Origin: a virus
Virus record (IMG/VR): IMGVR_UViG_3300009187_000049
Location: 1 to 33,604 of that record
Strand: one strand, 5' to 3'
Length of the DNA stretch: 33,604 nucleotides
Shown: positions 1-33,604 of the stretch, in pieces
Numbering within the stretch: position 1 is the first letter of the stretch
Layout of the letters: each line of letters begins with the position of its first letter
Notes under the pieces: generated by a model
Told to the model about the DNA's origin: nothing
The model's input: only the letters and a program-made list of their open reading frames with translations
Databases searched by the model: none
Translations under genes and position numbers: made by a program

Positions 1-123
1 GCAGGCGTCAGACCTCAAAGGGTTGGCAGCGCATGAGGCCGATCATTTGGCGGATTTGCCATGGGCAAGTGAGCCTCCGAAGAAGCGCGGAAGGCCGCCG
101 AAGGCGTAAAAAAGCCGGTCAGC
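1..123. repeat. Left copy of 123-bp terminal direct repeat
   Basis: Positions 1-123 are identical, base for base, to 33482-33604. The repeat starts inside the last plus-strand gene and ends inside the hairpin that follows it, so it respects no gene boundary. That is what the overlap of a circular assembly looks like, and the odd length fits a k-mer-sized overlap. A real short terminal repeat of a packaged linear genome cannot be excluded from sequence alone. The non-redundant length is 33,481 bp. Confidence 0.97.
2..109 (+). CDS. 3' end of the small gene that spans the contig join
   Basis: This is the C-terminal 35 codons and TAA stop of the gene given in full at 33270-33590. The reading frame enters at base 2 (QASDLKG...). 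The tail ends in KKRGRPPKA, a basic stretch with the GRP core of an AT-hook. It is only a fragment here because the circular molecule was cut inside it. Confidence 0.9.
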   Translation, partial: QASDLKGLAAHEADHLADLPWASEPPKKRGRPPKA

Positions 124-147
124 GCAAGGCGAGAAGCGCTAACCGGC
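108..147 (-). terminator. Hairpin with A-run on its left: candidate terminator for minus-strand transcription
   Basis: The arms are 114-125 and 136-147: GCCGGT pairs with ACCGGC and AGCGC with GCGCT, with one C/A mismatch between them and a 10-nt loop. Six A residues (108-113) lie just left of the stem, so on the minus strand the hairpin is followed by a U-run, as in a rho-independent terminator. On the plus strand there is no U-run, so late transcription from the terminase genes into the portal gene could continue. No minus-strand gene is close by, so it may instead block stray antisense transcription or shape the plus-strand RNA. The 89-bp gap 110-198 otherwise holds only a weak promoter-like TACTAAT (181-187). 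Confidence 0.5.
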
Positions 148-198
148 CAAGTCTCACGGAGATGGGGACGCGAGACGTGATACTAATACCGGGTAACA

Positions 199-2043
199 AT
201 GAATTACGCAAAGGATCGTTGGTGGAATGCTGAACCGTCGTTGCTCGCAGCGGAGACAATGGCAGAGGCACGCCGAGTCGATAACGTTACGAGCGTTCGA
301 CGCATGCAGATGCTCGAATCTTATTGCTTGTACGGTGACGAGACTGCGATCCCAGAGAACGTAATCGAGCTTCGCGCGCAACCAAGCGTAACGCGTAACG
401 TGTTGGCTTTGGCCGTCGATACGGTAATCAGCGAAATCACGCAGGCGAAGCCTCGTCCAATGTTCGTTACCATTGGCGGTGACTGGCTCGAGCAAGAGCG
501 CGCGCGAAAGCTGACTTACTTTAACGATGCGGAGTTCGACCACTGCAACGTGCATGAACTGGCAGAGCAGGCTGCCCGTGATGCCGTAATCTCTGGACTC
601 GGCATCCTTCGTCCTCGCCGTGACCCAACCGACGATACCAAGGTCATTATTGAGCGCATTTTCCCGCCAAACTTCCTAGTCGATGACCGTGGCGCAATTG
701 ACGTGGTGCCACGCTCGTTCTTTGTGCGTCACTTGCTCGACAAGTGGCAGCTTTGCGAGATGTACCCAGAGCAACGCGAGTCTATTCAGATGGCTGCTAC
801 CGTCGATTCGTCGGCGTGGTTTAGCGATGGTCCTCGAGGCCAAGACCTCGTTGAAGTAATGGAGGCAATCCACCTGCCGTCAAAGCCTGGAGCCACCGAT
901 GGGCGCCATGTTCTCTGCATTGCAGAAACGGTGCTGGTGGATCAGCCGTACATTTACAATGAGCCTCCCTTCGTTTTTATCCGTGCTGTAAAACCGATGC
1001 GGCGTTTCTGGGGGCTGTCGCTCGTTCAGCGTGCGGCCCCAACGCAAATTGAGCTTAACCGCGTCCTTCGACGTTGGAACGAATCGCTGCGCCTTAACGC
1101 GACCTCGCTTTGGTTCATTAACCGCCAAAGCCGCGTTGTGAAGGCTCACATGGTCAACCAGGTTGGCGCCATCGTCGAGCACGATGGGCCGCCGCCGCAG
1201 CAGATGACGCCAGCGGTTATGCACCCGCAGGTTGCCGCGTACATTGAGCAATGCGAAGCACGCGTGTTCAAGCTCATGGGCGCAAGCGAGCTTGCTGCAA
1301 CGTCGATGAAGCCTGCCGGTTTGAACAGTGGGCGCGCGCTCCAAGTCTACAACGACGTGCAGTCCCGGCGCTTTATTAGCCTTGAGCGAGCGTTTGAGAA
1401 TCTGTATGTGGACCTCGCAAAGTGGGTCGTTGTTTTGCACACTGAGATTGCAGAAGACTACCCAGACCACGAAATCGTTTGTAGCGACGGCCCTTCGCGA
1501 ACCACGCGCATCAAATGGTCCGATATTGACCTTGAAGAAGGGCGTTTCAGAGCGCGCGTGTTTCCTACCTCGGCATTCCCGACCAATCCTGCGGCCAAGA
1601 TCCAGGTGCTTCAAGACATGCTGGGGTCCGGTGTCATCGACCAGCAGAGCTTCTATGAATTGGCGCTCGATGTGCCAGACCTTGAGAGCGTGCGTAATCG
1701 TATCGTGGCTCCCATTGAGCTAATCCACAAACGCCTCTCAAAGATGCTCTACGACAATGTATATTTGCCTCCAGAGCCGGTTATGGATTTGGCGTTGGCG
1801 CTTCGCGAAACGACGCTGGCAATCCAAAGGGCCGAGCTTGACGACATACCGGAAGAGCGTGTTGATCTACTGCGACAATTTCTAACGCACGTTCAGATGT
1901 TGCAATCCCAAGCCATGCCGCCGCCACCAGGGCCAATGCCTGGCGGTGACATGGGCATGATGCCTCCTGACATGATGCCACCAGAGATGGTGGGAGGCGC
2001 GTTGCCTCCAATGCCGCCTGGGCCTCCAGGTATGCCGAGCTGA
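199..2043 (+). CDS. Portal protein
   Basis: 614 residues. It is read as the dodecameric head-tail connector through which DNA enters and leaves the capsid. The early part carries an asparagine/valine-rich helix segment (SVTRNVLALAVDTVISEITQ) followed by KPRPMFVTIGGDW and a RARKLTYFNDAEFD helix, the pattern of podovirus-type portals in which a long helical wing precedes the stem. The last 45 residues are very rich in Met, Pro and Gly, as in the barrel or tail end of several portals. It is the first gene after the terminase block and is followed by scaffold-like and capsid genes, the usual order. The start is ATG after a weak site (CCGGGTAAC). The identification rests on length, order and recalled family pattern. 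Confidence is good for portal, low for subfamily. Confidence 0.85.
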   Translation: MNYAKDRWWNAEPSLLAAETMAEARRVDNVTSVRRMQMLESYCLYGDETAIPENVIELRAQPSVTRNVLALAVDTVISEITQAKPRPMFVTIGGDWLEQERARKLTYFNDAEFDHCNVHELAEQAARDAVISGLGILRPRRDPTDDTKVIIERIFPPNFLVDDRGAIDVVPRSFFVRHLLDKWQLCEMYPEQRESIQMAATVDSSAWFSDGPRGQDLVEVMEAIHLPSKPGATDGRHVLCIAETVLVDQPYIYNEPPFVFIRAVKPMRRFWGLSLVQRAAPTQIELNRVLRRWNESLRLNATSLWFINRQSRVVKAHMVNQVGAIVEHDGPPPQQMTPAVMHPQVAAYIEQCEARVFKLMGASELAATSMKPAGLNSGRALQVYNDVQSRRFISLERAFENLYVDLAKWVVVLHTEIAEDYPDHEIVCSDGPSRTTRIKWSDIDLEEGRFRARVFPTSAFPTNPAAKIQVLQDMLGSGVIDQQSFYELALDVPDLESVRNRIVAPIELIHKRLSKMLYDNVYLPPEPVMDLALALRETTLAIQRAELDDIPEERVDLLRQFLTHVQMLQSQAMPPPPGPMPGGDMGMMPPDMMPPEMVGGALPPMPPGPPGMPS

Positions 2044-2053
2044 AAGGAACGAG

Positions 2054-3091
2054 ATGGCTGAGAACGAAGTTACGCCAGTTGTTGAGCAGATCGTTGGCAC
2101 TGGCTCTGAGTCTGTCGATGACCGCATTGCTGCCGCAGCAATGGCCCTAGGAGACGATGAACAAGTTGCGCTCACTGAGCCTGCTCCAAGCTCCGAAGAT
2201 GCCAAAGAGGAGCAGTCAGAGCCAAAGGAAGGCCAAAGCCAAGACAAGGCCAAGGCCGCTGACGATGCGGACCAAAAGAAGCCCCGCAACATGCTTCGCG
2301 ATGTCGCTGCCGAGTGGGCGACCGCTCGCAGGATGCAGCAGGCGAACACTAAGCGAGCGCAAGAGCTTGAAGCGCGCCAGCAGCAAATCGAGCAAGAGGC
2401 TGCGACGGCTCGAGAGGTTGCTACGCTCATGCGTCACAACCCAATTGCGGCTGCGGAGCGCGTTGCGCAGCTCGCGGGCATTTCGCCGCATGAATACCTG
2501 CAACGACTCCAGCTTGCTTACATCAATGGCGAAGACCCGCAAAAGCCGCAGCAGGATGCAGCCATTGCAAACGAAGTGGCTCAGCTACGCGCCGAGCTTT
2601 ACGCAGAGCGAAATCGCAGAGAGCAGGAAGAACAGGCTCGAGCTTACCATCAGCAGGTTGAGCAAGTTACTGCAACGGAAACGCAGAACCTTGTCGGTCT
2701 TGCTAAGGCGTATGCCGATCAATTCCCGGCCCTTCAGCACTTGTCAGACGACGCTTTGACTCGGCGCGTTGCCGATGCTGTGCAATTCTATGTGCAGCGC
2801 GGCGACGAAGTTGGGCGCTTTGAGGTTTTGAGCGCTGTAAACAACATCGTAAATGACACTCTTGCAGAATACGGGCTAACTGATAGTCTGAGGCAACGGG
2901 TTGCCACCGCGCCCGCGCCTAACGGCGGTAAGCGGCAGGGGACAAACGCTGTACCCACAAGGCAGCGCAACGGCTCAGGCCGGTACATCCCAACGAATGC
3001 GGCAGCCGCCGAAGGTGGCGTCCCGCGACGAGCGATGACCGTAGAGGAGCGCTTGGCAGAGGCCACCAAAGTACTGTGGTCCGCTGACTGA
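2054..3091 (+). CDS. Scaffolding-like head assembly protein
   Basis: 345 residues. The N-terminal 80 residues are acidic and low in complexity (Glu, Asp, Ala, Lys). A long Gln/Glu/Ala/Arg-rich coiled coil follows, from roughly residue 90 to 200. The C-terminal 70 residues are basic and flexible (PNGGKRQGTNAVPTRQRNGS). Acidic N-terminus, coiled coil and basic coat-binding tail is the usual build of phage scaffolds, and the gene lies exactly between portal and major capsid genes. A scaffold would fill the procapsid, nucleate coat assembly and leave before packaging. AAAGGAACGAG precedes the ATG, 10 bp after the portal stop. No protease motif was seen. Confidence 0.72.
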   Translation: MAENEVTPVVEQIVGTGSESVDDRIAAAAMALGDDEQVALTEPAPSSEDAKEEQSEPKEGQSQDKAKAADDADQKKPRNMLRDVAAEWATARRMQQANTKRAQELEARQQQIEQEAATAREVATLMRHNPIAAAERVAQLAGISPHEYLQRLQLAYINGEDPQKPQQDAAIANEVAQLRAELYAERNRREQEEQARAYHQQVEQVTATETQNLVGLAKAYADQFPALQHLSDDALTRRVADAVQFYVQRGDEVGRFEVLSAVNNIVNDTLAEYGLTDSLRQRVATAPAPNGGKRQGTNAVPTRQRNGSGRYIPTNAAAAEGGVPRRAMTVEERLAEATKVLWSAD

Positions 3092-3137
3092 CTCTCGCGT
3101 CGTCACTCACAATCCTAATTAATTTTCGAGGTACACA

Positions 3138-4352
3138 ATGGCTTCTCTAAATATGTCTTCGTTCAGCTCCGCGCTGAAAATCCTTTATCCCGATTCGCTT
3201 GAGGAGGTTTGGTTTCCCGAAGCTCCGTTCCTTGCTTGGGTTCCGAAGTCCTACGACTTCGAAGGCGCGTCAAAGCAATCGAACGCGATGTTTTCGGGTA
3301 TCCGTGGCTCCACCGATTTCAGCACCGCGCTGAACGGCAAGAGCACTCCTTCGCTCGCGAAGTACAACGTGACGCGCAAGAAGGATTACGTCCTCGGCTC
3401 GATTGACAACGAGACGATGATGGCCTCGGCGTCGAACAAGGGTGCGATTGCCAAGGCGATCAAGACCCAGGTTGACGCGGCCGCTTACGAATTTGGCCGC
3501 TCGATGGCGGTGCAGGTTTGGGGCGATGGCTCGGGCATTCGAGGCGTTGTTGGTTCGGTTGCGGCTGGCCCCGTGGTAACCCTCACTGACCGTCGCGATT
3601 GCGTCAAATTCGAGGTCGGCATGGTCCTCGAAAACAAGAGCGCGGCGGGCGCAATCTACGTCGGTACGTTCCTTGTCACTGCAATCGACATCGACCTTGG
3701 CACCGTAACGCTCACCCTCCAGGGTGGCGCGGTTGCACCGGTTGCAACCGACCTCCTTGCTCGTCAGGGTGACTTCTTGGCCGGTGTTGGCGCCTCGAAC
3801 TGCATGAGCGGCGTGTTTGCTTGGATTCCGGTTGCGGCGCCATCGGCCACTCCGTTTTTCGGCGTTGACCGCTCCGTTAACCCGGTTCGCCTCGCCGGTG
3901 GTCGAGTCAAGGGTGGCGCGAAGACGATTGAGGAGGTCATCTTTGACAGCCTTGCTCGTGGCAAGACGAACGGCGGCAAGTTCGACACGGTTTGGATGAA
4001 CTCCGAGCGCGCTGCCGAGCTTCAGAAATCCATGCAGGCGAAGGCTTTCGTCGATGTTCAGAGCGCGGGCAAGGCCAAAGTTGGTTTCCAGGGATTCAAC
4101 CTTGTCACCAGCTCTGGCAACCTCACGGTCCTCGACGACCCGACGTGCCCTTACGCTTACGGCCTGCTCTCGAACCGTAGCGCTTGGGAGTTCGCCACGC
4201 TTGGCGATGCGCCGCACTTTGCCGAGGAGGATGGACGCCGGTTCCTTCGCGAAAGCGCGTCGGACGGTATCGAGTTCCGCCTTAAGATGTACGGTAACCT
4301 TATCTGCCAGCGCCCCGTTGACAACGTTGTCATCGACTTCGACGGCGTGTGA
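3138..4352 (+). CDS. Major capsid protein
   Basis: 404 residues. It is expected to form the icosahedral shell with the HK97 fold. The N-terminal half has the pattern of podovirus coat proteins: a short helix and loop (ALKILYPDSLEEVWFPEAPF), then charged strand segments (KYNVTRKKDYVLGSIDNETMMAS) and a long helix (AIKTQVDAAAYEFGRSMAVQVW). The C-terminal half has FDTVWMNSERAAELQKSM and a late LKMYGNLICQRPVDNV strand, typical of P-domain and A-domain elements. It is the best-expressed-looking gene here: its codons are strongly biased to C/G-ending Lys, Asn and Phe codons compared with neighbours. The upstream gap 3092-3137 is AT-rich (CCTAATTAATTTT) and ends in a CGAGG site, and could hold an extra promoter. 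Confidence 0.88.
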   Translation: MASLNMSSFSSALKILYPDSLEEVWFPEAPFLAWVPKSYDFEGASKQSNAMFSGIRGSTDFSTALNGKSTPSLAKYNVTRKKDYVLGSIDNETMMASASNKGAIAKAIKTQVDAAAYEFGRSMAVQVWGDGSGIRGVVGSVAAGPVVTLTDRRDCVKFEVGMVLENKSAAGAIYVGTFLVTAIDIDLGTVTLTLQGGAVAPVATDLLARQGDFLAGVGASNCMSGVFAWIPVAAPSATPFFGVDRSVNPVRLAGGRVKGGAKTIEEVIFDSLARGKTNGGKFDTVWMNSERAAELQKSMQAKAFVDVQSAGKAKVGFQGFNLVTSSGNLTVLDDPTCPYAYGLLSNRSAWEFATLGDAPHFAEEDGRRFLRESASDGIEFRLKMYGNLICQRPVDNVVIDFDGV

Positions 4353-4378
4353 TTCAGCTGTAATAGGAGAACAAGAAC

Positions 4379-4849
4379 ATGCCTATCAAGACTTCTACGG
4401 ACCTTATTAAGGCCCCCGCGCACGCACTCGGCTCACCCGACGACGTTGACTACGCGTTCCGTACTCGCGTTGTTCGCGTCAAGCTTCCGGTTGATGCCGC
4501 CGCAGCTACTCAGACTGAGCATTTGCTGGCGATTAGCGAGGTGCCGATCATCATCAACAGCATCGAAATTCTCCCGCAAGGAGCCGTTGCTGCTGATAAT
4601 ACCGACTATGCGACGATTGCGTTGCAAACTGGCAACCTTGCGGCTGGTGCACTCGCTACTGCTATCGTCAGCAAAGATACGCGTGCAGCTTCGCTAAATG
4701 GCTTGGCCGCGAATACCGTTGCTACGATTGGCAGCAATCTTACGGCTGCCGTAGCAGTCGATCAGCGCATTTCGCTCAACGTCACCAAAGCCGGTGCTGG
4801 CAAACAGCTCCCGGTGTTGTTGGTCGAGCTGACGTATCAGCTTGCGTGA
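4379..4849 (+). CDS. Small virion protein after the capsid gene, decoration-like
   Basis: 156 residues, rich in Ala, Thr, Val and Ile, with alternating hydrophobic residues that predict beta strands and no membrane segment (EVPIIINSIEILPQG; QRISLNVTKAGAGKQLPVL). A strong TAGGAGAACAAGAAC site precedes the ATG. Genes of this size and composition directly after the major capsid gene commonly encode head decoration, cement or fibre-base proteins. No family motif was recognised, so only the structural class is inferred. The next gene has a similar strand-rich makeup, and the two may form one layer of the virion. Confidence 0.55.
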   Translation: MPIKTSTDLIKAPAHALGSPDDVDYAFRTRVVRVKLPVDAAAATQTEHLLAISEVPIIINSIEILPQGAVAADNTDYATIALQTGNLAAGALATAIVSKDTRAASLNGLAANTVATIGSNLTAAVAVDQRISLNVTKAGAGKQLPVLLVELTYQLA

Positions 4850-4861
4850 TTGGAGAAAAAC

Positions 4862-5230
4862 ATGAGCACGACCGCAAAAGGTATGTACCACCCCTACGGG
4901 CACGCCCGTGGGCTTACGGTCGGTTCGTTTCGCATCACCGCGAATGCGACTCCAACCGTGCAAGATGACCCTGGCGGCATTGTCGCCTCGGTCGCGAAAC
5001 CTGGCGCCACCACTGGCGTCTACGTCATCACGCTGAAACGCCGCTACAGCCGCATTCATAGCCTTGGCAACAACAATAGCGTTGCCGGTTTGGTCACGAG
5101 CGTTGCTGTAACGTCTGCGGGTGGCACTGCTGATAATACGATTACAATTCAGATCGTAAACGGCGCTGGTGCAGCTAACGATGGCGCTGGTTCGGTTTCG
5201 ACCATTTCGTTCTTTGGCTACGACGCGTGA
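4862..5230 (+). CDS. Small beta-rich virion protein
   Basis: 122 residues from the ATG at 4862. A TTG four codons upstream (4850) is in frame, but the GGAG at 4852-4855 is correctly spaced for the ATG, which decides the start. The protein is rich in Gly, Thr, Ser and Val and reads as repeated strands (GVYVITLKRRYSRIHSLG; TADNTITIQIVNGAG). The style resembles the preceding gene and the small tail-fibre-like genes at 16-18 kb. Likely a head decoration or accessory structural protein. The function is otherwise unknown. Confidence 0.6.
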   Translation: MSTTAKGMYHPYGHARGLTVGSFRITANATPTVQDDPGGIVASVAKPGATTGVYVITLKRRYSRIHSLGNNNSVAGLVTSVAVTSAGGTADNTITIQIVNGAGAANDGAGSVSTISFFGYDA

Positions 5231-5246
5231 TTGATAGGAGGTCTGC

Positions 5247-5972
5247 ATGGCTGCTTACGTCACACTCGCAGAAATGCGAACCCGTGCCCGCGAACTTGCG
5301 GACATGCAGACCTCCAACCAGGCAGCAGCTTTCGTCACCGACGCAGAGCTAAACCGCGCAATCAATCGCAACATCAAACAGCTTTACAACAAGCTGATCA
5401 TTGCGCGCGGCGACGACTACTACGCTCAAACAACTAGCGTCGCTGTCATTGGCTCTACAATTCTTCTCACGCTGTTTTCACCTCCGTTCATGTCGCTTCT
5501 GTCACTTTCTGTGACTGACGGAACGCGCGTTGTATGGGTGCCTAAGTTTAGCCTTAAGCAGTGGGCAGAACTTAAGTACCTCGAAAACGTCGGTGTTGCT
5601 GACTTGGGCATGTACCGCTATCGGCTAATGAACGATAGCCTCGAGATTCGCCCAGCGTGCAACAATCCAAGCCATTCGTTTACGCTGCATTACCTGCCAG
5701 CGTTTGTCCCACTCGTTCTTGATGCCGACACGTTTGACGGCATTAACGGATGGGAGGACTGGGCATGTTATGGCGCTGCCATTGACATGCTGAACAAGGA
5801 AGAGTCGCTCGAGCAGGCGCAGGGACTCATGGCGCAGCGTGCCATTATTGACGACCAGATTGACAAGCTTGCAGGAAACAGAGACGCAGGCATGCCAGAG
5901 GTCGTTGGCGACACGATGCACGACTTTGGCGATTACTCGGCACGCAGGCTTCGCAACGACTGGAACTGGTGA
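5247..5972 (+). CDS. Head-tail adaptor (tail tubular protein A-like)
   Basis: 241 residues. The N-terminal helices (TLAEMRTRARELAD; FVTDAELNRAINRNIKQLYNKL) followed by a strand-rich middle (VWVPKFSLKQWAELKYL; YRLMNDSLEIRPACN) match the build of podovirus adaptors, the ring that binds under the portal and carries the nozzle. The C-terminal part is helical, with AACYGAAID-type packing sequence, and the end is aromatic (RNDWNW). The gene lies between the capsid-layer genes and the large nozzle gene, where P22 gp4 and T7 gp11 equivalents sit. A strong ATAGGAGGTC site precedes the ATG. The assignment relies on layout plus recalled pattern. Confidence 0.7.
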   Translation: MAAYVTLAEMRTRARELADMQTSNQAAAFVTDAELNRAINRNIKQLYNKLIIARGDDYYAQTTSVAVIGSTILLTLFSPPFMSLLSLSVTDGTRVVWVPKFSLKQWAELKYLENVGVADLGMYRYRLMNDSLEIRPACNNPSHSFTLHYLPAFVPLVLDADTFDGINGWEDWACYGAAIDMLNKEESLEQAQGLMAQRAIIDDQIDKLAGNRDAGMPEVVGDTMHDFGDYSARRLRNDWNW

Positions 5973-5975
5973 CGC

Positions 5976-6311
5976 ATGACGCGAGCCAGGGTGCTGCCAA
6001 AGCAGGGTGTGCGGCCTGAGTCCGATAACTTTGCAAAATCGCAGTTGGCTGCCGCTGTTGATGCCCAGAGGCTCGACGCAAACCAGCTACCGTTTAATCG
6101 TGGCCTGTGGCTCCGTGGCATTCAAGTGCCAGCAGCTGGCAGCGTTACCGTGGCGCATAATCTTGGCCACGTCCCAAGCGGCTATGTCATCACCAAAATG
6201 ATTGGCGGCTCGACGGTATACCTGTTTACCCAAAGTTCGTTGACTGACTCGCAAGTGACGTTCTCAAACTCTGGCGGCGCCGTCATTACCATCGACGTTT
6301 GGATTTTTTGA
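5976..6311 (+). CDS. Small tail/fibre-like virion protein
   Basis: 111 residues. The C-terminal 65 residues form a compact strand-rich domain (GSVTVAHNLGHVPSGYVITK, then alternating hydrophobics ending in ITIDVWIF). In phage fibre and tail-accessory proteins, a segment of the form VAHNLGxxPxxYxVxK is a common small beta-sandwich. The N-terminus is short and charged. It is encoded 3 bp after the adaptor gene and 1 bp before the nozzle gene, so it probably belongs to the tail or its side appendages. No enzyme motif was seen. Confidence 0.6.
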   Translation: MTRARVLPKQGVRPESDNFAKSQLAAAVDAQRLDANQLPFNRGLWLRGIQVPAAGSVTVAHNLGHVPSGYVITKMIGGSTVYLFTQSSLTDSQVTFSNSGGAVITIDVWIF

Positions 6312-6312
6312 C

Positions 6313-9300
6313 ATGCCAAGAGCACAAGCTTTTATTCCGCTTTCCAAAGGTATCGATCAAAAGCTCGATGATAGGCTACGAGAGCCAGAGTCGCTAGCGC
6401 AGGCGACGAACGCCTATTACAGGCGTAACAACGGGCTAACCAAGCGCCATGGATTCACGCCGCTTACGTCTAGCGGATACACGCACGACGGGCCGTCCAA
6501 AGGGCTGCTATCGACCGGCGATGAGCTGCTGATTCGAGGCTATCGAAGGCTGTGGGCGTACAACGAGAGCAACGCTCTGGTCAATCCGCAATGGCTTTCA
6601 AAGGGGGACGTTTCGCCCTTCACTGGCCAGCAGCGCACGGTGTTTAGCGATGCGCTGAGCATCCCAAGCTCTGACTCGTGCCATTCAGGCGGCTATACCG
6701 TTCATGCGGCAACTACGCTGCGGTTTGCTGGATCGCTTCCAGGCGGCGGAACCGCAACGAGTCTGGTCTACAAAGTAGAAACTGAGCAAGGCGCCAACGA
6801 AATCAAAAGCACGACGACCATCGTTAGCGACCCTGGGACTAACATAGAAATTGGCGCCGCTCGAACGGTTGCAGGGTCGGCTGCGGCTGGCGCAAGCGTC
6901 GTCCACATTGGATGCGCACGCTACGCTACTACGGCGCTTCAGTGGTATCGCTGGAGTTCCGCTACGCCAACCACAACACCAGCGCTAGCAATTAGCCACC
7001 TGGACCTGTACACGCTGGCCCTTGGCGACTCAGGCAACGACCGGCACTATGACGCAACGTCGCTTGGTTCTTGGCCGACTGGGGCAAGCGGTCAATGGGC
7101 GTATTGCTACGTTAAACTAAACCCAATCGGCAGCCGCACCATTTATGTGGCTCGCATGTTTGATGGTGTCACTATTGCGAGCTGGCTAATTCCGTCTCCC
7201 GTAGGCCAAGAATGGGAATACTGCGCCATTGCTGATGGTCCGATTGCTGGTCAAATCTACGTCGTTGGAACAGACACAGCGTCAAACACTTACTTGTACG
7301 CGTACACACAAAATGGCGCGTTGAACTGGTCCAAGTTGATGCACGCAGCATCGACTGGAACAGTGCACGGTTGCTCTGTCGTTGAAGGCACACAGGGCGG
7401 AAGTAACCTTGTTCTCGTTGCAACAAACAATGGAAACGTTGGCCTTCCGCAACGATACAGCCTCGACATGAGTGCCACCGACCCAACGGGTGTGTCTCTA
7501 TCAACGCGAACTGTAACGCGCAATATGTACGCGTTTAGCAAACCATGGAACGCTGGTGGACGGTTTTACATTGTTGGGCGCGTACGATATGGGCAAGGCA
7601 ATACGGTTGGTCAATTAAACTACGACAACGGCTACTGCGCTGAAGTCATCTTCGACGTGTTTAGTTCTGCAACGACTGCGAATTTGCCGCAGCCGCAGCT
7701 TGTTGGGCGCTACGACTTTGGCGTTGTCCCATCGTATTCTGCTCAAACACCAAGCCAGGAGTGGACGTTTACGCGTGGTTCAATGCAAACCGTCCAACAA
7801 GGCATGACGTACACAAGCGGGTATCGCTACGCTACACAACGAATTGTCAACCGCGTGCCGTTTAAGTTTCCGACGTTCGCTGGCGACTTTGCCGAGTTGG
7901 ACTTTGCTGGCAAGTGCACCCAAGTTGCCACGACACGAGGCAGCGCGACACTGGGTGGAGCAAACGTTGCCTGGTACACGGGTCAGTCCGTGTATGAACT
8001 TGGTTTTTCAAGTGGCCCAGTTATAGCAACAATAACGAGCGCCAACGATGCAGCAGCAACGCTTATTGGTGGCCAAACATACACTTACGTAGGAGTGCTT
8101 GAGAGTTACGACGAAAAGGGCAATTTAACCAGGTCAGTCCCAGGTCCTCCGTGCGCGTACACGATACCAGGTGGACCCGGAAACCATCACATTGACGTGA
8201 CGTTTTATACGATTGGAGCAAGCGAGCGCTACTCATCGCAAAAGCGTTTTGCGGTTGTGCTTTATCGAGCCGACCAGGACGGCGTGTTTCAGCGCTGCAC
8301 ACAACCATTCGTCAATTCGTTTGATGATCAAACGTCGCAGTATTTCCCAATCATTCGCGACATGGGAGAGCAATACGACGCCATTTACACGCAGTCAGGG
8401 GCCGAGGTTGAGGCAAGCGGTCCCGATGGCGCAGCGTTCGTCATGGTCGGAACCAAGCGGGTTTGGCTGGCTGGTTTCTTCCGCCGTGATCGCATTCAGT
8501 ATTCAAAGCTCTACAACCCGACGACGGCCAACGAGTGTGCGATTGCACCTGAGTTCAACGATGCTTTTTCGTACCTGTTACCTGGAGGCGACCCAGTTAC
8601 CGGCCTGGGAGAGCTCGACGACAAGCTAATCGTTTTCACTAAGTCAAAAATATTTGCCATTGCTGGCAACGGTCCTGACGACGGTGGGCGAGGCAACGAC
8701 TTTTCAGGGCTTCAGCTCGTGGCAAGCGACACCGGGTGTATTGATGCGCGAAGCATCGTAGCGACCCCGGCTGGCATATTCTTTCAAACGTTTGCTGGCA
8801 TCTTCGTACTCGGCCGAGATTTGCAACTCAACTTTGCTGGCTCTGCTGTGCGTGACATCACCGACGCCTATACCGAGTGCACGAGCGCTGTGCTTGTGCC
8901 CAAGGATAGTCACGTTCGCTTTACGCTACGCAATGGCGAAAACGGCCTGGTGCTCGTTTACGACTTCGACCAAGGAGCATGGTCAAGGTGGGACGTAAAA
9001 CGCATTGTAGGCCCCGCGCAGATTGTCCTAGACCCAGTTGGCGCATGTCTGCATAAGGATGTCTACCATGTGCTCGCAAGCGACGGCCGAGTGTACAAGG
9101 AGGACGCGTCCACTTACTTTGACCACAACACGATTTACATACCGATGAAAATCGAAACAGGCTGGCTGCAAGCGGCGCAGCAAAGCGGCTGGCAGCGTAT
9201 CCGCCAGGTTGCGGCGCTTTGCAAAGCAAACAACCCGCACTCTTTAACGCTGTCGCTGTATCAGGAGTTTGACGGCGTGACTCCGACGCAGACCTACACC

Positions 9301-9510
9301 TGGACAGAGGCAACGCTAGGCGCTCAAAAGCTGCAAGAGCTAGAAGTCATGCGCGTGAAGCAGCAAAAATGCACAGCGTTTAAGGTGCTTATCGAAGATG
9401 CCTCAAGCGCTGGAACAACCACGGGCCAGGGTTACGACTGTTCAGGATTCAGTGTAGAATTGTCCGGTAAGCGCGGCCTGTATAAGCCTGGAACGCAGCA
9501 AAGGAACTAA
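6313..9510 (+). CDS. Tail nozzle/hub protein (tail tubular protein B / DNA stabilisation-like)
   Basis: 1065 residues, the largest virion protein. The N-terminus (FIPLSKGIDQKLDDRL, then ATNAYYRRNNGLTKRHGF) is the hallmark of the podovirus nozzle family: a strand pairing with the adaptor and a listing of 'default' values typical of P22 gp10 and T7 gp12 types. The rest is a long series of beta strands with propeller-like repeats and little helix, ending in GFSVELSGKRGLYKPG. The residues LDDKLIVFTKSKIFAIAGNG and VFVLG-like strands in the last third are also typical of this family. It would close the tail and hold DNA in the filled head. It is longer than T7 gp12 (about 800 residues), with extra sequence mainly between residues 120 and 450. 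Neighbours support the call. Confidence 0.75.
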   Translation: MPRAQAFIPLSKGIDQKLDDRLREPESLAQATNAYYRRNNGLTKRHGFTPLTSSGYTHDGPSKGLLSTGDELLIRGYRRLWAYNESNALVNPQWLSKGDVSPFTGQQRTVFSDALSIPSSDSCHSGGYTVHAATTLRFAGSLPGGGTATSLVYKVETEQGANEIKSTTTIVSDPGTNIEIGAARTVAGSAAAGASVVHIGCARYATTALQWYRWSSATPTTTPALAISHLDLYTLALGDSGNDRHYDATSLGSWPTGASGQWAYCYVKLNPIGSRTIYVARMFDGVTIASWLIPSPVGQEWEYCAIADGPIAGQIYVVGTDTASNTYLYAYTQNGALNWSKLMHAASTGTVHGCSVVEGTQGGSNLVLVATNNGNVGLPQRYSLDMSATDPTGVSLSTRTVTRNMYAFSKPWNAGGRFYIVGRVRYGQGNTVGQLNYDNGYCAEVIFDVFSSATTANLPQPQLVGRYDFGVVPSYSAQTPSQEWTFTRGSMQTVQQGMTYTSGYRYATQRIVNRVPFKFPTFAGDFAELDFAGKCTQVATTRGSATLGGANVAWYTGQSVYELGFSSGPVIATITSANDAAATLIGGQTYTYVGVLESYDEKGNLTRSVPGPPCAYTIPGGPGNHHIDVTFYTIGASERYSSQKRFAVVLYRADQDGVFQRCTQPFVNSFDDQTSQYFPIIRDMGEQYDAIYTQSGAEVEASGPDGAAFVMVGTKRVWLAGFFRRDRIQYSKLYNPTTANECAIAPEFNDAFSYLLPGGDPVTGLGELDDKLIVFTKSKIFAIAGNGPDDGGRGNDFSGLQLVASDTGCIDARSIVATPAGIFFQTFAGIFVLGRDLQLNFAGSAVRDITDAYTECTSAVLVPKDSHVRFTLRNGENGLVLVYDFDQGAWSRWDVKRIVGPAQIVLDPVGACLHKDVYHVLASDGRVYKEDASTYFDHNTIYIPMKIETGWLQAAQQSGWQRIRQVAALCKANNPHSLTLSLYQEFDGVTPTQTYTWTEATLGAQKLQELEVMRVKQQKCTAFKVLIEDASSAGTTTGQGYDCSGFSVELSGKRGLYKPGTQQRN

Positions 9511-9513
9511 CAA

Positions 9514-10083
9514 GTGGCAGACAATTATCAAGACATTGTTGGCAAGGTTGCTCCGCAATTTGCGCGCGATTATACCCCGCAATACCAGGAAGACATGCAG
9601 CGCAGGATGCGCGAGCGCTACGAACAAGAGATTCCGGCGGCGCAAGCCATGCGCGAGGCGGCGATGTCTGGCCAGATGGGCGCACAACAGCGGCTTGGTC
9701 TTGGGCAAGGAATGCAGCAGCAGGCGGTGGCTTCTGCTGGTGCAAACCCATTAGCTGCTAGGGCTGCACAATTCGGAGGTGCTCAAGCTGGTTTCCAAAC
9801 ATCCATGCAAGGCGCGCAGGCTGGGCAGCAAGAGCTTGAGCAAGCAAGACAGGCTGAGTTGAGCGCTTACATGCGCCAGGTTGGGTATGGCCAGCAAATG
9901 CAGCAAGAGGACATGAGGCGTAAAGCAATGCTTGAGCAAGCGCGGCAAGCTGCAATTACGTCTGAAATCCAACGCCAGCTTGCAGAGGACGAACGAAGCA
10001 AAATGATCGCTCTTGGTGGCATGAAAATGGGCGCAGATGTCGGTGCGGCGCTTGGTCAAAGCATGCAAGGCGGAGGTCGCTGA
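9514..10083 (+). CDS. Internal virion (ejection-type) protein, small
   Basis: 189 residues from a GTG start preceded by AAAGGAAC. The protein is almost all helix: Gln, Ala, Met and Arg make up most of it (QRRMRERYEQE; QQELEQARQAELSAYMRQVG), with coiled-coil spacing and a glycine-rich end (GADVGAALGQSMQGGGR). It is the first of four consecutive genes with this helical, Gln/Ala-rich style placed between the nozzle gene and the fibre-like genes, the position of T7 gp14-16 and P22 gp7/20/16 type proteins. These are ejected with DNA to form a channel across the envelope. No sequence-specific motif was recognised. Confidence 0.6.
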   Translation: MADNYQDIVGKVAPQFARDYTPQYQEDMQRRMRERYEQEIPAAQAMREAAMSGQMGAQQRLGLGQGMQQQAVASAGANPLAARAAQFGGAQAGFQTSMQGAQAGQQELEQARQAELSAYMRQVGYGQQMQQEDMRRKAMLEQARQAAITSEIQRQLAEDERSKMIALGGMKMGADVGAALGQSMQGGGR

Positions 10084-10085
10084 TT

Positions 10086-11957
10086 ATGCCATTTAGAAAC
10101 GAGATTTTTGATCCGAGTGGTCAGGTTGCGCCAACGGATCCGTTTAGTCGTGAGCAAGAGCAGCGCGATGCTTATGGCCAAATTTACGATAAAGCCCTTG
10201 GCACGCTTAAGCCTCCAACGATGGGTGCTAAGTACATGCAAGGCCCGGAAGGAAAGCTTTGGCAGGGTATCCAGCAGCAGCAGCAATTCGGAGCGGCGCA
10301 AGCTAGCAGGCGCGGATTCAATCCGTTTGCAGCTCGAGGTGCCACGCAGGCAGGCGCCGAGATGGAGTCTCAAGGCTATGGCGCAGCTCAAGGCATCCGT
10401 GACCAGCAGGAAGCGTTCCGCCGCCAAGCAGAGCTTGGTCTGTTGCAGCAACGCACTGGCCAAGATTTTACGCAGCAAGGCTTAGAAGGCGACGTGTTTG
10501 GATCAGAGCTGCAAAAGCGTTCCTTTGAAGCTGCCCAAAAAGCTGCACTTGATGCTGCTGCTGCTCAAAACCAAGGATCCCTTGCACAAGGCGCACTTGG
10601 CGCAGCAGGATCATTAGGCGCCGCCTTTGGTCCTATGATTTTGAGCGATGAGCGAATGAAGACGAATATCGAAGATGGTGGCCCCGCTGCCGACGCTTTG
10701 ATGGATTCCCTTGGTAGTCCAATGACGCGTGAGCAGGCGATCAAATATTACAACACGCCAGCGGGCGCATCTGCCGAGCAAGTGCAGATGGTTGGCGAGT
10801 TTGGAAACCGTGCGAATCCTCGAGCAGCTATCGTATACACAGGCAACATGAAAACCAAAGCTCAGCAGAAGAACGCCGACGCTGCAAACTATGTAGTTTC
10901 CGATGAGGACTACGGTGCAGCAACTTCTGGACAGCCTGTGGCCGAGCTTATGGCACCGATGTCGATGCCAATTCGAGGCGTTGCCATTCAGAGCCTTGGC
11001 GAAGGAGGCCCGTCGCTAGCGGATATGCCGCAAGGCGTTGTCATCCCGTCGCAGCAGCTTGGGATGAGTGTTCGCGGCCTGACTCCTGAACGTCGCGCTC
11101 GAGCCGAGCAGGCGCTTGGCATCGCGCGCCCAATTGATCCTCGTGCAGCGCAATACGTTGCGCAGCAAATGCCAAAGTCGTCAGCGATGCTTGTGGGTGG
11201 GCCATCTGTATCAGATGAGGAATACGGAACCGTGGCATCAATGCAGCCAATGCAGCCGCTTGGAATGAGCGTTCGCGGCATGACGCCAGAGCGCAGGCAA
11301 GCCGCTGAAGCTCGACTCGGTATTTCGCGTCCAATTGATCCACGAGCTGCTCAGTATGTGGCGCAGCAAATGCCGAAGTCGTCAGCAATGATCGCTCGCG
11401 GACCTTCAATTTCCGACGCTGAGTATGGGACGATGGCGTCGATGCAACCAGAGGACGTTCGCACGGCTGCTGATATTGCCGGCAAGCCAGTGCGGTTGCC
11501 AAACGGCATGGTGCAAATGCCTACTCAGGTTCTTCGCGCTGAAACGCCGGAAGAATTGCTTAGGCGCAGGAACGCTGAACAACTTGCAGCATACTTTAAT
11601 CAGCAAGCTGGAGTGCTTGAAACCAAGGCGTCAAAGTCGCCTCAAGAGAAGGGCAGCGAGCTTGCAAGCGCTATGGACGCTTACGCCAAGGACTACGCCA
11701 AACAACTTGGTACAGGAGGCATTGACCAGGCGCTTGATACTTCTTTGCCGCAGTCGTTTGACTACCGCGCTGGCGCTGGTACACCTGGTCGGCAACTCGG
11801 CGTGATGGCGCAGGACATGGCAAGCGCTCCGCTTACGCGTGCCATGGTAACTCCGACATCGCAGGGCCTTGCGCTTAACCCTGCCAAGGCTGTTGGGCCA
11901 TTGCTTGGCATGGTTGGACGGCTAAACCAACGCGTTAACAAGGTTGAGGGGAAGTAA
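10086..11957 (+). CDS. Virion protein with a split S74 self-cleaving chaperone domain and tandem repeat
   Basis: 623 residues. Residues 1-180 are Gln/Ala/Arg-rich helix like the preceding gene. Residues 187-195 read SDERMKTNI, the start motif of the peptidase S74 intramolecular chaperone domain. Ser187 and Lys192 have the five-residue spacing of the catalytic Ser/Lys pair, and family members cut just before this Ser. The rest of the domain normally follows within about 60 residues. Here its second half (FDYRAGAGTPGRQLGVMAQDM, residues 558-578, then a terminal coiled coil ending LNQRVNKVEGK) comes about 365 residues later. The insert carries two tandem 67-residue repeats. If active, cleavage would give a 186-residue N-terminal virion fragment and a 437-residue chaperone fragment. 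It lies in the ejection-protein block, not with fibres. Confidence 0.72.
   Translation: MPFRNEIFDPSGQVAPTDPFSREQEQRDAYGQIYDKALGTLKPPTMGAKYMQGPEGKLWQGIQQQQQFGAAQASRRGFNPFAARGATQAGAEMESQGYGAAQGIRDQQEAFRRQAELGLLQQRTGQDFTQQGLEGDVFGSELQKRSFEAAQKAALDAAAAQNQGSLAQGALGAAGSLGAAFGPMILSDERMKTNIEDGGPAADALMDSLGSPMTREQAIKYYNTPAGASAEQVQMVGEFGNRANPRAAIVYTGNMKTKAQQKNADAANYVVSDEDYGAATSGQPVAELMAPMSMPIRGVAIQSLGEGGPSLADMPQGVVIPSQQLGMSVRGLTPERRARAEQALGIARPIDPRAAQYVAQQMPKSSAMLVGGPSVSDEEYGTVASMQPMQPLGMSVRGMTPERRQAAEARLGISRPIDPRAAQYVAQQMPKSSAMIARGPSISDAEYGTMASMQPEDVRTAADIAGKPVRLPNGMVQMPTQVLRAETPEELLRRRNAEQLAAYFNQQAGVLETKASKSPQEKGSELASAMDAYAKDYAKQLGTGGIDQALDTSLPQSFDYRAGAGTPGRQLGVMAQDMASAPLTRAMVTPTSQGLALNPAKAVGPLLGMVGRLNQRVNKVEGK
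11058..11459 (+). repeat. Two tandem 201-bp (67-codon) repeats inside the S74 protein gene
   Basis: Unit 1 is 11058-11258 (residues 325-391) and unit 2 is 11259-11459 (residues 392-458). Both read LGMSVRG(L/M)TPERR, then RPIDPRAAQYVAQQMPKSSA, then a SDxEYGTxASMQP end. The DNA has drifted at many third positions, so the duplication is old and held at protein level. A partial third copy of the end of the unit (SDEDYGAATSGQP, then PMSMPIRG) lies just before unit 1, near residues 275-300. Confidence 0.9.
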
Positions 11958-11958
11958 C

Positions 11959-13692
11959 ATGGCCGACCCAATTGGAGCTCTACCGTTAAGCGGTGCAATT
12001 GGAAACGAAGGAGCAATTACCTTCGACACTCCAAAGCCGGTTGCGCTTAACAAGTACTTGATTCCGACGACGCAAAGCCAAGAGGCGATGCCGCCTGCGG
12101 CGTCTCAAGATTGGAGAGAGTTGGCAAGGAGAGCGGCGCTACAGGCGATGATTAGCAAAGAGCCGAGGCCGACGCTCAGAACAACGGCAGCACCATCGCA
12201 AGCCATGTCGGTTCCGTCAGCATTGCAGGGGCAATACGGCGGGACGTATTTCGGTCCTGATTACGAAGCGGCGGTTGCATCTGGCAAGTTTACGCCGCAG
12301 CAGATTGCAGCGGCAGAGGCCGCAAAGGCTCGTTACGCTTCAACTCCGCTAGGTCTTACGGCGCAGCGTCTTAACCTTGAATCTGAGGGCAGGAAGGCTG
12401 ACCTAGCCTATGCTGGCAAAGAGCAAGAGGCGCTTGCAATGGCAGCCGAGCGCGAGAACAAAGCTCGAGAAGCCGCCGAGGTGTCAGACCAAGCGCAGAT
12501 GCAACGCTTTGAGCAGATGCGCTCCGAGTTCGACCAGTCCCAAGCAAAGCGCATTCGCGATATGGACGATCTACGCACCGAGATCGCCACGACCAAGATT
12601 GATCCGTCCCAGTATTTCGCCAAGGGCAACGGATTTGGCAACGTACTATCGTTGCTGTCGGTTGCACTGGGAGGGTTTGCCGAGGGCTACAGCGGCGGAC
12701 GTTTGAAAAACAACGCGCTGACCATGTTGCAGAATTCAATCGCGCAGGATATCGAGGCACAAAAGGCAAACCTTGCGAACAAGCGAGGAGCGCTAGCGGA
12801 ATCGCAAAGCCTTTACGGCATGGCGCGTCAGCGCTTTGGCGACGACCAAACTGCGATGGAATACACGCGAGCGCGTCAAAACGAGCTGCTTAAAAACCAG
12901 GCGCTAAGGTTTGCCAACGAGGGCAGGACGGACGCCATACGAGCCAACGCGCAAAAGCTGGCGCAGCACTTCGACCTTGAATCCAAGCTGTCTGACAACC
13001 GAGTCAAGCAGATGTTTGCCGACGCCGAAGCGGCAAGGATTCGTTCAGCAGCGGGCGCCATGGCTGCATCGAAAACCGCTGAAGAGCGCGCGTTTGATAA
13101 AGAACTCGCGCTGCGAACAAAACTGGCCGCGCTGCGAAAAACGCAAGCGGAAGCGGGCAAGCTCGAACGTGAGGCGAGTGGCCAGATGAGCGCGGAAGAT
13201 TCGGAAAAACTGTTGTCTCGTTATGTGCCATCGCTTGGGGCTGTAGCTGGCACACCAAAACAAGCCGAAGAGCTGAACGACTCATTGGCACAAGTCGAAA
13301 AAGCGACAGCAATTCTCGACACAATGAAAGCCTTGAGAACTGAAGGCTACACCGGTGGGTTTGGTTCCGATGCTGCGCGATACGATGCGCTTCGTACAGA
13401 TGCAATCGCGTCCATTAATCGGGCTGGTCGTCTAGGAGCCTTGGACAGGGGAACGATTGATCTGTTGAACAAAAGCATTCCTGAATCAGAGCTTTTTAGC
13501 TCTGACGAAAAGGCAGCAGCCAAACTAGAAGCAGCAAGGCAAACGCTGGAAACAGGTAAAGCGGCAGCAATTAAAAATGCGCCGTTGGTTTATGTGAAGA
13601 TGGAACAAACGGCAAGGGGACCAGTGTTTCAATACGGCGGCAAAGCTCCCGCTAAGCCTGTTACTCCTACAAAAGGTTGGTCCGGTGGCTGA
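11959..13692 (+). CDS. Internal virion (ejection-type) protein, coiled-coil rich
   Basis: 577 residues from the ATG at 11959. The GAGGGGA at 11946-11952 fits this start, while an in-frame TTG at 11944 would overlap that site. The N-terminal 100 residues are flexible. Residues from about 130 to 210 are a charged coiled coil (KAREAAEVSDQAQMQRFEQM). A short glycine/leucine segment follows (SLLSVALGGFAEGYSGGRL), then more long helices up to about 400 (EERAFDKELALRTKLAALR). The C-terminal 170 residues look globular. This is the build of podovirus ejection proteins, and the gene sits among such genes. The last 8 bp overlap the next gene. Confidence 0.6.
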   Translation: MADPIGALPLSGAIGNEGAITFDTPKPVALNKYLIPTTQSQEAMPPAASQDWRELARRAALQAMISKEPRPTLRTTAAPSQAMSVPSALQGQYGGTYFGPDYEAAVASGKFTPQQIAAAEAAKARYASTPLGLTAQRLNLESEGRKADLAYAGKEQEALAMAAERENKAREAAEVSDQAQMQRFEQMRSEFDQSQAKRIRDMDDLRTEIATTKIDPSQYFAKGNGFGNVLSLLSVALGGFAEGYSGGRLKNNALTMLQNSIAQDIEAQKANLANKRGALAESQSLYGMARQRFGDDQTAMEYTRARQNELLKNQALRFANEGRTDAIRANAQKLAQHFDLESKLSDNRVKQMFADAEAARIRSAAGAMAASKTAEERAFDKELALRTKLAALRKTQAEAGKLEREASGQMSAEDSEKLLSRYVPSLGAVAGTPKQAEELNDSLAQVEKATAILDTMKALRTEGYTGGFGSDAARYDALRTDAIASINRAGRLGALDRGTIDLLNKSIPESELFSSDEKAAAKLEAARQTLETGKAAAIKNAPLVYVKMEQTARGPVFQYGGKAPAKPVTPTKGWSGG

Positions 13693-16363
13693 GCCAATCA
13701 AAGCTTTTGATACTCTTGGCAACAAGGTTTCAATACCAGCCGATCAAATCGCAGACGCAGAACGTCTTGGCTATCGCGTAGCAACGCCCCAAGAAATTGC
13801 TCAAGAAAAGCTCGGCGAAAAGTACGGCGGCCTCGAGGCAAAGGTCGGCGCTGCTGTAACTGGAGCGCTCCGAGGGGCAACGCTTGGTATTTCGGATGTG
13901 GCACTGTCTGCGCTTGGCGCAGAAGAGGCCACCAAAGCATACGAACAGCTTGAGCCGGAGATTGCACTTGGGGCTGAGGTGGCAGGAACCGTTGCGCCAG
14001 TGCTGCTTACGGCTGGCGCGGCTGCTCCAGAGGCTGGAGCAGGTCTTGCGGCTCGAATTGCGGCCCGCACACCTGCGGCCCTTGCTGCTCGAGCTGGTGA
14101 GGCTGCTGTATCGCGCCTTGGGCTTGCTGCGGCCGAGGGAGCCACGCAGACCATCGGGCGAACTGCTTCCAGGTATGCGGCCCAGGCAGGCGTCGAAAGC
14201 GCGTTGCAGGGCATTGGGCGCGAAACCGGAAGGCTCGCACTCGACAATGAACTGAGCGGCGAGAAGATCGGCCAGATAGCAGCAGCGGGCCTCACGTCGG
14301 GATTAACGGGCGTCGGCATTGGCGCTGGCCTTGGAGCGCTTGGCGGAGTTGCTAATCGAGCGTATACCGCGATTCCAAAGTCGCTACAGGGATCCGAGTT
14401 TGAGCCAAAAATATCTGCCGCGTTGTTGAAGCTACGCGGCAGGATGGCTGGCAAAACTGGCGCAGACCTCGAGGACGTAGTGCGACTGGCACAGCCTGAA
14501 ATGCGCGCCATTGCCCTGGACGCCGACAACGTAATTTCCCGCGTTGTCCAGGGTGAGCAAGCAGCAGGACCATTAGAGCGAAGGATTGCTCAGGTTGGCT
14601 CGCTGCAAGACGACCTCGATAAAAAATTCCTTGGCCAGCAAATCACCTCGCAGGCAATCAAAGACGGCCATCTAAAAATTGAAATGGTACGCGGCAACGT
14701 GGCTGACGATGCTGAGCGATTGCTGGCGCAGCGCGACTTTGCAACCACAGAAATCTTGCAAGCGCTTGAAGAAGTAAAACAAGTGCGGGCGGCAGGGGCG
14801 CTCGAATACGGGCAAACGGGCCTTAAAGAACTCGAATACGAACTGACAAAAGCAGCGGAGGCCGCAGATAACGCGTTAGCTGTTGGCGGCAAACAAGGCG
14901 CTGAAGACTTGTATGGCGCCTTAGATGTGCAAGCAAAGCGCGCAATTGGTCGAGCTACCGCGCGTTTTGAAAAGCTGAAAGCGCCAACGGCTGCGGATAA
15001 TCGGCTAATGACCGACATTCTTGAACCCATGTACGAGCGCGTTCGCAAGGGACTTGAAGATGAGTCAATTTGGGGCGGCGTAGCAAACCTGCAACGCGAG
15101 ATGAATGCCCCAATGACGCGAGCCATACGCAGCAACCAGGCGCTCATGTCTGAATGGTATCAAGGCACGCCGTTTGGGCCTGACCCAACAAATACATGGC
15201 GCGCTGGAAAGGTGGCTGACCCGCAAAAGATTGTCACAAATCTAAAAGCAGCCACAAACCCTGGGACCAACTTTGCCGACCGAGCACTAAGAGATCAAAT
15301 TTCAAACGAGGTGGCGTGGCAAGACGCCGCGCTTCGTCTTGGAAATTTTGAAAACATGGGTGCGCTGAAGCAAGAGTTTGCAAATCAAGCCGTTCGCAAC
15401 AAGCGCATTATTGAGCATCTTGACAAGGGAACCAAAGCTGTACTTGCCAAGAAATTGCTTGAGGACATAGGCGGGTCGAGCGATTCAATTATGGCAATGG
15501 CTGCGGGCGCTGCGATTGCTAGCGGTAATCCTGTAGCAGCGCTTATGGCGCCATTGCTGAAGCCTCGCGTTGTGCTTCGCGGCGCCGAGATGCTGGACAA
15601 CATTGCAAGCGGCCAAACGTCGCGCATCGGAAGCGCAGTCGCGCGCGCTACTCGAGCAGTTAGCGATGGCGCGGTTACAGTTGCCAAGAGAGCGCCGACT
15701 GTTGGCCAGGTTGCCATCCGATACGAGGACAGGGCCAAACGTGTTCGCGAGCTATCTTCGCAATCCGAAGCAGTCAAACAGCGATTGCAGCAGGAAACCT
15801 TGTGGATGGCAGATAAGGCACCGAGGGCACAACAAGCTGCAATCAATACCGCGATGCGCCAGCTTGATTACCTTAACCAAGCGCTCCCCAAAGGGACAGC
15901 GGCGCCGACCCCATTTGCCGCTCCGTTGCCTCCTACGCGCCAGCAAGTGCAAGGGTGGATGGCAAAACTGCGAGCCGTAGAAAACCCTGCAAGCATCCTC
16001 GATGACATTGCGGAAGGTAAGCTAACGGTCGAGGCTGTCGATGCTGTTCGCACGGTTTATCCTGAGACGTTCCGCGACATTCAAGCGCAGATGGTGGAAC
16101 GCCTTGCAAAACTGCAAGCAAAAGGAAAGGCGCCAGCCTATGCGCAGCGCATCCAGCTAGGGCTGCTGCTGGGCATTCCATCCGACCCAACAATGACGCC
16201 AGAGGTTATGCAGGCAGTCCAAGGATCGTATGCTGCTCAGCCTAATGCAACACGCGAAGGCGCAGCAGGGCCAGCTCCGCGACGAGGTGGAAAGCCTCCG
16301 AATATTGCTGAAGGTTTCCGCAGCGGTTCCGAAGAAACTGAGTTAACATCGGGGGCACAATGA
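13685..16363 (+). CDS. Large internal virion protein, membrane-active ejection protein type
   Basis: 892 residues from a GTG (overlapping the previous gene by 8 bp). Residues about 55 to 230 are rich in Ala, Gly and Leu, with several weakly hydrophobic helices (VGAAVTGALRGATLGISDVA; LTSGLTGVGIGAGLGALGGV) that could insert in a membrane. The middle is charged coiled coil. Near residue 600 there is another hydrophobic stretch (IMAMAAGAAIASGNPVAALM). The C-terminal region (VQGWMAKLRAVENPASILDD, then GKLTVEAVDAVRTVYPETF) matches a conserved end seen in large internal proteins of many short-tailed phages. It is probably ejected to help carry DNA through the envelope. No lytic transglycosylase motif is visible in it. 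The murein-active enzymes are elsewhere. Confidence 0.65.
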   Translation: MAEPIKAFDTLGNKVSIPADQIADAERLGYRVATPQEIAQEKLGEKYGGLEAKVGAAVTGALRGATLGISDVALSALGAEEATKAYEQLEPEIALGAEVAGTVAPVLLTAGAAAPEAGAGLAARIAARTPAALAARAGEAAVSRLGLAAAEGATQTIGRTASRYAAQAGVESALQGIGRETGRLALDNELSGEKIGQIAAAGLTSGLTGVGIGAGLGALGGVANRAYTAIPKSLQGSEFEPKISAALLKLRGRMAGKTGADLEDVVRLAQPEMRAIALDADNVISRVVQGEQAAGPLERRIAQVGSLQDDLDKKFLGQQITSQAIKDGHLKIEMVRGNVADDAERLLAQRDFATTEILQALEEVKQVRAAGALEYGQTGLKELEYELTKAAEAADNALAVGGKQGAEDLYGALDVQAKRAIGRATARFEKLKAPTAADNRLMTDILEPMYERVRKGLEDESIWGGVANLQREMNAPMTRAIRSNQALMSEWYQGTPFGPDPTNTWRAGKVADPQKIVTNLKAATNPGTNFADRALRDQISNEVAWQDAALRLGNFENMGALKQEFANQAVRNKRIIEHLDKGTKAVLAKKLLEDIGGSSDSIMAMAAGAAIASGNPVAALMAPLLKPRVVLRGAEMLDNIASGQTSRIGSAVARATRAVSDGAVTVAKRAPTVGQVAIRYEDRAKRVRELSSQSEAVKQRLQQETLWMADKAPRAQQAAINTAMRQLDYLNQALPKGTAAPTPFAAPLPPTRQQVQGWMAKLRAVENPASILDDIAEGKLTVEAVDAVRTVYPETFRDIQAQMVERLAKLQAKGKAPAYAQRIQLGLLLGIPSDPTMTPEVMQAVQGSYAAQPNATREGAAGPAPRRGGKPPNIAEGFRSGSEETELTSGAQ

Positions 16364-16644
16364 GCGCGACCACGTATCTCTACTCGTCACCTGACTTCAT
16401 TGCTTACCCGGCAATCGCAGCAGACGTTGACTTGATGTTGGCAGACCCAAAAGGCCAGCGTCGAATGTGTCGTCGGCTCATGGTTCAAAATGCTGCAATG
16501 GGAACCGCTGCAAACATTGTCCTTCAGCGTGGCAACGGAACCAACATCACTTGCGTTGTGTACGGTGGTCAGACGCTCGAGCTTCAAGCTCGTAAAATCA
16601 TCGCAGCAGGAACGACGGCAACGAACGTGCGAGTTGACTGGTGA
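16360..16644 (+). CDS. Small virion-region protein, unknown
   Basis: 94 residues, start overlapping the previous stop (ATGA). It has a mixed start (YLYSSPDFIAYPAIAADVDL), a Met/Arg-rich helix (GQRRMCRRLMVQNAAMG), then three predicted strands (TNITCVVYGGQTLELQ) and a short end. It is the first of a run of small genes with similar strand-rich makeup that lie where tail-fibre or decoration genes usually occur. No family recognised. Confidence 0.6.
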   Translation: MSATTYLYSSPDFIAYPAIAADVDLMLADPKGQRRMCRRLMVQNAAMGTAANIVLQRGNGTNITCVVYGGQTLELQARKIIAAGTTATNVRVDW

Positions 16645-16647
16645 CGA

Positions 16648-17097
16648 ATGATCAGCATTTCCATCGACGCCGTATCGGCGCACACAGTATTTTTACTCGG
16701 CCTGCCGGTTGATGACTTTATGTGGACAGCTTACACAGTCGCATATACGGACCTCGCAGCGGCGGCTGCGACCAACTCAATCACGCTTGCGTCGTTGCCA
16801 GCCAAAACAGTGCTACACGCAGCGTGCATCAAGCATGATACGTCGTTCACAGGTGGAACGCTGAGCAACTACACGTTGTCGGTTGGCCTTGTTGGCACCG
16901 TTGATAAGTACGCTAGTCCGTTTAACGTGTTTCAGGCGACTGGCGCAAGCGTCGGCCAACTTAGCGGAGCGTTGTTCTGTGAGAACTTTACTGCGCCAAC
17001 CAATGTGCTTGTGACTGGCACGGCAGTTGGTGCGCTGCTCAACGCTGCGACGGCTGGCAGCGCAACCATTTGGCTTTGCACGACCACGCTTCCCTGA
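16648..17097 (+). CDS. Small beta-rich virion-region protein
   Basis: 149 residues, ATG at 16648, 3 bp after the previous stop. The sequence is hydrophobic and strand-forming (TNSITLASLPAKTVLHAACI; STIWLCTTTLP-type end) with Gly/Thr/Ala-rich turns and no membrane helix. A segment like LPAKTVLHAACIKHDTSFTG is reminiscent of small beta-sandwich proteins that trimerise on phage heads or tails. Together with its neighbours it probably forms part of an accessory or fibre layer. Specific function unknown. Confidence 0.6.
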   Translation: MISISIDAVSAHTVFLLGLPVDDFMWTAYTVAYTDLAAAAATNSITLASLPAKTVLHAACIKHDTSFTGGTLSNYTLSVGLVGTVDKYASPFNVFQATGASVGQLSGALFCENFTAPTNVLVTGTAVGALLNAATAGSATIWLCTTTLP

Positions 17098-17106
17098 GGT
17101 GACGCA

Positions 17107-17757
17107 ATGACGACGCACGAGACAAAAAGCGGAACGCTGTACGTCCGGCAGAACACTGGCGCAATTATCACGGATGCCAGCGGCAACGGCATTGCAATTA
17201 CCCAGGCAAGCGGCACGCATCATCAGGTCGCCATCAGCGGGACCACGACCTCGCTGCGAATGATTCCAGTGCTTGAGCTTGCAAGCAACGTTACCGCACA
17301 GGTCGATAAGACTCCGAATATCGGCACCGAGACAGCACGCGTAAGCAACATTGTTTCGCAGACGCGAACGATTAAAACGCACGACGCCTTTACTGGCTCT
17401 GCATCCTACGAGCAGAGCGGAGCTGTTCAAACCACTAACAACGTGGCAACGACGGTCGCCACGATTGCGGTTATTGATAATTGCGGCATTTGGATCGAAG
17501 CAAACGCAACTGGTCGAGACACGGCTGGCGCAACGCGAGCATGGATCAACAAGGCTGCGTTGTATTATCGCCAGGGCGGCGGTGCCCCAACGGCTGTTGG
17601 CACGTCAGCAGGCACGTCAGTTAAAGGCGGAGCCTGGGGCGATGTGACGTTTGCTGTAAGCGGAAACAATGTGCTGGTGCAGGTAACTGGCGCAGCGGCA
17701 ACTACGATTAACTGGGCAGCCACAGTGCGCTACCAGTCGGTGAGCGGCAACACTTGA
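17107..17757 (+). CDS. Tail fibre or receptor-accessory protein with a C-terminal beta-sandwich
   Basis: 216 residues. The N-terminal 90 residues are Thr/Asn/Ser-rich strands (GTLYVRQNTGAIITDASGNG). The last 110 residues resemble a small domain common at the ends of phage fibre proteins: TVATIAVIDNCGIWIEANAT, AGATRAWINKAALYYRQGGG, and the final NNVLVQVTGAAATTINWAAT with Tyr/Arg-rich last strand. In this domain the TGxxxTxxxWxxxVxYxxV ending is the most recognisable part. Likely a trimeric tip or side fibre. AGGTGAC precedes the ATG. Confidence 0.65.
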   Translation: MTTHETKSGTLYVRQNTGAIITDASGNGIAITQASGTHHQVAISGTTTSLRMIPVLELASNVTAQVDKTPNIGTETARVSNIVSQTRTIKTHDAFTGSASYEQSGAVQTTNNVATTVATIAVIDNCGIWIEANATGRDTAGATRAWINKAALYYRQGGGAPTAVGTSAGTSVKGGAWGDVTFAVSGNNVLVQVTGAAATTINWAATVRYQSVSGNT

Positions 17758-17768
17758 GGAAATGAGCC

Positions 17769-18362
17769 ATGGCCGGATACGAAACAATCATTAGTGGAAC
17801 GTCGCCTAGCATCACGGCTGTCACCCAGCTTGATGGGACGCCAATTTTTTCAGCGACGACGGGTGGCATCACGTTTGGTGTACCGGTGTCCGGTGCTGGC
17901 GGTTATGCAACTGGAGTTCGGCAGGTCGTTTCTTCAGCGACTACCGGTGTGCAAAGCACAACGACTGTTTTACCTACGACGACTTCAATTCCAACGAGCA
18001 CCCAAGGCGCTCAATTTGCAAGCGCGACGATTACGCCGCAAAGCGCCACGAGTTCAATTTTGGTGTTGGCAGCAATACAAGCAAGCTCGTCAAACATTAA
18101 CACAGTGACAGCTGCGCTTTTTAGAGACGCAACGTCAAACGCGTTTGCTGCGGCAAGCATGGCATGTTTGCAAGCAAATTCTTCGTTTTTTATTTTTCTT
18201 TGGGGTCTTGTTTCATCGGGGTCCGTTACGTCAACGACATTTAAATTGCGGTCTGGGCCTGCTTCGGCGGGGACGTTGACAGTAAACGGATACAGCACAA
18301 TAAATCAGCTTCTGGGCAGTTCTTCAAACACTGGAATTGTTCTTATTGAGTATGGCGCATGA
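17769..18362 (+). CDS. Tail fibre-type protein with C-terminal receptor-tip-like domain
   Basis: 197 residues, nearly without charged residues but rich in Ser, Thr, Ala and Gly. After a short stem (ITFGVPVSGAGG), residues from about 48 carry the domain pattern RQVVSSATTGVQSTTTVLPT, then ATITPQSATSSILVLAAIQ, then NTVTAALFRDATSNAFAAAS, and an end of NTGIVLIEYGA. This arrangement of SITPxSAxSKILV-like and AALFRD-like strands is frequent at the ends of phage tail-fibre proteins, where it forms the distal tip. It is the best receptor-binding candidate in the genome, though short; host range is probably shared with neighbouring small fibre genes. GAGGAAATGAGCC precedes the start. Confidence 0.68.
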   Translation: MAGYETIISGTSPSITAVTQLDGTPIFSATTGGITFGVPVSGAGGYATGVRQVVSSATTGVQSTTTVLPTTTSIPTSTQGAQFASATITPQSATSSILVLAAIQASSSNINTVTAALFRDATSNAFAAASMACLQANSSFFIFLWGLVSSGSVTSTTFKLRSGPASAGTLTVNGYSTINQLLGSSSNTGIVLIEYGA

Positions 18363-18712
18363 TCATTACATTTGAAAAGCCAGCATCCTGCGACCCGAAG
18401 TTGCTGCATGCGGAAATCGATGCTCTTGAGATTGGCATACCATACAGCATCGAATGGTTTAGCGATCAAATTGTCGTTTCGTTCGACCAGGACATTGAAA
18501 GCACCGACGCTGAAAGCCTCGAGGTCGTCATTGACACTCACGACGCATCCCAAAGCCTCCAAGTCGCTGCGCTTGAAGCTGAGAAGATTGCGGCAATTCA
18601 ACTAGCCAACAAGGCACTCGTTGAATCTGCAAAAGAAAAGCGACTAAATGGCCAGCAATTGACGCAAGCTGAGCTGTCAGCGCTTGTCGATGCAATGCTT
18701 TTCCCAGCGTGA
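18359..18712 (+). CDS. Small protein after the fibre gene, unknown
   Basis: 117 residues with ATGA overlap to the fibre gene. The N-terminal half is acidic and strand-forming (GIPYSIEWFSDQIVVSFDQD). The C-terminal half is one long helix (LEAEKIAAIQLANKALVESA). Genes of this size coupled to a fibre gene are often fibre chaperones or assembly proteins, but no such family motif was seen. The translational coupling argues that its product is used with the fibre protein. Confidence 0.55.
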   Translation: MIITFEKPASCDPKLLHAEIDALEIGIPYSIEWFSDQIVVSFDQDIESTDAESLEVVIDTHDASQSLQVAALEAEKIAAIQLANKALVESAKEKRLNGQQLTQAELSALVDAMLFPA

Positions 18713-18724
18713 TAAAGGACTGCA

Positions 18725-19075
18725 ATGGCTTCGCAAGTCGCGCAATTGAAAGAGCTACTGGACGAGAAGTTTGCAGCGCACGAGCATCGCAGCAATCTTG
18801 CCATCAGCGAGCTTGAGGGACGCTTGCGCGATGCGGCATACGAAGAAGCAAAGGCGCACGCTGCCCGACACGCAGAGACGCTTGCGGTCTTAGCTGGTCA
18901 CCAGAGCGAAATCACGGCGCATGACGTGCGGATTAAACGCGTTGAGGACCAGGGAGCCAAGCTTGAGGCGAAGCGCGATGCAAGCGTTGACCATTGGCGA
19001 CTGTGGGCCATGGGAGTCATGGGCACGCTGCTAGCGTCAGCGCTGGCTTCTATTGTTTCTGCACTGAAGCATTGA
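18725..19075 (+). CDS. Coiled-coil protein with C-terminal membrane anchor, lysis region
   Basis: 116 residues. Residues 1-90 form a charged coiled coil (VAQLKELLDEKFAAHEHRSN; HDVRIKRVEDQGAKLEAKRD). Residues about 93-112 are a membrane segment (WRLWAMGVMGTLLASALASI) with a short basic tail. This is the build of XhlA-like phage lysis accessory proteins and of some short holins with one membrane segment. It is followed directly by a holin-like gene and the endolysin. AAAGGACTGC gives a good ribosome site. Which of the two membrane proteins triggers lysis cannot be told from sequence. Confidence 0.6.
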   Translation: MASQVAQLKELLDEKFAAHEHRSNLAISELEGRLRDAAYEEAKAHAARHAETLAVLAGHQSEITAHDVRIKRVEDQGAKLEAKRDASVDHWRLWAMGVMGTLLASALASIVSALKH

Positions 19076-19077
19076 TC

Positions 19078-19359
19078 ATGAACCCGACTCAAATTGCTAA
19101 TGGTTTGACTTCCGCGCTACTTGGCCCAAGCCTCGGTGCTGGCCTTGTGCTTATCGCGTGGCTCGTGAGTCTTATTCGCGATGGCGTACCGATTCGAGAG
19201 CAGGTGGCGCATGCGCTCGCACAACTCAAGCCGGTGGCGATTCCTTCGTTGGGCGCGACTGGCCTTGCGTTGCTCGCTGGCGAGCCGTGGCAATTGGCGC
19301 TTTCCGCTGGAGTGAGCGCTGGCCTTGTGGCCGCAGGCTTTCGAGCGCCAGCGAAGTGA
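19078..19359 (+). CDS. Holin-like membrane protein
   Basis: 93 residues from the ATG at 19078, 2 bp after the previous stop. Hydrophobic segments lie at about 14-34 (LGPSLGAGLVLIAWLVSLIR) and across about 53-88 (PSLGATGLALLAG; LALSAGVSAGLVAAGF), giving two or three membrane passes. A charged linker with basic residues lies between them and the C-terminus is short and basic (RAPAK). Small size, this topology and position before the endolysin suggest a holin, which would open the inner membrane at the end of infection. No named holin family was recognised. Confidence 0.6.
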   Translation: MNPTQIANGLTSALLGPSLGAGLVLIAWLVSLIRDGVPIREQVAHALAQLKPVAIPSLGATGLALLAGEPWQLALSAGVSAGLVAAGFRAPAK

Positions 19360-19361
19360 GG

Positions 19362-19772
19362 ATGCTTGCCCTTGCGCTGGCGCTATCGTGCCTCGGGTGC
19401 GCTGGCCTTACGTTGGCTCAAGTGGCTCGAGGAGCCGCTTGGCTTGGCGATGTGATCGGAGCGGCGCAGGCTGGCGCCGATGTGTATTACCGTCGCCACC
19501 CGAACCAAGAAAACGAGCAAAGGCTAGCTGTAGCGATTAAGCGCACCAGGTTGGCGATTGCGGCGCTTTCGGGTGCGGTTGCTGCCAAGGACGAGGACCA
19601 GGCCGCAAAGGCGCGCCTGGAGGCTTTGCGAGCCTATGGCGAGGTGGTCTACTTGCTAGCGGAGCTTGGCGTACTCTCTGGAGAATCGCTTGGCGGCGTT
19701 GAGGCGGATGCGCCTATGCCTGGTCGATTGGAGCTGCCAAGCGTTGCGCAGATTGCGATGGCGCTCGAGTGA
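19362..19772 (+). CDS. Small lipoprotein-like lysis-region protein
   Basis: 136 residues from the ATG at 19362 (GAGG just upstream). The first 20 residues are a short hydrophobic signal (MLALALALSCLGCAGLTLAQ) containing two Cys. Neither gives a textbook lipobox (ALSC or CLGC), so lipid attachment is possible but not certain. The remainder is helical and charged (VAIKRTRLAIAALSGAVAAK). Placement between a holin-like gene and the endolysin would suit an outer-membrane spanin lipoprotein or an inhibitor of the lysin. The GTGA overlap couples it to the endolysin gene. I infer envelope location only. Confidence 0.55.
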   Translation: MLALALALSCLGCAGLTLAQVARGAAWLGDVIGAAQAGADVYYRRHPNQENEQRLAVAIKRTRLAIAALSGAVAAKDEDQAAKARLEALRAYGEVVYLLAELGVLSGESLGGVEADAPMPGRLELPSVAQIAMALE

Positions 19773-20899
19773 CTGCGCTTGCGTATGTGTCCCGGGCTGG
19801 CGCTTGCGACCTGCATTTGGCAGGGTGGCTGGTGCTACCAAGTGGCGGCGCCATTAGTCGCCTGCCGATTGTCGATGCGGACACTAAGCTGTTCGCTCGC
19901 CTTTCGCCCGTGGCTGCTGACGCATGGGCGCGAAGCAAAGGATGGCGCTTGCCGTCCGTCGATGAGTATGACGCGCTTCACTCATCGGCGCTATTCATCG
20001 CGCCGTGTACGATGCCGACAATGGCTCAGCTTGCGGCAGCAGGCGTGCCTGCGAACAACGTCAAAGCTGTTGACGCGTTTCGTAACACAAACATGCGTTC
20101 GCTAACTTGGTGCCAAGAGCATGATGCGGCCGTTTGGGACCGATTGAAGGCTCGAGGATGGTGCGCTGAACCCGTAAGCAACGCTGGCAAACATTGGGCA
20201 AACGGTGGCGCAATTTACGGGTGGTGGCGAGCTGATGGAACCAAGATTCAAAGCCCGTCGAATGCGCACAGGGGAAGCCAGCATACCGACTACGCGACGA
20301 CGTTCCATGTTTGGCGACCGTCTGAGCCTGGCGACAAGGTAGAGCCTCCAAAGGGTGATCCGTGGACGCATATTCAGGCGCGCAATTACACGCCAGCAGA
20401 GCGCAATGCGGTTGACATCGTAGTTCTGCACTCGACGGAAAACCCTATCCGACGAGGCACCGCGCGCAGCGTTGCGTTGTGGTTTGCAGGCGCATCGGCG
20501 CCACAGGCCTCGTCACACTACGTCGTTGGCCCTGATGCCGTGTATCGGTGCGTCGAGGAGCGCGCCGTTGCGTGGGCTGCGCCAGGGGCCAATCGCCAAG
20601 GCATCCAAATTGAGCAGGTTGGGCAGGCCGCGAAGACTCAATGGGATCGCGATGGCGATGGCGTCGAGGATGGGTTGCCTGTGCTTCGTCGCAGCGCTGA
20701 GCTTGTGCGCGGCATCTGTGAGCGGTGGGACATTCCGGTGCAGCAATTGAATGCATCGGATTTGCTCGCAGGAAAACGTGGCATCACGACTCATGCGGCA
20801 GTTTCGGAGGCATGGAAAAAGTCAACGCACGTCGATCCTGGTTGTGGAGGCGACGTGCGCTGGCCGTGGGAGCTTTACCTGTCACTTGTTCGCGGCTGA
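19769..20899 (+). CDS. Two-domain endolysin with C-terminal amidase (Amidase_2)
   Basis: 376 residues from GTG. Residues about 213-370 form an N-acetylmuramoyl-L-alanine amidase domain of the PGRP/T7-lysozyme fold: VVLHSTE gives zinc ligand His221, QIEQ follows at 280-283, THAAVS gives His342, and HVDPG gives Asp356. It would cut the peptide from the glycan in peptidoglycan. An unusual insert at 293-301 (DRDGDGVED) looks like an EF-hand/thrombospondin-type calcium loop. Residues 1-190 are a separate domain with GWRLPSVDEYDAL (58-70), an AGKHWANGG...YGWW stretch and AHRGSQHTDYATT (166-178). Its function is not known, but it shares several landmarks with the lectin-like protein at 21597-22145. 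There is no signal peptide, so a holin is needed. The last 18 bp overlap the convergent transglycosylase gene. Confidence 0.85.
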   Translation: MTALAYVSRAGACDLHLAGWLVLPSGGAISRLPIVDADTKLFARLSPVAADAWARSKGWRLPSVDEYDALHSSALFIAPCTMPTMAQLAAAGVPANNVKAVDAFRNTNMRSLTWCQEHDAAVWDRLKARGWCAEPVSNAGKHWANGGAIYGWWRADGTKIQSPSNAHRGSQHTDYATTFHVWRPSEPGDKVEPPKGDPWTHIQARNYTPAERNAVDIVVLHSTENPIRRGTARSVALWFAGASAPQASSHYVVGPDAVYRCVEERAVAWAAPGANRQGIQIEQVGQAAKTQWDRDGDGVEDGLPVLRRSAELVRGICERWDIPVQQLNASDLLAGKRGITTHAAVSEAWKKSTHVDPGCGGDVRWPWELYLSLVRG

Positions 20900-21505
20900 T
20901 TCAATAGCCTCTACTCGACGTTGCGTAGCTGAATCCATCGGACGATTGCCACAGTCGATAGGCTCAATGTCCGCAGCGTCAGCCATAGCGGCGGCAAGCT
21001 GGCAGCGGCGCACGCCAAGAGAGATTGGTTTCGCAGAGCACTTGCCAGCGCTCCAAGCTCCAAGCCATTGTGCTGGGCCACCATGGCAGGTGTCGCGATA
21101 GTGGCGCAGCAAGCGATACGCGACCAGAACGGACGACCTTGGGTTGCGCAGCGCATCAACCGTCAACGGTTCGTAATCGCGATCAATGCGCGGCATCATC
21201 GCTGGCAGCGCTCGAGATAGTTGCATGGGTCCGATGGCACGGCAGATGCGCCCGCTGTTTGGGTGCGCGCAGTCTCCATCGGGGATGCTGGGCCGGTGGC
21301 GGGATTCCTCGTAACCGATCGCAGCCAGTAGCAACGGGTCAACGTCGGGCGAGACGAGCGCACCAGCGCGTCCAGCCTCGAGGTACTCGCCTGCCATTGT
21401 CGCCATGCCGTCGAGGTACGATGCCCAGCGTTCTGACGTGTGGAGGTCTGGTTGCTCGACCATGGCGAGCTTGGATAGGAGCAGGATTAGTGTCGCAAAC
21501 GTCAT
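20882..21505 (-). CDS. Secreted lytic transglycosylase (SLT-like)
   Basis: 207 residues. The N-terminus is a hydrophobic signal or anchor (MTFATLILLLSKLAMV). The enzyme core follows: DPLLLAAIGYEESRHRP with catalytic Glu67 in the ES motif, then GRICRAIGPMQLS (the GxxQxs motif of the goose-lysozyme/SLT fold), and an ALRNPRSSVLVAYRLLRHY helix. It would cleave the glycan strands. Five Cys residues suit an oxidising envelope location. It is the last gene of a minus-strand operon controlled from 22604-22631, not of the plus-strand lysis genes it faces. It overlaps the endolysin gene by 18 bp at the 3' end. It could be an exported lysin, a virion-independent wall remodeller, or a host-cell-surface modifier. 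Confidence 0.78.
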   Translation of the reverse strand: MTFATLILLLSKLAMVEQPDLHTSERWASYLDGMATMAGEYLEAGRAGALVSPDVDPLLLAAIGYEESRHRPSIPDGDCAHPNSGRICRAIGPMQLSRALPAMMPRIDRDYEPLTVDALRNPRSSVLVAYRLLRHYRDTCHGGPAQWLGAWSAGKCSAKPISLGVRRCQLAAAMADAADIEPIDCGNRPMDSATQRRVEAIESAANK

Positions 21506-21600
21506 TGGATAAAACCCCAGATGATAAAGGCAAAAAAAATCACGGTGACGATCAAGTCAACATATTCCGTGCGTTTGCACTTGTTGCATGAGCAATTCAT
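21502..21600 (-). CDS. 32-codon single-span membrane peptide
   Basis: This ORF is too short for usual gene finders. The ATG (21600-21598) overlaps the TGA of the upstream lectin-like gene as ATGA, and its TGA (21504-21502) overlaps the ATG of the transglycosylase gene in the same way. A frame fitting exactly between two ATGA junctions is unlikely by chance. The peptide begins MNCSCNKCKRTEYVDL and continues with a membrane segment IVTVIFFAFIIWGFIQ. The CxCxxC cluster precedes the segment and could bind metal or be lipidated or disulfide-linked. Size and topology recall pinholin- or toxin-like small membrane proteins. The function is unknown. Confidence 0.65.
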   Translation of the reverse strand: MNCSCNKCKRTEYVDLIVTVIFFAFIIWGFIQ

Positions 21601-22145
21601 AGGTCCTGACAGCACCTAACGGTGGTCGCGTAATCGTGCCACCTTGGTGAATGCGATGTGATTACGTCTCCACATTCTCCGAGTCGCGACCAGTAAGCTG
21701 AGGTGATCGCGTACTTTTTACCGATGCGTACCCATTCCTCCGTTGCAAGCATGCCCACAGCCCCGGTGGCACCGACGCATTGCGGCAGCTCCGATAGAGC
21801 AGGGTACTGATCGAGGCGCATTAGCTCCGCAGCGTTGCGATATGCCACCAGGCCCCATGCTGGAGCCTGGTAAGGCACCAAGTCACCGCATGCTTCGCGT
21901 TTGGTGCCATCGCACGCCGAGCGCCACTCGGTTAGCTGGCAAAGCCTGCGGCCTCGAGATGCGCAAAGCGCCTCTGCATCCCATGTTGCGCCACTTAGGC
22001 GCAGGTAAGGCTCAGGCAGCGCAGACAGGCCGAGCATCGGCTGTCCGTAGCCTGGCCATGGCAGCCGCTCAATGCAGGTACGAGCCGTGGCAGGCACCAT
22101 GTCGAGCGGACACACCAGCGCTGGCAGGATATGCCACCATGTCAT
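21597..22145 (-). CDS. Cysteine-rich FGE-sulfatase/C-type-lectin-fold protein, probably secreted
   Basis: 182 residues from the ATG at 22145, which overlaps the upstream stop as ATGA. An in-frame start 36 bases further upstream lacks support. The N-terminus is mildly hydrophobic (MTWWHILPALV). CPLDMVPA followed by CIERLPWP is how formylglycine-generating-enzyme-like domains open. GRRLCQLTEWRSAC (65-78) is their central RLPTxxEWExA motif, and the end HDYATTVRCCQ fits their last strand. Ten Cys suggest disulfides. The late GNVWEW-type motif and the active-site Cys pair of true formylglycine enzymes are not recognisable, so it is more likely a ligand-binding lectin-fold protein. Such proteins are abundant in Myxococcota. 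It lies one small gene upstream of the transglycosylase. Confidence 0.65.
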   Translation of the reverse strand: MTWWHILPALVCPLDMVPATARTCIERLPWPGYGQPMLGLSALPEPYLRLSGATWDAEALCASRGRRLCQLTEWRSACDGTKREACGDLVPYQAPAWGLVAYRNAAELMRLDQYPALSELPQCVGATGAVGMLATEEWVRIGKKYAITSAYWSRLGECGDVITSHSPRWHDYATTVRCCQDL

Positions 22146-22399
22146 CGGTCCTGTAGCCTCATTTCGATGTAGCGCGCCCATTCACGCTCAGCTTTGACGC
22201 TCAGGCTAAGTTGGCGCCACCCGCCTCGGCGCTTGTCAGGCATCCAAGCCTGCACGGCATATACGCCTTGCCAGTCCGAGTCCCAAGTAAATGTGGACTC
22301 AAAGACCATTTGATTGTAAGCGCCATGGCTGTCGAGGTTACCTCGCTCGATGTCGCATTTGATTGTTCGAGCTGCGGTTAAATTAGGTACCCAGCTCAT
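22142..22399 (-). CDS. Small unknown protein, envelope operon
   Basis: 85 residues, joined by ATGA overlaps to the genes on both sides. It is rich in Trp and Arg (FESTFTWDSDWQGVYAVQAW; DKRRGGWRQLSLSVKAEREW) and reads as a small mixed strand/helix domain ending in a basic helix (ARYIEMRLQDR). No signal or membrane segment. Not recognised. The tight coupling suggests that it works with the 66-residue protein before it and the lectin-like protein after it. Confidence 0.7.
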   Translation of the reverse strand: MSWVPNLTAARTIKCDIERGNLDSHGAYNQMVFESTFTWDSDWQGVYAVQAWMPDKRRGGWRQLSLSVKAEREWARYIEMRLQDR

Positions 22400-22596
22400 A
22401 GCGACACCTGGCCAAAGATGCCGCGCTTTGCGCGCTCAATACGAATGCGAGCGCCAAGATACGACACGGCGTTATCAGTTGGATCTACTCCAGCCAGCGA
22501 AAGCGCAAAGATCAACTTGATTCTGTCGTGCGGCAACAAGCCCTCGGCAAAGTCCCAGGCCAAATCGTGAATGGTTGTTTTGTCGGTGTTGGTCAT
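22396..22596 (-). CDS. First gene of the minus-strand envelope operon, unknown
   Basis: 66 residues (MTNTDKTTIHDLAWDFAEGL...), helical, with an acidic N-terminus and basic C-terminus (ARIRIERAKRGIFGQ). No family recognised. There is no ribosome site: the sequence before the ATG is CTTCACCCC, and the predicted transcription start lies within a base or two of the ATG, so translation is probably leaderless. The promoter and operator just upstream make it the first gene to respond when the repressor is lost. Confidence 0.7.
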   Translation of the reverse strand: MTNTDKTTIHDLAWDFAEGLLPHDRIKLIFALSLAGVDPTDNAVSYLGARIRIERAKRGIFGQVSL

Positions 22597-22603
22597 GGGG
22601 TGA

Positions 22604-22631
22604 AGTTAACCGCAGCTAACGAGTTCGTCAA
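22604..22631 (-). promoter_or_regulatory. Leftward promoter with operator OL2
   Basis: Read on the minus strand, the -35 is TTGACG (22631-22626), the spacer is 16 bp and the -10-like element is TTAACT (22609-22604), seven bases before the ATG at 22596. The operator GTTAACCGCAGCTAAC (plus strand 22605-22620) covers the -10 and most of the spacer. It is a near-copy of the promoter at 25200-25227, with TTG, AAC, TT and GCTGCGGTTAA at identical spacing. The -10 is weak (3 of 6), so an activator or the operator-bound protein may matter. Confidence 0.68.
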
Positions 22632-22642
22632 CTTCAAAGCAC

Positions 22643-22678
22643 AAAAAAAAGCAGGCCGCGTCATTCCACGCAGCCTGC
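22643..22678 (-). terminator. Rho-independent terminator of the SSB operon
   Basis: Arms GCAGGC and GCCTGC (22651-22656, 22673-22678), a C/A mismatch, GCGT and ACGC (22658-22661, 22668-22671), and a six-base loop CATTCC. On the minus strand the stem is followed by eight U residues (22650-22643). It lies 29 bp after the SSB stop and separates the recombination operon from the envelope operon, which has its own promoter immediately beyond. Confidence 0.88.
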
Positions 22679-22706
22679 CACCAGTCCAACCCGATGAAAG
22701 TTAAGC

Positions 22707-23102
22707 CTAAAACGGGATATCGTCGTTGTCAAATACTGAAAAATCAGGCTCAGCCTGGGTCGCAGGAGCGGCCTGCGCTTGTTCGCGTCGCTCGCCCTTC
22801 ACCAAATGCACGTCGCTGGCAGCGATTTCAGTCTTGTATCGTTTCTGTCCGTCTTTCTCCCAGCTCGATGTGCGGAGCGAGCCTTCAACGACGAGCTGAG
22901 AGCCTTTGGTCAGCAAGCGAGCCATGGCCTCGGCACGTTTGCCGAACATAACCACCGAGTGCCACTCGGTGTGATCGACCCATTGCTCTCCCTGCTTTTT
23001 CCGCTCCGACGTTGCGAGCGAGAATTTAAGGATTGAGGTGGCACCAGCCTGCTTAAGCTCAGGGTCTTTGCCGAGTCTCCCAAACAATGTAACGCGATTC
23101 AT
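22707..23102 (-). CDS. ssb: Single-stranded DNA-binding protein (SSB)
   Basis: 131 residues. The OB-fold begins MNRVTLFGRLGKDPELKQ, followed by LKFSLATSERKK, DHTEWHSVVMFGKRAEAMAR, KGSQLVVEGSLRTSSWEKDG, the standard sequence landmarks of bacterial and phage SSB. The C-terminal tail is flexible and ends DNDDIPF, the acidic peptide that recruits replication and recombination partners. It coats single-stranded DNA, here presumably exposed by the exonuclease encoded upstream in the same operon. The start overlaps the previous gene by four bases (ATGA). Confidence 0.95.
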   Translation of the reverse strand: MNRVTLFGRLGKDPELKQAGATSILKFSLATSERKKQGEQWVDHTEWHSVVMFGKRAEAMARLLTKGSQLVVEGSLRTSSWEKDGQKRYKTEIAASDVHLVKGERREQAQAAPATQAEPDFSVFDNDDIPF

Positions 23103-23362
23103 TTGTGTTTTGCTCGTCTAATGACTGAATTTTTAAACCCGTTTTGATTTTTCCCGCTGTAATTTGGCAGCGCTGCGGCATAACACTCGCCGCAGAAATC
23201 GTGTGCCCCGGCGCCTGAACCGTCGCGTAGACCACCGGCACAAATGAGCCAACCTTTAGCTTTTGCGTCAACGCGCAGCGTACGCGCCGCAACTCGGAGC
23301 TTTGAAGGTTCCGCAGAATTACGTCCACAAGCGTCACATTGGATAGTTGTCACGATACTCAA
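23099..23362 (-). CDS. Small Cys-containing (zinc-ribbon-like) protein
   Basis: 87 residues from a TTG start that overlaps the preceding stop (TTGA); GGTGGTG lies upstream. CDACG near residue 9 and FCGEC near residue 57 form two CxxC pairs, and between them lie basic strands (VAARTLRVDAKAKGW). This is the spacing of a small zinc ribbon. The C-terminus is basic (KNSVIRRAKHK). It lies between the exonuclease/annealing fusion and SSB, so a nucleic-acid-binding role in recombination or replication is plausible. The family was not named. Confidence 0.65.
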   Translation of the reverse strand: MSIVTTIQCDACGRNSAEPSKLRVAARTLRVDAKAKGWLICAGGLRDGSGAGAHDFCGECYAAALPNYSGKNQNGFKNSVIRRAKHK

Positions 23363-24780
23363 GATGCACCACCAAATTCTTCAGGCGAGTAAACGCCCGC
23401 CATGACCTCAGGCCAAACAAAGCGAGCAGCCTCTGCGATGCAACGATTGATCAGCATTTCTCGCGGGTACTTTGACCAATTCGGTCGAGACGCTAGGCCT
23501 GCTCGCTTCGCATCCTCAATGCCCCAGGTATAGATTTCCGGTTCCGTCCAGCCATGGCGCTGGACCTCGACCGTGGCGAGATCGTTGCTGCACTTAGATC
23601 GCACAACGCGGAACAGCTTGCAGCTTGGGTGCTCTAAGCAGCGCGCCATCATCGCTTGGGCGCTCATCGTAGGCTTTCCTTCGACGACGTGGAATGACCG
23701 CAACGCAGCCATGGCGCCAAGGCCAAACTCACGACCAGCCATAATGACCAGCATCGCAGCTTCCGGCGTTCCATAGGCGCTGAACATGCGCGAGCCAACG
23801 ACGACTTTGGCCAACCCGTATGCGCTGCGGCTGTCGGTAGGTTCGAGCTGTCGCGACCAGTCTTGCGGCGCTGCTACGAGGGCGCGTTGCTGCGGCTGGC
23901 TTGGCGGCGCAGGTGGAGGTTGCGGAATAGTGTCGGCAGCAGGCGGAACCTGCGGCGCTTCGTCAAATTCTGCTTCGAGTGTCATGGTTTCTTTCGTGTT
24001 CCTTGTGTTTCTTGGTTGTTTGATTGATTCGAGGAGCTGTTGCGCAATGCATTCCGATGCAAGCTCAGGTCGCAACGTCACAAGCTCCAATGCGAGAATG
24101 ATGTTGCATCCTGGGCGCGTAGCAGCCTCTTGCAGGGCCTTTCGTAGCGCAGGCGTAAAAGCCTCCGCATTGTCGCGCAAAGCGTCATAAACGCCAGCGA
24201 TGCTGCCGTAATCTGCAAGCAACGAGGTGGCTCGCTTAGGTCCAACGCCAGCCACTCCAGGAACGTTGTCCGACTTGTCTCCTGTGAGCGCCAGCCACTC
24301 GGCCACTTTGGACGGCTCGACGCCAAGCTCCGCTTTTACCATTGCCGCATCGACAACTTCGTTTCGGCCAAGGTGGTACATGGTGACGCCTGGCCCAAGC
24401 AACTGAAGAAGGTCCTTGTCCTGGCTTAGGATGACGCGCTCGCCGTCGATTGCAGCAACAAGCGAGGCGATTACGTCATCAGCTTCGTAGCTGTCGAGTT
24501 CCACCAGGACGAATCCATCATCGCGCAGCGCTTCGACGGTGCGGCGCATTTGCTCGAGGCTTAGCTCGTCCTTTGCGGGCCGGTTGGCCTTGTATTCAGG
24601 CCACTTGTCGCGGCGCCAGCTCTTGCGCGAATCTAGTGCGATGACGGTCGCCCCGTGTTGCGCGGCATGCTCGCGAATCTGGCCTAGCGTGCGTTGGGCA
24701 GCATAGCTAACGGCCTCGTCACCCGATGCGTGCCATTGGCGCCACCAGACGGCGCTAAAGTCTACGATCAGGGTGCTCAT
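23359..24780 (-). CDS. 5'-3' FLAP exonuclease fused to a candidate single-strand annealing protein
   Basis: 473 residues from the ATG at 24780 (ATGA overlap with the previous gene; an in-frame ATG 15 bases upstream is less likely). Residues 1-250 are a complete FEN/PolA-N type exonuclease: Asp7, ALDSRKSWR with Asp50, YKANR, Glu99-Asp101-Asp102, SQDKDLLQL with Asp121 and Asp123, and GDKSDNVPGVAGVGPKRA with Asp168 and Asp171. A linker of about 60 residues is rich in Pro, Gln and Ala. Residues about 318-473 (AAMLVIMAGREFGLGAMAAL, VVEGKPTMSAQAMM, WSKYPREMLINRCIAEAARF, GVYSPEEF) follow a pattern I recall from phage RecT-type annealing proteins, identified tentatively. An internal ATG at 23985 (Met266), preceded by AAGGA and GAAAG, could also give a separate 208-residue annealing protein. 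Confidence 0.8.
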   Translation of the reverse strand: MSTLIVDFSAVWWRQWHASGDEAVSYAAQRTLGQIREHAAQHGATVIALDSRKSWRRDKWPEYKANRPAKDELSLEQMRRTVEALRDDGFVLVELDSYEADDVIASLVAAIDGERVILSQDKDLLQLLGPGVTMYHLGRNEVVDAAMVKAELGVEPSKVAEWLALTGDKSDNVPGVAGVGPKRATSLLADYGSIAGVYDALRDNAEAFTPALRKALQEAATRPGCNIILALELVTLRPELASECIAQQLLESIKQPRNTRNTKETMTLEAEFDEAPQVPPAADTIPQPPPAPPSQPQQRALVAAPQDWSRQLEPTDSRSAYGLAKVVVGSRMFSAYGTPEAAMLVIMAGREFGLGAMAALRSFHVVEGKPTMSAQAMMARCLEHPSCKLFRVVRSKCSNDLATVEVQRHGWTEPEIYTWGIEDAKRAGLASRPNWSKYPREMLINRCIAEAARFVWPEVMAGVYSPEEFGGAS

Positions 24781-24983
24781 GGGTACGCGTGCCATTCTTG
24801 GTTGGTGGCAGGCGTTACACGCAGGCGCATAATGTCTACCTCGCCAAGGATGCGGGCAGCCTTGTTGCGAGCATCGTACCAGTGGCGCTCAATAACCTGG
24901 ATTAACACTATTTCCGCGTATCGAACGTCCCAGCAAATTGGCTGATGGTTTGGGTTGTTTGGTTCTTTTTCTTGATTTTTCAT
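24777..24983 (-). CDS. Small unknown protein upstream of the exonuclease
   Basis: 68 residues from the ATG at 24983, chosen because AGG lies suitably upstream and the previous stop is 5 bp away. Longer in-frame versions run back through the neighbouring gene in another frame. After a polar N-terminus (KNQEKEPNNPNHQP) it has a hydrophobic amphipathic helix (YAEIVLIQVIERHWYDARNK) and a short end. No motif recognised. Its stop overlaps the exonuclease ATG (ATGA), so it is probably co-translated with it. Confidence 0.6.
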   Translation of the reverse strand: MKNQEKEPNNPNHQPICWDVRYAEIVLIQVIERHWYDARNKAARILGEVDIMRLRVTPATNQEWHAYP

Positions 24984-24987
24984 TGGG

Positions 24988-25191
24988 TCAACCTGCGAAC
25001 GAATCAACGTAGAATGCCGCAGCAAGACTGAGCAGCCACAGCGCAACAAGAACCGGAGTCGGCATCGAAACTGATGCCACCGTGGCATTTGGCTGCGGTC
25101 TTTCCCGAACGAGACGGTTTCCTTCCGTTCCATTCAAGCGCAACCCAGCTCCGATGACGACTGCGGCCCTTGTTGGTTCGTAGTTGCTCAC
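24988..25191 (-). CDS. First gene of the leftward recombination operon; small C-terminal membrane protein
   Basis: 67 residues from the GTG at 25191. An in-frame TTG at 25227 was rejected because it is the -35 box of the promoter and lies before the predicted transcription start. The N-terminal two thirds is polar. Residues about 46-63 form a membrane segment (PVLVALWLLSLAAAFYVD) near the C-terminus, giving a tail-anchored topology. There is no ribosome site and the predicted RNA start is close to the GTG. Position as the first repressor-controlled leftward gene is where small host-takeover or exclusion proteins are often found, but function is not shown by the sequence. Confidence 0.6.
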   Translation of the reverse strand: MSNYEPTRAAVVIGAGLRLNGTEGNRLVRERPQPNATVASVSMPTPVLVALWLLSLAAAFYVDSFAG

Positions 25192-25199
25192 GAGACGAA

Positions 25200-25227
25200 C
25201 ATTAACCGCAGCGAATATGTTGCGCAA
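25200..25227 (-). promoter_or_regulatory. Leftward early promoter with operator OL1
   Basis: On the minus strand, -35 TTGCGC (25227-25222), a 16-bp spacer and a -10-like TTAATG (25205-25200), eight bases before the GTG at 25191. The operator ATTAACCGCAGCGAAT (plus strand, 25201-25216) covers the -10 and half of the spacer. The whole unit aligns base for base with the promoter at 22604-22631. Repression by the HTH protein encoded at 25276 is inferred from adjacency. Confidence 0.65.
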
Positions 25228-25233
25228 GTAAAA

Positions 25234-25269
25234 GTTAACCGTTGCGAACTTTTGTTTAGTCCGTATGCT
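25234..25269 (+). promoter_or_regulatory. Rightward early promoter with operator OR
   Basis: -35 TTGCGA (25242-25247), 16-bp spacer, -10 TATGCT (25264-25269). Seven bases further the transcription start would be the A of the ATG at 25276, that is, a leaderless mRNA. Operator GTTAACCGTTGCGAAC (25234-25249) covers the -35, so the HTH gene downstream would be self-regulated. The centres of OL1 and OR are 33 bp apart, about three helical turns, which allows cooperative binding on one DNA face. Confidence 0.68.
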
Positions 25270-25275
25270 TGCGGC

Positions 25276-25539
25276 ATGAATCCTTCCGCTACTTTGGGAG
25301 CATGGCTAGACGCGCACGCCATTCCCCAGGCCGAAATGGGGCGCGTTTTTAACGTTAGCGCCGTCACCGTCCATTACTGGGTGACTGGAGATCGCAAGCC
25401 ATCGCACCAACGAGCTCTGGCTATTGAGGCATGGACCTCGGGCGCGATTCCGGCAGCATCTTGGCTTGACGATGCCGCCCGCAAAGACTCCGAAGCGCTA
25501 GCAGCCATTGAGCCGTATGTGGCTGGGCCTGAGAAATGA
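25276..25539 (+). CDS. Cro/CI-like HTH regulator, probable repressor
   Basis: 87 residues from the ATG at 25276; an in-frame TTG at 25252 precedes the predicted transcription start and is rejected. Residues 8-55 form a five-helix HTH of the XRE/Cro kind (LGAWLDAHAIPQAEMGRVFN, then VSAVTVHYWVTGDRKPS), with the recognition helix around residues 29-38. No dimerisation or cleavage domain follows; the C-terminus is a short acidic helix. It is the closest DNA-binding protein to three matching operators and would act as a small Cro- or repressor-type switch protein. It starts the rightward operon, and the next gene begins at its stop (ATGA). Confidence 0.75.
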   Translation: MNPSATLGAWLDAHAIPQAEMGRVFNVSAVTVHYWVTGDRKPSHQRALAIEAWTSGAIPAASWLDDAARKDSEALAAIEPYVAGPEK

Positions 25540-25880
25540 TCTACGGAATCTGGCACGATGACGCCATGCTCGAGGAGCATAAGGACTTACATGGCGCCAT
25601 GAGACGCAGCAGGGAGTTGGCGCAAGAGCAGCAAAAATGGGTCGAAGTCCGAACGGAAGAAGGCGTCGTTTTGTCGGTCGCTGGTCCTGAGGAACGAGGA
25701 TCGACGCTGCACATGGCCAAAGCTCGCAGGCGCAACTTTGGCCTTCAGTCAGGCACCGAAATCGACACCAAAGTCGGCAGGCTTTGCCACGCCTGCGGCA
25801 GGCCAGGCACGAAACGAAAGCAAATGAGCGCAAAGAGCATCCGTTATTTTTGCGAGGTGCATGCCGATGGTACGCGTTGA
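25536..25880 (+). CDS. Small protein with C-terminal zinc-finger-like motif
   Basis: 114 residues with ATGA overlap to the HTH gene. The N-terminal 75 residues are mixed helix and strand (LHGAMRRSRELAQEQQKWVE, VRTEEGVVLSVAGPEERG). The end has CHACG near residue 84 and CEVH near residue 106 with basic residues between them (GTKRKQMSAKS), which would suit a CCCH-type zinc site and nucleic-acid binding. It lies between the regulator and the resolvase. No named family. Confidence 0.65.
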   Translation: MIYGIWHDDAMLEEHKDLHGAMRRSRELAQEQQKWVEVRTEEGVVLSVAGPEERGSTLHMAKARRRNFGLQSGTEIDTKVGRLCHACGRPGTKRKQMSAKSIRYFCEVHADGTR

Positions 25881-26220
25881 TCTTAGTTTGCAGACCAAGA
25901 GCGAGGCGAATATGCGCGAGCACTGGGCGACCAAGGCCCGGCGCGCAAAAATGCAACGCGGCGTTGTCACGATGGCACTGCGGCAGTACGTCGAGCAACT
26001 CGAAGCGCTTAGGGGCGCCGAGGTCATCGTGGCTACGCTGATTCGAGTGTCTCCCAGGCGGTTAGACGACGACAACCTGCGCGGAGCGTTAAAGGCTGTT
26101 CGCGATGCTATCGCAGCATGGGTTGGCATTGATGACGGAAGCGCCCGGTACGAGTGGCGCTACGAGCAGCGCAAAGGCCCGCTTGGCGTTCAGATTGAAA
26201 TTCACAACCTAAAGACTTGA
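25861..26220 (+). CDS. RusA-like Holliday junction resolvase
   Basis: 119 residues. The key motif is RRLDDDNLRGALKAVRDAIA (67-86) with Asp69-Asp71 and Asn72, then GIDDG with Asp91 and Asp92, the arrangement of metal-binding acids in RusA enzymes. These resolve crossover junctions made during phage recombination or replication. The start is ATG 25861, only three bases after GAGG; the ATG at 25867 is better spaced (9 bases), so the protein may be two residues shorter. It overlaps the previous gene by 20 bp. The stop TGA lies inside the -35 of the following promoter. Confidence 0.82.
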   Translation: MPMVRVDLSLQTKSEANMREHWATKARRAKMQRGVVTMALRQYVEQLEALRGAEVIVATLIRVSPRRLDDDNLRGALKAVRDAIAAWVGIDDGSARYEWRYEQRKGPLGVQIEIHNLKT

Positions 26221-26245
26221 CCACGTTTAGCTTGTCGCATACTTT
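26217..26245 (+). promoter_or_regulatory. Promoter for the second HTH gene and replication genes
   Basis: -35 TTGACC (26217-26222), 17-bp spacer, -10 TACTTT (26240-26245). A start seven bases on would be the A of the ATG at 26252, again leaderless. The gap 26221-26251 has GTTTAG early and GCGGCATG at the start codon, as does the gap before the HTH gene at 25276. No copy of the 16-bp operator is present, so regulation is different. Confidence 0.5.
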
Positions 26246-26251
26246 AGCGGC

Positions 26252-26473
26252 ATGCTGAACACCGAACAAAAGCGCGACCTATGTTACCACGCCGATGTTG
26301 CACCTGGCACGCTTGCAAAGATTTATACAGGGAAACCAGTGTTTCGCGCATCGTATGTGCGCGTGATAGCGGCATGCGAAAAGCTAAAAATTCCAACTCC
26401 GCCGACCTGGATTCCTGCCGTAGTCGGCAAAGCTGCGCGCAAACTTAACGCCGCAGGGTGCTCTGATGCGTGA
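26252..26473 (+). CDS. Second small HTH protein
   Basis: 73 residues. Residues 4-50 fit a helix-turn-helix: EQKRDLCYHADVAPGTLAKI, then YTGKPVFRASYVRVIAACEK, the pattern of phage HTH proteins in which the turn is followed by a PVR(X)AS segment and a stabilising helix. The rest is a short Pro/basic tail. No ribosome site is visible and the RNA start predicted is the ATG itself. It lies directly before the replication initiator gene, which it overlaps by 8 bp, and could control replication genes or act as a second switch protein. Confidence 0.7.
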   Translation: MLNTEQKRDLCYHADVAPGTLAKIYTGKPVFRASYVRVIAACEKLKIPTPPTWIPAVVGKAARKLNAAGCSDA

Positions 26474-27275
26474 CTGGTCGCGGGAGAGCTGGCACAAGGT
26501 ATTCCCGCGAGACGCCGGTGGATGGGCAGCGCTGTCGTTTGATGCTCGAGGGTTGTACAGGCTGCTACAGGACGAAGCGAGCCGGGATGGCATTGTCGAG
26601 ACGGGTCAAGATCGCCTTGGCTATCTCATGTTGGCCTACAGGCTGACGCAGGAACGTGCACGCGCTGCGCTTGCGGAGCTTGTGAAAGCGCGACTAGTGC
26701 TGACAACGCCACAAGACGCGCTCGAGCTTCCAATTCACGCCGAGCAGCAAGGAACAATCACGAATAGTTCCGAGCGTGTACGTCGCTTTCGAGAGAAGTC
26801 GCGAAACGATGAAACGTTACATGTAACGCCAGACGTTTCACTGGAACGTAAAGAAAGAAAGAAAGAAACAAATAAAGAAAGAGAGAAAGAGATCGCGCAC
26901 GCGCGCGAGGCTGCACCTACATCTACTCACGTTGAGGTCGATCCCAAAGCGGTCGCCATTGAAGTTGCGTTACGAACGTCCTCAAGGTTTGCTGCCCTAA
27001 ACCATCAAACGGTTGCGGAAGCGTTGCTTGGGGCGCTTGGCCCGCTCGGTGTTCGCCTAACGCCAGAGCATGCCCAAAGCGCGGTATCGTTGGCAGCTCT
27101 GGAGCTTGAGGACGGCGCCAACGAGCGCAGGATGCGGCAGGTGCTTGGCTGGAAGCTGAAGGATGCTGTTGACCCAACGAAGGCTAAAAAGCACCCGGTG
27201 CAGGTTCAGGGGCAAGGCGAGGACCTCGACCGGTTTCTCGACAACATTAACAATGGTAGGCCAGCATGGGCGTAG
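26466..27275 (+). CDS. Replication initiator / replisome organiser
   Basis: 269 residues. The N-terminal 105 residues look like the winged-helix domain of phage replisome organisers (WHKVFPRDAGGWAALSFDAR, GLYRLLQDEASRDG, GYLMLAYRLTQERARAALAE). A highly charged linker (KERKKETNKEREKE) at about residues 128-142 is encoded by a purine tract. The C-terminal half is helical (SLAALELEDGANERRMRQVL, GWKLKDAVDPTKAK) and may contact the helicase loader. Initiators of this kind bind repeats inside their own gene. It lies just before a DnaC-like loader, as lambda O lies before P. Confidence 0.7.
   Translation: MRDWSRESWHKVFPRDAGGWAALSFDARGLYRLLQDEASRDGIVETGQDRLGYLMLAYRLTQERARAALAELVKARLVLTTPQDALELPIHAEQQGTITNSSERVRRFREKSRNDETLHVTPDVSLERKERKKETNKEREKEIAHAREAAPTSTHVEVDPKAVAIEVALRTSSRFAALNHQTVAEALLGALGPLGVRLTPEHAQSAVSLAALELEDGANERRMRQVLGWKLKDAVDPTKAKKHPVQVQGQGEDLDRFLDNINNGRPAWA
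26811..26892 (+). other. Candidate replication origin inside the initiator gene
   Basis: A perfect 12-bp palindrome GTTACATGTAAC (26816-26827) lies inside a wider inverted repeat GAAACG (26811-26816) / CGTTTC (26834-26839). It is followed by a 43-base tract (26850-26892) with all purines except two positions, made of AAAG/GAAA units, and then a CGCGCACGCGCGCG stretch. Binding sites next to a purine/A-rich stretch inside the initiator gene is the organisation of lambdoid origins. Whether it unwinds is not shown by the sequence. Confidence 0.5.
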
Positions 27276-27970
27276 ACTTTGACTTTGCTGGTCTAGTTGC
27301 CTCGCTAAGGCTCGACCAAGGCGAGACTGTCCAGGCGATCAAAGAGCGCGAGCAGGCAGAGAGCGCAGCTCGAATGCGCGAATGGCGCCAGGAGGTCATC
27401 GCGACCGTTCCAAATTGGCCGTGGGCGCAATGGTCGAACAAGCCATGGGCCGATAACGTGCATTTCCTGATTCGCAGGGAACTTGAGAAGTGGGATCCTA
27501 TGCGATTGCAGGACGGAAGGATTACGCCAGGTGATGGCATGGTCCTGTGCGGCCCGAGTGGTTGCGGAAAAAGCACCGGCATCTATGCGGCGCTATCCGC
27601 CGCCATCAAAGGAATACGGACCTCGGTGGAGCAGGGTGGACCGTTTCGAGGATGGGGCCAGGTGATGTGGGTAACCGAGGCACAATTGGTGCTCGAGGCG
27701 TCACAGCGCAAAACGGACCTGTTTCGCAAGGCAAGCTCCGCTACGGTGCTGGTGCTTGACGAGCTGGGGCTAGCTAACGGGCATGTGGCTCCAGTAGGCC
27801 AATCACCGGTTGTCATGGCGCTACTGGCTGAGCGCTACGACAGAGGAGCGGCAACGATTGCGACCTCAGGCGTGCCGCAACGCGTATTGGCTGAGAAATA
27901 CGGGACAGGAGCGGTGCGAAGGCTGACGCATCGCGCGAAAGTCATTGACCTGTTCACGCAGGTTAAGTAG
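27266..27970 (+). CDS. DnaC-like helicase loader (AAA+ ATPase)
   Basis: 234 residues. Walker A is GPSGCGKST (96-104), Walker B VLVLDEL (161-167, Asp165-Glu166), a sensor stretch TIATSGVP (197-204) and an arginine pair RRLTHRAKVIDL near 218 at the arginine-finger place. The N-terminal 85 residues would contact the host helicase. This family loads the host DnaB helicase at the origin. No phage helicase, primase or polymerase gene is present, so replication appears to rely on host machinery recruited by this protein. The start overlaps the initiator gene by 10 bp. Confidence 0.85.
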   Translation: MGVDFDFAGLVASLRLDQGETVQAIKEREQAESAARMREWRQEVIATVPNWPWAQWSNKPWADNVHFLIRRELEKWDPMRLQDGRITPGDGMVLCGPSGCGKSTGIYAALSAAIKGIRTSVEQGGPFRGWGQVMWVTEAQLVLEASQRKTDLFRKASSATVLVLDELGLANGHVAPVGQSPVVMALLAERYDRGAATIATSGVPQRVLAEKYGTGAVRRLTHRAKVIDLFTQVK

Positions 27971-27973
27971 TTT

Positions 27974-28210
27974 ATGCTAATCACCAGATCGAATAATCTG
28001 AGGTGGCGCAAAAACGCCAACAAACCCGATTCGTGCGAGCATTTGTTCGATGAAGGTTTTGATGCGCGAACGCTTTGCATTCGAATGGCTGATGACTACC
28101 GATGGGTGGACGTTCAAAAGCCGCTCGAGCCTTGCGGGGCATGCGAAGCAAGGCGGCAAGAGATGCTTGACTGGGAAGAGTGGCACGCAGCCAACGCAGC
28201 AAGGAGATGA
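27974..28210 (+). CDS. Small unknown protein
   Basis: 78 residues, ATG at 27974, 3 bp after the loader stop. The N-terminus is basic (LITRSNNLRWRKNANKP). CEHLF and CGACE near residue 54 give three Cys and a His that might bind metal. The end is Ala/Arg-rich. It is probably a small regulator or accessory protein of the early block. No family recognised. Confidence 0.6.
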   Translation: MLITRSNNLRWRKNANKPDSCEHLFDEGFDARTLCIRMADDYRWVDVQKPLEPCGACEARRQEMLDWEEWHAANAARR

Positions 28211-28212
28211 AG

Positions 28213-28431
28213 ATGGGCGAATGGGACATGACGGGCGACAGGACGTGGCGCGTGTACTCGCACGGTGGCGTTGCCGACACGGTGACGACCGATGACCCAG
28301 ACAAGGCCATCGGCGGTTACGTCGAGTATCTCCAGCAGCATCGGCTCGACTACGGGTACCCAGACAAGTATGAGCTGGTGGCCGTATGCCTCGAGACAGC
28401 AGAGCGTGTTACCGCCAGGGGGAAGCTGTGA
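28213..28431 (+). CDS. Small unknown protein
   Basis: 72 residues from the ATG at 28213, chosen because AAGGAG at 28201-28206 is six bases upstream. An ATG at 28207 overlapping the previous stop would abut the ribosome site. The sequence (TWRVYSHGGVADTVTTDDPD; YGYPDKYELVAVCLETAERV) reads as a small alpha/beta protein. Not recognised. Confidence 0.65.
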   Translation: MGEWDMTGDRTWRVYSHGGVADTVTTDDPDKAIGGYVEYLQQHRLDYGYPDKYELVAVCLETAERVTARGKL

Positions 28432-28604
28432 ATTGGGGTGACTGGCTGCGCATATGGAACGCCCAAAAGCGCCAAGCCATAACGGAAGGCTGCGACCTTA
28501 AAGAGCTGCTTAGGCATGACTTTGAAGCCTTGGCGTGCATGCCAAGAATTGACCCATGGCCCGAAGGTCAACGGGCATGCGATAACCGAGGAGAGGTGAC
28601 GTGA
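28428..28604 (+). CDS. Small unknown protein
   Basis: 58 residues from the GTG at 28428, which overlaps the previous stop as GTGA and follows the good site CCAGGGGGAAGC. It starts NWGDWLRIWNAQKRQ, has an acidic helix and ends in a polar stretch (EGQRACDNRGEVT). It is shorter than 60 residues once the correct start is used. No family recognised. Its stop overlaps the next gene's start region. Confidence 0.6.
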   Translation: MNWGDWLRIWNAQKRQAITEGCDLKELLRHDFEALACMPRIDPWPEGQRACDNRGEVT

Positions 28605-29536
28605 TGCTTAAGATTCCAAGCGAACTGCAAGGCTTGCAGCTAATTGCCAGTGTGAGTGGCGGGAAAGACTCCACGGCGCTCATTTTGGCGCTTAAAGAAG
28701 CCGATTTACCGTTTCAGGCCGTGTTTGCCGATACAGGATGGGAAGCGCCAGAGACGTATGGTTACCTTGACACGTTGCGCGAACTGTTGTGCCCGATTGC
28801 GGTTGTAAATCCAAAGCGCGGCATGGTTGATGCCATTCGATACAATGTTGGGTTTCCAGGCCGAATGCAACGATGGTGCACGCGAGATTTAAAGATAGCT
28901 CCGCTAAGAAAGTACCATGACGCAATTGGAGCGGACACGGTAAGCGTTGTTGGTATTAGGGCTGACGAGTCTGAATCTCGTAGCAAAATGGCTGAGCTTG
29001 ATGACGATGAAAAGTGGGGCGGATGGATATGGAGGCCGTTGATTAGATGGTCGCTCGACGATGTGATTGCAATTCACCGTCGCCACAACGTTCCAATGAA
29101 CCCGCTTTACTATCAAGGCCACGAACGAGTCGGGTGCTACCCTTGCATTTTTTCTCGCAAAGAAGAAATACGCATGATTCCTGAATGGCGCATTGCTGAA
29201 ATTGAACAGCTTGAAACAGAAACAACAAACCTTAGAACAGAAAGAAACAAACAAGATCCTGGAAGGTACAAGCATGATGGAGCTTCGTTTTTTCGCACAA
29301 AAATACCCGGGAAAATAATTGGAATTAGAGAGGTTGTTGAATGGTCTAGAACCGCCAGGGGTGGTCGCCAACTCGACCTGTTGGCTGACCTTCCACAGGG
29401 AGGGTGCATGAGGTGGGGAATGTGCGAATCGCCAAGCAGGCAAACGTCGCGCGATGCGGGTGTTAGGGATGACGATTCGACCGAGGAGAGGTTGACGGAT
29501 GAACAAGAAGGAGAACAACGATGGGACCTGATGTGA
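28604..29536 (+). CDS. PAPS-reductase-like / PP-loop ATP pyrophosphatase family protein
   Basis: 310 residues from the ATG at 28604, preferred over the GTG at 28601 because GGAGAGG is then seven bases away. SGGKDSTA (18-25) is the PP-loop that binds ATP. FADTGWEAPETYGYLDTL, a QRWCTRDLKIAPL segment with Cys92, GIRADESESR (117-126), a WRPLIRWSLDDV stretch and RVGCYPC (Cys178, Cys181) are landmarks of the PAPS reductase/DndC superfamily. It could reduce a sulfonucleotide, act in nucleoside or DNA modification, or act on tRNA. There are no dnd-type or 7-deazaguanine neighbours, so the substrate is unknown. The C-terminal 60 residues are polar and seem extra. Confidence 0.8.
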   Translation: MLKIPSELQGLQLIASVSGGKDSTALILALKEADLPFQAVFADTGWEAPETYGYLDTLRELLCPIAVVNPKRGMVDAIRYNVGFPGRMQRWCTRDLKIAPLRKYHDAIGADTVSVVGIRADESESRSKMAELDDDEKWGGWIWRPLIRWSLDDVIAIHRRHNVPMNPLYYQGHERVGCYPCIFSRKEEIRMIPEWRIAEIEQLETETTNLRTERNKQDPGRYKHDGASFFRTKIPGKIIGIREVVEWSRTARGGRQLDLLADLPQGGCMRWGMCESPSRQTSRDAGVRDDDSTEERLTDEQEGEQRWDLM

Positions 29537-29766
29537 TTGCACACCTTATTGAGGCCGCAGAGCGGTACTACGACTCGACGTTCGATTTGAACGAAGCCGA
29601 GAAGGCGCATCGAGAGGTGGAGCAAAGCGCCAACGCGAACCCGCACGACATTGCCTATGCCCTGTGCAAGCTCTGGTCGCAGAAAGGCGAGAGCCTTCGC
29701 GCGGCTGGTTCCCTTCTTCATGCCGTCGAGGCGTACCGGGCAAAAGAGAAAACAGGTTCATTGTAG
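29521..29766 (+). CDS. Small helical unknown protein
   Basis: 81 residues, start within the end of the previous gene and preceded by AAGGAGAACAACG. Almost fully helical and amphipathic (VIAHLIEAAERYYDSTFDLN; HDIAYALCKLWSQKGESLRA). No motif or membrane segment recognised. Likely an accessory of the PAPS-reductase-like protein or a middle-gene regulator. Confidence in being a gene is good, in function nil. Confidence 0.65.
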   Translation: MGPDVIAHLIEAAERYYDSTFDLNEAEKAHREVEQSANANPHDIAYALCKLWSQKGESLRAAGSLLHAVEAYRAKEKTGSL

Positions 29767-29773
29767 GCAAAAC

Positions 29774-30019
29774 ATGATTCACAAAGATGGCCACTTTGGA
29801 ACGCGTCAAAAGCGCATACGCGACAATGGCGACGGGCTTACCGATGAGGAGCGAAAGCTGGCTATCGGCCTGTCCTCGTCGCGTAGCAAAGCCGCAAGGC
29901 TGCTTGGGGTAAGCCTAGAGACGCTGCAAGAGCTGTTGACGCCTTACGGGAGAGTGCAGCCAAAGACGCTGGCAAGGATACGAACGAGGATGGCAAACCT
30001 TAAATCGGTGAGCACTTGA
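29774..30019 (+). CDS. Small HTH-like protein
   Basis: 81 residues from the ATG at 29774; longer in-frame versions lie in the previous gene. The middle (LAIGLSSSRSKAARLLGVSL, then ETLQELLTPYGRVQPKTLAR) reads as a helix-turn-helix with a recognition helix near residues 45-55, and the C-terminus is basic. It may be a DNA-binding regulator in the middle block, or a nucleic-acid packaging helper. TAGG lies upstream. Confidence 0.6.
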   Translation: MIHKDGHFGTRQKRIRDNGDGLTDEERKLAIGLSSSRSKAARLLGVSLETLQELLTPYGRVQPKTLARIRTRMANLKSVST

Positions 30020-30024
30020 TCGTC

Positions 30025-30285
30025 ATGGATGACGTTTCAGAGTTAACGATTCTAATGCGGCTTAAGCGAGAGCTTAACGAAGCCGCAATCCAGTTGGCTC
30101 GTGTTCAGCTTGAAGGCAACCGTCGAAAGCTGCTGTCGGAGCACTGGGAAGTGCGGTTCAAAGGCCAAACACTTTACTCGTTTACCTCGAGCAAGTCTGC
30201 TCACAGTAAACGCCGTTCGCTCGTTCAGTACGAGCATGGTGGATATTCGGTCGTGCGCGTGCGAAGATTCAGGCTATGCCGCTGA
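30025..30285 (+). CDS. Small unknown protein
   Basis: 86 residues from the ATG at 30025. An in-frame TTG at 30016 overlaps the previous stop and cannot be ruled out. The N-terminal helix (LTILMRLKRELNEAAIQLAR) leads into basic strands (KLLSEHWEVRFKGQTLYSFT) and an Arg-rich end (VVRVRRFRLCR). Strong positive charge suggests nucleic-acid contact. No family recognised. Confidence 0.6.
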   Translation: MDDVSELTILMRLKRELNEAAIQLARVQLEGNRRKLLSEHWEVRFKGQTLYSFTSSKSAHSKRRSLVQYEHGGYSVVRVRRFRLCR

Positions 30286-30554
30286 ATGTTTCAATGAAGG
30301 TAAGTGACAAGGGTATGGATGACTCCGAGGAGTGCGGCTGTGGCGATTGCTACTGCTGTGGCGCCCAGGAGTTTCGCGACAACGCGATTGCACTAGTCGG
30401 TATGGAGCCGGTCAAGCAGGGCGACCCCAAGAACGTGCAACGCGAGATTGTGAAGCTGCTTGAGAAACTTCCGATCAAGTCAGGACGCAAGAGTGCTCCA
30501 GGGTCGAATCCTGGCGCAATGATGGATGATGAGGATGACGGTGAGGGATATTGA
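30276..30554 (+). CDS. Small Cys-cluster protein
   Basis: 92 residues if the ATG at 30276 is used, 10 bp inside the previous gene. In-frame ATGs at 30294 and 30315 are alternatives, none with a clear ribosome site. The feature of note is CGCGDCYCCG around residue 20, five Cys in ten residues, preceded by an acidic stretch and followed by a helix (NVQREIVKLLEKL) and an acidic tail (DDEDDGEGY). This could bind metal ions. Function unknown. Confidence 0.5.
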   Translation: MPLNVSMKVSDKGMDDSEECGCGDCYCCGAQEFRDNAIALVGMEPVKQGDPKNVQREIVKLLEKLPIKSGRKSAPGSNPGAMMDDEDDGEGY

Positions 30555-30861
30555 TCGTCGTCTTGATGCGGCGTTGGCTCGCACTAGGCGCCGAGTGCGC
30601 TTGGCAGAGCTGCCGTTGGCTCAGCCTGACACGACTGGAGAGCGCCAGGTTGAGGACGAAGAGCTTGTCTTGCGCATCATGGAAGCGGCACGGCTGAGTG
30701 ACCGCGAGGCGCTTGTCCTCAATGACCGCTACTGGCTGGATATGGCGCTTTGGGAAGTTGGCGATGGCTGCGGGCATATAGGTCGCACCAGAGCAAAGCA
30801 AATTGAGATGCGAGCAATTCAAAAGCTTCGAAAAGCTGCTAGGGTGTTGCAATGCCACTAA
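30526..30861 (+). CDS. Sigma-70 region-4-like late gene regulator
   Basis: 111 residues, overlapping the previous gene by 29 bp; several ATGs (30526, 30529, 30535) precede it. The C-terminal 55 residues (ARLSDREALVLNDRYWLDMA, then GHIGRTRAKQIEMRAIQKLR) copy the region-4 helix-turn-helix of sigma factors, including the TRxRxxQIExxAxxKLR ending that contacts the -35 element and the RNA polymerase flap. In many phages, sigma-like proteins of this size just before the terminase small subunit turn on late transcription (ArpU/RinA-type position). The upstream half is basic and not recognised. I infer control of the operon starting with the terminase. Confidence 0.68.
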   Translation: MMRMTVRDIDRRLDAALARTRRRVRLAELPLAQPDTTGERQVEDEELVLRIMEAARLSDREALVLNDRYWLDMALWEVGDGCGHIGRTRAKQIEMRAIQKLRKAARVLQCH

Positions 30862-30995
30862 AAAGCAAAGCGCAGGAGCGCTACCTGTGGGCGGTTGACC
30901 CAAAGGCAGCGAAGAAGATGGAAGCCGATACGACCAAAAAGCAGCGCGCAAAGCTTCCCGAGAAGGTCAAGAAAAAGGCTGCGCCGAAGAAGTAA
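30852..30995 (+). CDS. 47-residue basic protein before the terminase
   Basis: The ORF overlaps the sigma-like gene by 10 bp and its TAA overlaps the ATG of the terminase small subunit as TAATG. The product starts MPLKSKAQERYLWAVDPKAA and ends in a Lys-rich tail (KVKKKAAPKK). It resembles a family of very small phage proteins that begin MPxKSKAQRRFxxA. A third of its residues are Lys or Arg, so it should bind nucleic acid. Confidence 0.75.
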   Translation: MPLKSKAQERYLWAVDPKAAKKMEADTTKKQRAKLPEKVKKKAAPKK

Positions 30996-31474
30996 TGGCG
31001 AAGGGGTGGACAAAGTTAACCGATGAGCGGGCTAACCGTCTCATCGGGCTGCTCCGCGAGGGTCATTTCGTGAACACGGCATGCGCTGCCGTAGGCATCA
31101 ACGAAAAGACCTTTCGCACCTGGTGCCGTCAAGGAGAAGAAGGAGACGAGCGCTGGGCAGAGTTTGCTGCCAAGGCTCGAGAGGCGCAAAGCCACTTTGA
31201 GGTTGCGCTTCTAAATGCGATCACAGCAGCGGTGCCGGACGACTGGAAGGCTGCGAGCTGGATTCTTCAGCATCGGCATCCGACTCGTTGGGGCGACCAC
31301 AAAGCAGCGTCGGCAAAGCTTGACGCTGAGCGCGCAGAGCTTGTAAACATGGTCGTCCAGGCGCTTGAAAAGCGCGGACTCGGAGAGATGGCCGAGGAGA
31401 TCGTAAGTGACATTGCAGGAAGCGGCGAAAGCGAAGCTGCTGGCGTTGCGGGACCAGCGAACGCAGCGCACTGA
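30995..31474 (+). CDS. Terminase small subunit
   Basis: 159 residues. Residues about 10-65 form an HTH (LTDERANRLIGLLREGHFVN; GINEKTFRTWCRQGEEGD) followed by FAAKAREAQSHFEVALLNAI and KAASWILQHRHPTRWGDHKA, a pattern shared by DNA-recognising small terminase subunits of many phages. It would mark the packaging site and activate the large subunit. The Glu/Ala-rich C-terminus probably binds the large subunit, whose gene begins 68 bp before this one stops. Confidence 0.82.
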   Translation: MAKGWTKLTDERANRLIGLLREGHFVNTACAAVGINEKTFRTWCRQGEEGDERWAEFAAKAREAQSHFEVALLNAITAAVPDDWKAASWILQHRHPTRWGDHKAASAKLDAERAELVNMVVQALEKRGLGEMAEEIVSDIAGSGESEAAGVAGPANAAH

Positions 31475-33068
31475 CGCGAACGAGCTAACGCTTGAGCGAA
31501 TGCTAACGTCGCCAAACGGCTTTGGCTTGGCGACTGCTACGCGACTGCAACAAGCCATCTGCCGCATTGCAGACGGTAAGCCGCTGAGCGGTCTTGAGCG
31601 TATGCCGCTGCTTGCAAACGCTAGCGCCTACGCTGACGACATTCGCGAACGCGCCACGCTTGCATGGTCGATTGGCGATGTGCGGAAGCTTCCAGCGTCA
31701 AGGCCAGCGGAGCTCTACATCGTTGGGCCTATCAGGTCGGGTAAGTCGCTTATGACGGCTGCCGTGAGCGTCTGCGCCACGCAGCGTTGTGACCTGTTAT
31801 TGATTGGGCCTGGTGAGGTGCCTCGAGTAAGCGTCGTTTCGCTAACGACGGACCTCGCTCGAGTCGTGCACCAGCATGTGGTAGGCAGGGCCACCGCATC
31901 AAGCGCGCTAAAACGACTGACGATAGGCGATGCTACGTCGGATAGCGTCATGTTTCGCCATCCTACTGGCGCACCTGTCGAGGTGAAGATTGTGGCAGGC
32001 AGCCGAGCTGGTGGCAGCTTGGTAGCTCGTTGGTCTGCTGGCGTTGTGTTTGACGAATTTACCCGTATGGTCGGTGGCGACGATGGCGTTATCAATTTTG
32101 ACGACGCGCGCAGCGCTGTTAGCGGTCGTTTGCTTCCAGGTGCGCAGCTTTGCGGCATTGGCTCACCGTGGGCGCCGTTTGGCCCAGCGTACAAGCTTGT
32201 GACCGAACATTGGCAAGCTCCAGCTCCAGAGCGCGTGGTCATTCGCGCCGTTGGGCCAGCTATGAATCCAATTTACTGGACGCCCGAGCGCTGTGAGGAG
32301 CTTCGTCGGCGTGACCCGATGGCGTTCCGCACCGATGTGCTGGGCGAGTTTGCCGACCCAGAATCGGCGCTGTTTACGGCTGACGACCTCGGGCACGTTG
32401 TAAGACGCGATGCGGTGGAGCTTCAGCCAGACCCAAGCCACCATTACGTTGCGGCAATGGACCCCGCAACAAGGGCAGACGCCTGGACGCTGGTGATCGC
32501 TACCAGGCTGGCAAATGGCAAGCTTTCGGTGGTCTTAGCGCGGCAATGGCAGGCAACTCGAGGATCTCCGCTGTCACCAGACGAGGTGCTGCGCGAGATT
32601 GCCGAGGAGCTGCGTCCATATGACGTGGCACGCGTTGCGACCGATCAATGGGCAGCCGATGCGCTGGCTGACATCGGAGCACGTCACGGTGTCTACCTGG
32701 CAAGCGAAGCAATTACAGCAGCGCGAAAGGTTGAGCTATTCGAGTCAATGCGGACCTTGGTGCTTTCGCGTAAGGTAGAGTTTCCGCCTGTTAGAGAACT
32801 AATCGACGATATTAGGCGTGTTCGTAAACGCGTAACGCAAAGCGGCATAAGCATCGAACTTCCGCGCGCAGGTGGGCGCCATTGCGACTATGCTTTCGCC
32901 GCTGCTCTTGCATTGGCACAACCCGTTGGTGGCCCAACAGAATCAAGCACCAAGTCGCCAGAGGGATGGGAGTCGTGGGAGCTTGAGGAAGCCGATGCAA
33001 TGGCCAGGCGACTGAGAAAAGGAGATGATGATGGTGACCAAGAAACAGAGCTTGATGCTTGGGATTGA
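31407..33068 (+). CDS. Terminase large subunit
   Basis: 553 residues from GTG; GAGGAG seven bases upstream decides this start despite the 68-bp overlap with the small subunit gene. ATPase half: Walker A variant GPIRSGKS (107-114), Walker B VVFDEF (213-218, Asp216-Glu217) and CGIGSPWAPFG coupling motif (249-259). Nuclease half: AAMDPA with Asp352, ATDQW with Asp413 and HCDYAFA with Asp494, the three acids of an RNase-H-fold nuclease. It pumps DNA through the portal and cuts it. A Gly/Asp-rich end follows. It belongs to a headful-type or cos-type terminase; which cannot be told here. Confidence 0.93.
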   Translation: MTLQEAAKAKLLALRDQRTQRTDANELTLERMLTSPNGFGLATATRLQQAICRIADGKPLSGLERMPLLANASAYADDIRERATLAWSIGDVRKLPASRPAELYIVGPIRSGKSLMTAAVSVCATQRCDLLLIGPGEVPRVSVVSLTTDLARVVHQHVVGRATASSALKRLTIGDATSDSVMFRHPTGAPVEVKIVAGSRAGGSLVARWSAGVVFDEFTRMVGGDDGVINFDDARSAVSGRLLPGAQLCGIGSPWAPFGPAYKLVTEHWQAPAPERVVIRAVGPAMNPIYWTPERCEELRRRDPMAFRTDVLGEFADPESALFTADDLGHVVRRDAVELQPDPSHHYVAAMDPATRADAWTLVIATRLANGKLSVVLARQWQATRGSPLSPDEVLREIAEELRPYDVARVATDQWAADALADIGARHGVYLASEAITAARKVELFESMRTLVLSRKVEFPPVRELIDDIRRVRKRVTQSGISIELPRAGGRHCDYAFAAALALAQPVGGPTESSTKSPEGWESWELEEADAMARRLRKGDDDGDQETELDAWD

Positions 33069-33270
33069 CGCTGCGGACCTAGCAACGATGCTTACGCTCC
33101 TGCGCGCTCACGGTGTAAGCAGGCTACGCAGTGGCGACGTTGAGATCGAACTCGGACCGATAATGCCGCCGAGGTCGCTGGATGACTTTGCGACGACTGG
33201 CACCGAAGAGCTGATCGAAGACGATGCCAGGTTCGACCACGTTGGAATTAAGCTAAGGAAGATGGATTAA
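33031..33270 (+). CDS. Small unknown protein after the terminase
   Basis: 79 residues from the third of three consecutive ATGs (33025, 33028, 33031); AAAAGGAG at 33017-33024 spaces correctly only for the last. It has a helix (DLATMLTLLRAHGVSRLR) and an acidic strand region (VEIELGPIMPPRSLDD). Genes of this kind after the terminase may help packaging. It overlaps the terminase gene by 38 bp. Confidence 0.65.
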   Translation: MVTKKQSLMLGIDAADLATMLTLLRAHGVSRLRSGDVEIELGPIMPPRSLDDFATTGTEELIEDDARFDHVGIKLRKMD

Positions 33271-33590
33271 TGAAGCTGAAGCGCGTTATTTTTCGCGAAT
33301 CCTGTGAAGCACCGGGTACCAATTCAAAGGTATCCTATTTGCAGTCAACGGAGCCTTTGCGCAAAGATAGTTACGTTGAAGACCTGCGACTGGCGTCGTT
33401 TGGAGTCATCGCAAAGGACGAGGTTTATCCGCTGCACATGATTCGTCGTTTGACGGTTGATGCGCAAGAAGTCGCAGCCGAGCAGGCGTCAGACCTCAAA
33501 GGGTTGGCAGCGCATGAGGCCGATCATTTGGCGGATTTGCCATGGGCAAGTGAGCCTCCGAAGAAGCGCGGAAGGCCGCCGAAGGCGTAA
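33270..33590 (+). CDS. Small protein with AT-hook-like basic end, spanning the contig join
   Basis: 106 residues, ATG overlapping the previous stop (TAATG), with AAGGA upstream. The N-terminal part is strand-rich (LKRVIFRESCEAPGTNSKVS; LRLASFGVIAKDEVYPLHMI). The middle is an acidic Ala-rich helix, and the end is KKRGRPPKA. GRP flanked by basic residues is the core of AT-hooks that hold the DNA minor groove. Placed between terminase and portal, it might touch DNA during packaging. It is also present in part at 2-109. No family recognised. Confidence 0.75.
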   Translation: MKLKRVIFRESCEAPGTNSKVSYLQSTEPLRKDSYVEDLRLASFGVIAKDEVYPLHMIRRLTVDAQEVAAEQASDLKGLAAHEADHLADLPWASEPPKKRGRPPKA

Positions 33591-33604
33591 AAAAGCCGGT
33601 CAGC
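33482..33604. repeat. Right copy of 123-bp terminal direct repeat
   Basis: Exact copy of bases 1-123. It starts inside the small gene at 33270-33590, contains its last 36 codons, and ends five bases before the first arm of the hairpin is complete. Confidence 0.97.

Follow-up and report, generated by a model that had tools for sequence, protein, structure and literature searches.

A FEN-type 5'-3' exonuclease joined in one frame to a RecT/Redβ-type annealing core in a virus genome: a probable single-chain exonuclease–annealase pair

The DNA analyzed here, referred to below as the window, is a 33,604-base virus contig (IMG/VR record IMGVR_UViG_3300009187_000049). Among its genes are those for a portal, a major head protein, a terminase, an endolysin, a single-stranded DNA-binding protein (SSB), a RusA-like protein, a DnaC-like loader, a replication protein and a PAPS-reductase. 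We focused on a stretch in which the minus strand, read from 24780 to 23359, is a single open frame of 473 codons, while the plus strand is closed by many stops (Table 1). An earlier note made from the sequence had proposed that this frame encodes a nuclease fused to an annealing protein; its coordinates hold, and the strand, which it left unstated, is minus. The start at 24780 is supported by its overlap, as ATGA, with the stop of the upstream ORF; use of an alternative in-frame ATG at 24795 would make the protein 5 aa longer.

Table 1. Features of the fusion locus in the window, with domain boundaries given as residues of the fusion protein
Feature	Position	Strand	Remarks
Terminator-like hairpin, strong	22650..22679	-	12 bp stem and T run; after SSB gene
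SSB gene, 131 aa	22707..23102	-	phrog_44 E 5e-42; downstream of fusion
ORF, 87 aa, Cys-containing	23099..23362	-	TTG start; 4-base overlap with fusion stop
Fusion gene: FEN-type 5'-3' exonuclease, linker, RecT/Redβ-type annealing core	23359..24780	-	473 aa, 51.9 kDa
RecT/Redβ-type annealing core, residues 307-470	23371..23862	-	chain ends 3 residues later
Pro/Gln-rich linker, residues 246-306	23863..24045	-	length and sequence variable across family
In-frame ATG, codon 266, proposed internal start	23983..23985	-	begins at 23985
Shine-Dalgarno (SD)-like GAAAG (23991-23995) and AAGGA (24000-24004)	23991..24004	-	5 nt and 14 nt from ATG
5'-3' exonuclease/FEN domain, residues 4-245	24046..24771	-	PF02739 and PF01367
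Upstream ORF, 118 aa	24777..25133	-	stop/start overlap ATGA with fusion

Downstream of the fusion, 4-base overlaps link the fusion gene, the 87-aa ORF and the SSB gene in series on the same strand, and the series runs into the terminator-like hairpin. The SSB gene is thus in the same apparent operon as the fusion, as had been suggested. The 87-aa ORF matched no family and is missing from one relative (L001; relatives are cited here by L numbers), in which the SSB gene overlaps the fusion stop directly. Elsewhere in the window, on the plus strand, a RusA-like Holliday-junction resolvase is encoded at 25861-26220 (phrog_34, E 4e-6) and could plausibly act downstream of the recombination module. 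A PAPS-reductase-family gene lies near the replication genes at 28601-29536 (plus strand; phrog_424, E 6e-50).

The N-terminal half of the protein matched both parts of a FEN-type 5'-3' exonuclease, PF02739 at E 1.8e-24 (86.7 bits, cut-off 34.3) and PF01367 at E 4.2e-18 (66.1 bits, cut-off 40), and both profiles were found at E <= 1e-3 in 33/33 family members. The metal ligands D7, D50, E99, D101, D102, D121, D123, D168 and D171 are kept in all 33 representatives (D7 in 32, one being truncated), and so are the arch residues Y63, K64 and R67. On the strength of these domain matches and conserved residues, the nuclease half is complete and probably active. Among proteins of solved structure, the closest to it are Xni and the exonuclease domains of Taq and Pol I, followed by T5 exonuclease. 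On the Burkholderia/Caballeronia replicons that gave the best plasmid exonuclease matches, no annealase is annotated next door (annotation there is incomplete), and these plasmid exonucleases look like stand-alone host nucleases.

For the C-terminal half, a profile search matched PHROG_561 (RecT-like ssDNA annealing protein) at E 3e-26, and PHROG_4171 matched the annealing core at E 3e-15. The Pfam RecT profile (PF03837) fell below its cut-off in the window protein (E 1e-4, 22.4 bits vs 24) and reached E 1e-3 in only 7/33 family members. A sequence profile search of the PDB ranked Redβ first, but only at E 0.44, and fold comparison was therefore used. AlphaFold2 modeled the annealing domain with a pLDDT of 87, and a Foldseek search of the PDB returned the lambda Redβ core (7ujl) at E 7.9e-5 as the sole match under 1e-3, the next being at 0.41. 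VIA-align likewise ranked Redβ first (Z 8.2), followed by phage A118 RecT (Z 6.2) and by RAD52 and Sak at about 5; below Z 6 this comparison cannot separate RecT from dsRBD-like folds, and only Redβ and RecT stood above the dsRBD rows. The structural match to Redβ is moderate (TM about 0.55-0.59 at Z 8.2), and a Z near 8 would be weak alone. The Redβ residues W143, K154 and R161 touch the template strand (PMC9512822). These residues align to W435, R446 (K to R, still basic) and R453 of the window protein, which are kept in 31/32, 32/32 and 32/32, respectively, of the family sequences that reach those positions. Profile, predicted fold and contact residues agree, and together they support assignment of this half as a RecT/Redβ-type core.

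Between the two halves lies the Pro/Gln linker of about 60 residues that had been described from the sequence, and residues 261-306 of it are predicted to be disordered (pLDDT < 50). At a pTM of 0.58, the predicted structure does not fix the relative placement of the two domains. A short acidic motif, approximately D-I-[DE]-x-A-[ML]-P-[ST], recurs in the otherwise varying linkers of more distant members (e.g., L056, L064 and L067) and may be a binding motif.

The same fusion, in one frame and with variable linkers, was found in 46 other IMG/VR contigs at identities down to about 35%. Seven close relatives, at 62-90% identity, carry it, and a scan with the nuclease half only returned 60 fused loci among the best 80. 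Among FEN-carrying relatives there was no split or frame-shifted version: where both halves were found, they were always in one frame. Recovery of the intact frame in 46 other contigs, from many metagenomes and down to ~35% identity, shows that the fusion is neither chance nor assembly error, and makes an artefact that joined two genes, including the sequencing error at the junction that the earlier note named as its own refuter, vanishingly improbable. The profile matches, the fold match, the active-site and DNA-contact residues and this conserved architecture all uphold the proposal that a full FEN nuclease and a RecT-type annealing domain share one frame.

Within the close clade, identity is higher in the annealing core (81-99%) than in the nuclease (47-89%). 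In a maximum-likelihood tree of annealing cores, 31/31 fused cores fell on one side of a branch (support 92/97), which is most simply explained by a single origin. One relative, L005 (L050:3226-4644), has a core 99% identical to that of L001 but a nuclease that is only 54% identical to that of L001 and 64-65% identical to those of L006 and L007; this mismatch indicates that the two halves have reassorted, presumably at or near the linker. Diverged members carry genes for a DNA helicase (phrog_62) and DNA methyltransferases downstream of the fusion (L081:5557-6867; L079:7307-9553), and in L079 helicase and methyltransferase form one 748-aa frame. No phage or plasmid record covered 80% of the fusion protein. 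Genome contigs were scanned twice for a prophage or cultured host: one scan gave no match, and in the other the matches listed were all to exonucleases, most of them of the Pol I type.

The fused and free-standing proteins differ sharply in what follows the annealing core: 1-7 residues in 31/31 fused proteins vs 79-208 in 24/24 free-standing relatives (one of the free-standing loci counted is truncated at its end). In Redβ, this region is the domain to which λ exonuclease and SSB bind, and a fragment of residues 1-177 is enough for in vitro annealing (PMC8303780, PMC5052646); when the C-terminal domain is removed, Redβ still anneals strands but no longer recombines DNA (PMC5052646). Judged by this comparison of sequences, the fused annealing cores have lost the C-terminal docking domain. 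The exonuclease content of the genomes differs as well. Each of the 11 fused records searched whole has exactly one FEN, the fused one. PF12705, PF09588 and phrog_298 were absent from all 11 (contigs that may be incomplete), and the phrog_69 exonuclease was absent from the nine fused records searched for it, where the same limit applies; the absence of PD-(D/E)XK/YqaJ exonucleases is defined by these four exonuclease profiles. By contrast, in the nearest free relatives (L095, L096, L097 and L098) the RecT gene adjoins a PD-(D/E)XK-type exonuclease gene, and no FEN was found in any of these four records. Tail lengths and exonuclease content thus indicate that the fused state goes together with a lost docking tail and a change of nuclease class. 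Among free RecT-like proteins, one encoded at 3953-4966 of L110 (Salinibacter phage 4_13) is annotated 'hypothetical protein' and belongs to a large Salinibacter phage group, in which 185 records have a match.

A phage exonuclease and its annealing protein are normally two separate proteins that cooperate. We propose, with a probability of roughly 75%, that the fusion is a single-chain form of such an exonuclease–annealase ('SynExo') pair, in which docking has been replaced by a covalent link. The N-terminal FEN-type nuclease would degrade 5' ends (or 5' flaps) and so expose the 3' strand, which the tethered RecT/Redβ core would coat and anneal to a complementary strand. The flexible linker to the nuclease would stand in for the missing docking domain, and the SSB and RusA encoded by the same phage would act alongside. 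Such a protein could serve the phage in recombination without RecA, in repair and in the formation of concatemers as its DNA replicates. Both activities, the mechanism that couples them and this biological role are what we infer from domain content and conservation. Besides the sub-threshold Pfam score, the moderate match to Redβ and the possible incompleteness of the records, two points weigh against the single-chain reading. Annealases work as many-subunit filaments, in which it could be awkward for each subunit to carry a nuclease, and the fusion protein has no visible substitute for the role of the Redβ C-terminal domain in SSB contact and recombination.

The order of the two steps could also be the reverse. 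After the core has paired two strands, the FEN might mainly remove 5' flaps or RNA primers, rather than resect DNA beforehand. The setting could be the replication fork or the joints formed by single-strand annealing, and the fusion would position a flap nuclease right where flaps arise from annealing. FEN nucleases prefer flaps, and the fused nuclease is of the FEN/Pol I type with a conserved arch; moreover, the class that usually acts before annealing, the PD-(D/E)XK exonuclease, is the one that was replaced, and one relative pairs the same type of FEN with a Mgm101/Rad52-type annealase. However, T7 gp6 and T5 D15, which belong to the same FEN superfamily, degrade duplex 5' ends too, which makes resection equally possible for the fused enzyme. 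We therefore regard trimming as the main function as a serious possibility that falls short of being probable, and resection and trimming may both occur.

The relative with the other annealase is L231 (IMGVR_UViG_3300046740_000286), in which a single frame at 2995-4395 encodes a FEN, a linker and a C-terminal Mgm101/Rad52-type annealing domain. This domain matched Mgm101 (PF06420) at E 3e-28, over the cut-off, and Rad52 weakly; Mgm101/Rad52 is an annealase of mitochondrial repair. The L231 nuclease groups with the fusion nucleases and not with Pol I, with long branches beside it. A search of viral contigs for relatives of the Mgm101 tail found none beyond L231 itself, a single contig. Whether L231 arose by a swap of partners or by an independent fusion, it suggests that the joining of a FEN to an annealase has been selected for. 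A more speculative view is that these proteins form a separate class of recombinase: self-contained nuclease-annealases in which the FEN trims the 5' flaps of the protein's own joints and the annealing half, RecT-type or Mgm101/Rad52-type, is exchangeable, with the whole replacing the system of PD-(D/E)XK exonuclease and docking domain. We put this forward tentatively.

A further question is whether the gene gives one product or two. The earlier note had proposed that an internal start at the junction lets the gene produce a free annealing protein in addition to the fusion. The ATG at 23985 and the GAAAG and AAGGA upstream of it are present as described, and a start there could give a 208-aa product of 22.8 kDa. 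With this free annealase of about 23 kDa, nuclease-bearing subunits would be a minority in the filament, an attractive arrangement because annealase filaments are built from many subunits, for which one nuclease apiece may be undesirable. We examined start-codon conservation, compared anti-SD energy with that at other ATGs inside the gene, and applied two null models of synonymous shuffling. In the window, SD strength at the site exceeds that in synonymous shuffles (p 0.00-0.02). An in-frame ATG lies at the junction in 27/33 representatives, and in L065, L067, L057 and L084 it has a strong SD; there are 16 strong SD sites where 10.4 are expected, a count in which related, non-independent sequences enter repeatedly. 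Family-wide, however, the signal is weak. Summed SD strength does not differ significantly from synonymous shuffles (p about 0.17), 6/33 representatives have no junction ATG, and the site in L048/L049 is worse than random. Two close relatives have GTG where the window has ATG, and the codon is not kept as ATG in L005, L006 and others. The AAGGA is too far from the start for a standard site, and is absent in the nearest relative, L002/L047, which is 90% identical. The motifs of the proposed start are thus confirmed, but their conservation in the family is not: by this measure the internal start at 23985 is not a family trait, and a second product from this gene appears unlikely.

Less likely again is that the FEN is a replication nuclease for primer removal that became fused by chance to an annealing core serving as a mere DNA tether, without any part in recombination; the closest solved relatives, Xni and the Pol I exonuclease domains, and a genome with DnaC-like loader and replication protein genes and no other FEN would fit this, but the DNA-contact residues of the core are near-invariant, the core is the better conserved half, SSB and RusA accompany the fusion, and the window record has no other phrog_561-type annealase.

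Set against the defining features of SynExo pairs, the fusion protein brings together a 5'-3' exonuclease and an annealing protein, as both domains attest. It does not consist of separate polypeptides that dock through an annealase C-terminal domain, being one frame with a tail of 1-7 aa, and its nuclease is FEN-type rather than a PD-(D/E)XK or YqaJ exonuclease. Because these two defining features are missing, we place the single-chain fusion as a new variant that would work like a SynExo pair. Its parts belong to known families; what is new is the joining, in cis, of a FEN and a RecT core that lacks the tail. The literature searched, with most subscription journals outside its scope, held no description of a natural exonuclease-annealase fusion. 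One standing question about lambda Red and RecET is whether a phage exonuclease and annealase must touch, and at what stoichiometry. Here nature appears to have run the experiment, removing the domain for docking and attaching the nuclease instead. The fusion makes the loading hypothesis directly testable, and it is a potential single-gene tool for recombineering that may not need host-specific partner contacts.

Among known systems, lambda Red (Redα λ exonuclease and Redβ) resembles the fusion in combining a 5'-3' exonuclease with an annealing core of the Redβ superfamily and the Redβ 7ujl fold, and we count as a further likeness that SSB and Holliday-junction resolvase genes share the genome with the fusion. 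Lambda Red consists of two proteins that dock via the Redβ C-terminal domain (PMC5052646, PMC8303780), whereas the window protein is one chain, has no such domain and carries a FEN-type nuclease in place of a separate exonuclease. RecE/RecT and the phage RecT proteins with a PD-(D/E)XK neighbor (L095-L098; e.g., the RecE-like gp56 and RecT-like gp58 of Gordonia phage Twinkle) are the nearest free relatives of the core, but they are encoded by separate genes, have a C-terminal extension of 79-208 aa and pair with a PD-(D/E)XK nuclease, with no FEN. The L231 protein shares the FEN lineage, the linker, the C-terminal position of the annealing domain and the single frame, and differs in that its annealase is Mgm101/Rad52-type and not RecT. 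Finally, T7 gp6, T5 D15 and the FEN nucleases of Pol I and Xni have the same superfamily and active site as the fused nuclease. In T7, gp6 acts alongside gp2.5, an SSB that anneals strands. These FEN nucleases are free-standing or fused to a polymerase, whereas the FEN of the window is fused to an annealase.
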